From positions 1-51,407 of the forward strand of contig JAURGC010000002.1 in the NCBI GenBank assembly GCA_030833985.1: a stretch of DNA of 51,407 nt, in the 5' to 3' direction. Origin of the DNA: Algoriphagus sp. Lineage in GTDB: Bacteria > Bacteroidota > Bacteroidia > Cytophagales > Cyclobacteriaceae. Below the pieces are notes generated by a model that was not told where the DNA came from, did no database searches, and saw only the letters and a program-made list of their open reading frames with translations. The position numbers and the translations under genes were made by a program. Numbering within the stretch: position 1 is the stretch's first letter; every line of letters begins with the position of its first letter. Shown in pieces: positions 1 through 51,407 of this stretch.

Positions 1-784
1 CTATTTGTTCTTTATCAAATGCTTCTTTGATTTTCTCTAGAGTTTCGTAGTAAACTTCCCAATAGGAATCAGTACCCGTCCAAGCACGAACCACCAAATC
101 CAAGGAACTATCTCCAAAATTATTAAGCCATACTTCTGGCTCGGGTTCGGAATGAATGCGACTATCTTTTGCCAAAATTGAAAGGACAACCTTTCTTACT
201 TTTTTCAAATCCGAGGAATAAGCCACGCCCACGTTCATATCTACCCTTCTAGTTGGTTGTGAAGTGATGTTGATTACATCTGCATTGGCTAGGTTTCCAT
301 TCGGAATAACGACCTCCCTATTGTCAAAAGTAAGTAAGTGCGTATATAAAATATCAATTCGCTGCACCCTTCCTTTATGTCCCATCCCAATAATCACATC
401 CTCTACCTGGAAAGGCTTAAACAATAGAATCAAAACCCCGCCAGCAAAATTGGATAGGGATCCTTGCAATGCGAGACCTATTGCCAATCCTGCCGCTCCC
501 AAAATCGCAAAGAAAGACGACATGGGCACACCCACAATCGTAGCCACACCGATAAATAAGGAAACAAAAAGCAACGCTTTAACCAATCCTAGTAAGAAGG
601 TACTTAAAGAAAGGTTGGTGTCTCTTTTTTCTAAAATTAATTGAAAGGCAATTAGCAATTTATTGACTGCAAACCTGCCTACGAAATAAAAAATAATCGC
701 GTACAATAAGGAGGGTATTACCTGATAAAGAAGTTGAATTCCTTCATCCAAGAGGGTTTTTAAAGTTTCTGGAGATAATTCCAT
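1..784 (-). CDS. MscS-family small-conductance mechanosensitive channel, C-terminus cut off by window edge
   Basis: The frame is open from an ATG at 784 to the window start, giving 261 residues without a stop. Hydrophobic segments lie at about 20-42, 62-86 and 91-121. The last has the Gly/Ala-rich pore-helix pattern AAGLAIGLALQGSLSNFAGG of MscS, and the beta domain that follows carries VVIPNGNLANADVIN, close to the family's IPNG motif. MscS proteins open under membrane tension and release solutes during osmotic downshock; the site is the inner membrane. Only the end of the C-terminal alpha/beta domain should be missing. The gene starts 10 bp after the methyltransferase stop on the same strand, so it may be the last gene of the PKS-methyltransferase transcript. 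The family is certain; co-transcription is inference. Confidence 0.9.
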   Translation of the reverse strand, partial: MELSPETLKTLLDEGIQLLYQVIPSLLYAIIFYFVGRFAVNKLLIAFQLILEKRDTNLSLSTFLLGLVKALLFVSLFIGVATIVGVPMSSFFAILGAAGLAIGLALQGSLSNFAGGVLILLFKPFQVEDVIIGMGHKGRVQRIDILYTHLLTFDNREVVIPNGNLANADVINITSQPTRRVDMNVGVAYSSDLKKVRKVVLSILAKDSRIHSEPEPEVWLNNFGDSSLDLVVRAWTGTDSYWEVYYETLEKIKEAFDKEQI

Positions 785-794
785 AGGTATCGTG

Positions 795-1502
795 TTAAAT
801 GGTTACTTCTATTTGCCAGCGAAACGCCCAGCGCCACTGAATTTTAGTTTTGTGTAGGCCTGCTTGATGGAAAATCACCCTCCACTCCTTTCTAGTAAAA
901 CTCCGCAAAACAGAAAGTGGAGCATCATTTTGGACCATTGGTGATTTGCTAAACCAAGCGGTCAGCCATTTGATTGTATAATAGGCAAGGGGATGACGAT
1001 GAAGATCATTGATAACAAACCCTATCCTAGCCTTTTTTTTTAACACTAAAAAAAGTTGAATTAGTTCCTCGTCAGTAAAATGATGGGTAAACAAGGTGCA
1101 GGTGACGAGATCCACTTGCTCATCCAAAAACTTGGGATCAAACGCATTGACAACCTGCCAATCCACTTCTTCAACTTCTTGCTGCCGCCATTTTGCAAAT
1201 TCAATGGTATTCGCATTGGCATCAGCACCAATAAACTGGATGGACAATTTATGCTTTTTTGCCCAGGTGGCCATGACCGCAACCATGTCTCCCCCTCCAC
1301 AACCCAAATCTACCACCTGGTACCTCGCCTGAGGGGCTGCTGCTTGAATTAAGCTCTTCAACCCCCAATTGGTCACCTGATTACCTCCCAGCCAGCGATT
1401 GATAATTTTCAATTCCCGAAGGGTTTGCTCCAAGACAGGGCCTGAACAATCCAGGTCGTCCATAATTTCTTTTTCCTTGGAGCGTTTTGAAAATCTATTC
1501 AT
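795..1502 (-). CDS. Class I SAM-dependent methyltransferase of the type III PKS locus
   Basis: This 235-residue protein has the SAM-binding motif I VVDLGCGGGD at residues 63-72, an acidic residue ending strand 2 (IGADAN, about 91-96), and a Rossmann-type continuation (DLVTCTLFTHHF). This places it in the class I methyltransferases of the Methyltransf_11/25 type. The start overlaps the PKS stop by 4 bp (ATGA), which implies translational coupling. The likely role is O- or C-methylation of the polyketide product, by analogy with the methyltransferases beside alkylresorcinol synthases in Streptomyces (SrsB). That analogy is one of context and not of shared protein family. The substrate cannot be read from the sequence. 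Confidence 0.85.
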   Translation of the reverse strand: MNRFSKRSKEKEIMDDLDCSGPVLEQTLRELKIINRWLGGNQVTNWGLKSLIQAAAPQARYQVVDLGCGGGDMVAVMATWAKKHKLSIQFIGADANANTIEFAKWRQQEVEEVDWQVVNAFDPKFLDEQVDLVTCTLFTHHFTDEELIQLFLVLKKKARIGFVINDLHRHPLAYYTIKWLTAWFSKSPMVQNDAPLSVLRSFTRKEWRVIFHQAGLHKTKIQWRWAFRWQIEVTI

Positions 1503-2578
1503 CGTTTTTCAAATAAACTCGATTCTAGCGTTAAACCAGGACCAAAACCTAGTGCTAAAATTTCTCCTTGAATGCAATCATCTTGCAGCATTCTCTCCAA
1601 AACAAATAAAATACTGGCTGAAGACATGTTGCCGCAGGTACGCAGTACCTCGAAGGCATGTCGATTTACATCTGGAGCTAGTCCAAAGGCCTCCTGAACT
1701 TGAATCAAAATTTGTTTGCCTCCAGGATGAATCGCTACATGCGGTACCTGGGAAAAATTAAACTTGGATTCAAAGAGATCGCGAAGTCCTCGGATACCTT
1801 GGTTGAGAAGGGAAGGTATATACTGACTGAGACGCATCTCAAATCCAAAATCACCGATTCTCCAAGCCATGTCTTTTTCCCCCTCCCAAAGCACTTCACT
1901 GAAGTATTTTTTAATCTGCAGGCCAGTATCGGATTGCATGACTAAGGCAGCGGCTGCCCCATCACCAAAAAGTGAGTTGGCCAATAAATTATCCTCGGTA
2001 TATTCCTTCTGAAAATGTAACGTACAGAGTTCCACAGAAACCACCAAAACACGGGCTTTTGGGTTGGCTTTGACCAATTGGTCTGCAAGTCGGAGCCCCG
2101 TAAAAGCTGCATAGCAACCCATAAAGTGAATACAGTAGCGTTCTATTGAACTAGCCATATCCAATCTACGGATCAGGCCTAATTCTACCCCAGGAGCCAC
2201 CATCCCTGTGCAAGACACCAAAATCAAATGGGTTAGGGAAGAAGGTGCCACCTGTGCCTTTTCTAGAGCCGTACGGACAGCCTGCTCAGCCAGTGCAGCT
2301 GCTTCTACCTCAAAGACATCCATTCGTGCGGCTGTGCCCGGAAAAGGATGCAACTCCTTATTTTTAGGGAAGAAGGTAAATTCAGACACCTCCTCTTTTT
2401 CAAAATCTTTCAGAACACTATGGCGTGATTCTATCCCAGACTTTCGGTACAAAAAATCAAGCTTTCGTTTCTCTTGTCCATCCAGTTGGTGAGCCAACTG
2501 CATGAAGCGCGAGATTTTCGCTTGGGGTATTGGCGCTCCAGGATTGGAAATGCCGATACTAACGATACTGGAATTCAT
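1499..2578 (-). CDS. Type III polyketide synthase (chalcone/stilbene synthase-like)
   Basis: The protein has 359 residues, normal for bacterial type III PKSs. It shows the complete Cys-His-Asn triad: Cys155 in FMGCYAAF, His284 in AIHPGGKQI and Asn317 in CGNMSSASI. The C-terminal ALGFGPGLTLE segment matches the GFGPG signature of chalcone synthases. Such enzymes extend an acyl starter, often a fatty acyl-CoA in bacteria, with malonyl-CoA and cyclise the chain to an alkylresorcinol or alkylpyrone; they act as cytosolic homodimers. The gene is first on its strand, coupled to the methyltransferase by a 4-bp overlap, and divergent from the UbiA gene across an 89-bp gap. The enzyme class is certain; starter unit, chain length and product are not known. 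Confidence 0.95.
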   Translation of the reverse strand: MNSSIVSIGISNPGAPIPQAKISRFMQLAHQLDGQEKRKLDFLYRKSGIESRHSVLKDFEKEEVSEFTFFPKNKELHPFPGTAARMDVFEVEAAALAEQAVRTALEKAQVAPSSLTHLILVSCTGMVAPGVELGLIRRLDMASSIERYCIHFMGCYAAFTGLRLADQLVKANPKARVLVVSVELCTLHFQKEYTEDNLLANSLFGDGAAAALVMQSDTGLQIKKYFSEVLWEGEKDMAWRIGDFGFEMRLSQYIPSLLNQGIRGLRDLFESKFNFSQVPHVAIHPGGKQILIQVQEAFGLAPDVNRHAFEVLRTCGNMSSASILFVLERMLQDDCIQGEILALGFGPGLTLESSLFEKR

Positions 2579-2667
2579 GGACCTAAGTTACCAAAATAGT
2601 TCTAATTTAGTTTGCACATGGCCCCTTTTCAAAATAGCTGTATCTTGAACCCCATGATAAATAGCAA

Positions 2668-3561
2668 ATGATCACACGCTCCACCCTCCTACACCTCCGC
2701 ATCCCATTTTCATTTTTCTTGATGCCGGTTTTTTTATTTGCATTGGCCTTAACACCCAATCATAACGAGCTACGAATGCTCCTTGTTTTTTTGAGTCTGC
2801 ATGTGTTTCTCTATCCCAGTAGCAACGGGTACAACAGTTACTATGACAAGGATGAAGAGTCCATAGGTGGGCTAAAACGTCCACCCAAGGTGACTAGCGA
2901 CCTGTATAGCTGGTCACTCATTTTTTTTGGTGTTGCATTGGCCTTGGGAGTTTGCATCAACTGGGAGTTGGCAGGTATGCTTGGCTTGTATGGGGTAGTC
3001 AGCATGGCCTATAGTCATCCTACCATCCGCCTTAAAAAACATGCTTGGACTAGCTGGATGATTGCAGGACTCTTCCAAGGGTACTTTACGTTCGCAATGG
3101 CCTATGCAGGCCTAAGTAATTTAGGTTGGGAGGTGCTCTACAAGCCGCATGTTCTCCTTCCAGGATTACTAACCAGCCTCATGCTCTGGGGCAATTACCC
3201 GCTTACACAGGTATATCAGCATGGAGAAGATGCCCGCAGAGGCGATCGTACGCTGAGTCTACTTCTTGGAATTAAGGGTACTTTTGCTTTTTCTGCACTA
3301 TTTTTTATGTTGACGGCTTCTGCTTTTGTCTGGTATTTTGTGGATAAAGGGCAAACTCCAATTGCTGGATACTACTTAATCGCAGCGACACCTATTGCGT
3401 TATTTTTCCTGATTTGGATGGGTCTGATCCTTCGAGAGCCTAAAAAATACGCGATTTATAGCTGGGCGATGGGGATGAATTTCATTTCTGCATTCTCCCT
3501 GAATGCCTTTTTTATTTACTATTTTCTCGAAAACACTCAGATTTTGCAAGTATTTAATTGA
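2668..3561 (+). CDS. UbiA-family membrane prenyltransferase
   Basis: This 297-residue protein has about eight or nine hydrophobic segments. The first polar loop carries NGYNSYYDKDEE (53-64), a variant of the NDxxDxxxD diphosphate/Mg-binding motif. A second loop has EDARRGDRTL (187-196), matching the second Asp-rich motif of UbiA/MenA enzymes. UbiA proteins move a prenyl group onto an aromatic acceptor in the membrane. The neighbours suggest that the acceptor is the aromatic polyketide of the adjacent type III PKS, rather than a menaquinone precursor. The gene is divergent from the PKS and converges with the FAD oxidoreductase, leaving only 2 bp between the stops. A 5-codon reading frame at 2654 overlaps the start (AATGA). 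Family assignment is firm; the substrate is inference. Confidence 0.88.
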   Translation: MITRSTLLHLRIPFSFFLMPVFLFALALTPNHNELRMLLVFLSLHVFLYPSSNGYNSYYDKDEESIGGLKRPPKVTSDLYSWSLIFFGVALALGVCINWELAGMLGLYGVVSMAYSHPTIRLKKHAWTSWMIAGLFQGYFTFAMAYAGLSNLGWEVLYKPHVLLPGLLTSLMLWGNYPLTQVYQHGEDARRGDRTLSLLLGIKGTFAFSALFFMLTASAFVWYFVDKGQTPIAGYYLIAATPIALFFLIWMGLILREPKKYAIYSWAMGMNFISAFSLNAFFIYYFLENTQILQVFN

Positions 3562-3563
3562 GA

Positions 3564-4682
3564 TTAGAACGGTTGACCGTGGGTGTTTTTGACTAGAGTA
3601 CGGGCCACAAATGGAACATGCTGAATGAGGTTTCTTGCCAATACAGAACCCCTGCCTGAACCGAAAAGTCCCTGTATGGCTTTGCCTACACCTAAACGAT
3701 GGTAAAACTGGGCATTCCAGGATTGAAAGTATCGCTCTTCCACCTCTTTTCGGGTATTCCCTTCTTCCAAGGCCTCCGTCACCAATAAGGCCGAATGCAT
3801 GGCCATCGCCATCCCATTGCCACAAAGGGGAGTAATTAATCCAGCTGAATCCCCTAGCAGTAGTAAGTGATTTTCTACCGGCTTTTTGCGCTCAAAATTG
3901 ATCTCCGTAATAACTTCCGGCTTTTCCCATAGAAAGGTACTTCCTTCAAATATTCGTTTTAATAAGGGATTTTTCCAAAGTATGGCCCGTTCCATTTCTT
4001 GAATCGAGCCGTACTGCCTAAGCTGATCCCGATTGCCCAAGTAACAAAGGTTAAACTTCCCGTCTTCAATGGCATTGAACCCGCAATAGCCACCCTGAAA
4101 ATTATGTAAGGCCACTGTATGGGTTGATCCTTCTGCCTGAACATGGTATTTGACCCCGATATATGGGCTTCGTTTCGTAAAAAAGGGGCGCTCCAATACC
4201 TGATCCAACTTGCTTCGTTTACCAAATGCACCTAAGACTATAGGCACACTCAAGGATTGAAAATCTGAAAGATCAACTTGAAAGTGATCCTCTTCCTCCA
4301 AATACTCGAGATTGGTTACTGTAGTACCCGTCAGGAAGTTTACTCCCTCCTTGCCTGCTTTTTGGTACAGCCAATTGTCTAAAGCATACCTACTGATTCC
4401 AAAACCACCCAAGTCTAAGGGGAGGAGAACCGCCTTTCCTTTTGTATCCGAAAACTCAAACGTATCGATAGAGGGAAGTTCTAAAAAATCTGGATAGAGC
4501 CCATTTCGCTTCAAAAATCCAAGGACTTCGTTGGAAACATACTCCCCGCAGACACGATGAAAAGGATAGCTCTTTTTTTCCACCACAGTAACAGTGTAGC
4601 CCTTTTTGACCAATAATAAGGAAGCCACAAGACCAGAAAGCCCCCCACCAACAATCAGTACCTCACCATACTTCTTTTTCAA
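3564..4682 (-). CDS. FAD-dependent oxidoreductase (geranylgeranyl reductase/aromatic hydroxylase type), TTG start
   Basis: The 372-residue protein begins with a Rossmann FAD-binding motif, VGGGLSG (11-17), followed by an acidic residue after strand 2 (VVEKK) and a conserved-looking FHRVCGEYVS segment. The second FAD motif is LLLGDSAGLITPLCGNG (274-290). This pattern is shared by geranylgeranyl reductases, flavin hydroxylases and flavin halogenases. In this locus it could hydroxylate or oxidise the resorcinol to a quinone, or reduce a prenyl chain. No ATG exists in frame near the N-terminus: upstream codons run to TGC-ATA-GTA-AAA-TCA-AAG-GCG, so TTG at 4680-4682 is the best start. The family is clear; the exact reaction is open. 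Confidence 0.88.
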   Translation of the reverse strand: MKKKYGEVLIVGGGLSGLVASLLLVKKGYTVTVVEKKSYPFHRVCGEYVSNEVLGFLKRNGLYPDFLELPSIDTFEFSDTKGKAVLLPLDLGGFGISRYALDNWLYQKAGKEGVNFLTGTTVTNLEYLEEEDHFQVDLSDFQSLSVPIVLGAFGKRSKLDQVLERPFFTKRSPYIGVKYHVQAEGSTHTVALHNFQGGYCGFNAIEDGKFNLCYLGNRDQLRQYGSIQEMERAILWKNPLLKRIFEGSTFLWEKPEVITEINFERKKPVENHLLLLGDSAGLITPLCGNGMAMAMHSALLVTEALEEGNTRKEVEERYFQSWNAQFYHRLGVGKAIQGLFGSGRGSVLARNLIQHVPFVARTLVKNTHGQPF

Positions 4683-4788
4683 CGCCTTTGATTTTACTAT
4701 GCAACCGCCTGTAAAAAAATTAGTTTAGGAACCATCCTATCTTCCTGTTTTGGAAGTTAGTATATTTTCAAAAAAATAGAAACAAACT

Positions 4789-7326
4789 ATGAACACATCC
4801 ATTCCCATCGCATTAAGGAGAACTGCATTGGTGGTAGGCCTCCTGGGTGCAATGCTTCAGGCTGAGGATTCTTTTGCACAAAGGAAAAAGAAAAAAGGTA
4901 AGGAAGCCCCTACTACTACTGCTCCTGCAGTACGACCAGCACCAGCAGGACCTGCCAATGGTCCCAAACCTTACAAGGAAGTTATCACAGCCAAAGCAAA
5001 AACTATGGCTGGACTTTTTAAGGTACATCAAATCGACGAAAAATACTTTTACGAAATCCCAGATTCCTTGCTTGGAAGGGACATGCTGCTAGTGGTGCGT
5101 ATCGCAAAAACTGCTGATGGCATCGGCTATGGCGGAGAAAACACCAGTAACATGATGGTGCGTTGGGAAAAGAACAAAGACGACATCTTACTAAAGGTCG
5201 TTTCTTTAAACAATTATGCCGCAGATTCCTTACCGATTGCCAAAGCGGTGGCAGCATCCAATTTGGAACCTATCCTCCAGCGATTCCCAATTAAAGCAAG
5301 GCAAACGGATTCAACAGGTACAGTAATTGAAGCGACAGACTTGTTTTCAAAAGACAATCAAGCTTTGGGATTACAGCGCAACAGAAGAACCCAGTACCGG
5401 GTAACACGATTGGATAACGAGCGTTCTTACATTCAGCATATCCATAGCTATCCCATCAACGTGGAGGCACGCTATGTACTCACTTATGCTGCTGGCGAAC
5501 CTCCATCCAATAGTGTAACTGGCTTGATTACGCTAGAAATGAATGCTTCAATGATCCTTCTGCCCAAAGTGCCGATGCAACAACGTCTTGCTGATCAGCG
5601 TGTAGGCTGGTTTGCCAGATCCTATGTGGACTACGGAGCAGATGAACAAAGAGCTTCTTCAAGACGATTTTTGGATCGTTGGAGATTGGAAGTTAAGCCA
5701 GAAGATCGCGAGAAATTTGCTCGTGGAGAATTGGTTGAGCCGGTTAAACCAATTGTGTATTACATTGACCCTGCCACCCCTGCCAAGTGGGTACCTTATT
5801 TGAAGCAAGGGGTGGAAGATTGGCAAAAAGCCTTTGAAGCTGCTGGCTTTAAAAATGCGATATTGGCCAAAGAAGCTCCTACCCCAGCAGAGGATCCGAC
5901 CTGGAGCCCTGAGGATGCACGGTACTCGGTGATCCGCTATTTTGCCTCTAATATTCAAAATGCATATGGCCCACACGTATCTGATCCTCGTTCTGGAGAA
6001 ATCTTGGAGTCCGACATCGGATGGTACCACAACGTGATGAACTTACTTCGCAACTGGTTCTTCATCCAGACTGCTGCGATCAACCCAGATGCAAGATCCG
6101 TCAAGTTTGACGACGAGGTAATGGGCCGCTTGATCCGATTTGTCTCTGCTCATGAGGTAGGACATACACTTGGCTTACCGCACAACTTTGCTTCTTCGGT
6201 AGCTTACCCAGTAGAAAAATTGCGAGATGCGGCCTTTACCAAGGAATTTGGTACGGCGCCATCCATCATGGACTATGCCCGATTCAACTATGTAGCTCAA
6301 CCAGAAGATCAAGGAGTAAGTTTGATGCCAGATGTAGGCCCTTACGACAAATACGCGATCATGTGGGGATACAAGCCTATTTTGGAAGCCAACAGCCCAG
6401 AAGAAGAACTTACCACCTTAAACCAATGGATTCTGGACAAGAAAGGGGATCCTGTGTATCGATACGGACGTCAAGGCAATAGCTACGACCCCACTACCCA
6501 GTCTGAAGATTTGGGAGACAACTCCGTGACCGCTTCTGAATATGGAATCAAAAACTTGAAGCGCATCCTACCTAACCTACGCGAATGGACAACAGAAAAG
6601 GATAAGCCAGCAAAAAATTACGATGACCTAGAAGAAATGTACGGACAAGTAATTGGCCAATTTAATCGCTACATGGGCCATGTACGTACCCATGTGGGTG
6701 GCGTAATGGAAATCTACCGATCTTCAGGGCAGGGGGAAGCCGTGTACACGCACCAAAGCAAAGAAATGCAGAAGGCCGCTGTGGATTTTGTCAACAGGCA
6801 ATTATTCAGCACCCCAAGCTGGTTGATGGACGAGTCCATCATTGCCAGAATCGAAGACTTCGGTGCATTAGAGCGTATTCGTGGCATCCAAGTAAGTACC
6901 CTAAATGGCATCTTGGAGTGGGGTAGATTAGGTAGGGTAATTGAAAACGAAGCATTGAATGGATCAAAAGCCTACAAAATCACCGAGCTATTTGATGATT
7001 TGAGAAAAGGAATTTGGACCGAACTTGCTGCAGGAAAAACTATTGACGTACACCGCAGAGCATTGCAACGCGCACACATCGAGCGATTGGAATTGCTCTT
7101 GACAGGAAGCGTGGCTCCCTTGCCAGCTCAATTTAGAGCTTTTATGGGCCCACAGATCAATGCCGCCCAATCTGATATTCGTCCCATGGCTAGAGCGGAA
7201 TTGAAAACGCTGCAAAGCCAGATTAGGGCTGCCATCGGAAGAACTTCTGACCGTATGAGTAAACTTCATCTCGAGGATGTAGGAGAACGAATCAACAAAA
7301 TCTTGAAGGAAACTTCAGGAGAGTAA
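4789..7326 (+). CDS. Secreted zinc-dependent metalloprotease, DUF5117/DUF4953 type
   Basis: This 845-residue protein has an N-terminal signal peptide (basic start, hydrophobic stretch, cleavage near SFAQ at about 28-31) and then a Lys-rich and Thr/Pro/Ala-rich linker to about residue 60. The catalytic motif HEVGHTLGLPHN (455-466) is an extended HExxHxxGxxH zinc site, so H455, H459 and H465 are the ligands and E456 the base. The MDYARFNY sequence at 494 sits where a metzincin Met-turn would be. Proteins of this build are common in Bacteroidota and are predicted periplasmic or exported peptidases of unknown substrate. The gene is monocistronic, with a strong terminator right after the stop. Confidence 0.88.
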   Translation: MNTSIPIALRRTALVVGLLGAMLQAEDSFAQRKKKKGKEAPTTTAPAVRPAPAGPANGPKPYKEVITAKAKTMAGLFKVHQIDEKYFYEIPDSLLGRDMLLVVRIAKTADGIGYGGENTSNMMVRWEKNKDDILLKVVSLNNYAADSLPIAKAVAASNLEPILQRFPIKARQTDSTGTVIEATDLFSKDNQALGLQRNRRTQYRVTRLDNERSYIQHIHSYPINVEARYVLTYAAGEPPSNSVTGLITLEMNASMILLPKVPMQQRLADQRVGWFARSYVDYGADEQRASSRRFLDRWRLEVKPEDREKFARGELVEPVKPIVYYIDPATPAKWVPYLKQGVEDWQKAFEAAGFKNAILAKEAPTPAEDPTWSPEDARYSVIRYFASNIQNAYGPHVSDPRSGEILESDIGWYHNVMNLLRNWFFIQTAAINPDARSVKFDDEVMGRLIRFVSAHEVGHTLGLPHNFASSVAYPVEKLRDAAFTKEFGTAPSIMDYARFNYVAQPEDQGVSLMPDVGPYDKYAIMWGYKPILEANSPEEELTTLNQWILDKKGDPVYRYGRQGNSYDPTTQSEDLGDNSVTASEYGIKNLKRILPNLREWTTEKDKPAKNYDDLEEMYGQVIGQFNRYMGHVRTHVGGVMEIYRSSGQGEAVYTHQSKEMQKAAVDFVNRQLFSTPSWLMDESIIARIEDFGALERIRGIQVSTLNGILEWGRLGRVIENEALNGSKAYKITELFDDLRKGIWTELAAGKTIDVHRRALQRAHIERLELLLTGSVAPLPAQFRAFMGPQINAAQSDIRPMARAELKTLQSQIRAAIGRTSDRMSKLHLEDVGERINKILKETSGE

Positions 7327-7334
7327 GAAAAAAA

Positions 7335-7359
7335 GGGCGCCAATTGGCGCCCTTTTTTT
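7335..7359 (+). terminator. Rho-independent terminator of the metalloprotease gene
   Basis: A perfect 18-nt palindrome, GGGCGCCAATTGGCGCCC, at 7335-7352 starts 9 bases after the stop codon and is followed by seven T. A run of A precedes it, so it could act in both directions, but the only gene that ends here is on the plus strand. Confidence 0.92.
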
Positions 7360-7402
7360 CTCTACTTGATTTTTTGTTACTTTGGATACCAATCCCAATT
7401 TC

Positions 7403-7816
7403 ATGTCCTCACCACTTCAAATCTTAAAGCACCACCGATTACGCATTACAGATTGTAGACTGGTAATCATTGAGGAGTTTTTGGATAAAAGTATTGCCCT
7501 TTCTCACTCGGATTTGGAAGAAGCTCTAAATAAAAAATTTGATCGAGTTACCATCTACCGCACGCTAAAAACATTTTTAGAGAAGGATTTAATACACAAA
7601 GTATTGGATGATAGTGGGGCCACAAAGTATGCCTTTTGCAGTCATGGGGAAGAGAAGCATGCACACAACCACGAGCATGTGCACTTCAAATGTGAAAAAT
7701 GCGAGGAGACGACATGCCTCGAAGCTATTTCCTTACCTACAATTCCACTGCCAAAGGGTTTTGAAAAAAAAGAAATGAACCTACTCGTTCAAGGGATCTG
7801 CGAAAAATGTCATTAA
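7403..7816 (+). CDS. Fur/PerR-family metal-dependent transcriptional regulator
   Basis: The 137-residue protein has the Fur layout: an N-terminal winged helix (RITDCRLVIIEEF, then the recognition helix region FDRVTIYRTLKTF), a His-rich hinge (HAHNHEHVHF) and a zinc site made of CEKCEETTC plus the C-terminal CEKC. An upstream TTG at 7382 extends the frame by seven residues, but ATG at 7403 gives the usual N-terminus. The family represses iron, zinc or peroxide genes when metal is bound; which metal applies here cannot be told. It stands alone after a terminator and converges with a small membrane-protein gene. It differs clearly from the second Fur-family gene at 48.6 kb. Confidence 0.9.
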   Translation: MSSPLQILKHHRLRITDCRLVIIEEFLDKSIALSHSDLEEALNKKFDRVTIYRTLKTFLEKDLIHKVLDDSGATKYAFCSHGEEKHAHNHEHVHFKCEKCEETTCLEAISLPTIPLPKGFEKKEMNLLVQGICEKCH

Positions 7817-7833
7817 TACCAGTGAGGGCCCTC

Positions 7834-8034
7834 TTATTCTGATTCCGCAAGTTCTTTTTTTGGCCAAGATACCCCTGGAGGTAAATCCAACACAGGTGGA
7901 ATAAGGTCAATTCCTTCTCCTTCGTCTCCACCGGAAGCTTTAGTGAGTTTAGATTTGGCCCAAATTCCCAAAAAGTAGCTCAACAGGACATAGGTAAATC
8001 CGCAAAGAATAAAGTCAAGTAGGGTGGAGCTCAT
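7834..8034 (-). CDS. Small hypothetical membrane protein, 66 residues
   Basis: ATG at 8034 opens a 66-residue frame with one hydrophobic helix (about 5-24, LLDFILCGFTYVLLSYFLGIW) followed by a polar, acidic and Pro-rich tail (GDEGEGIDLIPPVLDLPP). I do not recognise a family. It lies in a 350-bp space between two plus-strand genes with no better candidate on either strand, and its composition is protein-like. The function is unknown. Confidence 0.55.
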   Translation of the reverse strand: MSSTLLDFILCGFTYVLLSYFLGIWAKSKLTKASGGDEGEGIDLIPPVLDLPPGVSWPKKELAESE

Positions 8035-8168
8035 CCTTTTTTTATTCGAAATTTAAAAGAACATCCCAAAATAGCAAGTGCTAAGTGTAAGAACACAAGA
8101 CTTTGGTCCCCTAGTATTTGCTTAATCAATGGGATAGGTGGATATTTGCTCCCGAAACTTTCGGCACC

Positions 8169-8639
8169 ATGATTATCAAAACCAAAAAATACCAACTCCC
8201 TACAGGTACCTACATTAAAATGGGGTTAATTTCCATCCTCAAAGAACAGTGGTGGGTTATTTTGATTGCCTTGGCAATCTGCTGTGGCTATTTCTGGATA
8301 GCTTCCTTATGGTGGTTTTTTGGCGCATTGATTGCTTATGGTTTGTATGTGCTCTTCTGGGCGATACAATTTACGGGGGTGACCCAGATGGAACAGAACA
8401 AACCCATTTTTCAAAAAATGGCCTACGAAATTGACAGTCGACAAATCGTAATGAAAGTTTCTGTGAAAGAAGGAATGCCCGTGCAATGGAACATGATCAA
8501 AAGAGTAGAAATTACAAAGGATGCTTTTGTCTTGTACCTTTCCAAAGCTCAATTTATCCACCTCCCCTTTCGAATTTTCAATTCTGAGAACGATAAAAAA
8601 TTCTTGGAAACTATCTTAAAACGAAAAGAGTTGATCTAG
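8169..8639 (+). CDS. YcxB-like membrane-anchored protein of unknown function
   Basis: From ATG 8169 the protein has 156 residues: a short basic N-terminus (MIIKTKKYQLP), two adjacent membrane segments at about 28-60, and a soluble C-terminal part ending in IHLPFRIFNSENDKKFLETI. That C-terminal block resembles the YcxB-like domain, a small PH-like fold of unknown role. A TTG at 8118 would add 17 residues, but the MIIKTKKYQLP beginning looks like the natural N-terminus. The gene runs in the same direction as rlmH with a 59-bp gap. Confidence 0.75.
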   Translation: MIIKTKKYQLPTGTYIKMGLISILKEQWWVILIALAICCGYFWIASLWWFFGALIAYGLYVLFWAIQFTGVTQMEQNKPIFQKMAYEIDSRQIVMKVSVKEGMPVQWNMIKRVEITKDAFVLYLSKAQFIHLPFRIFNSENDKKFLETILKRKELI

Positions 8640-8698
8640 AAACCTTGGGGCTGGCTACGTTAAGACCCCATTTTTTTCATTTTTTAATTAGCAAAGCC

Positions 8699-9172
8699 AT
8701 GCAAATCAAACTTGTAGTTCTAGGAAAAACAGACCACAGGGCGATACAAGAATTGATAGCCGACTACAGCACACGACTAGGGCATTACATCCGTTTTGAA
8801 TTAGAGGTTATCCCAGATCTGAAGCAGAGTAAATCTCTTTCTGAAACGCTCCAAAAAGAAAAAGAAGGTGAGCTCATTCTAAAAAAAGTACTTCCATCCG
8901 ATGAGGTACTCTTACTGGACGAACGAGGCAAAACCTTTTCTTCTCTTGAATTTGCAGACTTTTTACAAAAGAAAATGAATAGTGGGCTGAAGCAGTTGGT
9001 CTTGGTCATTGGAGGGCCCTACGGATTTTCCGAATCCGTGTACCAGCGGGCTAATGGAAAAATTTCGCTTTCTAAAATGACCCTGTCGCATCAAATGATA
9101 CGCCCCTTTTTAATCGAACAAATGTATCGCGCGATGACTATTCTGCGCAACGAGCCCTACCACCATGAGTAG
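8699..9172 (+). CDS. rlmH: 23S rRNA (pseudouridine-1915-N3)-methyltransferase RlmH
   Basis: The 157 residues from ATG 8699 match the usual RlmH length. The SPOUT-fold features are present: LLLDERGKTFSS in the middle, the SAM-site loop LVIGGPYGFSESVY, and the C-terminal knot HQMIRPFLIEQMYRAM with NEPYHHE at the end. RlmH methylates pseudouridine 1915 in helix 69 of assembled 70S ribosomes. The frame is open 18 codons further upstream, but that extension has no family counterpart. Confidence 0.95.
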   Translation: MQIKLVVLGKTDHRAIQELIADYSTRLGHYIRFELEVIPDLKQSKSLSETLQKEKEGELILKKVLPSDEVLLLDERGKTFSSLEFADFLQKKMNSGLKQLVLVIGGPYGFSESVYQRANGKISLSKMTLSHQMIRPFLIEQMYRAMTILRNEPYHHE

Positions 9173-9274
9173 GTTTATAAATTTTAAGTAGGGATTTTTT
9201 TTAATCAATTAATCGGGTGGAAGTTGATTTATCTGGGCCATGAACCGTGGACTGCCCACTGTAAAAAATTATCC

Positions 9275-9344
9275 TAATGTTAATTTTTTCTCTATTTCTT
9301 GCTCTAATGTTACCAAATTGTTAACTTTCGTTCATTCAGTTAAC
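9275..9344. promoter_or_regulatory. Cluster of TAATGTTA and GTTAAC repeats ahead of the transglutaminase-like gene
   Basis: TAATGTTA occurs at 9275-9282 and again at 9305-9312, exactly 30 bp apart. The palindrome GTTAAC occurs at 9320-9325 and 9339-9344, 19 bp apart, and the second runs into ATTAAC. TAACTTTC at 9322-9329 is one base off the -7 consensus TAnnTTTG. The phased repeats could be operator sites, but the sequence is AT-rich and chance has not been excluded. Confidence 0.4.
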
Positions 9345-9360
9345 ATTAACTTGATGAGAT

Positions 9361-10185
9361 ATGGCAAAAACACTTCCTTTAATGCTCTTTCTCCTAGGAA
9401 TTGCTGTTCTTGGATTTTGCCAAGAATACCGCATTGAACCGATCAATTCCGATTTTTCTGGTTCTGAACTAGCCTATACTAAAACAAAAAACCCTGTTTC
9501 TATTCACCTTTTTGTGAATGAACAAGAAAAAAATACTCCTATAACAAACTGGGAAGCCCTTCTACAAGAGCTTGACCAAAAAGCCTCCAAAAAACCAGAC
9601 TCCTTAGCCCTGCTTCGCCATATTTTTCAAAAAACACATCAGCGCTTATTGAAGAATTACAAACAGCATTCTACGGTAGCAGTTCTTTTAAGCCAAGGAA
9701 AATACGATTGCGTAAGTGGCTCAGCGCTACTCGGCCTCTTACTAGATCGCTATGGATATACCTATGAAATCGTAGAGACAGACTACCATGTATTTTTGGA
9801 AGTACTTCTAAATGGAAAAACAGTGATTTTAGAAAGTACACTACCTGTAGGAGGAATGATCACTTCTACATCGGCAGTAAACAATTACCTCGCTGCTTAC
9901 AGCAGTGAAGGAGACTTAGCCACACGAAACATCAGCGAAGGTCTTGCCGGTACACGCATAAATACCTCTGACAACACCATTTTTAGAAAAGTAAATTTAC
10001 TTGAATTGGTAGGCTTGCAATATTACAACGAGGCCATTGTACATTTTAACCTGCAGGAATATAGAAAAGCGATTGACTTACTCACCAAGGCACTTGCATA
10101 CTATCCATCCGAACGAATTGAAGGACTAAAAGAGTTAAGCATTGAACTTGCCTATCACAGTTATGGATACGATATCCGCAATTGA
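9361..10185 (+). CDS. Exported transglutaminase-like protein with C-terminal TPR
   Basis: This 274-residue protein begins with a signal-peptide-like hydrophobic stretch (5-19). The middle has a transglutaminase/cysteine-protease-like arrangement: Cys117 in YDCVSGSALL at the start of a helix, His143 in TDYHVFLEV and Glu158 in VILESTLP, which would form the triad. The C-terminal 60 residues (EAIVHFNLQEYRKAIDLLTK) form a tetratricopeptide-like repeat. Proteins of this build are predicted to process or crosslink peptides in the periplasm; no substrate can be named. Cys20 follows LGF, which is not a good lipobox, so I favour signal peptidase I. It converges with slyD, 12 bp away. Confidence 0.7.
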   Translation: MAKTLPLMLFLLGIAVLGFCQEYRIEPINSDFSGSELAYTKTKNPVSIHLFVNEQEKNTPITNWEALLQELDQKASKKPDSLALLRHIFQKTHQRLLKNYKQHSTVAVLLSQGKYDCVSGSALLGLLLDRYGYTYEIVETDYHVFLEVLLNGKTVILESTLPVGGMITSTSAVNNYLAAYSSEGDLATRNISEGLAGTRINTSDNTIFRKVNLLELVGLQYYNEAIVHFNLQEYRKAIDLLTKALAYYPSERIEGLKELSIELAYHSYGYDIRN

Positions 10186-10197
10186 TTGTTCACTCCT

Positions 10198-10722
10198 TTA
10201 GTGTACATGCTGTCCATCTGGACCGTGGACATGTCCATGGTCCACCTCTTCTGGTAAGGCTTCCCTAATGCTGACTATTTTTCCTTCAAACTGAAGGTCC
10301 AATCCAGCTAAGGGGGAATTAAAATCCAAATGTACACCCATGTAATCCACCTTAAGCACTTCACCTCGCATCTGATTTCCTTTATCGTCTTGCATCGGAA
10401 TGACGTTGCCTATACGCAGTAAATCTCTATTTTTTTTACCTTCCTCCTTAAAATTAGCTTTGGGAATAATCACTTTTTTGGCCGGATCGTAGTCTCCATA
10501 CCCATTTTCAAAATCAATGGTAATCGCAAAACTATCTCCAACAGCCTTTCCTTCCAAAGCTTCTTCCAGCTTGGGTAGAATGTTGTGGTGACCAAATAAA
10601 AAGTAAAATGGATCCCTATCAGTCACCGTTTCGTACCAACGGAACCCCGTCTCTCCATCATCCACCAGTAGGGTATAAGAAACCGCTACTACTGCATTTT
10701 TTGTTGCAAGCATAGGCATCAT
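10198..10722 (-). CDS. slyD: FKBP-type peptidyl-prolyl isomerase, SlyD-like
   Basis: The protein has 174 residues. The N-terminal FKBP strand (AVVAVSYTLLVDDGE), FLFGHHNILPKLEEALEGK and the FENGYGDYDP segment are typical of SlyD, and the following insert-in-flap region is present. The tail is His-rich (DHGHVHGPDGQHVH), as in metal-binding SlyD proteins. SlyD catalyses prolyl isomerisation, acts as a chaperone and can bind nickel. ATG codons at 10722, 10719 and 10713 are all possible starts. The gene follows the Wzi-family gene by 7 bp and is probably the last member of that operon. Confidence 0.9.
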   Translation of the reverse strand: MMPMLATKNAVVAVSYTLLVDDGETGFRWYETVTDRDPFYFLFGHHNILPKLEEALEGKAVGDSFAITIDFENGYGDYDPAKKVIIPKANFKEEGKKNRDLLRIGNVIPMQDDKGNQMRGEVLKVDYMGVHLDFNSPLAGLDLQFEGKIVSIREALPEEVDHGHVHGPDGQHVH

Positions 10723-10729
10723 TTATTGT

Positions 10730-12421
10730 TTATCGAAACAGGTAGGTTAGTCCCAGCTGCCCAACAAAATTGGTTCGATCATATCCGGGTATAAACCATT
10801 TTTCAGGTTTATTTTCCAAGTACCACTTGTAATTCAACGTATTCACGTATTGAAATTTACCTGAAACTAGTAAGTCGCCAAACCTCCATTCTGGCGCAAG
10901 TGAAAAGACCAAATCGACGTATTTATTTCTAAAATCCTTCACTTCTTCGTAGCGGAAATAATAAAAATCATTGTTGTATTCGATTCGCTCTAATTCAATC
11001 CCTATTTTTTTCATTCCTTCTACCCATGCAATTCCTGCAAAGATTTGATTACTTGCCGGACCGTTACCCAGACCCAAGGGTTGCCCTCGATGCGTGTAAC
11101 CATGCCTCACATGATCGTGAATGTACCAGGTGCGGAGTTGTCGGATATTTTCTCGGATTGTTTGTCCAGAAAAGGTCATCTCAGAACTTAACTCCAAAAA
11201 GCGATTTTCTTTTTTCAAGTCCATCAAGTGCGAAAATCCGAAAGTAAATGCTCTTCCTGATTCCGGAGTTGTAATAAAATCAATGAATGGACGATCATTA
11301 TCCCGCGTCCCAAATTCCCCATAAAATTCAAAGTGCCCTTTGGGGTCTATCCATCGGAAAAAGCCTGCACTAAACTGCTGCCGTTTGGATTGGATAGTAT
11401 CCAGCACTTGCTGGTTTTTCTTTCTCCCGTTAAATATTGGAAGCACATCCTCTAAATCGGCAATTTCCGAACGGTACACATTATTGACGGATGCATATCC
11501 AAAAAACAAACCAGGAACCCACTTGGGTTGGTAGGTAACGATCATCCCTGAAAGTTGACGATCACCGTCTTCTTTTTTTGGATAATATACATCCATCTGC
11601 TGAAAGTTGTAATCAGAATGTGGAGGTAGAAAATTAGACGCCTTCAACCTTCCAGTCAAAACTTGCCCTTCAAATGAACCAATGGCAGATTGAATGGGTC
11701 GACGCGTATTCATCGTGTAATGCAAAAAACCAGGGGCAGAATTTCCCATCAAAAGGGAGTTTCGTCTACCAGGTCCCCACCAAAGGTTCTCGGTAGATAC
11801 CCCCAAGGAAATAGCGTCCAAGTTTAAGCGAAAGCTGGATTGTCCTGGAACTAACTGTTGAAAGGCGCTCTCACCAAAACGCTCGGGTAAATCGATCCGA
11901 TTTAAGTACTCGTAATAAAATAGGATGGTGGATTGCTGTTCAATCGGAAAACCTATGAACTCCTTGTTTTGGGCTTTAACCAGTTCGGGTTGCAACTGCA
12001 AACTGAATTTCCACCATTCGACAAAAGCTCCCAAGCTAATTACCTGCTGCAATCCCCGATTAGGAATCATGGCGCCATCGTTCGTGGCAAATGGATAGGT
12101 AGAGGTGTATTGACTTTTGTACAAAGCAGGGAGAAATAAAAATTTACCTTGCTTACCAAGACGTTGGTGGTAACTTGAAGAATCCAGATCTACCAAGTTT
12201 CCCTCCAAATCAAACCCATGTGCTAATCCAAATGCGGCTGTAGGTAGCAATGGGCGAATCATAAAAGAGGAGGCAGAATCCACTTTTCCGGTCAACTGCA
12301 ATCTACGAAGGTAGTCTTCCAATGAAGGCGCTCCCACTGCAATACTTTGAGCTCTGGTTCCCTGACCGCATGCAAGCATCCCCAACATTCCAATCGCAGC
12401 CGCAAGTATTCTTATTTTCAT
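10730..12421 (-). CDS. Wzi-family capsule assembly outer-membrane protein
   Basis: From ATG 12421 the protein has 563 residues with a signal peptide ending near TRAQ. The region STENLWWGPGRRNSLLMGN and APGFLHYTMNTRRP match the conserved core of Wzi/capsule assembly proteins, and the remainder has the alternating, aromatic-rich pattern of an outer-membrane beta barrel ending in YLFR. In Escherichia coli, Wzi attaches capsule to the cell surface; Bacteroidota homologues are predicted polysaccharide-associated barrels. The start overlaps the upstream lipoprotein stop by 4 bp (ATGA), so translation is coupled. A TTG further upstream would add 16 residues without a signal-peptide character. Confidence 0.85.
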   Translation of the reverse strand: MKIRILAAAIGMLGMLACGQGTRAQSIAVGAPSLEDYLRRLQLTGKVDSASSFMIRPLLPTAAFGLAHGFDLEGNLVDLDSSSYHQRLGKQGKFLFLPALYKSQYTSTYPFATNDGAMIPNRGLQQVISLGAFVEWWKFSLQLQPELVKAQNKEFIGFPIEQQSTILFYYEYLNRIDLPERFGESAFQQLVPGQSSFRLNLDAISLGVSTENLWWGPGRRNSLLMGNSAPGFLHYTMNTRRPIQSAIGSFEGQVLTGRLKASNFLPPHSDYNFQQMDVYYPKKEDGDRQLSGMIVTYQPKWVPGLFFGYASVNNVYRSEIADLEDVLPIFNGRKKNQQVLDTIQSKRQQFSAGFFRWIDPKGHFEFYGEFGTRDNDRPFIDFITTPESGRAFTFGFSHLMDLKKENRFLELSSEMTFSGQTIRENIRQLRTWYIHDHVRHGYTHRGQPLGLGNGPASNQIFAGIAWVEGMKKIGIELERIEYNNDFYYFRYEEVKDFRNKYVDLVFSLAPEWRFGDLLVSGKFQYVNTLNYKWYLENKPEKWFIPGYDRTNFVGQLGLTYLFR

Positions 12422-13077
12422 CTGGAATTGGTTTGAATGGCTAAAATAGAAATTTTGGCAATCGACCAAGATTCATCACAAATAGGCGAAGGGCTATTGG
12501 TTTGCTTGAGCTCGTCCCGCATGAAAAACCGAACAGAATCCACTTTGGAATGTTCGATAAGCTTTTCTACACGGAATCGGCTCGTGGAGGTAAAAGATCC
12601 AAGACACAAGCTTGGCAGGTTGGTTTCAATAGCTCCAGTTTTAGGGTGATTTTGTCTAAAAAAATCGTTGGGAAAAGATTGGTACAAGCAATACGAAGAT
12701 ACACAAGGACTATTTGAAAAGGTAGTGCGAACGACATCAATGCTATCGACACCCATAAACCAGTAATCAGGACCAGAAATCCCATCGTCCCAGTTACCGT
12801 CCCAGCTGTCGTGAATTAAGATCTCAGCAGTCAACTTTAAATAATTGTGGGCAGGCAAGTCGTAAAGGGTAACGGCCACTTCCTCGTTGTTGTAATAACC
12901 TGCAATAGTATCGTTTCTCCAGATAAATAATCGCCCATTTTCAAAATTAGCCAGATCTAATTTTGAAAAGTTGTTATCATAAATTTGAACTTGATTTTCA
13001 ACAGATTCCACACAGGAAGCCAATCCAAGGAACAACAAAAATGCAAAAAGGTGTAGGCTACGCAGCAACTTTCCCAT
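12418..13077 (-). CDS. Hypothetical lipoprotein coupled to the Wzi-family gene
   Basis: This 219-residue protein has a signal peptide with the lipobox LASC (Cys22). The mature part is rich in Asp, Trp and Tyr (SWDGNWDDGISGPDYWFMG), with Cys residues spaced through the C-terminal half that could form disulfides. I recognise no family; a secreted beta-sandwich is plausible. It is first in an operon with the Wzi-like barrel (4-bp overlap) and slyD, and divergent from wecB, so a role in surface polysaccharide export or attachment is the best inference. Confidence 0.75.
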   Translation of the reverse strand: MGKLLRSLHLFAFLLFLGLASCVESVENQVQIYDNNFSKLDLANFENGRLFIWRNDTIAGYYNNEEVAVTLYDLPAHNYLKLTAEILIHDSWDGNWDDGISGPDYWFMGVDSIDVVRTTFSNSPCVSSYCLYQSFPNDFFRQNHPKTGAIETNLPSLCLGSFTSTSRFRVEKLIEHSKVDSVRFFMRDELKQTNSPSPICDESWSIAKISILAIQTNSR

Positions 13078-13264
13078 AAAAAGGGGGTGATTAAAAATTT
13101 AGTCTAACAAAGAAACAAAAAACAAGGCATTTCTTCCAATTTAAAAAAGACAATCTCCCCGTTCCAATACCCTAAGCAAATAAAAATGCCTCTTAGCATT
13201 TAAATTGCTGCTCTCGAATCCTTCCTACATTTCACTAACCCGAAAAAAAATAGAGAGAATCGGT

Positions 13265-13272
13265 TACTTTTA
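13265..13272 (+). promoter_or_regulatory. Putative -7 element for wecB
   Basis: TACTTTTA differs in one position from the Bacteroidota -7 consensus TAnnTTTG and lies 20 bp before the wecB ATG. No clear -33 element was found. Confidence 0.4.
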
Positions 13273-13292
13273 CATGATCTTTCCCTGTTTTT

Positions 13293-14387
13293 ATGCCCCT
13301 TTTTACACTTGTAGCCGGTGCTCGGCCCAACTTTATGAAAATTGCTCCCCTGATTCATGCTTTGCAAAAGAAGCAACGCGAGGACATTGCCGTGGAATTT
13401 CGACTCGTGCATACAGGGCAGCATTACGATAAAAACATGTCTGGGGCCTTTTTTGAGCAACTAAACATTCCTGCTCCCGATGCCAATCTCGGTGGGGGTG
13501 GTGGCACTCAGGCCGAGCAAACTGCTGCAATTATGGTAGCCTTTGAACAGGAATTAATTACCCATCGCCCGGACTTAGTGTTGGTCGTAGGAGATGTGAC
13601 TAGCACACTTGCCTGTTCCATTTCAGCAAAAAAATTACAAATCGAAGTAGCCCACGTAGAAGCGGGCATCCGTTCTGGCGACCTCAGCATGCCAGAAGAA
13701 ATCAACCGCATGGTCACCGACTCGATCACGGATCACTTTTTCACCACCTCCCAAATCGCCAATACCAACTTGCGGAATGCAAGTGTACCGGAAGAAAAGA
13801 TTCATTTTGTGGGCAATACAATGATCGATACGCTGCTCGCTCAGCAACCTCGATTCACCAAGCCTCAAGGTGCTCCCTTTGACCAATTGATCCCTAAAGA
13901 ATATTTTGTAATCACTTTGCATCGCCCTGCTAATGTAGATCAGGTGGAGTCGCTACGCGAATTGATGGAGGCTATTTTGAAAGGAACCGCTGGACTACCT
14001 TTGATTTTTCCAGTACATCCTCGAACGGCTAGAAATTTAGAACAATTGGGAATCTCAGCACCGAATCTTCATTTGATCAGTCCGCTGAGCTACTTGGAAT
14101 TTAACTACTTGGTTCAGCACGCCAAGGGGATTATCACCGACTCGGGAGGGGTGACGGAAGAAGCTTCAGTAATGAACGTGCCTTGTCTTACACTACGAGA
14201 CAACACCGAGCGCGCCGAGACGATTCATTTTGGGACCAACGAACTAGTAGGCACCAATCCAAAAAATCTCAAGCCTTACTTGGATAAAATCCTACGCGGA
14301 GAATGGAAACAGTACCAAGGCATCCCACTTTGGGACGGCAAAACTGCCGAACGCATTGTGGATATTCTCCTCCAACATTACCGTTAA
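13293..14387 (+). CDS. wecB: UDP-N-acetylglucosamine 2-epimerase (non-hydrolysing)
   Basis: The 364 residues carry the family hallmarks in order: GARPNFMKIAPL, HTGQHYDKNMSG, VVGDVTSTLACS, HVEAGIRSGDLSMPEE, TLHRPANVD, HPRT, ITDSGGVTEEA and LRDNTERAETI. The enzyme interconverts UDP-GlcNAc and UDP-ManNAc in the cytosol, supplying ManNAc-type sugars for capsule, O-antigen or teichoic-acid-like polymers. It is divergent from the lipoprotein-Wzi operon, which fits a shared role in surface polysaccharide. No other sugar-nucleotide genes are adjacent, so this is not a full polysaccharide cluster. Confidence 0.95.
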   Translation: MPLFTLVAGARPNFMKIAPLIHALQKKQREDIAVEFRLVHTGQHYDKNMSGAFFEQLNIPAPDANLGGGGGTQAEQTAAIMVAFEQELITHRPDLVLVVGDVTSTLACSISAKKLQIEVAHVEAGIRSGDLSMPEEINRMVTDSITDHFFTTSQIANTNLRNASVPEEKIHFVGNTMIDTLLAQQPRFTKPQGAPFDQLIPKEYFVITLHRPANVDQVESLRELMEAILKGTAGLPLIFPVHPRTARNLEQLGISAPNLHLISPLSYLEFNYLVQHAKGIITDSGGVTEEASVMNVPCLTLRDNTERAETIHFGTNELVGTNPKNLKPYLDKILRGEWKQYQGIPLWDGKTAERIVDILLQHYR

Positions 14388-14611
14388 AAAAAGTAATCCC
14401 TCTCAATAAAAACCCCTTGTCGGCTTTGCGAGATTACAATCAATCTACCCAGCCTCAGGGTGCAGGAGGGGTGTCAATGGGTTGGATTAGGTCAAATCGT
14501 ACCGTGAATAAGGTATCAGAAGGACAAGGGCAAAGGGCAGAGGAAAATTTTTTATAGTTGGGAGAGCAGGAAAATTTGGTGCCAAATAATTACTTCCTAT
14601 TGGTTAGAAAT

Positions 14612-14634
14612 AAAAAAAGCCACCCGAAGGTGGC
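14612..14634 (-). terminator. Rho-independent terminator of the TonB-dependent receptor operon
   Basis: GCCACC-CGAA-GGTGGC (14619-14634) forms a 6-bp GC-rich stem with a tetraloop, and seven T follow on the minus strand. It lies 22 bp beyond the receptor stop. The rest of 14388-14611 holds no gene that I can support. Confidence 0.88.
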
Positions 14635-14656
14635 TTCCAAAATTGTTCAATTAAGA

Positions 14657-17560
14657 TTAGAAAGAAAAACCTAAACTAAAGTTGGCACGAACGCCTGGAG
14701 CAAGCTGTGTAAAGTACTGGTCTTGTGTTCCGTAAGAACTGAACACAAATTCACGCTTATCATTCAATAGGTTTTGAACACCAAAGCTGGCACGAATGCG
14801 CTCGTCTGCACCGAAGCTTTTGTTGATGTTTAAATTCAAAGAATTGAAAGGTACAGCAAATGTATCTGTACGGTTACCAAAGCCTACCATGTTCAACGTT
14901 GGTCCCTGGACGTTGTAATAAATACCTGCTTCCCAACCAGTGCTGAAGTCAGAAAAGGCAATGCCTGTATTAATAATGTAAGGTGCCTGACCAGCCATAT
15001 CTCGCGTATTACCAATTTTTTGGCCTTCACGCGCTGTAAGCTGTCTAGATCTTTTTTCCGTAGCAGACATGGTAATTTGTGACTCGGTAAGGGTCAAGTT
15101 GGTATTCCACTGGAATTTTTCAAGGCTCGAGCTAATAAACTTCAGCGACTTTCTGAATTCCAATTCAACCCCCAAAACAGTTCCATTTCCTACGTTTCTT
15201 GGTTGGAAAGATCCTGGATCAGAAAGGAATTGTACGATTTCGATTGGATTTTCAAAAGTCTTATAAAACGCTCCTAAAGACCACATTTCTCCTTTGGGTT
15301 GGAACATTTCCCAACGCACATCGAAGTTGTTGATATGGGTAGATCTCAAATTACCATCCCAAAGCACTTCAGAACCGCCATTTGCCGTTTCTTGGAACAA
15401 ACCACCAATGAATGTTCTACCTGTAATCGGGTCAAGAATTTCCGCGAATGAGAGTTCCTTAAACGAAGGTCTCGCAATGGTTCTTGCCGCCGAGAAGCGT
15501 AAATTCTGAGTTTCCTTTAGATTCCAAACCAAGTTAAGCGTAGGGAAAAAATCTAAATCATCTAGCATCTCAACTAGGTCATAATTAAGAGTTCCAGTCT
15601 GGTTGGTGCCTGTGTAGAATTGGTTAAACTGTTCCACTCTTAAGCCCAAGATGGCTTTTAAATTTTGGGTTGGGCTCGACTCAAAGGATCCATATCCTGC
15701 AAAATTTGTAACATACCCCTGATATTTATTGGGATTGTTTGGAATGAAATCAGGATTATATCGAACCCCATTTCTGTTGGTAGCAGAAAACAAATTCGAC
15801 TCATTTAGGATAGAATTGGGATTTCCGTCCAAGGAAGTCGCTCCCGTTGGGAATTGAAAACTTTGAATTTCAAAATCTCTGTATTTGAAGGTATAAGCAC
15901 CGCCCATTTTGATTTTCGCCTCACGTGAAAAAGCAGTTAGATTCTTAGTTAAATCAATTTTTGAGGCCACGTTATATTCCTCCAAGTTTCTCCAAATTCT
16001 AGTAGGCAAACCCACTTCTGAAGAAATGGTATTGGTAGGAAGTCTAAATCGAGTAAAACGAATATCTGGATCTTCGATAGTAGAGCGGGTAGGGGCCAAC
16101 TTCCAATTAACTTCCCAAGACCTTCCTTGGATAAAGTGAGTTCCAGAAAGCAAAATACTAGAAAGTCCTCGCTGACTGTACTCCAAGTTGTACTGGCTCG
16201 CTTCAAAATTTGCTCCTAGATTGGTATTTTCAAATGAGAAAAGTCCAGCTTTAGACTCTCCGTTTTGAAGATGAAGTAAATTGAGCTTGTATTTCGAAGT
16301 TTTAGTTTTCAAAGCAATCCCTGCCAATCCTCCAAGGAGGATATTGTTTACTCCATAATTTCCTACTTGTCTTTCTAATGATTCCAATTCTGTTTCATTG
16401 GAGTCAATCGGCTTTGCAAAAAGATTAAACTGGGCATCTTGATAAAATTCGGTTTCATTCTTGTAGGTCAACGCGGCATTGTAACCCCAAGTAGCTTTAG
16501 GGCGGGCAATTTGGTTACCCAAGGAAAGTCCCAATCCAAAATCCATCAAGGAAGTTTGGGCACTCGTACCCAAAGTCTTGTTAAAACCTCTTAGGAGCTG
16601 CTGAAATTCTTGCCCCTTTGCTCCGTTAGGATTCCCAACAACTTCACCAAATTGTGGAATGGTGGTTTTGCCACCCGTAGGATTGGCACGGGTACCGTCG
16701 TCGTAACCCAACCAATCTGTTTTACCTCCCTGATAGGTCAGGTAATTTTTATTGAAGTGCATGGATGGATTCACTCCACCCGAAACACTTAGTTTAAAGG
16801 TTTTCTCTTCAGGGAAATCTTTGGTTTCGATATCGACCACTCCCCCAGTAAAATCAGCTGGAAGTTCGGCAGTAAAAGACTTCGACACCATAATGTTGTC
16901 AATCACATTGGTAGGAAAAATATCCATTTGAATGGTATTTCGGTCTGGATCCAATCCAGGGATATCTACTCCGTTCAATACGGTTTTGGTGTAACGATCA
17001 CCTAGTCCTCGCACATACACGTACTTCCCTCCTTCAATGGATACGCCTGTAACGCGCTTTACTGCAGAAGCTGCATCTCCGTCACCAATTTGACGGAAAG
17101 TACTTGCAGAGATCCCGTCCAACAAATTGGGAGCATTCCGTTTCACAGACATCAAGGCAGATTCTGTCGTACGGATCGCAGCAGCAGATACGGTTACAGT
17201 CTCCAACTCCGATTCTTCTTCTTTCATCAGGATATCGGGGAGCACCGTCACCTTATCTGCTTCCACTAGTACTTCTGTCAGTGAAATGGAGGAGAATGAG
17301 ATGTAAGAGATCTGTAGCATGTAGCTACCAGGAGCAACTTGGATTTCAAATTTTCCATCAAAATCAGTTACTGCTCCTGTAGAAGTTTCTTTAACCAAAA
17401 CGGAGACCCCAAAAAGAGGCTCTCCTGTGGATTCATCAAAAATAGCCCCTCTAATGGTGCCATTTTGGGCAAAAACAAAGCCCGTAATAAATTGGAAAGC
17501 AATGAGAAGTAAAAGAATTAGTAGGGGTTTGATTGGTAACTCTTGTTTCTTGGTTGACAT
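14657..17560 (-). CDS. TonB-dependent receptor with carboxypeptidase-like regulatory domain
   Basis: This 967-residue protein has a signal peptide (about 1-32), then a CarboxypepD_reg-like beta-sandwich (about 34-118, GTIRGAIFDESTGEPLFGVS), a plug domain (about 125-245; YVYVRGLGDRYTKTVLNGV and ADFTGGVVDIETKD) and a long beta barrel ending in the aromatic-terminated strand ANFSLGFSF. Such receptors import a ligand across the outer membrane using TonB energy. It is the second gene of a pair with the beta-helix lipoprotein, separated by 84 bp that contain a strong hairpin. There is no SusD gene, so it is not a typical SusCD polysaccharide system. The ligand is unknown. Confidence 0.95.
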   Translation of the reverse strand: MSTKKQELPIKPLLILLLLIAFQFITGFVFAQNGTIRGAIFDESTGEPLFGVSVLVKETSTGAVTDFDGKFEIQVAPGSYMLQISYISFSSISLTEVLVEADKVTVLPDILMKEEESELETVTVSAAAIRTTESALMSVKRNAPNLLDGISASTFRQIGDGDAASAVKRVTGVSIEGGKYVYVRGLGDRYTKTVLNGVDIPGLDPDRNTIQMDIFPTNVIDNIMVSKSFTAELPADFTGGVVDIETKDFPEEKTFKLSVSGGVNPSMHFNKNYLTYQGGKTDWLGYDDGTRANPTGGKTTIPQFGEVVGNPNGAKGQEFQQLLRGFNKTLGTSAQTSLMDFGLGLSLGNQIARPKATWGYNAALTYKNETEFYQDAQFNLFAKPIDSNETELESLERQVGNYGVNNILLGGLAGIALKTKTSKYKLNLLHLQNGESKAGLFSFENTNLGANFEASQYNLEYSQRGLSSILLSGTHFIQGRSWEVNWKLAPTRSTIEDPDIRFTRFRLPTNTISSEVGLPTRIWRNLEEYNVASKIDLTKNLTAFSREAKIKMGGAYTFKYRDFEIQSFQFPTGATSLDGNPNSILNESNLFSATNRNGVRYNPDFIPNNPNKYQGYVTNFAGYGSFESSPTQNLKAILGLRVEQFNQFYTGTNQTGTLNYDLVEMLDDLDFFPTLNLVWNLKETQNLRFSAARTIARPSFKELSFAEILDPITGRTFIGGLFQETANGGSEVLWDGNLRSTHINNFDVRWEMFQPKGEMWSLGAFYKTFENPIEIVQFLSDPGSFQPRNVGNGTVLGVELEFRKSLKFISSSLEKFQWNTNLTLTESQITMSATEKRSRQLTAREGQKIGNTRDMAGQAPYIINTGIAFSDFSTGWEAGIYYNVQGPTLNMVGFGNRTDTFAVPFNSLNLNINKSFGADERIRASFGVQNLLNDKREFVFSSYGTQDQYFTQLAPGVRANFSLGFSF

Positions 17561-17596
17561 ACAGCGTATAGTAATTGAAGAAGAAAGTTTAATATG

Positions 17597-17628
17597 GAAA
17601 GGAAGGATCCTTGCAAGACCTTCCTTTC
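17597..17628 (-). other. Intercistronic hairpin between lipoprotein and receptor genes
   Basis: GAAAGGAAGG (17597-17606) pairs with CCTTCCTTTC (17619-17628) to give a 10-bp stem with a 12-nt loop. No T-run follows on the minus strand, so it is more likely a processing or stabilising structure, or a partial attenuator, than a full terminator. It could set different expression of the two genes. Confidence 0.65.
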
Positions 17629-17644
17629 TTTTAGTTTTAGTGTA

Positions 17645-18898
17645 TTAATTAAAATCGTCTAAGGCGCTAGAAGCAGATGCCCAAGTCCAGCCAGCAAATG
17701 CTGACTTAGTAGCACCTACGGTATTGGCCTTCAATAGTACTGTGCTTGCATGAACATCTGTGCCGTTACGGAAAGCAGTGGCTAAATTCACTCCATCCTT
17801 AAGAGTAGCCTCTAGTTTGTTAAACACCAATACATTATCCGTATAGTTTTGTACTACAGCAGCATCTGCCAAGGAGAGATCCCCTCTTCCTGCATTGGCT
17901 ACACCATTATAGGTATCCGCTGGAGCGGGAAATCCGAAGAAATAGAGATTTTCAAAAGTTCCTCTTGCTTTAGATCTGAAATCACCAAACTCGGAGGCCG
18001 GGTGGCCTTTTACAGAGCCATTTTTTACAGTGTGAGCAGCAACATATGTCCCCTCTGGACCGTCAATTTCAAGTGCATGGTCTGTGTTTTTCCCGCAAAT
18101 GATCAAGAAGTTGTCAAGTGTGCCAGCCCACGCTTGGTCGGTATCTACTGCATCATCACCAGAGTTCCAGATCAGCGCATTCTTAACCGATACTGTTCCA
18201 CCAAACCACTCGATACCATCGTCTTGATTGGCAACTACTTCAATATTTTCGATTACGGTTCCAGAACCTACACCTCCCAAAGTAAGGCCATTGATCTCGT
18301 TGCCTTCACCAATATTTGCTCCACCATGACGGATAGAAACATATTTCAACACTCCTGAATTATCTGCATCATTTGTTCCACCATACAAACCGTTGGTATC
18401 GGAAGCTGGAATACCTTCAATTTGAATTTCAGTAACCCCGCCGGCAAATGAACCTTTGGCATATCCTAAAATTAATACCCCTCCCCAAAGTCCTTCAAGC
18501 GTTGGATCCATATTGGGAGAAGCGATTTGACCAGGCATTATTTCATCCGCTATCGAAGTGAAAATAATCGGTTGGGATGAAGTTCCTGCTGCATTAATTT
18601 TTGCCCCTCTTGCAATAACCAATGCTGAAGCATTTGCACCAGATCCTACCTCCCCTTTTACAATCACTCCGGGTTGGATGGTGAGAGTAGCACCTGAGGT
18701 AACTGTAATTCTACCGGATAAAACATAAACCTTACCAGTAGCCCAAGTAGTGTTAGTGGTAATATTAGAATTAACAACCACACTAGAGGTAGTTCCCCCT
18801 TCCGTTTCATCGGTTGGTTTATCATTACCTTCAATACAGCCTGTTAACAAGCCACTAACGAGCAGGATTAAGGTTAGCAAGTTTGACCGTTTTTTCAT
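17645..18898 (-). CDS. Surface lipoprotein with predicted parallel beta-helix, partner of the TonB-dependent receptor
   Basis: The 417 residues start with a lipoprotein signal peptide (lipobox LTGC, Cys21) and an acidic, Thr-rich linker. The body has short repeated strands with Gly/Asn turns (VYVLSGRITVTSGATLTIQPG, VIENIEVVANQDDGIEWFGG, VKNALIWNSGDDAVDTDQAW), the look of a right-handed beta-helix. The DDG and DDAVD turns may bind calcium. It is transcribed first, ahead of the TonB-dependent receptor, in the position where SusD would stand, and may capture a ligand at the cell surface for that receptor. The ligand cannot be inferred. No T9SS sorting domain is visible at the C-terminus. Confidence 0.85.
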   Translation of the reverse strand: MKKRSNLLTLILLVSGLLTGCIEGNDKPTDETEGGTTSSVVVNSNITTNTTWATGKVYVLSGRITVTSGATLTIQPGVIVKGEVGSGANASALVIARGAKINAAGTSSQPIIFTSIADEIMPGQIASPNMDPTLEGLWGGVLILGYAKGSFAGGVTEIQIEGIPASDTNGLYGGTNDADNSGVLKYVSIRHGGANIGEGNEINGLTLGGVGSGTVIENIEVVANQDDGIEWFGGTVSVKNALIWNSGDDAVDTDQAWAGTLDNFLIICGKNTDHALEIDGPEGTYVAAHTVKNGSVKGHPASEFGDFRSKARGTFENLYFFGFPAPADTYNGVANAGRGDLSLADAAVVQNYTDNVLVFNKLEATLKDGVNLATAFRNGTDVHASTVLLKANTVGATKSAFAGWTWASASSALDDFN

Positions 18899-19040
18899 AC
18901 GTGTAAAAATTATATTTGGGGTTTTATTTTTTATTACGCTACAAAGGTGTCCTCTTAGTATTACTTTAATGGGAAAATCGAATTACCCTTTTTTTAAAAA
19001 ATAGTGCCTCAATTAACCTGTATTTAACGAACAGGGCATA

Positions 19041-19071
19041 AAAAAAGGCTTTTCATTCGAAAAGCCTTTTT
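19041..19071 (-). terminator. Terminator downstream of the MoxR gene
   Basis: AAAAAGGCTTTTC and GAAAAGCCTTTTT form a long stem around ATTC, and the A-run at 19041-19046 becomes a T-run on the minus strand. It lies about 16 bp past the MoxR stop. The symmetrical A/T flanks could allow action in both directions. Confidence 0.88.
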
Positions 19072-19086
19072 AAAGGGGTTTTGATG

Positions 19087-20058
19087 TTACTTCAATGTTA
19101 AGGACTTGTTGATGGGCACTTTTTCAAGTAATGTTTTAACAAGATCTCGAGTGCTCACCTGATCTGCTTCGGCCTCGTAATTGAGCAAAATACGGTGGTT
19201 CAACACGTCTTCGGCAATTTCTTTGATGTCCTCAGGCAGCACGTAATCTCGCCCATCCATAAAAGCAACCGCCTTCGCCGCCAAATTTAAGTTGATACTG
19301 GCACGAGGTGAAACTCCAAAAAGGATGTATTTCGCTTCGTCCTTCAATCCATAATCCATAGGGAAACGGGTAGCAAAGACTAATTCGATGATGTAATGCT
19401 CCAAAGGCTCTGCCAAGGTGACCTTGTTTATTTGATCCCGGATGTCAAAAATATCCTGCTTTGAAAGAATGGGCTGCACATCGGCAGTATATTGCATGTT
19501 GGACATTCTGCGCATGACCTCCATCTCGTCCGATTTACTCGGGTAATCAATATGTACCTTCATCATAAAACGATCCACCTGAGCTTCCGGAAGGGGATAA
19601 GTGCCTTCCTGATCGACTGGGTTTTGGGTTGCCAACACCAAGAAGGGTCGATCCAAGGGGTAGGTAGTTTCTCCAATGGTTACCTGCTTTTCTTGCATGG
19701 CCTCCAATAGGGCTGACTGCACTTTGGCAGGAGAGCGGTTGACTTCATCCGCCAAGATTACATTCGAAAAAATAGGACCTTTCTTTACCTCAAAATTAGA
19801 GGCCTGCTGATTGTAAATCATTGTTCCAATCAAATCTGCTGGCAACAAATCCGGCGTAAACTGAATTCGATTGAAATCCAAATGGAGTACCTTCGCCAGT
19901 GTATTCACGGTCAAGGTTTTGGCTAGTCCTGGCACCCCTTCCAATAAAATGTGCCCATTGGTAAATAAGCCTATTAACAAGCGATTGATCATCTTGTCTT
20001 GGCCTACTACTACTTTCTTCACTTCCTGAATGACTTCCGCAATTTTTTCCTGATGCAT
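19087..20058 (-). CDS. MoxR-family AAA+ ATPase
   Basis: The 323-residue protein has the Walker A motif GVPGLAKT (41-48), Walker B VILADEVNRSPAKVQSALL and sensor 1 region LATQNP, then a MoxR-type lid (SPRASINLNLAAKA, HRILLNYEA). MoxR ATPases act as chaperones that insert cofactors or assemble complexes, normally with DUF58 and von Willebrand-type partner proteins encoded directly downstream. Here a terminator follows at once, so the usual partners are not in the same transcript. The family is certain; the target is unknown. Confidence 0.93.
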   Translation of the reverse strand: MHQEKIAEVIQEVKKVVVGQDKMINRLLIGLFTNGHILLEGVPGLAKTLTVNTLAKVLHLDFNRIQFTPDLLPADLIGTMIYNQQASNFEVKKGPIFSNVILADEVNRSPAKVQSALLEAMQEKQVTIGETTYPLDRPFLVLATQNPVDQEGTYPLPEAQVDRFMMKVHIDYPSKSDEMEVMRRMSNMQYTADVQPILSKQDIFDIRDQINKVTLAEPLEHYIIELVFATRFPMDYGLKDEAKYILFGVSPRASINLNLAAKAVAFMDGRDYVLPEDIKEIAEDVLNHRILLNYEAEADQVSTRDLVKTLLEKVPINKSLTLK

Positions 20059-20176
20059 GTGACTCGATTTTATAGTATACGTTTTGGCGGAGCTAAATTA
20101 GTTGAATTTGTGCCAATCCCCAATCTTACGTGATCGCAACCGGATTGTCGAGCAAGCCATCCAATTTTAGGAATTT

Positions 20177-20827
20177 TTAAGACCTACGATTAGTTTTTGC
20201 ATTGGCAAACCCAGTCAATCCAAGCGCACGGAAAACTAGCTCTTGACTCAGCTCCCTAACTTCTCCCACCACCATTCCTTCAATGGAGATTTTCTCCATC
20301 GAATAACGGACCAATCGTAAGGTAGGAAAGCCAACTGCAGCGGTCATCTTTCGTACTTGGCGGTTTTTTCCTTCAATCAAGGTTAGGGTGAGCCAGCTAT
20401 CTGGGATAGCTGCTCGATAGCGAATAGGAGGATCTCGGTCGGGAAGAATTGGGGCTTGTTCCAGTAGCTTAACCAAGGCAGGTTTGGTGTGATAGGGCTT
20501 CCCATCCACTTGGATCCTCACACCGGCTTGCAATTGCGCCAAAGCCTGAGGAGTTGGAACGCCCTCCACCTGTACAAAATAGGTGCGCTGGTGTGCAAAT
20601 CGTGGATTGAGCAACTGGTGATTCAATCCTTTATCGTCTGTAAGGAGTAGCAAGCCCTCGCTATCCTTGTCCAAACGTCCCACTGGATATACTTCCTTTG
20701 GGAAATCTTTCAATGATGCTAGAGTAAGACCATCCCCACTAAACTGGGTAAGCATTCCGAAAGGTTTGTAAGCAATAAAATACTGTGGCACGGTAGGATT
20801 ACAGATCAGCTTCCGCAGCCAATGCAA
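20177..20827 (-). CDS. RluE/RsuA-type rRNA large-subunit pseudouridine synthase
   Basis: The protein shows the RsuA/RluB/E/F catalytic signature VGRLDKDSEGLLLLTDD, whose Asp in GRLDKDS is the nucleophile, followed by TYFVQVEG and EGKNRQVRKMTAAVG. The length of about 205-216 residues and the lack of an S4 domain point to the RluE type, which modifies U2457 in 23S rRNA in E. coli. The start is uncertain: ATG at 20827 overlaps the upstream 58-codon gene by 22 bp, while a GTG at 20791 would begin at PQYFIAYKPFGML, as most relatives do, and avoid the overlap. Confidence 0.9.
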   Translation of the reverse strand: MHWLRKLICNPTVPQYFIAYKPFGMLTQFSGDGLTLASLKDFPKEVYPVGRLDKDSEGLLLLTDDKGLNHQLLNPRFAHQRTYFVQVEGVPTPQALAQLQAGVRIQVDGKPYHTKPALVKLLEQAPILPDRDPPIRYRAAIPDSWLTLTLIEGKNRQVRKMTAAVGFPTLRLVRYSMEKISIEGMVVGEVRELSQELVFRALGLTGFANAKTNRRS

Positions 20828-20982
20828 TCAAAATGTGAATCCAGGGGCTTTACTCCCTTGAGCTGCATTTCTAAGTTGTGAATTTGATCCCTAATTTCCA
20901 TGTCAGCAAACATGTCTCCAGTTAATTTTTCTCTTAAGGCTGAAATAGCTTCTTCTAAGGCAAGCAGTTGTTGTTCGGTCAT
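20806..20982 (-). CDS. Conserved-looking 58-residue protein ending in CIGCGS
   Basis: ATG at 20982 to TGA at 20806 encodes 58 residues: a Glu/Leu-rich amphipathic helix (TEQQLLALEEAISALREKL), the segment GDMFADMEIRDQIHNLEMQL, and the terminal FDCIGCGS. From memory, small proteins with this closing motif occur widely in Cytophagales, but I could not check this. The CxxC could bind metal or take part in redox chemistry; the helices suggest a coiled coil. It precedes the pseudouridine synthase on the same strand and the two probably share a transcript. The function is unknown. Confidence 0.75.
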   Translation of the reverse strand: MTEQQLLALEEAISALREKLTGDMFADMEIRDQIHNLEMQLKGVKPLDSHFDCIGCGS

Positions 20983-21002
20983 CACAGTGGTTTTTTGGGT
21001 GA

Positions 21003-21029
21003 AGTAGATTTTTACTTTTAAAAACTACT
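21003..21029. other. Inverted repeat upstream of the 58-codon gene
   Basis: AGTAG and TTTTTA (21003-21014) mirror TAAAAA and CTACT (21019-21029), with a one-base bulge and a CTTT loop. It sits 20 bp before the start of the minus-strand 58-codon gene and could be an operator or an AT-rich hairpin. The remainder of 20983-21117 holds nothing else I can support. Confidence 0.3.
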
Positions 21030-21117
21030 ATTTTATTTAATTCTAATCAAAAATAAGGCCAATTACAGGTCTATTAATTAGCAATTCGTATAAAAAAACT
21101 ACCAATTCTTTTTTCTT

Positions 21118-21125
21118 TAAGTTTG
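21118..21125 (+). promoter_or_regulatory. -7 promoter element for the SulP gene
   Basis: TAAGTTTG is a perfect match to the Bacteroidota -7 consensus TAnnTTTG. It lies 117 bp before the SulP ATG, leaving a leader of about 110 nt. No convincing -33 TTTG was found. Confidence 0.5.
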
Positions 21126-21242
21126 CAGCTCTCTTTTAAGAAAGAGGATGATTCCCCTAAATGAATTCGATCACTAAGCAAGCGCCATTTTATTGCTTCC
21201 CTGATTTCAACTTCACCTACTACAACTAGCTCCTCTATTTTA

Positions 21243-22775
21243 ATGAAAAATTTCTTTAATCTTTTTGACTTTAACCAACGTGTGGACTACAAAACAGAGG
21301 TGCTTTCCGGAGTGACTGTTGCCCTTGCCTTGGTTCCAGAGGCTGTGGCTTTTGCATTTATTGCAGGTCTTTCGCCACTTACTGGCCTGTATGCTGCCTT
21401 TGTGATGGGTTTGGTGACCTCCATTTTGGGTGGTCGCCCAGGCATGATATCTGGAGCTACCGGAGCTATTGCAGTAGTCATCGTCACCCTCGCGGCCACA
21501 CAAGGGGTAGAATACGTCTTTGCGGCAGTTATCCTTTCGGGGCTTATTCAAATTTTAGCAGGAGTGGTAAAACTTGGGAAATTTATTCGCCTAGTACCCC
21601 ATCCCGTCATCTTTGGTTTTGTCAATGGCTTAGCTATTATCATTTTCTTATCCCAACTAGATCAATTTAAAACAAGTGAAGGAGAATGGCTAAGTGGTAC
21701 TTCAGCGTATTCATTTACGGGCCTAGTACTCCTGGCCATGGCTATAATCTGGGGGTTACCCAAATTAACCAAGGCCGTACCAGCAACACTTACCGCTATC
21801 TTAGTCGTATTTGTGGTAGTTGCACTATTTGGTTTGGAAACCAAAACAGTGGGAGATATTGCAAGCATCAAAGGTGAATTCCCTCCCTTTCATATTCCTA
21901 ATCTACCTATCACCTGGGATACCCTCATCCTGATCTTTCCCTACTCCCTCATCATGGCTGGTGTAGGCTTGATTGAATCCCTCCTTACCCTAAACATTGT
22001 AGACGAAATCACCGAAACACGTGGCCGTGGCAACAAGGAAGCCGTAGCACAAGGGCTAGCCAATGTGGTCTCGGGCTTTTTCTCTGGCATGGGCGGTTGT
22101 GCAATGATTGGACAAAGTTTAATCAACATCTCTTCTGGGGCCCGTGCCCGACTTTCTGGCATCGTTGCTTCACTCATGCTTTTGGTATTTATTCGGTTTG
22201 GCTCCAGCCTCATCGAGCAGGTACCCATGGCAGCCCTAACAGGATTAATGATTATGGTAGCCATTGGTACTTTTGAATGGGCTAGCTTAAGAACCTTTAC
22301 CAAAATGCCAAAAAAAGATGTTTTTTTGATGGTCTTGGTTACTGGCGTCACTGCTGTTTTACACAATCTCGCCTTAGCTGTACTAATTGGAGTAGTGCTT
22401 GCTGCCCTATTTTTTGCTTGGGACAACGCCAAAAGAATTCGGGCACGTAAATTTACAGATGATCAGGGAGTAAAACATTACGAGATTTTTGGCCCTTTAT
22501 TTTTTGGTTCAACCAGTGCCTTCGGAGAAAAGTTTGATGTGTACAATGATCCAAAAGAAGTCATCATTGACTTTGCTGAAAGCCGAGTGGTGGATATGTC
22601 CGCCATTGAAGCCTTGAACAAAATTACGGAACGCTATCATAAGGTAGGCAAGAAGGTCCAACTTCGGCATTTAAGCCCAGATTGCCGACGCCTGCTTGCC
22701 AATGCCGATGAACTTATTGAAATAAATATTCTGGAAGACCCAACCTACAAGCTCGCCGTTGATACGCTAGCCTAA
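21243..22775 (+). CDS. SulP-family anion permease with STAS domain
   Basis: The 510 residues comprise about ten to twelve membrane segments (residues 20-395), starting with the SulP signature region (GVTVALALVPEAVAFAFIAG, GLYAAFVMGLVTSILGGRPG). They end with a cytosolic STAS domain (about 405-510; IIDFAESRVVDMSAIEALNK). SulP proteins carry sulfate, bicarbonate or other anions, often with sodium or protons. The conserved GATGAIAVV stretch is present. There is no sulfate-assimilation gene or carbonic anhydrase beside it, so the substrate is undecided. It is monocistronic, with its own -7 element and a hairpin after the stop. Confidence 0.93.
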   Translation: MKNFFNLFDFNQRVDYKTEVLSGVTVALALVPEAVAFAFIAGLSPLTGLYAAFVMGLVTSILGGRPGMISGATGAIAVVIVTLAATQGVEYVFAAVILSGLIQILAGVVKLGKFIRLVPHPVIFGFVNGLAIIIFLSQLDQFKTSEGEWLSGTSAYSFTGLVLLAMAIIWGLPKLTKAVPATLTAILVVFVVVALFGLETKTVGDIASIKGEFPPFHIPNLPITWDTLILIFPYSLIMAGVGLIESLLTLNIVDEITETRGRGNKEAVAQGLANVVSGFFSGMGGCAMIGQSLINISSGARARLSGIVASLMLLVFIRFGSSLIEQVPMAALTGLMIMVAIGTFEWASLRTFTKMPKKDVFLMVLVTGVTAVLHNLALAVLIGVVLAALFFAWDNAKRIRARKFTDDQGVKHYEIFGPLFFGSTSAFGEKFDVYNDPKEVIIDFAESRVVDMSAIEALNKITERYHKVGKKVQLRHLSPDCRRLLANADELIEINILEDPTYKLAVDTLA

Positions 22776-22780
22776 TCTTT

Positions 22781-22808
22781 ATTGGATAGAAAAAACGGTT
22801 TTTCCAAT
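22781..22808 (+). terminator. Hairpin downstream of the SulP gene
   Basis: ATTGGA (22781-22786) pairs with TCCAAT (22803-22808), enclosing an A-run/T-run stem around CGG. It begins 5 bp after the SulP stop. No T-run follows the stem, so termination is likely but not certain. Confidence 0.6.
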
Positions 22809-22895
22809 AGTACCACCTCACTTCCCTTAAAGTAGAGGATTCAAGCTACCTAAGAATCCTCCAGTGATTTTCTTTCTAGGAACGGCCAATTCTTC

Positions 22896-22903
22896 TATCT
22901 TTG
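22896..22903 (+). promoter_or_regulatory. -7 promoter element for ileS-lspA
   Basis: TATCTTTG is a perfect match to TAnnTTTG and predicts a start near 22910, giving a leader of about 100 nt before the ileS GTG. I saw no T-box-like structure in that leader. Confidence 0.6.
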
Positions 22904-23012
22904 TGCCTTGTTTTGAGCCGAATGCCCAGTCAAATTGACGAAGTATTCTCGATTCCTTTTTCTTTAAAAAAAGGGAAAACAAACTTTTCTTTATTCCACC
23001 AGAATAGACGCA

Positions 23013-26000
23013 GTGAAAACGTACCAGGAATTTAAGCAGGTTGACTACCCCCATATCGGCGAGTCAATTCTTCAGTATTGGAAAGAAAATCTGATTTTCG
23101 AGAAATCCATCTCCAACCGAGAAGGAGCCAAAACCTTTACTTTTTTTGAAGGACCCCCTTCTGCCAACGGTACACCCGGTATCCACCATGTCATGGCGCG
23201 TACCCTCAAGGATATCTTTTGCCGCTACAAAACCCTGCGTGGATTTCAAGTCAAACGAAAAGGGGGATGGGATACACACGGACTTCCTGTGGAACTTCAA
23301 GTAGAAAAGGAGTTAGGCATCACCAAAGAAGATATTGGGAAAACAATCACCGTCGCTGAGTACAATAAAAAGTGCCGGGAAACGGTCATGCGTTTCAAAA
23401 ATGAATGGGACGAACTCACCGAAAAAATCGGCTATTGGGTGGACCTAGAAGATCCCTACATCACTTTTGATTCCAACTACATCGAGTCCCTTTGGCATCT
23501 CCTCAAGCAACTTTACGACAAAGGCCTACTCTACAAAGGCTATACCATACAACCCTTCTCTCCCGCAGCCGGCACGGGATTAAGTTCGCACGAGCTCAAT
23601 CAGCCTGGCTGCTACCGCGAAGTAAAAGACACCTCGATAACTGGTCAGTTTAAACTCAAGGGACAAAACAACACCTACATCCTTGCCTGGACCACTACCC
23701 CCTGGACCTTGCCTTCCAACTCGGCCCTAGCCATCGGAGAAAACCTTGATTATGTCAAGGTACGCACCTTCAATCCCTACACCCACCTACCTGTGGATGT
23801 GATTTTGGCAAAAGCAAGAGTGTCCTCCTACTTTTCTTCGAAAGCCGCAGAATTGCCTCTGGAAGACTACCAGGCTGGAGACAAACTGATTCCTTACCAA
23901 CTACTGGAAGAGTTTAAAGGAAAAACCATGATCGGCTGGGAATACGAGCAGCTGCTGCCAATACCAGGCTTGGCCCTTCCGCATCCTGCCTTTACGGTAG
24001 TTGCTGGGGATTACGTAACCACCGAAGACGGTACGGGGATTGTGCATTTGGCTAAAGCCTTTGGTGCCGATGACTTCCGTACCCTCGTGCAACAAAAAGT
24101 GCCTGGCATCTTTGTGCAAGATGAGCATGGCAACGAGGTGCCTGTCGTAGACCGTCAAGGTAAATTCCTTCCCATCGTTGGCGAGTACCTAGTGGCCAAG
24201 ATGCAAGAGCATGGGATTAGCGCGCACAAGACCTTTGGTCCGAATGATTTCTACGTCAAAAACTACACGCAGGATGACGAGACCGCTTCAGATTACAAAA
24301 ACACGGATGTCATCTTGTCTATCCTCCTTAAAAATGAGAACAAGGCCTTTAAGGTCGAAAAATACGAACACAGCTACCCACATTGCTGGAGAACAGACAA
24401 GCCTATCCTCTATTACCCACTCGAAAGCTGGTTTATCAAAACCACTGCCTACAAGGACCGCATGGTGGAACTCAACAAAACCATCCAATGGAAACCGGAG
24501 GCCACAGGCACTGGTAGATTTGGAAACTGGCTGGAAAATCTAGTAGACTGGAACTTGAGCCGCTCCCGTTTTTGGGGCACTCCACTCCCCATCTGGAGAA
24601 CGGCCGATGGTACAGAAGAAAAATGTATTGGCTCCATTGTGGAGCTGCAAGCAGAAATCGATAAATCTGTAGCCGCAGGCTTCATGACGTCATCTCCGTA
24701 CGCAGGAAAGGAACTAGACCTACACCGTCCTTATGTGGATGAGGTAATCTTACAATCTCCCAAAGGACAAAAAATGTTCCGTGAAACCGACTTGATAGAT
24801 GTTTGGTTTGACTCAGGTGCTATGCCTTATGCTCAATGGCACTATCCATTTGAAAACAAGGACGTCTTTGAAGCTAACTTCCCTGCAGATTACATTGCTG
24901 AAGGAGTGGATCAGACAAGAGGCTGGTTCTTTACACTTCATGCTTTGTCGGTGATGCTATTTGACAGCGTATCCTTTAAAAATGTCATTGCCAACGGCTT
25001 GGTGCTAGACAAAAATGGAAACAAAATGTCCAAGCGCCTCGGTAATGCTGTTGATCCCTTTAAAACCCTGAAGGAGTACGGACCCGATGCCTTGCGCTGG
25101 TACTTACTTAGCAATGCCAACCCTTGGGACAACCTAAAATTCAATTTAGACGGGGTCACCGAAGTGCAACGCCGCTTCTTTGGTACCCTTCAGAATACCT
25201 ACAACTTCTTTGCCTTATATGCCAACCTCGATGCCTTCATCTATCGAGAGGAAGTAGCCATTCCAGTGCAAGCGAGAACGGAACTAGACCAATGGATCCT
25301 GTCGAAGTTGCAGTCCCTCATTCTAGAAGTGGAAACAGCCATGGATGGCTACGATGCCACCAAGGCAACCCGTGCGATTCAAAATTTCACAGTAGATCAA
25401 CTGTCCAACTGGTACGTTCGCCTCGCTCGCAAGAGATTCTGGAGAGGAGACATGCAGGAAGATAAGCAGGCGGCTTACGAAACCCTTTACGAATGCCTCT
25501 TTACCCTCAGCCAACTCATGGCTTCTTTTGCACCTTTCTATGCAGATTGGTTGTACAAAAACTTGACTGAAACAGGAGAGATAGGCAAGGAATCCGTGCA
25601 CTTGACCAATTGGAATACCGCCAATAAGAACCTTATTAATCCTGACTTGGAAACAAGCATGGAGTTGGCGCAGACGATCTCTTCCCTAGTACACTCCCTT
25701 CGGAAAAAAGAAAAAATGAAGGTGCGTCAGCCTTTGCAGCGCATTCTAGTACCAGTGCTTTCCGAAAAATTCAGATCTCAAGTAGCCCATGTGGCAGAGC
25801 TGATCCAAACGGAAGTCAACATCAAGGCCATCGAATATTTGGACGATGCATCGGGCATTTTGGTGAAGCAAATAAAACCTAATTTACCCGTATTGGGGAA
25901 GAAATTGGGACCAAAAATGCGTTTTGTAGTCGCTGCCTTGCAGGATTGGGGAGCTGCAGAAATTAACCAAATTGAGCGGGAAGGACATTACCTACTTTCG

Positions 26001-26387
26001 ATAGAAGGAGAACAAATCGAGTTGTCACTCGATGAAGTATTGATCAGCTCCCAGGATATCCCTGGCTGGTCAGTAGCTTCTGATCAGGGAGTAACTGTCG
26101 CATTGGATGTAACTCTGACCGAAGAATTGAAGCAGGAGGGGGTAGCCCGAGATTTGGTCAACCGTATCCAAAACCTCCGGAAGGACCTTGGGCTGGAGGT
26201 ACAGGACAAAATCAACCTCCTCGTTTCAGATAGCAACCCCGTAGTGAATGCTTCCATCGCTTTGTTTGGAGGATATATTCAGGAAGAAACGCAGGCTATC
26301 TCTCTATCGGTAGGCAACTTAGAGGGGGAAGCAACCGTTTTGGATATGGATGATTTTGAATTGGCTGTGCGCCTAATAAAGGCATAA
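23013..26387 (+). CDS. ileS: Isoleucine--tRNA ligase with swapped GIHH signature
   Basis: The 1124-residue class I synthetase charges tRNA-Ile. It has EGPPSANGTPGIHH (46-59) at the first ATP-binding signature, where the usual HxGH reads G56-I57-H58-H59, and KMSKR at 671-675. The WDTHGLPVELQVEK segment, the editing-domain threonine-rich TWTTTPWTLPSN and the long C-terminal tRNA-binding region place it with the long, eukaryote-like IleS2 group. The start is GTG at 23013: it follows a -7 element and no nearby in-frame ATG gives a better N-terminus. lspA follows after 10 bp. The swapped signature is the form I recall being reported for mupirocin-hyper-resistant IleS2 enzymes. Confidence 0.97.
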   Translation: MKTYQEFKQVDYPHIGESILQYWKENLIFEKSISNREGAKTFTFFEGPPSANGTPGIHHVMARTLKDIFCRYKTLRGFQVKRKGGWDTHGLPVELQVEKELGITKEDIGKTITVAEYNKKCRETVMRFKNEWDELTEKIGYWVDLEDPYITFDSNYIESLWHLLKQLYDKGLLYKGYTIQPFSPAAGTGLSSHELNQPGCYREVKDTSITGQFKLKGQNNTYILAWTTTPWTLPSNSALAIGENLDYVKVRTFNPYTHLPVDVILAKARVSSYFSSKAAELPLEDYQAGDKLIPYQLLEEFKGKTMIGWEYEQLLPIPGLALPHPAFTVVAGDYVTTEDGTGIVHLAKAFGADDFRTLVQQKVPGIFVQDEHGNEVPVVDRQGKFLPIVGEYLVAKMQEHGISAHKTFGPNDFYVKNYTQDDETASDYKNTDVILSILLKNENKAFKVEKYEHSYPHCWRTDKPILYYPLESWFIKTTAYKDRMVELNKTIQWKPEATGTGRFGNWLENLVDWNLSRSRFWGTPLPIWRTADGTEEKCIGSIVELQAEIDKSVAAGFMTSSPYAGKELDLHRPYVDEVILQSPKGQKMFRETDLIDVWFDSGAMPYAQWHYPFENKDVFEANFPADYIAEGVDQTRGWFFTLHALSVMLFDSVSFKNVIANGLVLDKNGNKMSKRLGNAVDPFKTLKEYGPDALRWYLLSNANPWDNLKFNLDGVTEVQRRFFGTLQNTYNFFALYANLDAFIYREEVAIPVQARTELDQWILSKLQSLILEVETAMDGYDATKATRAIQNFTVDQLSNWYVRLARKRFWRGDMQEDKQAAYETLYECLFTLSQLMASFAPFYADWLYKNLTETGEIGKESVHLTNWNTANKNLINPDLETSMELAQTISSLVHSLRKKEKMKVRQPLQRILVPVLSEKFRSQVAHVAELIQTEVNIKAIEYLDDASGILVKQIKPNLPVLGKKLGPKMRFVVAALQDWGAAEINQIEREGHYLLSIEGEQIELSLDEVLISSQDIPGWSVASDQGVTVALDVTLTEELKQEGVARDLVNRIQNLRKDLGLEVQDKINLLVSDSNPVVNASIALFGGYIQEETQAISLSVGNLEGEATVLDMDDFELAVRLIKA

Positions 26388-26397
26388 CGTTTTATAC

Positions 26398-27024
26398 ATG
26401 AACAACTACCTCAAGTATTTTGGAATTACGCTTTTAGTGATCATACTAGATCAAGCCACCAAAATGTGGGTTCATTTCCAGATGGACTTTGGTAGCCCTG
26501 GGCAAATTCAAATTTTTGGGGATTGGTTTAAGCTTCATTACACCACCAATCCTGGAATGGCCTTCGGGATGGAGCTTGGGACTGAGTATGGTAAAATGAT
26601 CCTAACTTCCTTCCGCTTGGTAGCCATGGTGGGCATAGGGTATTATTTGTACTACCTCATCCAGAAAAATACCCATGCAGGTTACATCTGGTGTATTGCA
26701 CTCATTTTGGGAGGTGCCATTGGCAACTTGGTGGATTCGGTATTTTATGGGGTGTGGCTAGACAACGCCCCTTACAATGCGCCTACACCTTGGTTTCATG
26801 GCCAAGTGGTTGATATGTTTTATTTTGATATTTGGGAGGGATACATTCCGGAGTGGGTACCTATTTGGGGGGGAGGATATACAGCACTTTGGCCTATTTT
26901 TAATGTGGCCGATGCCTCTATTTTTATAGGAGTTGCCCTTATTTTAATTTTTCAAAATCGGTTTTTTCCTGAGGTCAAAACTGAAAGTAAGGAAGCCACT
27001 GAACCTACGGAGGAAAACGTATAA
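26398..27024 (+). CDS. lspA: Lipoprotein signal peptidase (signal peptidase II)
   Basis: This 208-residue inner-membrane protein has four hydrophobic segments and the two catalytic aspartates: Asp139 in HGQVVDMFYFD and Asp172 in IFNVADASIF. DQATK near the N-terminus and GGAIGNLVD are family motifs. It cleaves lipoprotein signal peptides ahead of the lipidated cysteine, and several substrates with lipoboxes lie in this window. It is longer than the E. coli enzyme because of an insert (about 144-164) between the two aspartates and an acidic tail. It is downstream of ileS by 10 bp and surely co-transcribed. Confidence 0.96.
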   Translation: MNNYLKYFGITLLVIILDQATKMWVHFQMDFGSPGQIQIFGDWFKLHYTTNPGMAFGMELGTEYGKMILTSFRLVAMVGIGYYLYYLIQKNTHAGYIWCIALILGGAIGNLVDSVFYGVWLDNAPYNAPTPWFHGQVVDMFYFDIWEGYIPEWVPIWGGGYTALWPIFNVADASIFIGVALILIFQNRFFPEVKTESKEATEPTEENV

Positions 27025-27192
27025 TCCATTTTTGCAAATCGAATAAATCTTAGGACCCCAAGGGTTAGTGGATCTGCTTTATTCAAAAAATTGAAAAACA
27101 GCAGTTTTTACACATTTTTTCCGTATTTTTCCTGTTCGCGTATCTATAAAGGAAGCTTTTAAGTGCCCTTTAATTTACAAAAGATAGGAATG

Positions 27193-27206
27193 TAGTATAT
27201 ATACTA
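27193..27206. promoter_or_regulatory. 14-bp AT-rich palindrome before the SNF2 gene
   Basis: TAGTATATATACTA is a perfect palindrome ending 14 bp before the helicase ATG. It could be an operator covering the promoter, but simple alternating AT sequence makes palindromes easily. Confidence 0.3.
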
Positions 27207-27220
27207 GTTTTTTAATTCAA

Positions 27221-30163
27221 ATGATTGTTAATCCAGAAGAGCCATTTCAACTTATCTATTCAATTTTTAGCCATGAATATTTAGGGTATCTTTTTGAATC
27301 TTTTGTGGTCCCTTTGGATGATAAAGGAAGACTTACCTATGCCTATCAAAATATTAGTTCGGCTAATGCAAAGGAGTTTGATTCAGGGCTTGATGCACAG
27401 GATTACGAAATCATCACACTCATGGATAGCATGCAGCAAGATGTGGTGGTGAAGCCTTACATGAAAAAAGGCAATTTAAAACCCAAGGAATATTTACGAA
27501 AAATATTTGATCCGAAGACAGCCGAACCGAAGACCCAAGAACTACTATTTCAGAACTTAGAACTTAAACGAGCAAAAATTTTACCCTTATTGATTGGAAA
27601 GCGACTTTTCGAGACTGCTTCAGATGGGAATCCTACTGGAAGAGAGCTCACTGTCCATGCCGAAAAGGCAACCGTCCAATTTCACTTTGATCGTGGTGAA
27701 TTTAATACTCAATATTACCCTATTCTCAAATTTCAAGGACAAAAACTTCCTTGGCAACATTGTGGAGGCTATTTAGTCTGTAAAGAGCCTGCCTGGCTAA
27801 TTGTGAACCAACAACTTTTTCATTTTGAAAAAGGAATAGATGGAAAGAAACTTCAGCCATTTTTTAATAAAAACGCCATCCTCGTAGAGCGAAAGTTTGA
27901 GCCCGAATACTACCGAAAATTTGTCACCTCACTAATCACCCAGTTTGATGTAGTAGGAAAAGGCTTTGAAATCCATACCGAACAAGGTACACCTGAGGCA
28001 CTACTATCGGTAAGTCTCCTTCCTGGGGGCACCCCAACGGAGAATTTATTTGGTGAAGATGTGCCCACAAATCCTTCGGAAGATATCATTGTCTTGGAAC
28101 CTCGATTCAAGTATGGAGAGTTTGATTTTGGGGCAATACAGCATGCAGGAGAAGGTAGTGGCAACTCCTGTCGCTACGAAGAAAAGGATGGAAAATTCAC
28201 CTTTTTCAAAACCGTCCGCACAACCAAGTTGGAAGAAAGGTATCTCACAATCATTAAAAAAAAGGGGCTTGAATTTATCCATGGCAAAGCGGCTCTTCCA
28301 AAAACACAGGCGTTTGAGTGGCTAGGAAACCAAGAGGACTACCTCCGGGAACACCACATAAAAATTGTTCAAAAGAAGGGAGTCAATGGTAAAATGTACC
28401 ATATTGGTAAAGCACAAATCACCATTGAAGTCAATGAAAATATAGATTGGTTTGACGTCAAAGCACTCATCAAATTTGGAATTTATTTGGTGCCATTTGC
28501 CAAACTTCGAAAGCTATTGATTCAAGGAAAACACGAATTTGAACTTCCAAACGGAGAAATTGCAGTGATCCCTGCTTCTTGGTTTATCAACTATTCCGAG
28601 CTTTTCAACTTTATCGAGGAGCGGAGTGCCGAAGAGTTGGTTCTTAGAAAACATCACTTGGCCTTTGCCAGAGAATTACAAAATGGGGAGTTAATTCGCC
28701 TCAACTTAAGTTTGAAATTGGAGCGCTTACGCCATTTTGATGCGATCGATGACTATGCCCTCCCGAATACGTTCAAAGGATCACTTCGCCCTTACCAAAA
28801 TGCTGGCTACAATTGGCTACGTTTTTTGAACGAATACCAGTTTGGCGGTTGTCTTGCTGATGACATGGGGCTCGGAAAAACGGTTCAAACCCTCGCCTTG
28901 CTTGCTTACGAAAAAGAAGAGAACCCAGGTTTTGCCTCTTTGCTCGTAATGCCGACCTCCCTCATTTACAACTGGGAACTAGAAGCTAGGAAGTTTGCCC
29001 CTGATCTCAATATTCTGGTCTATTCTGGCACCCAACGCAATAAAGATCCGTGGAAGTTTAGAGGTTATGATGTGGTATTGACTTCTTATGGCATTGTACG
29101 AATGGATGTTGAGCACCTCGAACAGTTTTACTTCAACTATGTGATTTTGGATGAATCCCAAGCCATAAAAAATCCAAGTTCAAATATCGCCACAGCCGTC
29201 AATAAACTGAAAAGTAAACGGAGACTCATTTTGACGGGTACGCCAGTAGAAAATGGGACCATGGACCTTTGGTCTCAGATGAACTTTGTGAATCCTGGGT
29301 TGTTGGGCAACCAACTAGTTTTCAAAAAGCAATTTCTACAACCTATTGAAAAACAGCACGATCGGGAAAAGGCCTCTCGACTGCATGCGATGATCAAACC
29401 CTTTATCCTTCGACGCCTAAAGTCTCAAGTAGCAAAAGACCTTCCCGAGAAAATCACCAATGTAAAATACTCGGACATGACTGCCGAGCAAGAAAAGGTT
29501 TATGAAGAAGTAAAAAGCTACTACCGTGAAAAAATCATTGGAGAACTAGCGGGAGCAGGTAGGGGGAATCAACAATTTACCCTTCTTAGAGGTCTTACTC
29601 AACTTCGGCAAATTGCCAATCATCCCAAACTGGTTCGGGAGGACTACACAGGGGAATCTGGTAAACTAGAGGATATTACCTACATGCTGCGGGAGACGAT
29701 ATCAGAGAATCACAAAGTGTTGGTATTTAGTCAGTTTGTCCGCCATTTGTCTATTGTTCGGGAATTCTTAGACCAGGAAAATATTCCTTATGCTTATTTA
29801 GATGGGGCCACAAGAGACCGACAAGGGGAAGTGGAAAAATTCCAAACCCAAGAAGACTGTAAGGTATTTTTGATTTCCCTCAAAGCAGGAGGAGTTGGAT
29901 TGAACTTAACCAAGGCAGAATATGTATTTCTACTTGACCCTTGGTGGAACCCTGCAGTAGAAGCCCAGGCGATCGACCGAGCGCACCGTATCGGACAAGA
30001 GAATAAGGTAATCATCTACAAATTTATCAGCCGAGGATCGGTAGAAGAAAAAATCATGGCACTTCAAGACCGCAAACTTGCCCTTGCAGGTGAGCTCATC
30101 AGTAATGAGGAGAGCTTTATGAAGAGCCTAGATAATGAGGATATACGCGCGCTACTCGACTAA
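27221..30163 (+). CDS. SNF2-family DNA-dependent ATPase/helicase
   Basis: The 980-residue protein has a long N-terminal part (1-520) of the bacterial SNF2-associated type and a C-terminal SNF2 motor. Motif I is DDMGLGKT (Lys553), motif II is DESQ (644-647), motif III includes LILTGTPVENG, and the helicase C-terminal lobe ends with DPWWNPAVEAQAIDRAHRIGQ. Such proteins translocate on DNA and remodel protein-DNA complexes, often touching RNA polymerase or transcription recovery in bacteria. No methyltransferase, nuclease or defence partner is adjacent, so I see no defence-island setting. It looks monocistronic. Confidence 0.93.
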   Translation: MIVNPEEPFQLIYSIFSHEYLGYLFESFVVPLDDKGRLTYAYQNISSANAKEFDSGLDAQDYEIITLMDSMQQDVVVKPYMKKGNLKPKEYLRKIFDPKTAEPKTQELLFQNLELKRAKILPLLIGKRLFETASDGNPTGRELTVHAEKATVQFHFDRGEFNTQYYPILKFQGQKLPWQHCGGYLVCKEPAWLIVNQQLFHFEKGIDGKKLQPFFNKNAILVERKFEPEYYRKFVTSLITQFDVVGKGFEIHTEQGTPEALLSVSLLPGGTPTENLFGEDVPTNPSEDIIVLEPRFKYGEFDFGAIQHAGEGSGNSCRYEEKDGKFTFFKTVRTTKLEERYLTIIKKKGLEFIHGKAALPKTQAFEWLGNQEDYLREHHIKIVQKKGVNGKMYHIGKAQITIEVNENIDWFDVKALIKFGIYLVPFAKLRKLLIQGKHEFELPNGEIAVIPASWFINYSELFNFIEERSAEELVLRKHHLAFARELQNGELIRLNLSLKLERLRHFDAIDDYALPNTFKGSLRPYQNAGYNWLRFLNEYQFGGCLADDMGLGKTVQTLALLAYEKEENPGFASLLVMPTSLIYNWELEARKFAPDLNILVYSGTQRNKDPWKFRGYDVVLTSYGIVRMDVEHLEQFYFNYVILDESQAIKNPSSNIATAVNKLKSKRRLILTGTPVENGTMDLWSQMNFVNPGLLGNQLVFKKQFLQPIEKQHDREKASRLHAMIKPFILRRLKSQVAKDLPEKITNVKYSDMTAEQEKVYEEVKSYYREKIIGELAGAGRGNQQFTLLRGLTQLRQIANHPKLVREDYTGESGKLEDITYMLRETISENHKVLVFSQFVRHLSIVREFLDQENIPYAYLDGATRDRQGEVEKFQTQEDCKVFLISLKAGGVGLNLTKAEYVFLLDPWWNPAVEAQAIDRAHRIGQENKVIIYKFISRGSVEEKIMALQDRKLALAGELISNEESFMKSLDNEDIRALLD

Positions 30164-30222
30164 ATAGCCTTTCCTACACATACTCCCCTTGGGGGGAAAA
30201 TGAAGTCGGTAAAAAAATCGAC

Positions 30223-30236
30223 TACGGTGTTCCGTA
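30223..30236. promoter_or_regulatory. Dyad TACGG-TGTT-CCGTA
   Basis: A 5-bp inverted repeat around TGTT is extended by CGA (30218-30220) and TCG (30238-30240) after mismatched spacers. It lies between the SNF2 stop and phoH. It may be a regulator site for phoH or a weak hairpin after the helicase gene. The rest of 30164-30385 shows nothing further. Confidence 0.3.
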
Positions 30237-30385
30237 TTCGGCCAATACTAGCCTATAAACAGATTTTTTATTCAGCTGATAGTCAGGGAAGTACCTGTTA
30301 AATTCAATTTCTTAACCATAAATTATTATTAAAGTTGGCAAAGGGGTGGGGATATTTTTCTAAATTTTAAGAACGTTTATCCCTT

Positions 30386-30393
30386 TACTTTTG
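30386..30393 (+). promoter_or_regulatory. -7 promoter element directly before the phoH start codon
   Basis: TACTTTTG is a perfect TAnnTTTG match. Exactly 6 nt (ATAAAG) separate it from ATG 30400, so the transcript should begin at or next to the start codon. Confidence 0.6.
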
Positions 30394-30399
30394 ATAAAG

Positions 30400-31746
30400 A
30401 TGCCTAAAGCCAAATCCGATAAAGATCGGAAAATATTTGTTCTAGATACTTCCGTAATTCTCTACACCCACAACTCCATTATGAATTTTGCAGAGCACGA
30501 CGTCGTGATACCAATCACTGTCCTCGAAGAGCTCGACCAATTCAAAAAAGGGAACGACACCAAAAATTTTGAAGCCCGGGAATTTATCCGGCTTTTGGAT
30601 AAGTTATCCCGGGATCACATGATTCACGAGTGGACTCCACTCAACGGAAAAACTAAGGGAAATTTCAAGGTATTGATGAATCCTGATAATAACCTGAATG
30701 CCAACATCATTTTTGGTGAAGAAAAAAATGACCATAAAATCCTAAATGCTGCACTCTACCTCAAGCAACATGAAAAGGATCGTAAAGTCATTCTTGTTTC
30801 AAAAGACATCAACCTCCGTCTAAAAGCAAAGTCCTTAGATATCCTTGCAGAAGATTACGAAACAGGGAAAATCAAGAACATTGTTGAGCTTGAAAACACA
30901 GGCAAATACCTATTGGAGGACTTAGATCCGTTGGCGATCAACTCACTTTACGAACGTGGATCTATTGAAGCAAAAATAATTCTTGGCAATCGAAAACGAA
31001 AAGCAAATGCTTTCTACATTTTGAAAAGCCAAAAAAATTCGGTGCTTGCCTATTACAATTCCGATGAAAATGTATTGACTCGAGTAGACAAACAACTGGC
31101 ATACAATATCAAACCTCGGAATGCGGAACAAACCTTTGCCTTGCATGCCATCCTTAATCCCCGCATCAAGCTCGTGTCCATTCAAGGAGTAGCGGGAACA
31201 GGCAAAACATTGCTTGCTCTTGCAGGAGCTCTTGAGCAACGACGCGAATACAAACAAATCTTCCTTGCTCGGCCCATCGTCCCTCTTTCCAACAAAGACA
31301 TTGGCTACCTCCCTGGAGATATCAAATCTAAGCTCAACCCCTACATGGAGCCGCTTTGGGACAACCTGAAGTTTATCCAAAATCAGTACAAAGAGACGGA
31401 TAAAGAGTATCAAAAAATCACGGAGCTCGTTAATCAAGAAAAATTAGTCATACAGCCACTGGCTTACATTCGAGGAAGATCTCTTTCCAATATTTTTTTT
31501 ATTGTAGACGAAGCCCAAAATCTCACCCCACACGAAATCAAGACCATCATTTCCAGAGCGGGAGAAAACACCAAAATCATCTTTACAGGAGATGTCTTTC
31601 AAATTGATACGCCCTACCTCGACGCACAATCCAATGGGCTATCCTACCTTATCGATCGAGTAAAAGACCACCCGCTTTATGCACATGTCAAATTAGAAAA
31701 AGGGGAGCGTTCCGAGTTAGCAAATTTGGCAAACGATTTACTTTAA
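30400..31746 (+). CDS. PhoH2-type protein: PIN ribonuclease domain fused to PhoH ATPase
   Basis: From ATG 30400 the protein has 448 residues. The N-terminal 1-140 is a PIN domain (IFVLDTSVILYTHN, Asp16 as first metal ligand; VLEELDQFKKG; KVILVSKDINLRLKAK). The C-terminal half is a PhoH ATPase with Walker A GVAGTGKT (Lys269) and Walker B FFIVDEAQN (Asp370-Glu371), followed by TGDVFQIDTPYLD. PhoH2 proteins are reported to unwind and cut RNA. A TTG at 30391 is part of the frame but lies inside the -7 element, so ATG is preferred. It is monocistronic. Confidence 0.93.
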   Translation: MPKAKSDKDRKIFVLDTSVILYTHNSIMNFAEHDVVIPITVLEELDQFKKGNDTKNFEAREFIRLLDKLSRDHMIHEWTPLNGKTKGNFKVLMNPDNNLNANIIFGEEKNDHKILNAALYLKQHEKDRKVILVSKDINLRLKAKSLDILAEDYETGKIKNIVELENTGKYLLEDLDPLAINSLYERGSIEAKIILGNRKRKANAFYILKSQKNSVLAYYNSDENVLTRVDKQLAYNIKPRNAEQTFALHAILNPRIKLVSIQGVAGTGKTLLALAGALEQRREYKQIFLARPIVPLSNKDIGYLPGDIKSKLNPYMEPLWDNLKFIQNQYKETDKEYQKITELVNQEKLVIQPLAYIRGRSLSNIFFIVDEAQNLTPHEIKTIISRAGENTKIIFTGDVFQIDTPYLDAQSNGLSYLIDRVKDHPLYAHVKLEKGERSELANLANDLL

Positions 31747-31790
31747 GGATGCCAGGCAGGTAGTTAAAAAAGATAGCGACATAGGCTGAA

Positions 31791-31875
31791 TTTTCACCAA
31801 TGACCAACGAAAATTAAGTTTGAGGTTCAATTACTTGATCCTTGGCTCATGGTCTTTCAGTGATTAGTTGCAGGG
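31791..31875 (+). repeat. Diverged direct repeat, copy 1
   Basis: This copy has two blocks shared with 32393-32501. The first is TTTTCACCA..ACCAA.GAAAATTA.G.TTGA, with about six mismatches in 33 positions. The second is GGCTCATGG.CTTTCAG.GATTA, with two mismatches in 23. The spacer between blocks is shorter here by about 25 bp. It lies downstream of phoH and past the 3' end of the SRPBCC gene. Confidence 0.75.
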
Positions 31876-31941
31876 TTTACTCCTCCTCCCTTAAGCCATA
31901 GCCTGGTACCAACGAATACTTTGATTTCCGTTCTTGAAAAA

Positions 31942-32358
31942 TTAATTTGACTCAGTATATTTTTTATACTGATTGAGGATAGTTTGCCATCCTTGCTGCT
32001 GAAGCTCAACCGGATTTTCTGTTTCGGCATCAAAAATTACCGCTACCTGAGTGCATTCTCCTTTCTCAACAAATCGAATACTTACTTCTCTTTCGTCGGC
32101 TAATTTATAGGTAAAGCGTTCTTTTGGCACCACCTCGGTATAGGTGCCTTCAAAGTCAAAACCGATGTTCCCAAATTTGGCCTCCATTCGGGAGTTAAAT
32201 TTCCCTCCAACCACCAAGTCATTACTTGCTCGAGGACAATGCCAATCGTCAGAGGCAAAATTCCACTGAATAATGTGGGTGGGCTCAGTATAATAAGCCC
32301 ATGCTTTATCTAGGTCCGCCAAAATAGTGGCTTGAATTGTAATTTTTGTAAAAGACAT
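31942..32358 (-). CDS. SRPBCC/AHSA1-type small-molecule-binding protein
   Basis: The 138 residues follow the START/Bet v1-like pattern of AHSA1-type proteins: an N-terminal strand KITIQATILADLDKAWAYYTEP, IIQWNFASDDWHCP, then GGKFNSRMEAKFGNIGFDFEGTYTEVVPKERFTY and the C-terminal helix QQQGWQTILNQYKKY. These bind hydrophobic ligands; the ligand is unknown here. The gene is alone between two intergenic stretches that carry copies of the same repeat, which makes it look like a cassette inserted between phoH and the LytTR gene. Confidence 0.88.
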   Translation of the reverse strand: MSFTKITIQATILADLDKAWAYYTEPTHIIQWNFASDDWHCPRASNDLVVGGKFNSRMEAKFGNIGFDFEGTYTEVVPKERFTYKLADEREVSIRFVEKGECTQVAVIFDAETENPVELQQQGWQTILNQYKKYTESN

Positions 32359-32392
32359 TTATTCTGTTTTTTGGAAATTGAGACTATCTGCT

Positions 32393-32501
32393 TTTTCACC
32401 ACTAACCAATGAAAATTAGGCTTGATGGTAATTACCTAAGCGGTGTACAATTGACTTGCCTAGGTCTGTGGCTCATGGACTTTCAGCGATTATCCGTAGG
32501 G
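32393..32501 (+). repeat. Diverged direct repeat, copy 2
   Basis: This is the second, longer copy of the element at 31791-31875, in the same orientation, on the 5' side of the SRPBCC gene. It is followed by a small inverted repeat GCTCAATTTGAGC (32508-32520) before the end of the LytTR gene. Confidence 0.75.
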
Positions 32502-32541
32502 ATCAACGCTCAATTTGAGCCACTGGCATTATTGCGGATAC

Positions 32542-33276
32542 TTACAAACTCATCATTTCTTTGAAGCGCGCAGCCTGTCTCCGGCTCACTTCAATGCGGT
32601 CCCCCCCCTTGAGGGTCACCACAAGTCCACCATTGAACCAAGGCTCTATCCCTTCTACCCATCCTAGATTGATAATGTGCTTTCGGCTGGCTCTAAAAAA
32701 TGACTTCTCATCCAAGCGCTCGTCCAAGGCATTTAGGGATTTGTGAATCATCGGCTTGAAATTGTCAAAATAGACCTTAATGTAATTGCCGTCAGACTCA
32801 AAAAGTCGCACATTGGACAGGCGTACAAACCAGCAACGGTCTCCATCTTTTACAAATACCTGGTCCTCTAGAGTCAATTTCTTTTGATTGAAGGTGCCTT
32901 CTAGCTCTTCGCGTTTGGCAATCCCATCTATTTTTCCAAGCAATTTTTGAACGGCATCCTCCAATCGCTTAGGCTCAATTGGCTTGAGCAAATAATCCAA
33001 TGCATTGACTTGAAAAGCCTTTAATGCATACTCATCGTAAGCAGTAGTGAAGATAACATGGGGCAAGTTGTCTAACTCCTCCAACAAATCAAAGCCTGTT
33101 TTTTCTGGCATTTGAATATCTAAAAAAATGACATCTGGATGCAGTTGATCAATCTTTTCTTTAGCATCATCCACATTTACAGCTTCTCCTACCACTTCCA
33201 CTGTTTCCAGTTGATTCAATAAATTAATTAGCTCCTTGCGGGCTAAACGTTCGTCATCGATTACTAAGGCTCTCAT
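32542..33276 (-). CDS. LytTR-family response regulator
   Basis: This 244-residue regulator has a receiver domain (1-120) with acidic pocket residues DD at 7-8, phospho-acceptor Asp53 in VIFLDIQMPEKTG and the TTAYDEYALKAF/LLKPIE signature, joined to a C-terminal LytTR DNA-binding domain (about 145-244, including FRASRKHIINLGWVE). It receives phosphate from the kinase gene 14 bp upstream and binds DNA as LytTR proteins do. The signal and target genes are unknown. Confidence 0.95.
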   Translation of the reverse strand: MRALVIDDERLARKELINLLNQLETVEVVGEAVNVDDAKEKIDQLHPDVIFLDIQMPEKTGFDLLEELDNLPHVIFTTAYDEYALKAFQVNALDYLLKPIEPKRLEDAVQKLLGKIDGIAKREELEGTFNQKKLTLEDQVFVKDGDRCWFVRLSNVRLFESDGNYIKVYFDNFKPMIHKSLNALDERLDEKSFFRASRKHIINLGWVEGIEPWFNGGLVVTLKGGDRIEVSRRQAARFKEMMSL

Positions 33277-33290
33277 AAGGGTTGAGTTAA

Positions 33291-34346
33291 TTAGTCTAAA
33301 GTAAGTGTTTGTTTTGGAATTTTAATTTCAGTAATCACAAATTCGCTTCCAGAGTTAAAAATCCGGAAACTTGCCTGATCCCCATACAATAGGGTAAGTC
33401 GTTGTTGTGTATTGTACAAACCATGGCCTCCCTCCTCATCCTTCATATTATTGCTAGACTTTGGGGTATATTGTCCACTATTTTTGACTTGAATATAGAG
33501 CTCTTCCCGAAGACCCTCTCTGCATTTAATTTCTATTACTCCCCCCCTGACCAAATTTGAAATGCCATGTTTAATGGCGTTTTCTACAATGGTTTGAAGC
33601 ATCATTGGGGGGATTTTGAAGGCATAGGCCCCTTCCTCGATATGGTATTCCACATGCAACCGTTCCTCAAACCGAATAGCTTCCAAAGCCAAATAATCCT
33701 TAACCGTAGCCAGTTCATCAGCAAAATCAATAACCTGCTTTTTGTCCAACATCAGGGAAAAGCGAAGCATGTTTGAAATTTGAGTAATTGCTGTTTTGGC
33801 TTTCCCAGGATCCTCATCCACCAAGGCACGAACGGAGTTTAAGGCATTGAATATGAAATGGGGATTCAGCTGACTCTTCAAATGGTTGAGACGGATCTCA
33901 TTTATTTTTGCTTCGTACCGAAGTGTCGTATTGTAATTGTCCAAAAAATGAAATACAAAATAAAGCAGTACCCAAAATCCATAATAAAGGAAACTGACAA
34001 AAAGATTTACAGAAATGACTAAGACCCTGAAATCGGATCCTGGATTAAAAGTACCAAATACAAGGCTGATCAGCACCTGTGCCAGAACGTTACTCACTGC
34101 CAACACACCCAATAAAAAAATTACCTGCAATAGCAATCGATATCCGGGGAGTCTAAGCCACCCAAAAGACTTGATCATTAACCTAAAAACATGGGTAGAA
34201 AGTAGGTAGTAGCCAGACAGAACCACAAAGGACCAGGTTTGAAGAATCGAAATTCCTTCAGACAAGGAAGCAAAAAAAACATTGACAAAAGCAAAGCTTC
34301 CCCAGCCTAAAACTTGCAATAGCCAATAGAGTGTACTTCTGTTCAT
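33291..34346 (-). CDS. LytS/YehU-type sensor histidine kinase (His_kinase family)
   Basis: From ATG 34346 the protein has 351 residues: four membrane segments (about 10-130), then the His_kinase domain with phospho-acceptor His163 in LKSQLNPHFIFNALNSVR, and an ATPase domain (PPMMLQTIVENAIKHGISN, GHGLYNTQQRL). It lacks a large periplasmic sensor, so it probably senses a membrane cue. It precedes the LytTR regulator by 14 bp. A TTG at 34355 is in frame but lies inside the -7 element; ATG follows that element by 6 nt. Confidence 0.95.
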   Translation of the reverse strand: MNRSTLYWLLQVLGWGSFAFVNVFFASLSEGISILQTWSFVVLSGYYLLSTHVFRLMIKSFGWLRLPGYRLLLQVIFLLGVLAVSNVLAQVLISLVFGTFNPGSDFRVLVISVNLFVSFLYYGFWVLLYFVFHFLDNYNTTLRYEAKINEIRLNHLKSQLNPHFIFNALNSVRALVDEDPGKAKTAITQISNMLRFSLMLDKKQVIDFADELATVKDYLALEAIRFEERLHVEYHIEEGAYAFKIPPMMLQTIVENAIKHGISNLVRGGVIEIKCREGLREELYIQVKNSGQYTPKSSNNMKDEEGGHGLYNTQQRLTLLYGDQASFRIFNSGSEFVITEIKIPKQTLTLD

Positions 34347-34352
34347 GCTTGG

Positions 34353-34360
34353 CAAAGTTA
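34353..34360 (-). promoter_or_regulatory. -7 promoter element directly before the sensor kinase start codon
   Basis: On the minus strand TAACTTTG matches TAnnTTTG perfectly, and 6 nt (CCAAGC) separate it from ATG 34346. The geometry is the same as at phoH and predicts a leaderless transcript. Confidence 0.6.
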
Positions 34361-34427
34361 AAAATGGAGGCCTAGAATTCCCTTCTAATTTGATAAGAGG
34401 GCAATGAGGTTGATTTTACGCTGTTTT

Positions 34428-37259
34428 TCAACGATGTAATTCTTGCTTCAAGAATCTTCCCGTATGACTTTGCGGGTGTGCTGCCACTTGTTCGGGACTA
34501 CCTTGAATCACAACAGTGCCTCCTTTATTTCCTCCTTCAGGCCCCATATCTATGAGGTAATCGGCGACCTTAATGACGTCTAGGTTATGCTCAATGACTA
34601 GGACAGTATTTCCCTTATCTACGAGTTTTTGCAGGACATTCATCAACAAGTCAATGTCCTGAAAGTGCAAGCCTGTTGTCGGCTCATCCAAAATATAAAA
34701 CGTTTTACCGGTATCTTTTTTAGACAATTCTGTGGCTAATTTTACCCGCTGTGCCTCCCCCCCAGATAGGGTAGTGGCATGTTGTCCAAGCGTAATGTAC
34801 CCTAAACCTACTTCACTTAAAGTAGTGATCTTTCGTAGAATCTTCGGTTGGTGTTCAAAAAATTCGACTGCTTGTTCTACCGTCATATCCAGCACATCTG
34901 AAATAGACTTCCCTTTAAAGCGAACTTCAAGGGTTTCTCGATTGTAACGCTTGCCTTTGCAAGTTTCACAAGGAATATGGACATCCGGAAGAAAATCCAT
35001 TTCTACCAATTTCATACCTGCTCCCTCACATTCCTCACAACGACCTCCTTTCACATTGAAAGAAAACCTTCCCGGTTTATACCCACGAATTTTTGATTCT
35101 GGAAGTTCGGTAAACAGGGTTCGAATATCTGAAAACATGCCAGTATACGTCGCTGGGTTAGATCTAGGAGTTCGTCCTATCGGACTTTGGTCTACCTCAA
35201 TCACCTTGTCCAAATGCTTTAAACCATCAACATGTTCAAAAGGCATAGGCTCCTTTTTAGCATGGTAAAACTCCCTATTGAGAATTGGAAAAAGTGTTTC
35301 GTGAATCAATGTACTCTTTCCACTACCAGAAACCCCTGTAACTACAATCAACGTTCCCAATGGAAAGTCTACCTGAACATTTTTTAAATTATTTCCACAA
35401 GCACCTTTCAAAACCAGTCGTTCTCCAGTGCCCGCCCTTCGTACACTCGGAATCGCTAAACCCAATTTTCCTTGCAGGTATCGTGCCGTCACCGAGTTAG
35501 ATTGCAAAAGTTGCTCTGGAGGCCCAGCCGCTACTACATGCCCCCCATGCCTTCCCGCTCCAGGGCCCATATCCACAAGGTAGTCCGACTCCAACATCAT
35601 ATCCTTGTCGTGCTCAACCACCAAAACGGAATTGCCTAGATCCCGAAGTCGCTTCAGTGCCTGGATCAATTTCACATTGTCTCGTTGATGAAGACCAATG
35701 CTAGGTTCATCCAAAATATAAAGCACACCAACCAGCTGCGTACCAATCTGGGTAGCCAAGCGTATACGCTGGGCTTCTCCCCCTGAAAGGGTACGCAAAG
35801 GTCTATTCAAAGAGAGGTAATCCAATCCGATATCCATCAAAAACCCTATTCGTTTTCGAATTTCTTTCAGCACTTCAGTACCTATTCGTTGCTGCTTTTC
35901 GCTCAGTCGCTCCTCTAGACCTTCAAACCAATTTGCCAGCCCTTGAATATCTAGCATGGCCAGCTCCCCGATATGGGTACCGTCCAATTTAATGTGCAGA
36001 GACTCTTTTTTGAGTCGGTAGCCCTGGCATTCTGGACAAGTCTTAGAAATCGTAAATTCCGCCACCCAATCCTGAATTTTATCCGAACCCCCTTCTTGGT
36101 ATTTCTGAAGAAAATTGACAATCCCCTCAAAAGTTGTATTCCATTGAGTTCCTGGATATTTCACCGAATCTACTGCCACCCCAATCTTATCTCCGTACAA
36201 CAAAACGTCAATAACTTCTTCTGGAAGATCCTTAATTGGAGTACTCAAACTACATTTGTAATGCTTGAGCAACGCTTCAATTTTTTTAAAAATCCAAATG
36301 TCTCGATACTCTCCCAGTGGAGCAATTCCTCCACGAGTAATACTTAGAGTAGGATCTGGAAATATACTTTCTCTGGTGATTTCTTCAATTATACCTAGTC
36401 CATTGCAGCTGGGGCAAGCCCCGTAAGGAGAGTTGAAGGAAAAACTATTGGGAGCAGGTTCCTCGTAGGAAAGCCCTGTTTCTGGATCCATCAAATACTT
36501 CGAAAAATAATGGATTTCCCCGCTCTCCTCACGCACCATCAATACCCCTTTTCCATGTTGCAAAGCTGATTTTAGGGATTGGGCAATTCGAAAACGATCG
36601 CACTCTTCCGCCACAATCCGGTCAATAACTATTTCTATATCGTGAATCTTATAGCGATCCAACTGCATTTTTGGTGCAACTTCAAGAACAACCCCATCCA
36701 CGCGTACTTTAGAAAAACCTAGCTTTCGTACCTGCTCAAAAAGTTCTCGGTAATGTCCCTTCCTCCCCTTAACTACTGGCGCCAAGAGATACAGTTTTTT
36801 TCCTGCAAATTTGGTGACTAGCTGATCCAAAATCTGATCCTCTGACTGTCGAATCATTAGTTTACCTGTATGGTAGGAATAGGCTTCACCTGCTCTGGCA
36901 AATAAAAGACGCATGAAATCATAGATTTCCGTGACCGTCCCTACTGTGGATCGAGGATTTTTAGAAGTGGTTTTTTGTTCAATGGCAATAACAGGAGAAA
37001 GTCCATTAATTTTATCCACATCAGGACGCTCCATTCCACCAAGAAAAGATCGTGCGTACGCAGAGAAGCTCTCCATGTACCGCCGCTGTCCCTCTGCATA
37101 GATGGTGTCAAAGGCTAAAGAACTCTTTCCACTACCACTCAGTCCAGTGACTACCACTACCTTATTGCGTGGGATCTTTAGATCTATATCCTTCAAATTG
37201 TGCTCTCTCGCACCAAAAATCTCTATGAATTCTTCCTGTACCGCAGGCTGTTGGGTCAT
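34428..37259 (-). CDS. uvrA: Excinuclease ABC subunit A
   Basis: The 943-residue protein is of standard UvrA length with two ABC ATPase modules: Walker A GLSGSGKSS (39-47) and GVSGSGKST in the second half, and two LSGGEAQR signatures. Zinc-binding cysteine pairs are visible (CPSCNGLG, CPECQGYR, CEECEGAG and CETCKGKR). UvrA finds bulky DNA lesions and loads UvrB in nucleotide excision repair. The gene follows the nitric oxide synthase gene by 86 bp on the same strand. TACTTTC in that gap may be a weak promoter of its own. Confidence 0.98.
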   Translation of the reverse strand: MTQQPAVQEEFIEIFGAREHNLKDIDLKIPRNKVVVVTGLSGSGKSSLAFDTIYAEGQRRYMESFSAYARSFLGGMERPDVDKINGLSPVIAIEQKTTSKNPRSTVGTVTEIYDFMRLLFARAGEAYSYHTGKLMIRQSEDQILDQLVTKFAGKKLYLLAPVVKGRKGHYRELFEQVRKLGFSKVRVDGVVLEVAPKMQLDRYKIHDIEIVIDRIVAEECDRFRIAQSLKSALQHGKGVLMVREESGEIHYFSKYLMDPETGLSYEEPAPNSFSFNSPYGACPSCNGLGIIEEITRESIFPDPTLSITRGGIAPLGEYRDIWIFKKIEALLKHYKCSLSTPIKDLPEEVIDVLLYGDKIGVAVDSVKYPGTQWNTTFEGIVNFLQKYQEGGSDKIQDWVAEFTISKTCPECQGYRLKKESLHIKLDGTHIGELAMLDIQGLANWFEGLEERLSEKQQRIGTEVLKEIRKRIGFLMDIGLDYLSLNRPLRTLSGGEAQRIRLATQIGTQLVGVLYILDEPSIGLHQRDNVKLIQALKRLRDLGNSVLVVEHDKDMMLESDYLVDMGPGAGRHGGHVVAAGPPEQLLQSNSVTARYLQGKLGLAIPSVRRAGTGERLVLKGACGNNLKNVQVDFPLGTLIVVTGVSGSGKSTLIHETLFPILNREFYHAKKEPMPFEHVDGLKHLDKVIEVDQSPIGRTPRSNPATYTGMFSDIRTLFTELPESKIRGYKPGRFSFNVKGGRCEECEGAGMKLVEMDFLPDVHIPCETCKGKRYNRETLEVRFKGKSISDVLDMTVEQAVEFFEHQPKILRKITTLSEVGLGYITLGQHATTLSGGEAQRVKLATELSKKDTGKTFYILDEPTTGLHFQDIDLLMNVLQKLVDKGNTVLVIEHNLDVIKVADYLIDMGPEGGNKGGTVVIQGSPEQVAAHPQSHTGRFLKQELHR

Positions 37260-37345
37260 GTGTTAGCGAAAATTAGGAATCGGTGAAAGTACAATTTTTT
37301 TAACGAATGGGAAACCGCCAAAAGGAGGAAAAATGCTGAAAATAC

Positions 37346-38488
37346 CTAAACCGAAAATGGGCACTTTGCAACTCTGGACGCTGCCTTCAACTGTTTTTCC
37401 ACTTCTAACCAAGCAGCTGGTTGGTAATAAAAATTGGGAGAAAGCACTTGATTATCCCATTCTTGATGAAACACCTCCAAAGTTGAGCTCGCCGCTGGGG
37501 GAACAATCCATGTCCAGTCTGCTTGCACCTGCCTACCTTTGGATTCTTCCTGTTTACAAAACTCCAAAAATTGATCTGACGCAGTATGGTGATCGACAAG
37601 CACCACTCCTTGAGCTTGAAAAGAATGAAGCACTGCCTCTTGTAGTACAAGAAGAGCTCTATCTTTCCAAAGTGATTTTAACTGTCTTGTATTCAACTTC
37701 AGTTTTTTTGCAATTATTGGTAGCTTATTGTATCTCCTCACATCCCCCAAATTTCTGGAAGCAATTTCTGTCAACATGTACCACCCATTAAAAGGCGCAC
37801 AAGGAAAAGATATTCCCCCAATTTCTAAGCGCATATCTGAAATTACCGGTACTGCATACCATTGAAGCCCAAGCTCTTGAAACCAAGGGTATTCTGGATG
37901 AGTTAAATTTACCCGAAGTACTTTGTCCTCTGGTATCACAAACCATCGGACCGGATCCTTCTCACGTTGGATCAATAATGGCAACAAATCAAAATTTGTT
38001 CCTTTTCCTTCCCATCCTAAAGACTGGCAATACTTGGTAAATTCTATGGAGTCCGGATCTCCAATTAGCTCCCCATTGGGCAAGGAATACCCTGCAAATC
38101 GAATCAACTGCTTATTCAAAATGCGAAATTGAAAACCGCCTTCTTCTTTCGTTGCATACACCGATAGCGTAGATCGGATTTTCCCTCCCTGTGTTGCGGA
38201 TTCCAAATGCTCCATGGCATCGGCAAATACTTCTTCCGAAGTGGTGAGGTTTCTTCGGTCTCTGACTTTTAGTGTTTTCCAAAATAACCTCCCCATGCAC
38301 CTATTGCTATTTCTCCAAGCCAACTTTCCCCCAAAAGTAAGTTCCTTAGTGGTCAGCCGATACGTGCCAGTACGTTCAATCTCAGCCTGTACGAGTTCCA
38401 ATCTACTTTCTAATCCTAACTCTTTTGATTCGGAATAATAGTGGCTTAAAAACGATTGAGCTTGATCAAAAAGGGAAGAATTGCGCAT
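37346..38488 (-). CDS. nos: Bacterial nitric oxide synthase oxygenase
   Basis: From ATG 38488 the protein has 380 residues, the size of bacterial NOS oxygenase domains without a reductase. The haem-binding cysteine is Cys64 in WRNSNRCMGRLFW, the arginine-binding glutamate is Glu241 in NGWYMLTEIASRN, and the pterin/dimer region is WTWIVPPAASSTLEVFHQE (325-343). It oxidises L-arginine to citrulline and NO, using electrons from general flavodoxins or ferredoxins, since no reductase is encoded nearby. An upstream TTG at 38521 extends the frame but is less likely. The gene lies directly upstream of uvrA on the same strand. Identity is near certain; its role here is open. Confidence 0.95.
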   Translation of the reverse strand: MRNSSLFDQAQSFLSHYYSESKELGLESRLELVQAEIERTGTYRLTTKELTFGGKLAWRNSNRCMGRLFWKTLKVRDRRNLTTSEEVFADAMEHLESATQGGKIRSTLSVYATKEEGGFQFRILNKQLIRFAGYSLPNGELIGDPDSIEFTKYCQSLGWEGKGTNFDLLPLLIQREKDPVRWFVIPEDKVLRVNLTHPEYPWFQELGLQWYAVPVISDMRLEIGGISFPCAPFNGWYMLTEIASRNLGDVRRYNKLPIIAKKLKLNTRQLKSLWKDRALLVLQEAVLHSFQAQGVVLVDHHTASDQFLEFCKQEESKGRQVQADWTWIVPPAASSTLEVFHQEWDNQVLSPNFYYQPAAWLEVEKQLKAASRVAKCPFSV

Positions 38489-38547
38489 GCTACTAAAAAG
38501 GAGTGATTTTTTGGGGTACAAGCCAAGAAAACTTGGTTCAAATCAAT

Positions 38548-38570
38548 TGGTGGGGAGAGTGGGAATTGAA
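38548..38570 (-). other. tRNA/tmRNA 3'-end-like remnant (weak)
   Basis: On the minus strand the order is TTCAATT, CCCAC, TCTCCCC, A, CCA, i.e. T-loop, T-stem 3' side, acceptor 3' side, discriminator and CCA. The 5' side (AAAGAGT) does not pair with it, so this is not a functional tRNA. It could be an old attachment-site remnant or chance. The remainder of 38489-38778 contains a CCAAG-AAAA-CTTGG hairpin (38524-38537) and nothing else I recognise. Confidence 0.25.
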
Positions 38571-38778
38571 ACTCTTTTTTTAGGCTTATACTCAACCTTA
38601 AAGAACAAACTCCCAACAGAAAGAAGTAGTTTAGTTTTTCCTCATTTTTTTATCACCTATTCAACCGGTTCTTTTTTCTTTCCCCTCCTACTACCTAGCA
38701 TCTGATTAATCGCGTTGGATTTGATATTTAAGGAAAGAAATGCGGAATGGGTTCACATGGGATACACTTTTGAGTTAG

Positions 38779-40311
38779 CTAGGAATTTATTCCTTCCATC
38801 AAGTCTAAAATTTCATTTAAAAACTCACGAGAATTGGAAAGTCGAGGAATTTTATGCTGCCCTCCTAGCTTGCCTTTTTTTGCCAGCCAAGACTCAAATA
38901 GGCCCGATGGCGCTGCATGGAGGCGAAGTCGCTGGAGAGCCAAATTTTTATACCTTTTGGCATCGTAATCTGAGTTCAATTGGCGGAGGCGTGCATCCAA
39001 CTTCTCTGCAAAATCCTCCAAACTTTCTGGGGCAGAATTGAACTCTACCACCCATTCGTGGGCGCCTTTAGATTTTCCTCCTTCAAAATAGATAGGCGCA
39101 GCCGTAAAATTGACAATGGTAGCTCCTGTCAACTCACAAGCAGATGCAATCGCTGCCTCGGCATTCTCTACAATCACTTCCTCTCCAAAAGCATTGATGA
39201 AGTGTTTTGTTCTTCCTGAAATCCGAAATCTATACGGGAAAGCAGATGTGAATTTAATCGTATCTCCAATTTTGTACCGCCACAATCCCCCATTCGTAGA
39301 AATGACTAGTGCATAATTTTTTCCAACCTCAACCCCTTCTAAAGAAACCACCTTAGGATCCTTTTTATCCAAATCCTCCGTTGGGATAAACTCATAAAAA
39401 ATGCCATAATCCAACAACAGAAGCAGCTCGTCTGAATCTGGCAGGTCCTGCATCCCAAAAAATCCCTCGGAAGCATTGTAAGTCTCCATGTACCGCATCT
39501 TCTCCGAAGGAATCAGTTGCCTGAATAAATTTCGGTACGGTCCAAATGCCACGGCTCCATGGAAAAACACCTCCAAATTAGGCCAGACCTCTAAAATATG
39601 AGTGGCTTTTTTAAGTTCAAGGATTCGTTGCAGCAAGACCAGGGTCCAAGTGGGTACTCCTGCAATAGAAGTTACATTTTCATTCATGGTTTCACGGGCC
39701 ATACGCTCAATCTTGGCTTCCCAGTCAGACATCAGGGCCGTTTCCAAAGAAGGAGTACGTACAAATTGAGCCCAGATAGGAAGGTTGTGCATGATCAAGG
39801 CAGAGACATCACCAGCACGAGCATTCCCTTTGGAATGAAGTGGTTCTTTTTCAAGTGTTCCTCCAATGGACAAACTCTTTCCTGTAAAGATTTTGGTGTC
39901 AGGAAAATTATTGACATACAAGGAAACCATATCTTTCCCCCCCTTGTAGTGACATTCCTCCAAACTCTCTTCAGATACAGGAATGTATTTGCTCCGACCC
40001 GCCGTGGTTCCTGAGGATTTGGCAAACCATTGAATGGAAGAAGGCCAAAATACCTGTTGCTTTCCTTTGATAGTTTTTTCCAAGTAGGGACTAAATGACT
40101 CGTAATCAGAGAGAGGTACCCTGGAGGCAAACTCATCGTAGGAGCTGATGCGATTAAACAGATGGAGCTTCCCTATTTCGGTATTTTTCGCTGCTTCTAG
40201 CAATTCAAATAGCGTGGTTTGCTGTACCAAGTGGGGGTCTTGCTTAAACTTGTCAATTTGACCCAACCGACTTTTAAAAATCCAAGTCAGAAAACTATTG
40301 AGCACTTCCAT
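38779..40311 (-). CDS. GH3-family acyl-adenylating enzyme (GH3 auxin-responsive promoter family)
   Basis: The 510 residues match the GH3 fold of the ANL superfamily: the ATP-binding P-loop SSGTTAGRSKY (99-109), YMETYNASEGFFGMQD in the middle, NGGLWRYKIGDTIKFTS and FGEEVIVENAEAAIASA towards the C-terminus. Plant GH3 enzymes join amino acids to jasmonate or auxin; bacterial members are widespread in Bacteroidota without a settled function. The start codon directly abuts the lptB stop, with no gap, so it is co-transcribed with lptB and recJ. This suggests, but does not prove, a link to envelope lipids. Confidence 0.92.
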   Translation of the reverse strand: MEVLNSFLTWIFKSRLGQIDKFKQDPHLVQQTTLFELLEAAKNTEIGKLHLFNRISSYDEFASRVPLSDYESFSPYLEKTIKGKQQVFWPSSIQWFAKSSGTTAGRSKYIPVSEESLEECHYKGGKDMVSLYVNNFPDTKIFTGKSLSIGGTLEKEPLHSKGNARAGDVSALIMHNLPIWAQFVRTPSLETALMSDWEAKIERMARETMNENVTSIAGVPTWTLVLLQRILELKKATHILEVWPNLEVFFHGAVAFGPYRNLFRQLIPSEKMRYMETYNASEGFFGMQDLPDSDELLLLLDYGIFYEFIPTEDLDKKDPKVVSLEGVEVGKNYALVISTNGGLWRYKIGDTIKFTSAFPYRFRISGRTKHFINAFGEEVIVENAEAAIASACELTGATIVNFTAAPIYFEGGKSKGAHEWVVEFNSAPESLEDFAEKLDARLRQLNSDYDAKRYKNLALQRLRLHAAPSGLFESWLAKKGKLGGQHKIPRLSNSREFLNEILDLMEGINS

Positions 40312-41049
40312 TTAGGAAAAATTTTTACGTTTCAACTCAAATTGTGTTCCTAAATACACCTTTCGTACTTGCTCATCTGCCGCTAATTCCTCAGCTGTAC
40401 CAGCTTTTAACAAACGGCCTTCAAACATTAAGTACGCACGGTCAGTGATCGAAAGAGTTTCATTCACATTGTGGTCGGTAATTAATATTCCAATGTTTTT
40501 AGTTTTTAGCTTGGCGACAATAGTTTGAATCTCCTCCACAGCAATGGGATCCACTCCCGCAAAAGGTTCATCTAGGAGCACAAACTTTGGGTCCACAGCC
40601 AAAGCTCTGGCAATTTCTGTACGGCGGCGCTCACCCCCAGAAAGTACCATCCCCAAGTTTTTTCGTACATGGGTCAAGCTGAACTCTTCCAAGAGGCTCT
40701 CCATTTTTTCTTTTTGTTGGACTTTAGTGAGCGAGGTCATCTCCAACACCGCCAAAATATTTTCTTCCACTGATAACTTGCGAAATACAGACGCTTCTTG
40801 TGCTAGGTAGCCTATCCCTAACTTCGCACGTTTGTACATTGGAAGTGTCGTGATGTCTTGTTCTTCCAAAAAAATCTTTCCCGAATTCGGTTGAACAAGG
40901 CCTACAATCATATAAAACGAAGTGGTTTTACCCGCCCCATTAGGTCCCAAAAGCCCCACAATTTCTCCCTGGGATACCTGTACCGAAATGTCGTTAACCA
41001 CAGATCGGCCTTTGTATATTTTAAGAAGGTGCTCAGCTCGGAGGATCAT
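40312..41049 (-). CDS. lptB: LPS export ABC transporter ATP-binding protein LptB
   Basis: The 245-residue ATPase has Walker [10 protein letters not shown] (35-43), the ABC signature LSGGE (136-140), Walker [14 protein letters not shown] and the H-loop [10 protein letters not shown], all typical of LptB. It powers extraction of lipopolysaccharide from the inner membrane with LptF/LptG and LptC. It starts 3 bp after the recJ stop and ends flush with the GH3 start. The lptA, lptC and lptFG genes are not in this window. Confidence 0.95.
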
Positions 41050-41052
41050 ATC

Positions 41053-42777
41053 TCAGTCAAATTTGATGTCTTTCACGTAGAGTTGCAAACTACTTTTGTC
41101 ACGAAAGAAATTTTCGCGCATTTCTACCACAAGATCAAACCGCATTTTACCACGCAGCATATTGACGGTAGTCAAGTCAGGATCTTTGGTTCGGTCTGCC
41201 ATACCAAAGCCTAAGCAAACAGGGGTAGTAACCTGCCCATCCTGTATGATTTTGAAACGCAGATGCTTGTCTTTAAGGACGGTAACTTCCTCGGCATATA
41301 CATTTTGAATTCGAAATATTGGCTCTGTATTGCCCGGTCCAAAAGGGGCCATTTGTTTGAGAATGTTGTAAAACTTATAGTTAATCTGATCCAAAAGCAA
41401 TACATCATCTACCTCAATCACGGGCTTGAGGTGGATGGCTTCAATGCGGCTTTTTACGACTTCTTCAAATTTCTTCTGAAATGCTGGCACATTCTTTACA
41501 TCTAAGGTCAATCCAGCAGCATATTTATGCCCTCCAAACTGATCCAGTAAATCCGCACATTCCGCAATAGCCTCGTATATGTCAAAGTCTACTACAGATC
41601 GTGCACTTCCTGTTGCCTTGTTGTTGGATTCGGTAAGGATTATTGTCGGTCGATAGTATTTTTCGATGCACCGACTAGCTACAATACCTATCACCCCCTT
41701 GTGCCAATCTTGTTTGAATAAAACAGTTGCACTAAGCGATCCTTCTACCTCCTGCAATTCTAACATTTCAAACGCCTCTTTGGTGATGTGTTCGTCAAAA
41801 TTTCGCCGAGTTAAATTCACCTCATCTACCAACTTTGCCCGATCAATGGCTTCATCCAACGTAGGGGCTATCAACAATGCCACCGACGCTTTGGCATGTT
41901 CTAGTCGGCCAGAGGCATTGATTCGAGGGCCAATCTTAAAAACTATGTCAGAAATTTGTATTTCCTTTTCAATTTTGGAAAGTAAAAGCAAAGCTTTTAG
42001 CCCCGGCCTTGGTGCATTATTTATTCGATCAAGTCCATAAAATCCCAAAATTCGATTCTCCCCGGTAATGGGAACTATATCGGCAGCAATACTTACCGCA
42101 ACCAAATCCAAATACGCATACAAACTGGACTCTTCCATCCCGCTTGCCTTGGCATAGGCCTGAATCAACTTAAACCCTACTCCGCAGCCGCTTAGCTCCT
42201 TGTAAGGATAGGTACAATCGCTTCGCTTTGGATCAAGTACTGCTACTGCTTTTGGAAGTTCATCTCCCGGGGTGTGGTGATCGCAAATGATAAAATCTAC
42301 CCCTAACTCAGTCCCCAACTTCACTTTTTCAATTGCTTTGATTCCACAATCAAGTGCCACCACCAAGGAAAAGCCATTCTTCGCAGCAAAACGAACCCCA
42401 GCCTCTGAAATCCCATATCCCTCCTTGTACCTATCTGGAATGTAAAAATCAACGTGAGGATAAAAGCCTTTCAAAAACTCATAGACCAATGCTACTGCAG
42501 TAGTACCATCTACATCGTAATCCCCATAAACTAATATTCGCTCTTGATTCGTGATGCTTTGCTGTAGACGCTTTACCGCTGCCTCCATATCTTGGAGCAA
42601 AAACGGGTCGTGAAGTAGGTTGAGACTTGGTCGGAAATAATCTTTTGCCTGCTCAAAATTTGCCACCCCTCTATTAATCAACATATTAGCTAAAGTGGCG
42701 TTCACATTGATGTCCCTGCTCAACTTTTCAATTGCAGCTTGAGCTGTTTTTGGCATTTGTTTCCAGACGTACTCCAT
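41053..42777 (-). CDS. recJ: Single-stranded-DNA-specific exonuclease RecJ
   Basis: The 574-residue protein has the DHH phosphoesterase motifs: GDYDVDGT (85-92), ALDCG and CDHHTPGD with DHH at 166-168, SGCGVGFKL, then the DHHA1 part (INASGRLEHAKA, FGGHKYAAGLTL) and an OB-fold C-terminus. RecJ degrades single-stranded DNA 5' to 3' in recombination and repair and needs Mn or Mg. It is first in the recJ-lptB-GH3 operon. Confidence 0.97.
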   Translation of the reverse strand: MEYVWKQMPKTAQAAIEKLSRDINVNATLANMLINRGVANFEQAKDYFRPSLNLLHDPFLLQDMEAAVKRLQQSITNQERILVYGDYDVDGTTAVALVYEFLKGFYPHVDFYIPDRYKEGYGISEAGVRFAAKNGFSLVVALDCGIKAIEKVKLGTELGVDFIICDHHTPGDELPKAVAVLDPKRSDCTYPYKELSGCGVGFKLIQAYAKASGMEESSLYAYLDLVAVSIAADIVPITGENRILGFYGLDRINNAPRPGLKALLLLSKIEKEIQISDIVFKIGPRINASGRLEHAKASVALLIAPTLDEAIDRAKLVDEVNLTRRNFDEHITKEAFEMLELQEVEGSLSATVLFKQDWHKGVIGIVASRCIEKYYRPTIILTESNNKATGSARSVVDFDIYEAIAECADLLDQFGGHKYAAGLTLDVKNVPAFQKKFEEVVKSRIEAIHLKPVIEVDDVLLLDQINYKFYNILKQMAPFGPGNTEPIFRIQNVYAEEVTVLKDKHLRFKIIQDGQVTTPVCLGFGMADRTKDPDLTTVNMLRGKMRFDLVVEMRENFFRDKSSLQLYVKDIKFD

Positions 42778-42872
42778 AAGGTAATATTACAAGTAATTCC
42801 GCAGCAAATTGAAGACTTGAAATGGATCCTATCCTTTTAGCGGGATTTCATCCAAAAGGTTCCCTAGAAAAC

Positions 42873-43058
42873 TTACCTATCCTTTCGAAAATACCACCAA
42901 AGTCCAGCTGGAAAAACCAATGCTCTTAATTTCAACGTGTTTTTCTGTGAAAAGGTCAGTCGTGTATCTAAGTGAATTTTTCTATACCACCAGGAAGCAG
43001 CCCAACAATGACCAACCACCGCTACAAATAATGTTAGATAGGTAATTAATTCAATCAT
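42873..43058 (-). CDS. Small hypothetical membrane protein, 61 residues
   Basis: ATG 43058 opens a 61-residue frame with one membrane helix (about 3-25) and a basic, Trp-rich C-terminus (FPAGLWWYFRKDR). It starts 1 bp after the prmA stop, which strongly suggests a coupled, real gene. I recognise no family and can state no function. Confidence 0.6.
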   Translation of the reverse strand: MIELITYLTLFVAVVGHCWAASWWYRKIHLDTRLTFSQKNTLKLRALVFPAGLWWYFRKDR

Positions 43059-43059
43059 C

Positions 43060-43890
43060 CTAGTTTTTTCGAAATTCCAGTGCCGCCCAGTTGTCTTTAG
43101 TCGATTGAGAAGTCAAACGAAGCCCATTCAATGAGGCAACCTGATTCAAATCGTCGATATCTTCCGAATAAAATCCACTCAAAAGTAGAATTCCCTGAGG
43201 AGCCAATAAACTCGAATAAATCGCTAGCTCGTCCAGCAACACATTTTTATTGATATTCGCCAAAATAAGTTCAAAAGGCCCTTCTGGCTTTACCTCTCGG
43301 ATCGTGCCAAGTCCCATTCGCGTACTGAGTCCGTTCAACTCAAAATTTTCATTCCCATTGTCTACACACCAAGAATCAATATCAAAAGCTTCTACCTCCT
43401 TTGCACCGAGTAAATAGGCCATAATTGCCAAAATCCCCGTTCCTGATCCTACATCCAAGACCCGTTTGCCTTGATGATCAATTTTGCCTTGCAAAGAAAG
43501 TAATTGAAAGGTGGTGGCATGGTGCCCTGTACCAAAAGACATTTTGGGATTAATCACTATTTCATGCTGGAAACCTGATTGAGGGGCATGGAAGGAGGCT
43601 CGCACATACACCAACTTGCCTACTTCGATTGGATCGTAATTTTTCTCCCACTCTTCGTTCCAATTCACTTTAGGAAGGACGCCTTCCACCACAGTGAGTG
43701 CTGCAGGTTCACGATAGGTGAAGATGACTTCGTCAAATGAATCTCTGGAAAACTGTTCTTGAAGCACATACGCTTCTATGCCCGTTTCGGTTTCCAAAAA
43801 TGAATCAAACCCAATTGCTGCAAGTTCGGCAATTAGGATTTCTCGGTACTCTTCCAGACAGGTAAGGGTCAATTGTACGTAATCCATCAT
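43060..43890 (-). CDS. prmA: Ribosomal protein L11 methyltransferase
   Basis: The 276-residue enzyme has the PrmA substrate-side segment NPKMSFGTGHHATT (114-127) and SAM motif I VLDVGSGTG (144-152), followed by VEAFDIDSWCV and LILANINKNVL, the NPPY-like site of the family. It trimethylates lysines and the N-terminus of L11. Two ATG codons in tandem (43890 and 43887) can serve as the start. A 61-codon gene follows 1 bp downstream; tpiA lies upstream behind a terminator. Confidence 0.94.
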   Translation of the reverse strand: MMDYVQLTLTCLEEYREILIAELAAIGFDSFLETETGIEAYVLQEQFSRDSFDEVIFTYREPAALTVVEGVLPKVNWNEEWEKNYDPIEVGKLVYVRASFHAPQSGFQHEIVINPKMSFGTGHHATTFQLLSLQGKIDHQGKRVLDVGSGTGILAIMAYLLGAKEVEAFDIDSWCVDNGNENFELNGLSTRMGLGTIREVKPEGPFELILANINKNVLLDELAIYSSLLAPQGILLLSGFYSEDIDDLNQVASLNGLRLTSQSTKDNWAALEFRKN

Positions 43891-43935
43891 TAATTCAAGT
43901 AAATCCTAGCCATTGAAGCCTAAAGTAGGTTCAAA

Positions 43936-43958
43936 AAGATCCGCGCCCGGCGGATCTT
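43936..43958 (-). terminator. Rho-independent terminator of tpiA
   Basis: AAGATCCGC (43936-43944) and GCGGATCTT (43950-43958) form a 9-bp stem with a 5-nt loop, followed on the minus strand by a run of T. It begins 4 bp past the tpiA stop and separates tpiA from prmA. Confidence 0.88.
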
Positions 43959-43962
43959 CTAA

Positions 43963-44724
43963 TTAAAATGACTTGATAATTTCAATAAAGTCACGGGATT
44001 TAAGAGAAGCGCCTCCAATCAAGCCTCCATCTACATCGGGCTTACCAAAGAGTTCTTTTGCATTCCCTGGATTGGCAGAACCGCCGTACAAGAGGGAGGT
44101 TTGAGCAGCTAAATCAGCTCCATATTTACTCGCCAAATGAGCTCGAAGGGCTGCATGCATTTCTTGTGCTTGGTCGGCAGAAGCCGTCTTGCCCGTTCCA
44201 ATAGCCCAGATGGGTTCGTAAGCAATCACCACCTTTGCAAACTCCTCAGGAGAAAGGTGAAATAAACTGGCTGTCAGCTGTGCTTTGACTGTTTCCTCCT
44301 GAGTACCTGCCTCACGAATTTCCAAAGATTCCCCACAACAAAAGATAGGAGTCAATCCATGGGCCAAGGCTTGGTTGACCTTGGTTGCTAATAGGGCATG
44401 GTCCTCTTTGAAATATTCTCTGCGCTCTGAATGTCCCAAAATCACATAGGACACCCCAAAAGAGGCTAGGATCTTAGCAGAAACTTCTCCGGTGTATGCT
44501 CCACCTTCTTTATCTGAACAATTTTGTGCTCCCACCGCTATCCCCACTAAATCCCCTACCAATTTGTTTACTGCATATAAATGCGGATAGGGAGGGTTGA
44601 GTACGACAGTCACGTCTTGAATTGCTTCGTCTTTGTACATCTGGACGATCTCGCTAGTAAGCTGCTGCCCTTCTTCAAAGGTGAGGTTCATCTTCCAATT
44701 GCCGGCTACGATTTTCTTTCTCAT
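43963..44724 (-). CDS. tpiA: Triose-phosphate isomerase
   Basis: The 253 residues have the catalytic lysine in GNWKMN (Lys11), the electrophilic His98 in ILGHSERRE and the catalytic Glu170 in [13 protein letters not shown], with the phosphate-binding [11 protein letters not shown] near the end. The enzyme interconverts dihydroxyacetone phosphate and glyceraldehyde 3-phosphate in glycolysis and gluconeogenesis. It is monocistronic, divergent from recX and ended by its own terminator. Confidence 0.98.
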
Positions 44725-44760
44725 AAGGAGGAATCTATTTTTTAGGTTTGAATAAACTTG

Positions 44761-44778
44761 AGCAAAAAGTAATTTGCT
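44761..44778. promoter_or_regulatory. Inverted repeat in the tpiA-recX divergent promoter region
   Basis: AGCAAA and TTTGCT flank AAGTAA, a perfect 6-bp inverted repeat with 6-bp spacing, midway between the divergent starts. The same bases give near-matches to the -7 element on both strands (ATTACTTTTTG on the minus strand, GTAATTTG on the plus), so the symmetry may simply reflect overlapping promoters. Confidence 0.35.
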
Positions 44779-44793
44779 TCAAAATTACCAAAA

Positions 44794-45309
44794 ATGTCCA
44801 CTTGGGGAAGAAATAACGGAGAGCAGTTACCAAAAAAGAATTGGAGCCTGGCAGAAGCGCGCGGAAAAATGGAAACCTTCTGCGCTTATCAGGAACGTTG
44901 TCCTTGGGAGCTTCGCCGCAAACTTTTTGAAAAAGGCATCCAAGGAGAGGCCATAGAGACAATTCTTGCCGAATTAGCAGCAAGTGGCTTTGTGGACGAA
45001 GAACGCTTTGCGCGAGCTTATGCTAGAGGAAAATTTCGAATTAAACGATGGGGGCGAAATCGAATCCGACAAGAACTAAAACTTCGAGACATCAGTGCTT
45101 CCATAATTCAAAAAGGACTTTCTGAGATTGACGGGGATGAATATTTTACTTTGATTGAACGAGAGGCAGAAAAAAAATGGGAAAAAACAAAAGAAACAGA
45201 TGCTTACAAAAAAAAGTACCTCGTGACGAAGTACCTCCTAGGTAAGGGATTTGAATCAGATCTGATTCAAGAAGTTTTGTCTTCCTTGACTACGCAAACC
45301 GACGAGTAA
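44794..45309 (+). CDS. recX: RecX-family regulatory protein
   Basis: This 171-residue, helix-rich and strongly basic protein shows three RecX-type helical repeats: CPWELRRKLFEKG, GFVDEERFARAYARGKFRIKRWGRNRIRQEL and YLVTKYLLGKGFESDLIQEVL. RecX inhibits or tunes RecA filaments. The gene is divergent from tpiA and converges with the TPM-domain gene (3 bp between stops). recA is not next to it, as is usual in Bacteroidota. Confidence 0.9.
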   Translation: MSTWGRNNGEQLPKKNWSLAEARGKMETFCAYQERCPWELRRKLFEKGIQGEAIETILAELAASGFVDEERFARAYARGKFRIKRWGRNRIRQELKLRDISASIIQKGLSEIDGDEYFTLIEREAEKKWEKTKETDAYKKKYLVTKYLLGKGFESDLIQEVLSSLTTQTDE

Positions 45310-45312
45310 AAT

Positions 45313-46119
45313 TTACCAGCTTCCTCCTGCGCCCCCTCCTCCAAAGGAGCCTCCTCCAAATCCTCCGAAAGATCCACCCCCAGAAGAAAAATCTCCAAAA
45401 CCTCCTCCACCTCTTCCTCCACCACCTTTCAGCATGTTGGCAAGCAGGATTGAGGTCCAAATATCCACCCCTCCTCCGCGTCCACCCATGTGGTTATTAT
45501 TGTCCTTCCTATTTTTCAATAAGGGGAGGATAATGAAAATGAAAATAAGAAAGAGAATCAAAAACCCTGCTCCTCCAGCATCTCCGTCTGAGAGAACTTC
45601 ATCCGCCTTGTACTCCCCAGAAGCGAGCTTTACAATCATGTCTGTTGCCTGATCCAGCCCTTCGTAATACGCCTCCATCTTGAAGTTGGGAAGGATCATA
45701 TTCGTGACAATTCGCTTAGCTAAAGCATCTGGGATTGCCCCCTCCATTCCTCGACCAGTAGCAATAAAGATTTTACGGTCTTCCATTGCTGCCAAGATGA
45801 GGACGCCATTGTCTTTCCCTTTTCCTCCAATTCCCCATTTTTCTCCCAATTGAAAAGCATAGTCCGCAATGTCGTATGGCCCTACTGAACGCAAAAGCAC
45901 AATGGAAACCTGCGTAGATGTGCTATCTGAATAGGCTACAAGTTTTTGTTCAAGTTGCCCTATCTCCATAGCACTAAGGGTAGATGTAAAATCCGTAACT
46001 AACCGAGGAGGATTGGGTACCGCTGGAAAATCCTGGGCAAAGCCAAGGCCAACTTGAAATAAGAAAATTAAAAAAATTAAGGGCTTAAATGCCGAAGGAT
46101 ACCTCATCTGATAATTCAT
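45313..46119 (-). CDS. TPM-domain (YgcG-type) membrane protein with Gly-rich tail
   Basis: From ATG 46119 (or ATG 46107) the protein has about 268 residues: signal peptide ending near GFAQ, a TPM domain (about 35-160; LVTDFTSTLSAMEIGQLEQK, KDNGVLILAAMEDRKIFIATG), one membrane helix (about 183-202), then a Gly/Ser/Phe-rich low-complexity tail that closes in GGSW. YgcG-type proteins are exported and tied to membrane stress or the respiratory chain; the exact role is unsettled. It is the last gene of the LemA operon and overlaps the previous gene by 23-35 bp. Confidence 0.9.
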   Translation of the reverse strand: MNYQMRYPSAFKPLIFLIFLFQVGLGFAQDFPAVPNPPRLVTDFTSTLSAMEIGQLEQKLVAYSDSTSTQVSIVLLRSVGPYDIADYAFQLGEKWGIGGKGKDNGVLILAAMEDRKIFIATGRGMEGAIPDALAKRIVTNMILPNFKMEAYYEGLDQATDMIVKLASGEYKADEVLSDGDAGGAGFLILFLIFIFIILPLLKNRKDNNNHMGGRGGGVDIWTSILLANMLKGGGGRGGGGFGDFSSGGGSFGGFGGGSFGGGGAGGSW

Positions 46120-46522
46120 TTTGGTCGTTTTGGGAATCAAAAGGAAAGTGTGCTTTTAGCTGCTCCCCAGCATGGTGGATGCCTTCAATCAGGCCTTCGC
46201 TAAACTTTCCTTGGCGGAAGAAATCCGCCATCAGGTCTTTGGTGCTTTCCCAGAAATTTGCAGGCACCAATGCATTGATGCCTGCATCTCCTAGAATAGC
46301 AAATTTGTGGTCTTCCACTGCCAAATAAACCAAAACTCCATTCCTTTCTTTGGTCTGGTACATTTTGAGGGTTTCAAAAACCTGAGCAGCACGATCTAAA
46401 ACCGACCCCTTACAGCGACTTTCAATGTGTACTTGAATTTCACCCGAAGTTTGGGTTTCTGCTGCTTTGATTGCAGCAACTATCTGTGCTTTTTGCTCTG
46501 GGGAGAATAACTTTGCTGCCAT
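46085..46522 (-). CDS. Second TPM-domain protein, cytosolic type
   Basis: From ATG 46522 the protein has 145 residues: KLFSPEQKAQIVAAIKAAETQTSGEIQVHIE, then KERNGVLVYLAVEDHKFAILGDAGIN and a helical end (FFRQGKFSEGLIEGIHHAGEQL). It is a TPM domain without a signal peptide or Gly-rich tail. It starts 4 bp after the LemA stop and runs into the YgcG-type gene. In Bacteroidota this LemA-TPM-TPM order is common, and the three presumably act together at the membrane. Confidence 0.9.
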   Translation of the reverse strand: MAAKLFSPEQKAQIVAAIKAAETQTSGEIQVHIESRCKGSVLDRAAQVFETLKMYQTKERNGVLVYLAVEDHKFAILGDAGINALVPANFWESTKDLMADFFRQGKFSEGLIEGIHHAGEQLKAHFPFDSQNDQNELSDEVSFGI

Positions 46523-46526
46523 CAGC

Positions 46527-47117
46527 TTAAAATTGAACGGTAGGGGCATTTTCAGCACCCGCTACAGCCTCAAAATAGCCTTTTCCTTCAAATCCATACC
46601 ATCCCGCAAATAGGTTATTAGGGAAGGTTCTCAACGTGGTATTGTAGCCTTTAACAGTTTCATTGAAATTTCTACGAGCTACTGCAATTCTATTTTCTGT
46701 CCCTTCCAGCTGTGCCTGCAATTCCAAGAAATTTTGGTTTGCTTTGAGGTCAGGGTATTTCTCAACAGTTACAAGCAAACGACTCAATGCGCCAGAAAGT
46801 TGATCTTGTGCCTGCTGGAACTGGGCTAAATTCTCTGAAGTCAAATTACTCGGATCAATTTGCATGGAAGTTGCCTTAGCTCTAGCCTCGACTACTCCTG
46901 TCAACGTTTCCTGTTCAAAATCTGCATATCCTTTGACGGTATTTACTAGGTTAGGAATCAGGTCCGCTCGCCTTTGGTACTGGGTTTGTACCTCTGCCCA
47001 TTGTCCATTAATTCCTTCCTCTAATTGTACAAACTGGTTGTAGGCACCTACTGCTTTGGCGTAAATAAAAATGCCTAGAACGGCAAGAATGGCTACTGGA
47101 ATTAAAATGTTTTTCAT
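46527..47117 (-). CDS. lemA: LemA family protein
   Basis: The 196-residue protein has a single N-terminal membrane anchor (about 4-22), followed by the LemA helical core (NQFVQLEEGINGQWAEVQTQYQRRADLIPNLVNTVKGYADFE) and the conserved ENRIAVARRNFNETVKGYN stretch. LemA proteins are anchored with the bulk outside the cytosol and are of unknown mechanism. It is first in the operon with the two TPM genes, about 65 nt behind a perfect -7 element. Confidence 0.95.
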   Translation of the reverse strand: MKNILIPVAILAVLGIFIYAKAVGAYNQFVQLEEGINGQWAEVQTQYQRRADLIPNLVNTVKGYADFEQETLTGVVEARAKATSMQIDPSNLTSENLAQFQQAQDQLSGALSRLLVTVEKYPDLKANQNFLELQAQLEGTENRIAVARRNFNETVKGYNTTLRTFPNNLFAGWYGFEGKGYFEAVAGAENAPTVQF

Positions 47118-47182
47118 GGTGATTGGGGGGTTAAATTGAAGAGTTACACGAAATTCTCTTCCTAGATGTTGTCTTCAAAGTT

Positions 47183-47190
47183 CAAAGTTA
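47183..47190 (-). promoter_or_regulatory. -7 promoter element of the lemA operon
   Basis: TAACTTTG on the minus strand is a perfect TAnnTTTG match, 65 bp before the lemA ATG. No -33 TTTG at the right spacing is evident. Confidence 0.55.
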
Positions 47191-47218
47191 CCCAAATTTT
47201 CTTTCCCTCCCGAAAAAA

Positions 47219-48469
47219 TCAAATCTGCTTTTTCAATAAGAACCGAACGCTAAAATCTTGAAAAGTACGAGATCCGGCCTGCGTATACCGCCGCAACTCT
47301 AATTGAATTTCCCTTCCTTCCTCAGAGCGAAGTAGTTTAACCAATTGATCCATTTCCCAAAGCAAGATAGATACAGAATTGATACTCAAAATTTCATCAA
47401 AAGGCAAAACCCCTGCCTGCTGCGCTGGAGAGCCCTCCCGAACATCGCCAATTACCCAACGCTTTTGTGGTGTGAGCAACTTTTTGACTACCAGCCCACT
47501 CATGTCAAATTCAAAAGGTTGATAGAAGGAAGCATTTCTCTTTATATAATAGTAATTCTTTGGGTAATCTAGGATTATGGTAGTTCGCCCCAAGACCTCT
47601 GCACCCAAACTTCCAATGCGTCCACTTTCGACCAGTTGAGCACTAAAAGGGGTAACCTCCGGATAAGAAGTGAGTACCCCCCTGAAGGGTAAGCCTCGAA
47701 GCGAGAGGCCTTCTACGCGGCCAATAAACCCATACAAGACACCTCCCAAAGACTGACCCAATTGCGTTTCTATCCGTTGATCGGGTAATTTTATTGCATT
47801 AGTCGTTTCCCGATTCAATAACAACCCATGATTTGCCCCAGTGTCTAGTAGCACCTTCCCTCTTAATTTTTGCCCTCCCTGTTGCCTCACCTTTACCTCC
47901 AAGTAGGCTTTCCCCTCCTGAATCATCAATCCTCCCCTACGGAAAAATAGGGGTCTCCAACCTGAGTTTTCTGGTGGATAAAAAGTGATTTCAGACCGAT
48001 CATAGTCAATTTTGACTGCATTGTGCCTAAAAAACTCGTAACCCAATATGCCAAACACAGGAACCCCTATTACAGATTCCAACTCCAAAAAATCATCCTC
48101 CAAAACCAATAAACTTTGAAGCTGCCCAACTACTGGTCCTAATTCTAAGGTATTGATCGGGGAAACCTGAGCCCAAACAGTAGTACTCCCATCTGCCCCC
48201 ACCATTCCCACACGCCTTGAATAGGCTAATCCCAACGAGTCACCCAAAGACTTACTGAACAAAAGGTTTGCCTTTACACCCGTATCTAGTAAAAAGTAAA
48301 TCGGAGGATGCCCATTTATAGCTACCGGCAAAAGGATAAGGCTATTGGAGGATAAAAAGGGTAGCTTCACCTTTTTTGACGTTCCTTCACTAAAAAATCC
48401 AGGCACCTGAGCTCGAAGAGCAGGTCCCAATAGAAAAAAAACAAACACAAAAAGAGCTCTTTTCATCAT
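47219..48469 (-). CDS. Exported retropepsin-like aspartyl protease with PDZ domain
   Basis: From ATG 48469 the protein has 416 residues with a signal peptide ending near LRAQ. Two aspartyl-protease halves each have a DTG motif: FLLDTGVKANLLF (Asp62) and VLLDTGANHGLLL (Asp209). A PDZ domain follows (about 330-410; VREGSPAQQAGVLPFDEILSIN). Such proteins are common in Bacteroidota and presumably cleave periplasmic or surface proteins; no substrate is known. Paired DTG motifs in one chain suggest a monomeric, pepsin-like active site. A TTG at 48481 would add four residues. Confidence 0.9.
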   Translation of the reverse strand: MMKRALFVFVFFLLGPALRAQVPGFFSEGTSKKVKLPFLSSNSLILLPVAINGHPPIYFLLDTGVKANLLFSKSLGDSLGLAYSRRVGMVGADGSTTVWAQVSPINTLELGPVVGQLQSLLVLEDDFLELESVIGVPVFGILGYEFFRHNAVKIDYDRSEITFYPPENSGWRPLFFRRGGLMIQEGKAYLEVKVRQQGGQKLRGKVLLDTGANHGLLLNRETTNAIKLPDQRIETQLGQSLGGVLYGFIGRVEGLSLRGLPFRGVLTSYPEVTPFSAQLVESGRIGSLGAEVLGRTTIILDYPKNYYYIKRNASFYQPFEFDMSGLVVKKLLTPQKRWVIGDVREGSPAQQAGVLPFDEILSINSVSILLWEMDQLVKLLRSEEGREIQLELRRYTQAGSRTFQDFSVRFLLKKQI

Positions 48470-48611
48470 CCTCACCAACAATCTATCCCATTAAGTTACG
48501 GAGTTTAAGAACCTAGGTTCAAACAATTTTTCAAGAATTTTGACTCCCAACAGTCCCTGCTTGACAAAACCTAAACAAAACCCGATCTTTAATTTACAAC
48601 TTCCCCAAAAA

Positions 48612-49091
48612 ATGGCTGAACCCACCCTACTAGAAAAAGCAAAACAAATTTTTGAGAAGTTCCTTCTTCGTCAAGGAAGCAGAAAAACCCCGGAGCGGTA
48701 TTCTGTTTTGGAAGAGCTTTATCTCCTCCATGAAGACGAACACATCGATGTGGAAGGACTTTTTCTCAAAATGAGAAACAAAGGCTATACCATCAGCCGC
48801 GCCACTATTTACAATACCCTGGACTTACTCGTAGAAAGCGGCCTTGCTGTCAAGCACCAATTCAAAGATAAAGTAGCCCTTTACGAGCAGGCACTAACCT
48901 ATACCCACCACGATCACCATGTGTGCAACCAGTGCCAAAGAATACGCGAATTTTCCGATCCAAGACTCACTGAAATTAAAGAAACAATGAGTCGGAAGTT
49001 TGCCTCTACCATGTCAAGCCATGCTTTAGTGCTTTATGGGGACTGCCAACTCAAGGATTGTGAACATTTGATTCCTGCTACTACTTTCTAA
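48612..49091 (+). CDS. Fur-family transcriptional regulator (second paralogue)
   Basis: From ATG 48612 the protein has 159 residues. It has the winged helix (GSRKTPERYSVLEELY, then YTISRATIYNTLDLLVESGL) and the metal-binding half (THHDHHVCNQCQRIREFSD, then LYGDCQLKDC), so one CxxC and a second Cys pair are in place. This is the typical Bacteroidota Fur layout and the better candidate for a global iron regulator of the two in this window, but that is inference. An upstream start at 48540 would add 24 unrelated-looking residues. Its 3' end overlaps the convergent SRPBCC gene by 11 bp. Confidence 0.93.
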   Translation: MAEPTLLEKAKQIFEKFLLRQGSRKTPERYSVLEELYLLHEDEHIDVEGLFLKMRNKGYTISRATIYNTLDLLVESGLAVKHQFKDKVALYEQALTYTHHDHHVCNQCQRIREFSDPRLTEIKETMSRKFASTMSSHALVLYGDCQLKDCEHLIPATTF

Positions 49092-49518
49092 AGACCCTTC
49101 TGTAAATAGGCTTTCTGTACCAAAACTGGAGCCATAATAAGGGATATAAGAGTGGAGTCAGCCAGAAAAAAACTCCTTCATAATAGATTTCATCTGAAAT
49201 AATACTTCCATTGGGTCTTGCCAAAATGCGGTGGCAATGCCTCCACTTTCCAAGAAAAAAAGGGAGGACTATGCCCTCGTCTACAAAACGAAATTCCTGT
49301 GCATCCAAGTAGTCCTCCGTGATTTTACTCGTCCATTTTTGCTTGAAAAAAATAAAGTTTAACTCCAAATCTACAAGGTCCCCAGCCTTACAACCATCAA
49401 AACGAAGCACCTTCACCGGTGGAAAAGGAGGGGCCAACTTTGCAAATAGAGCTTCCGTAAAGCCTTCCTTCACCTCGAGGTGAGCACTTTCAACGGTAGT
49501 TTGGAGTACAAGTCGCAT
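49081..49518 (-). CDS. SRPBCC/START-like ligand-binding protein paired with the COX3 gene
   Basis: From ATG 49518 the protein has 145 residues: MRLVLQTTVESAHLEVKEG, then LAPPFPPVKVLRFDGCKAGDLVDLEL, WTSKITEDYLDAQEFRFVDEG, WRHCHRIL and a hydrophobic C-terminal helix (FFWLTPLLYPLLWLQFWY). This pattern fits the SRPBCC superfamily with a membrane-associating end. The start shares one base with the COX3-like stop (TGATG), so translation is coupled. The ligand is unknown. Confidence 0.75.
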   Translation of the reverse strand: MRLVLQTTVESAHLEVKEGFTEALFAKLAPPFPPVKVLRFDGCKAGDLVDLELNFIFFKQKWTSKITEDYLDAQEFRFVDEGIVLPFFLGKWRHCHRILARPNGSIISDEIYYEGVFFWLTPLLYPLLWLQFWYRKPIYRRVFRK

Positions 49519-50147
49519 CAGAAGCTGAGTACAAAAAGAAGAAACAAAACCAGCCAAATTGCATCCATAAATTGCCAATACACCGTAAATAAACGAATGC
49601 GAAGTTTTTCAAAGGGATTTTTCGTCCACACAAGCTTTCGAATAGCATCCTGCTCAATTTTTCGAAGTTCACGCAATAAAATCACTGCAAAAACCATCGC
49701 TCCAAACAGGTGAATCACATGGATTCCTGATAAGACATAGAGGAAAGAACCACTGGGTAGACCTGTAAAATTAATCCCCTTATTCGTCAACTCTAGCCAG
49801 CCTAACACTTGAAATACCATAAATAGGATCCCTAAACCAAAGGTCATTTGAAGAGAACGGTACAATTTGGCACTATTTTCTTCCTGATAATGAAGGCGCA
49901 TTTTTACAGCAGTATAGCCAGAAAGTACCAATAGAAAGGTCGATACAGAGAAAGCGAAGGGCATCTGTTCATTCAATCCTTGTAAGTACTGCCTCCCAGA
50001 AAAAAGGAATGCCAAGGCTAAAAACAAAAAAATAATTCCACTTCCAACCATGCCTAAGTATAGCAACATTTCATAGGGATGAAGATTTTCTAGCCGTTGC
50101 AGCCAGGTTTTTGGAGGGAGTGCCTGTCTCATTGCCTTAAAAAACAT
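49518..50147 (-). CDS. Haem-copper oxidase subunit III-like protein (COX3 family)
   Basis: The 209-residue protein has five membrane segments and the COX3 pattern in its second half: SFLYVLSGIHVIHLFGAMVF and VYWQFMDAIWLVLFL, with an HPYEMLLYLGM segment near the N-terminus. Subunit III stabilises the catalytic subunit of cytochrome oxidases. No subunit I or II gene is in the window, so it either serves an oxidase encoded elsewhere or has another role. It is coupled to the SRPBCC gene and divergent from mfd. Confidence 0.85.
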   Translation of the reverse strand: MFFKAMRQALPPKTWLQRLENLHPYEMLLYLGMVGSGIIFLFLALAFLFSGRQYLQGLNEQMPFAFSVSTFLLVLSGYTAVKMRLHYQEENSAKLYRSLQMTFGLGILFMVFQVLGWLELTNKGINFTGLPSGSFLYVLSGIHVIHLFGAMVFAVILLRELRKIEQDAIRKLVWTKNPFEKLRIRLFTVYWQFMDAIWLVLFLLFVLSF

Positions 50148-50215
50148 TTTGATAGACTCTTAGTTCAAAAAATGTCAAATTCCTTTGCAATTCAACGGAA
50201 TCGCTCAAAAAAACC

Positions 50216-50223
50216 TAGATTTG
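50216..50223 (+). promoter_or_regulatory. -7 promoter element of mfd
   Basis: TAGATTTG is a perfect TAnnTTTG match. It predicts a transcript start near 50230 and supports the GTG at 50254 as start codon, because the frame further upstream would lie outside the transcript. Confidence 0.55.
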
Positions 50224-50253
50224 CCCCCTCTCACCCCTAAAACCAAGCCCCCT

Positions 50254-51407
50254 GTGGACAGGCCTTCTTTTCTATCCATTTACCAGTCGGACCCAATTTT
50301 TCAAACACTTGCACATCAACTAAGTGAGAACAAGCCTTTTCAACTCCAAGTAAAAGGGCTTTCAGGGAGCTTGGATTCGGTGCTATTGGCTTCGTATTTT
50401 GAAAAATACGGAGGATTTCATTTGGTTATTGCGCAAGACAAAGAAGAGGCTGCCTACCTAAATTCTGATTTGCAAAATTTACTAGCTAGCCAAAACCACG
50501 GAATTTTTCCGAGTAGCTACAAGCGGCCCTATCAGTACGAAGAAATAGATAACGCCAATGTCCTACAAAGAGCAGAACTACTCAATCAACTCCTAGAAAA
50601 CAAGGGCAGCTCACGCATCGTCATCACCTACCCTGAAGCCCTGTACGAAAAGGTGGTCAATAAGCGAGCCCTTGTAGAAAATACATTTACTGCAAAAGTC
50701 GGTGAGGCTGTAGACCTTGAATTTGTAACCGAAATTCTTTCTTCCTATGATTTTGAACGAACTGACTTTGTTTACGAGCCAGGACAGTTTGCCATTCGAG
50801 GGGGAATTGTAGATGTATTTTCCTTCAGCAATGAATTTCCATACCGCTTGGAGTTGTTTGGAAAAGAAATAGAAAGTATCCGAACCTTCGACCCAGAAAC
50901 CCAGCTTTCCCTCCAGACGGTCCCCTTTATTTCTTTGATTCCAAACGTGCAAACCCGGCTTCTTCAGGAGGTCCGTCAATCTTTCTTGAGTTTTTTACCA
51001 GAGCGGGCTATCCTTTGGATCAAAGACTACCAGCTCACACTCGATGTAATGGATGAGTGCTATTTGAAGGCAGTACAGGCATTTGCACTGCTCTCGGGAG
51101 GAAACAAATCTGGTGCACTGGTCCTCCAACCCGAACAGGTTTTTGACCAGGGATTTCAATTTGCAGCTGCTGCAAAAGAATTTTCAATAGTCGAATTTGG
51201 TCGGCAATTTTACTTAAAAAATGCCTCCAAAATATCCTGGGAAAGTCAACCTCAACCTTCCTTCAATAAGAATTTTGACCTGCTCGTGACCCACTTGGGG
51301 GACAATGAAAAGGCAGGATACCTCAATCTGATTACCGCAGAAAATGAAAAACAGATTGACCGTTTACAAGGGATTTTTCAAGAACTAGATCCCACTTTAC
51401 AGATTCA
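50254..51407 (+). CDS. mfd: Transcription-repair coupling factor Mfd, 5' part (runs off the window)
   Basis: The frame is open from a TAG at 50161 to the window end and gives about 384 residues from GTG 50254. The N-terminal UvrB-homology region is clear: FQLQVKGLSGSLDSVLLASY, then FVYEPGQFAIRGGIVDVFS and YRLELFGKEIESIRTFDPE. Mfd frees RNA polymerase stalled at lesions and recruits UvrA; the RNA-polymerase-interacting and helicase domains lie beyond the edge (whole proteins have about 1,100 residues). No ATG exists in the first part of the frame, so GTG is the best start. It is divergent from the COX3-like gene. Confidence 0.93.
   Translation, partial: MDRPSFLSIYQSDPIFQTLAHQLSENKPFQLQVKGLSGSLDSVLLASYFEKYGGFHLVIAQDKEEAAYLNSDLQNLLASQNHGIFPSSYKRPYQYEEIDNANVLQRAELLNQLLENKGSSRIVITYPEALYEKVVNKRALVENTFTAKVGEAVDLEFVTEILSSYDFERTDFVYEPGQFAIRGGIVDVFSFSNEFPYRLELFGKEIESIRTFDPETQLSLQTVPFISLIPNVQTRLLQEVRQSFLSFLPERAILWIKDYQLTLDVMDECYLKAVQAFALLSGGNKSGALVLQPEQVFDQGFQFAAAAKEFSIVEFGRQFYLKNASKISWESQPQPSFNKNFDLLVTHLGDNEKAGYLNLITAENEKQIDRLQGIFQELDPTLQI

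Follow-up and report, generated by a model that had tools for sequence, protein, structure and literature searches.

Four adjacent genes of an Algoriphagus sp. (contig JAURGC010000002.1) probably form one pathway for a membrane phenolic lipid, in which a polyketide ring is made, hydroxylated, methylated and then acted on by a UbiA-superfamily protein, most likely by prenylation. The genes encode a SAM-dependent methyltransferase (MT), a type III polyketide synthase (PKS), the UbiA protein and an FAD-dependent oxidoreductase. All four were verified at positions 795 to 4682 of the 51,407-nt stretch of DNA that was analysed, here called the window (Table 1). Their families and their joint inheritance and loss were established directly. 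For the most part the four genes are retained or lost together, and their association is functional, which upholds the claim of a preliminary description that they belong to one pathway.

We infer the ring type, the order of the steps, the prenylation and the quinone end product as follows. The PKS would use an acyl starter and malonyl units to form a resorcinol-type ring. The FAD enzyme would hydroxylate this ring to give a hydroquinone that could be oxidised to a quinone, and the MT would methylate a ring carbon or oxygen. The membrane-embedded UbiA protein would work on that same product, and the addition of an isoprenoid chain is its most likely role.

Table 1. Features of the four-gene locus and its flanks, in window coordinates.
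Feature	Position	Strand	Remarks
MscS channel, cut by window edge	2..784	-	Syntenic flank outside the pathway; retained where the block has been lost
Class I SAM methyltransferase, 235 aa, PRK06202-like	795..1502	-	Pfam Methyltransf_25, 46 bits
Type III PKS, 359 aa, class A	1499..2578	-	Pfam Chal_sti_synt_N, 101.5 bits
PKS catalytic Asn317 codon	1628..1630	-	
PKS catalytic His284 codon	1727..1729	-	
PKS Trp239 codon	1862..1864	-	Aligns with PKS18 Leu266 and the PKS11 Trp230 / ArsB Trp281 position
PKS catalytic Cys155 codon	2114..2116	-	
PKS/UbiA intergenic region, divergent, 89 nt	2579..2667	.	
UbiA-superfamily membrane protein, 297 aa, PKS-linked subfamily	2668..3561	+	
UbiA loop 1, residues 56-64	2833..2859	+	NSYYDKDEE
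UbiA loop 2, residues 177-195	3196..3252	+	TQxYQHxxD
FAD-dependent oxidoreductase, 372 aa, group A flavoprotein hydroxylase-like	3564..4682	-	TTG start
DUF4953 met-zincin	4789..7326	+	Syntenic flank outside the pathway; retained where the block has been lost

The MT gene lies directly downstream of the PKS gene on the minus strand and overlaps it by 4 nt, confirming the coupling of the two proposed earlier. The UbiA and FAD genes converge with a gap of 2 nt. Tight junctions of 2-4 bp had been described for the whole locus; this is accurate for these two junctions and not for that between the divergent PKS and UbiA genes, which are 89 nt apart. Of 78 loci, 58 have a PKS/UbiA gap of 75-92 nt. 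The strands of the four genes reject a single operon in the window, where the PKS-MT pair is on the minus strand and the FAD gene lies past the divergent UbiA gene. Outside the genus, 27 class-A loci were fetched from the class sample, and in 13 of them the four genes all run in the same direction; the order PKS-MT-FAD was found in other families. A promoter and terminator scan gave no count above the mean of the shuffled sequences and was uninformative. Of the 80 loci compared, too little DNA was available in two for the UbiA count, in one for MT and in three for FAD. A 60-nt adjacency rule for MT was missed in 6/79 loci because the called open reading frames overlap by 91-94 nt, and FAD was missing from the fetched flanks in 9/77.

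Among 158 Bacteroidia genomes (the class sample), the window PKS has a match at E<=1e-20 in 39, of which 30 are class A, eight class B and one other. Class A is defined by the PKS signature Cys185/His188/Trp239; two genomes (G033, G164) were placed there by 64-66% identity to the window PKS, their signature being unread. Class A is thus carried by about one fifth of the genomes sampled (30/158). The UbiA subfamily (E<=1e-20) was present in all 30 class-A genomes and in none of the nine other PKS genomes. Its scores were 357-429 bits in 29 of them and 286 bits in the last, G142, where the gene is broken by two stops. Weak relatives (118-222 bits) occur in 4 of the 119 genomes lacking a PKS match. 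MT (E<=1e-30) was found in 30/30 class-A, 8/8 class-B and 0/119 genomes without a PKS match, and FAD (E<=1e-50) in 28/30, 8/8 and 0/119. The two class-A genomes without the locus FAD family, G071 and G142, carry an FAD monooxygenase of the phenol-hydroxylase class (FAD_binding_3, 282 and 271 bits), which adjoins the MT gene or lies one gene past it. Per genome, the best 12 FAD, up to 15 UbiA and up to 18 MT candidates were scored in this sample.

At the order level, all UbiA and MT candidates were scored, and all FAD candidates except eight of one genome. UbiA was present in 12/12 class-A genomes, in eight of them away from the PKS, while FAD was present in 11/12 and MT in 9/12. No MT was found in class-A genomes G039 and G045, and neither MT nor FAD in G049, which is class A and has UbiA. 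Genome G053, without PKS, UbiA or FAD, holds a lone MT (237 bits). Pooling both samples gives UbiA in 42/42, FAD in 39/42 and MT in 39/42 class-A genomes, which are related and hence not independent. In the second sample, absence of a PKS meant no match or only FabH-like matches of at most 28 bits. Among the 14 order-level and genus genomes so scored is G010 (76% complete), in which a contig ends within the FAD gene adjoining the met-zincin, so that its PKS may merely be unassembled. Some of the loci used to build alignments A1-A3 come from these genomes, and linked positives are therefore expected; the information lies in the unlinked UbiA copies and in the absences.

In three genomes of the same genus the block has been lost from its syntenic position. 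Two of them (G025 and G029, 99% complete) retain none of the four genes between the same flanks and have no MT, FAD or UbiA match elsewhere in the genome. The third (G014, 100% complete) keeps only a UbiA remnant, which lacks the loop residues and has no Pfam match. The preliminary description had asked whether the UbiA and FAD proteins group with menaquinone or archaeal-lipid enzymes and occur without the PKS; this comparison was run, and the hypothesis withstood it.

The UbiA protein contains the Pfam UbiA domain, and its predicted fold, obtained directly, has UbiA-superfamily chains as its best matches, well above unrelated rows. A single-sequence search of solved structures with the protein gave no match at E<=1. 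The loops were aligned to solved chains of UbiA and of chlorophyll synthase through marginal matches (E 0.0017 and 0.18), and also to a prenyltransferase of a relative. Both loops had been described as Asp-rich: their positions are correct, and their Asp pattern is altered. Loop 1 reads NSxxDxD, with N56, S57, D60 and D62 invariant in 26/26 rows, and the place of the second Asp of DxxxD is taken by residue 64, which varies and is Glu in the window. Loop 2 reads QxxQxxxD, with Gln181 and Gln184 where other enzymes have Asp at either and with Asp188 kept; Y177, P178, T180, Q181, Y183, Q184, D188 and G192 are invariant in 26/26 rows. In place of two canonical Mg-binding DxxxD motifs, the protein therefore has D60xxxE64 and Q184xxxD188, which makes ordinary prenyl diphosphate chemistry uncertain.

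These changes give some weight to a less probable alternative, that the UbiA protein belongs to the pathway without being a diphosphate-dependent prenyltransferase, and instead uses another donor or binds, orients or cyclises the lipid. The invariant Gln residues in place of metal-binding Asp and the missing conserved second Asp of loop 1 are consistent with it, as are the protein's matches to six NCBIfam models at E<=0.001, all of which fall short of the model cut-off. However, the fold model best matches UbiA-superfamily chains, and Asn56, Asp60, Asp62 and Asp188 are invariant. Moreover, G014 has lost these residues along with its PKS, which suggests that chemistry requiring them is under selection. 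Prenylation of the PKS-derived lipid is the probable, putative activity of the protein.

The Cys155/His284/Asn317 triad reported earlier was read directly and is complete in all 57 PKS rows aligned; one locus, L148, was left out of alignment A4 but is present in the PKS tree. The best solved-structure matches of the PKS were Steely1, a chalcone synthase-like PKS and Pks18. Trp239, at the position of the Trp281 that ArsB needs for resorcinols (accessible text of PMC6274091), is kept in 44/44 Bacteroidia class-A rows. This is the feature expected of an alkylresorcinol synthase and is not sufficient alone: PKS11, counted among resorcinol formers in the portion of PMC5916927 available, shares the Trp, yet the PDB names its structures alpha-pyrone synthase. 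The tunnel residues are ambiguous, with His188 and Phe189 in place of the Asn and Ala of PKS18. An alkylpyrone decorated by the other enzymes is a rather improbable product, although one to which several points lead: Pks18 is a pyrone synthase (excerpted text of PMC6274091), the Trp is shared with PKS11, and the tunnel gives no reading of starter or cyclisation. Against it stand the strict conservation of Trp239, a flavin hydroxylase and a UbiA protein that would both suit a phenolic acceptor, and the alkylresorcinols made by comparable Planctomycetota operons (available sections of PMC10896814). A resorcinol-type ring is the preferred reading.

The FAD oxidoreductase, whose presence in the locus we confirm, has the FAD_binding_3 domain and the fold of the group A flavoprotein aromatic hydroxylases. 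Its predicted fold, also obtained directly, is of the hydroxylase/halogenase type, with Z scores of 32.1 for TrlE, 32.0 for 4-hydroxybenzoate 1-hydroxylase and 31.9 for 3-hydroxybenzoate 6-hydroxylase. Its best NCBIfam match is a geranylgeranyl reductase superfamily model, raising the idea that it saturates a prenyl chain added by UbiA. This is made unlikely by several results. The match of 91 bits is below the cut-off of 158.8 (TIGR02032), and the fold is nearest to aromatic hydroxylases and halogenases. The same family accompanies class-B PKS and MT in 8/8 genomes without the UbiA subfamily, and in two loci a phenol-hydroxylase-type enzyme stands in for it. The 50 rows listed in each of two comparisons include none named as a geranylgeranyl reductase, an absence that excludes nothing. 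Halogenation is even harder to credit: fold matches to halogenases and hydroxylases are nearly tied, hydroxylases coming next at a distance of about 2 Z or less. Since PKS, MT and FAD also occur together without UbiA, in class-B genomes and in plasmid loci L184-L187, the FAD enzyme and MT likely act on the polyketide part. The MT scores 149 bits against NCBIfam NF004851, under its cut-off of 243.

A housekeeping prenyltransferase (MenA or GGGP transferase) merely lying beside the PKS, to which weak similarity to several UbiA models and the lack of a separate MenA in the window's own 82%-complete assembly might point, is very improbable and was rejected, as the relative G032 has separate genes for MenA, a PRK12872-type prenyltransferase, EboC and CyoE and the subfamily tracks the PKS in 42/42 class-A genomes, even unlinked. 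Other UbiA proteins were sought in eight class-A genomes and the window's own assembly, and named in G032 and the window's own only. The best MenA-type match of the UbiA protein (NF004749) scored 24.5 bits, where the model's cut-off is 277, and a profile comparison with MenA gave no usable alignment (probability 0.7%).

Since class-A PKS and UbiA co-occur in 30/158 Bacteroidia genomes, this major phylum may harbour an entire class of membrane lipids or redox carriers that has gone unrecorded. More tentatively, the product could be a polyketide-headed isoprenoid quinone widespread in Bacteroidia, with the PKS supplying the head in place of chorismate, the Gln-loop UbiA the tail, and MT and FAD finishing a second, non-menaquinone redox lipid. 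The invariant Gln-for-Asp changes and the tie to one PKS make this subfamily a defined test of UbiA capability, and the natural losses within the genus provide ready comparison strains.

Ubiquinone biosynthesis combines ring, prenylation, methylation and flavin hydroxylation through UbiA, UbiE/UbiG and UbiH. The locus would follow the same logic, but its ring would come from a polyketide rather than from 4-hydroxybenzoate, and its UbiA protein is of a divergent subfamily. Three homologous genes, PKS-MT-FAD, occur in plasmid loci of Sphingobium, Paracoccus and Paenibacillus (L184-L187; 4 examined of 31 plasmid records matched), which score 230-282, 130-149 and 98-145 bits, respectively. In the tree, their PKS side with class A (support 100/98) and have an unusual letter make-up. 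The four stretches contain no UbiA match, and the window UbiA had no tblastn match at E<=1e-5 in 72,556 plasmid records.

The earlier likening of the core to alkylresorcinol and quinone operons is borne out, as PKS-MT-FAD sets are already known from hierridin and polyketide-quinone operons. With both, the locus shares a PKS with a Cys-His-Asn triad, a SAM methyltransferase and a flavin oxidoreductase. By description, the hidABC (hierridin) operon of picocyanobacteria and its Planctomycetota relatives combine a type III PKS, MT and oxidoreductase with an alkylresorcinol core (available text of PMC10896814 and PMC8086630). Their order is mostly MT-oxidoreductase-PKS in one operon, an arrangement not found in the window, and UbiA is unmentioned in that text. 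The actinobacterial pkqABC (polyketide quinone) operon of Mycobacterium and Streptomyces, also compared by description, has PKS, methyltransferase and oxidoreductase and makes an alkyl benzoquinone; UbiA is absent from the main text of PMC9927152. No described structure for the locus product was found, and no report of a type III PKS-UbiA locus in Bacteroidota was recognised, among the open-licence PMC papers listed. The closest report there is a hierridin-like Raphidiopsis cluster with a prenyltransferase of unstated family (excerpts of PMC8086630). The preliminary description knew of no product for the combination, which is nevertheless not wholly undescribed, though that cluster too has no known product. 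The obligate UbiA protein, already singled out in the preliminary description, is what is new relative to the PKS-MT-FAD operons.

The tight packing of four genes noted in the preliminary description stood as regards compactness: 795-4682 of the window is occupied by a methyltransferase (MT), a type III PKS, a UbiA-family protein and an FAD oxidoreductase. The PKS and MT genes overlap by 4 nt and probably form one transcript. A reading of all four as a single operon did not stand, because UbiA is divergent from the PKS (89 nt apart) and lies tail to tail with the FAD gene. The window's own metagenome assembly is 82% complete and, judged by the closest named relatives, Algoriphagus-like: two Algoriphagus MAGs hold PKS copies with 96-97% identity to that of the window. 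The window also encodes a protein with three Pfam GH3 domains; this family, known chiefly for conjugating hormones in plants, here occurs in a bacterial sequence.

Features of the locus and of the surrounding window
Feature	Position	Strand
Methyltransferase	795-1502	-
Type III PKS	1499-2578	-
UbiA-family protein	2668-3561	+
FAD oxidoreductase	3564-4682	-
DUF5118/DUF5117/DUF4953 met-zincin, then Fur-family gene	4789-7816	
GH3-family protein	38779-40311	

A genome-contig scan with the window PKS kept 80 loci, mostly from Cyclobacteriaceae genera, and showed a conserved gene neighbourhood. UbiA was divergent from the PKS in 78/78 loci with enough upstream DNA, MT directly followed the PKS in 73/79 under a 60-nt rule (the remaining six were overlapping ORF calls), and the FAD gene was seen in 68/77. 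The met-zincin and Fur flank was found at 66/80 loci and is retained where the PKS block has been lost. Within the genus, UbiA was present at 29 of 30 loci (L006-L035); the one exception spans only 3,028 bases. In the class sample outside the genus, UbiA adjoined the PKS in 23 of 27 loci with a class-A PKS, the class of the window enzyme; 13 of these 27 had all four genes on a single strand, 11 of them in the order UbiA-PKS-MT-FAD. Three MAGs titled Spirosoma fluviale (L043, L045, L046) carried a PKS 84-85% identical to that of the window in an Algoriphagus-type neighbourhood, and these titles look wrong.

Among 158 Bacteroidia genomes, 39 had a PKS match (E<=1e-20). Classes were called from the residues at Cys185, His188 and Trp239, giving 30 class A (Cys/His/Trp; G033 and G164 placed by identity), 8 class B (Pro/Thr/Phe) and 1 other (Cys/Thr/Trp). 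The UbiA subfamily was found in 30/30 class-A genomes (the G142 copy has two stops) and in 0/9 PKS genomes outside class A. The MT family (E<=1e-30) was found in 30/30 class-A and 8/8 class-B genomes, and the FAD family (E<=1e-50) in 28/30 and 8/8. The preliminary description had grouped the four genes, and a check for independent occurrence bore this out: the 119 genomes without a PKS match contained no MT or FAD match and only weak UbiA matches (4/119; 118-222 bits). In order-level class-A genomes UbiA was present in 12/12, eight copies lying elsewhere in the genome than the PKS, FAD in 11/12 (not G049) and MT in 9/12 (not G039, G045 or G049). Both sets pooled gave UbiA in 42/42 class-A genomes, FAD in 39/42 and MT in 39/42, and UbiA is therefore the strictest partner of the class-A PKS. 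In G091 the genes are spread over four contigs, with every one retained. The PKS, MT, UbiA and FAD genes almost certainly belong to one pathway.

Two genomes with further copies were seen: G083 has broken PKS/MT/FAD/UbiA pieces besides its intact set (L183:2869-5301 and 11351-12182), which may reflect decay or contamination (3% reported), and in G047 an additional FAD paralogue from the window-type family lies apart from the PKS (L179:5245-6417).

Three same-genus genomes of 99-100% completeness lack the PKS, with no MT or FAD match genome-wide. In G025 and G029 the MscS flank abuts the met-zincin/Fur flank and all four genes are absent. G014 has lost its PKS, MT and FAD genes and retains an ORF derived from UbiA (285 aa, 42% identity to the window UbiA), which lacks Asn56, Asp60, Asp62, Gln181, Gln184 and Asp188 and in which the Pfam match is no longer found. 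Weak UbiA relatives in PKS-less G066, G090, G112 and G152 have an altered loop 1 or are truncated. The UbiA active site is no longer maintained once the polyketide is lost, which we regard as the best evidence that UbiA acts on the polyketide product; that it does so by prenylation is reasonably probable. Within the set counted as PKS-less (n=14, genus and order level), G014 had a weak UbiA match (174 bits), G053 had a lone MT (237 bits; L207:5884-6606) with no adjoining PKS, UbiA or FAD match, and G010 had an FAD fragment adjoining the met-zincin. Since the G010 contig stops at this fragment, its locus is probably merely unassembled.

The PKS catalytic triad is intact, as previously described. 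Trp239 aligned with Leu266 of PKS18, and locus L145 together with PKS alignment A4 matched it to PKS11 residue Trp230. The Trp that ArsB requires to form resorcinols is reported to correspond to Trp230 in a PKS from Mycobacterium marinum, and PKS11 is listed there with the same residue (PMC5916927); ArsB W281G is reported to have lost alkylresorcinol and gained alkylpyrone synthesis (PMC6274091). Trp was found at position 239 in 44/44 Bacteroidia class-A rows. These residues favour a resorcinol product of the class-A PKS but do not prove it, because the PKS11 structures bear the name alpha-pyrone synthase. An aromatic phenolic core is quite likely, and a quinone as end product is a tentative suggestion. 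The tunnel residues do not reveal the starter length.

Bacteroidia also have another class of type III PKS (L143-L144, L146-L151), with Phe at the Trp239 position and the order FAD-MT-PKS, without UbiA. At one of these loci (L144:5720-11040) genes for a FabA-like protein, a ketosynthase, a carrier protein and a phosphopantetheinyl transferase come next, which suggests that acyl-carrier starters have a dedicated supply. Sphingobium yanoikuyae plasmid pKN1 (L186:1989-6308) has consecutive carrier protein, ketosynthase, type III PKS, MT and FAD-family genes. The window's own genome also contains an EboC gene (L165:4674-5585; 402.8 bits, cut-off 250), as does its relative G032 (L169); the two genes ahead of it at L165 resemble eboA and eboB.

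PKS-methyltransferase-oxidoreductase operons are described from cyanobacteria and 58 Planctomycetota strains, with alkylresorcinols demonstrated for several PKSs (PMC10896814), and polyketide quinone operons of the same three-gene kind from Mycobacterium and Streptomyces (PMC9927152). A hierridin-like cluster of Raphidiopsis mediterranea is reported to include a prenyltransferase (PMC8086630). The PKS-methyltransferase-oxidoreductase core of the window locus resembles these hierridin-type and polyketide quinone operons. We recognised no report of a UbiA-linked PKS set from Bacteroidota in searches of open-licence papers. As this core is already described, the novelty lies in its obligate, widespread and motif-altered UbiA partner; the preliminary description had singled out the UbiA gene as distinguishing the locus from the Streptomyces case.
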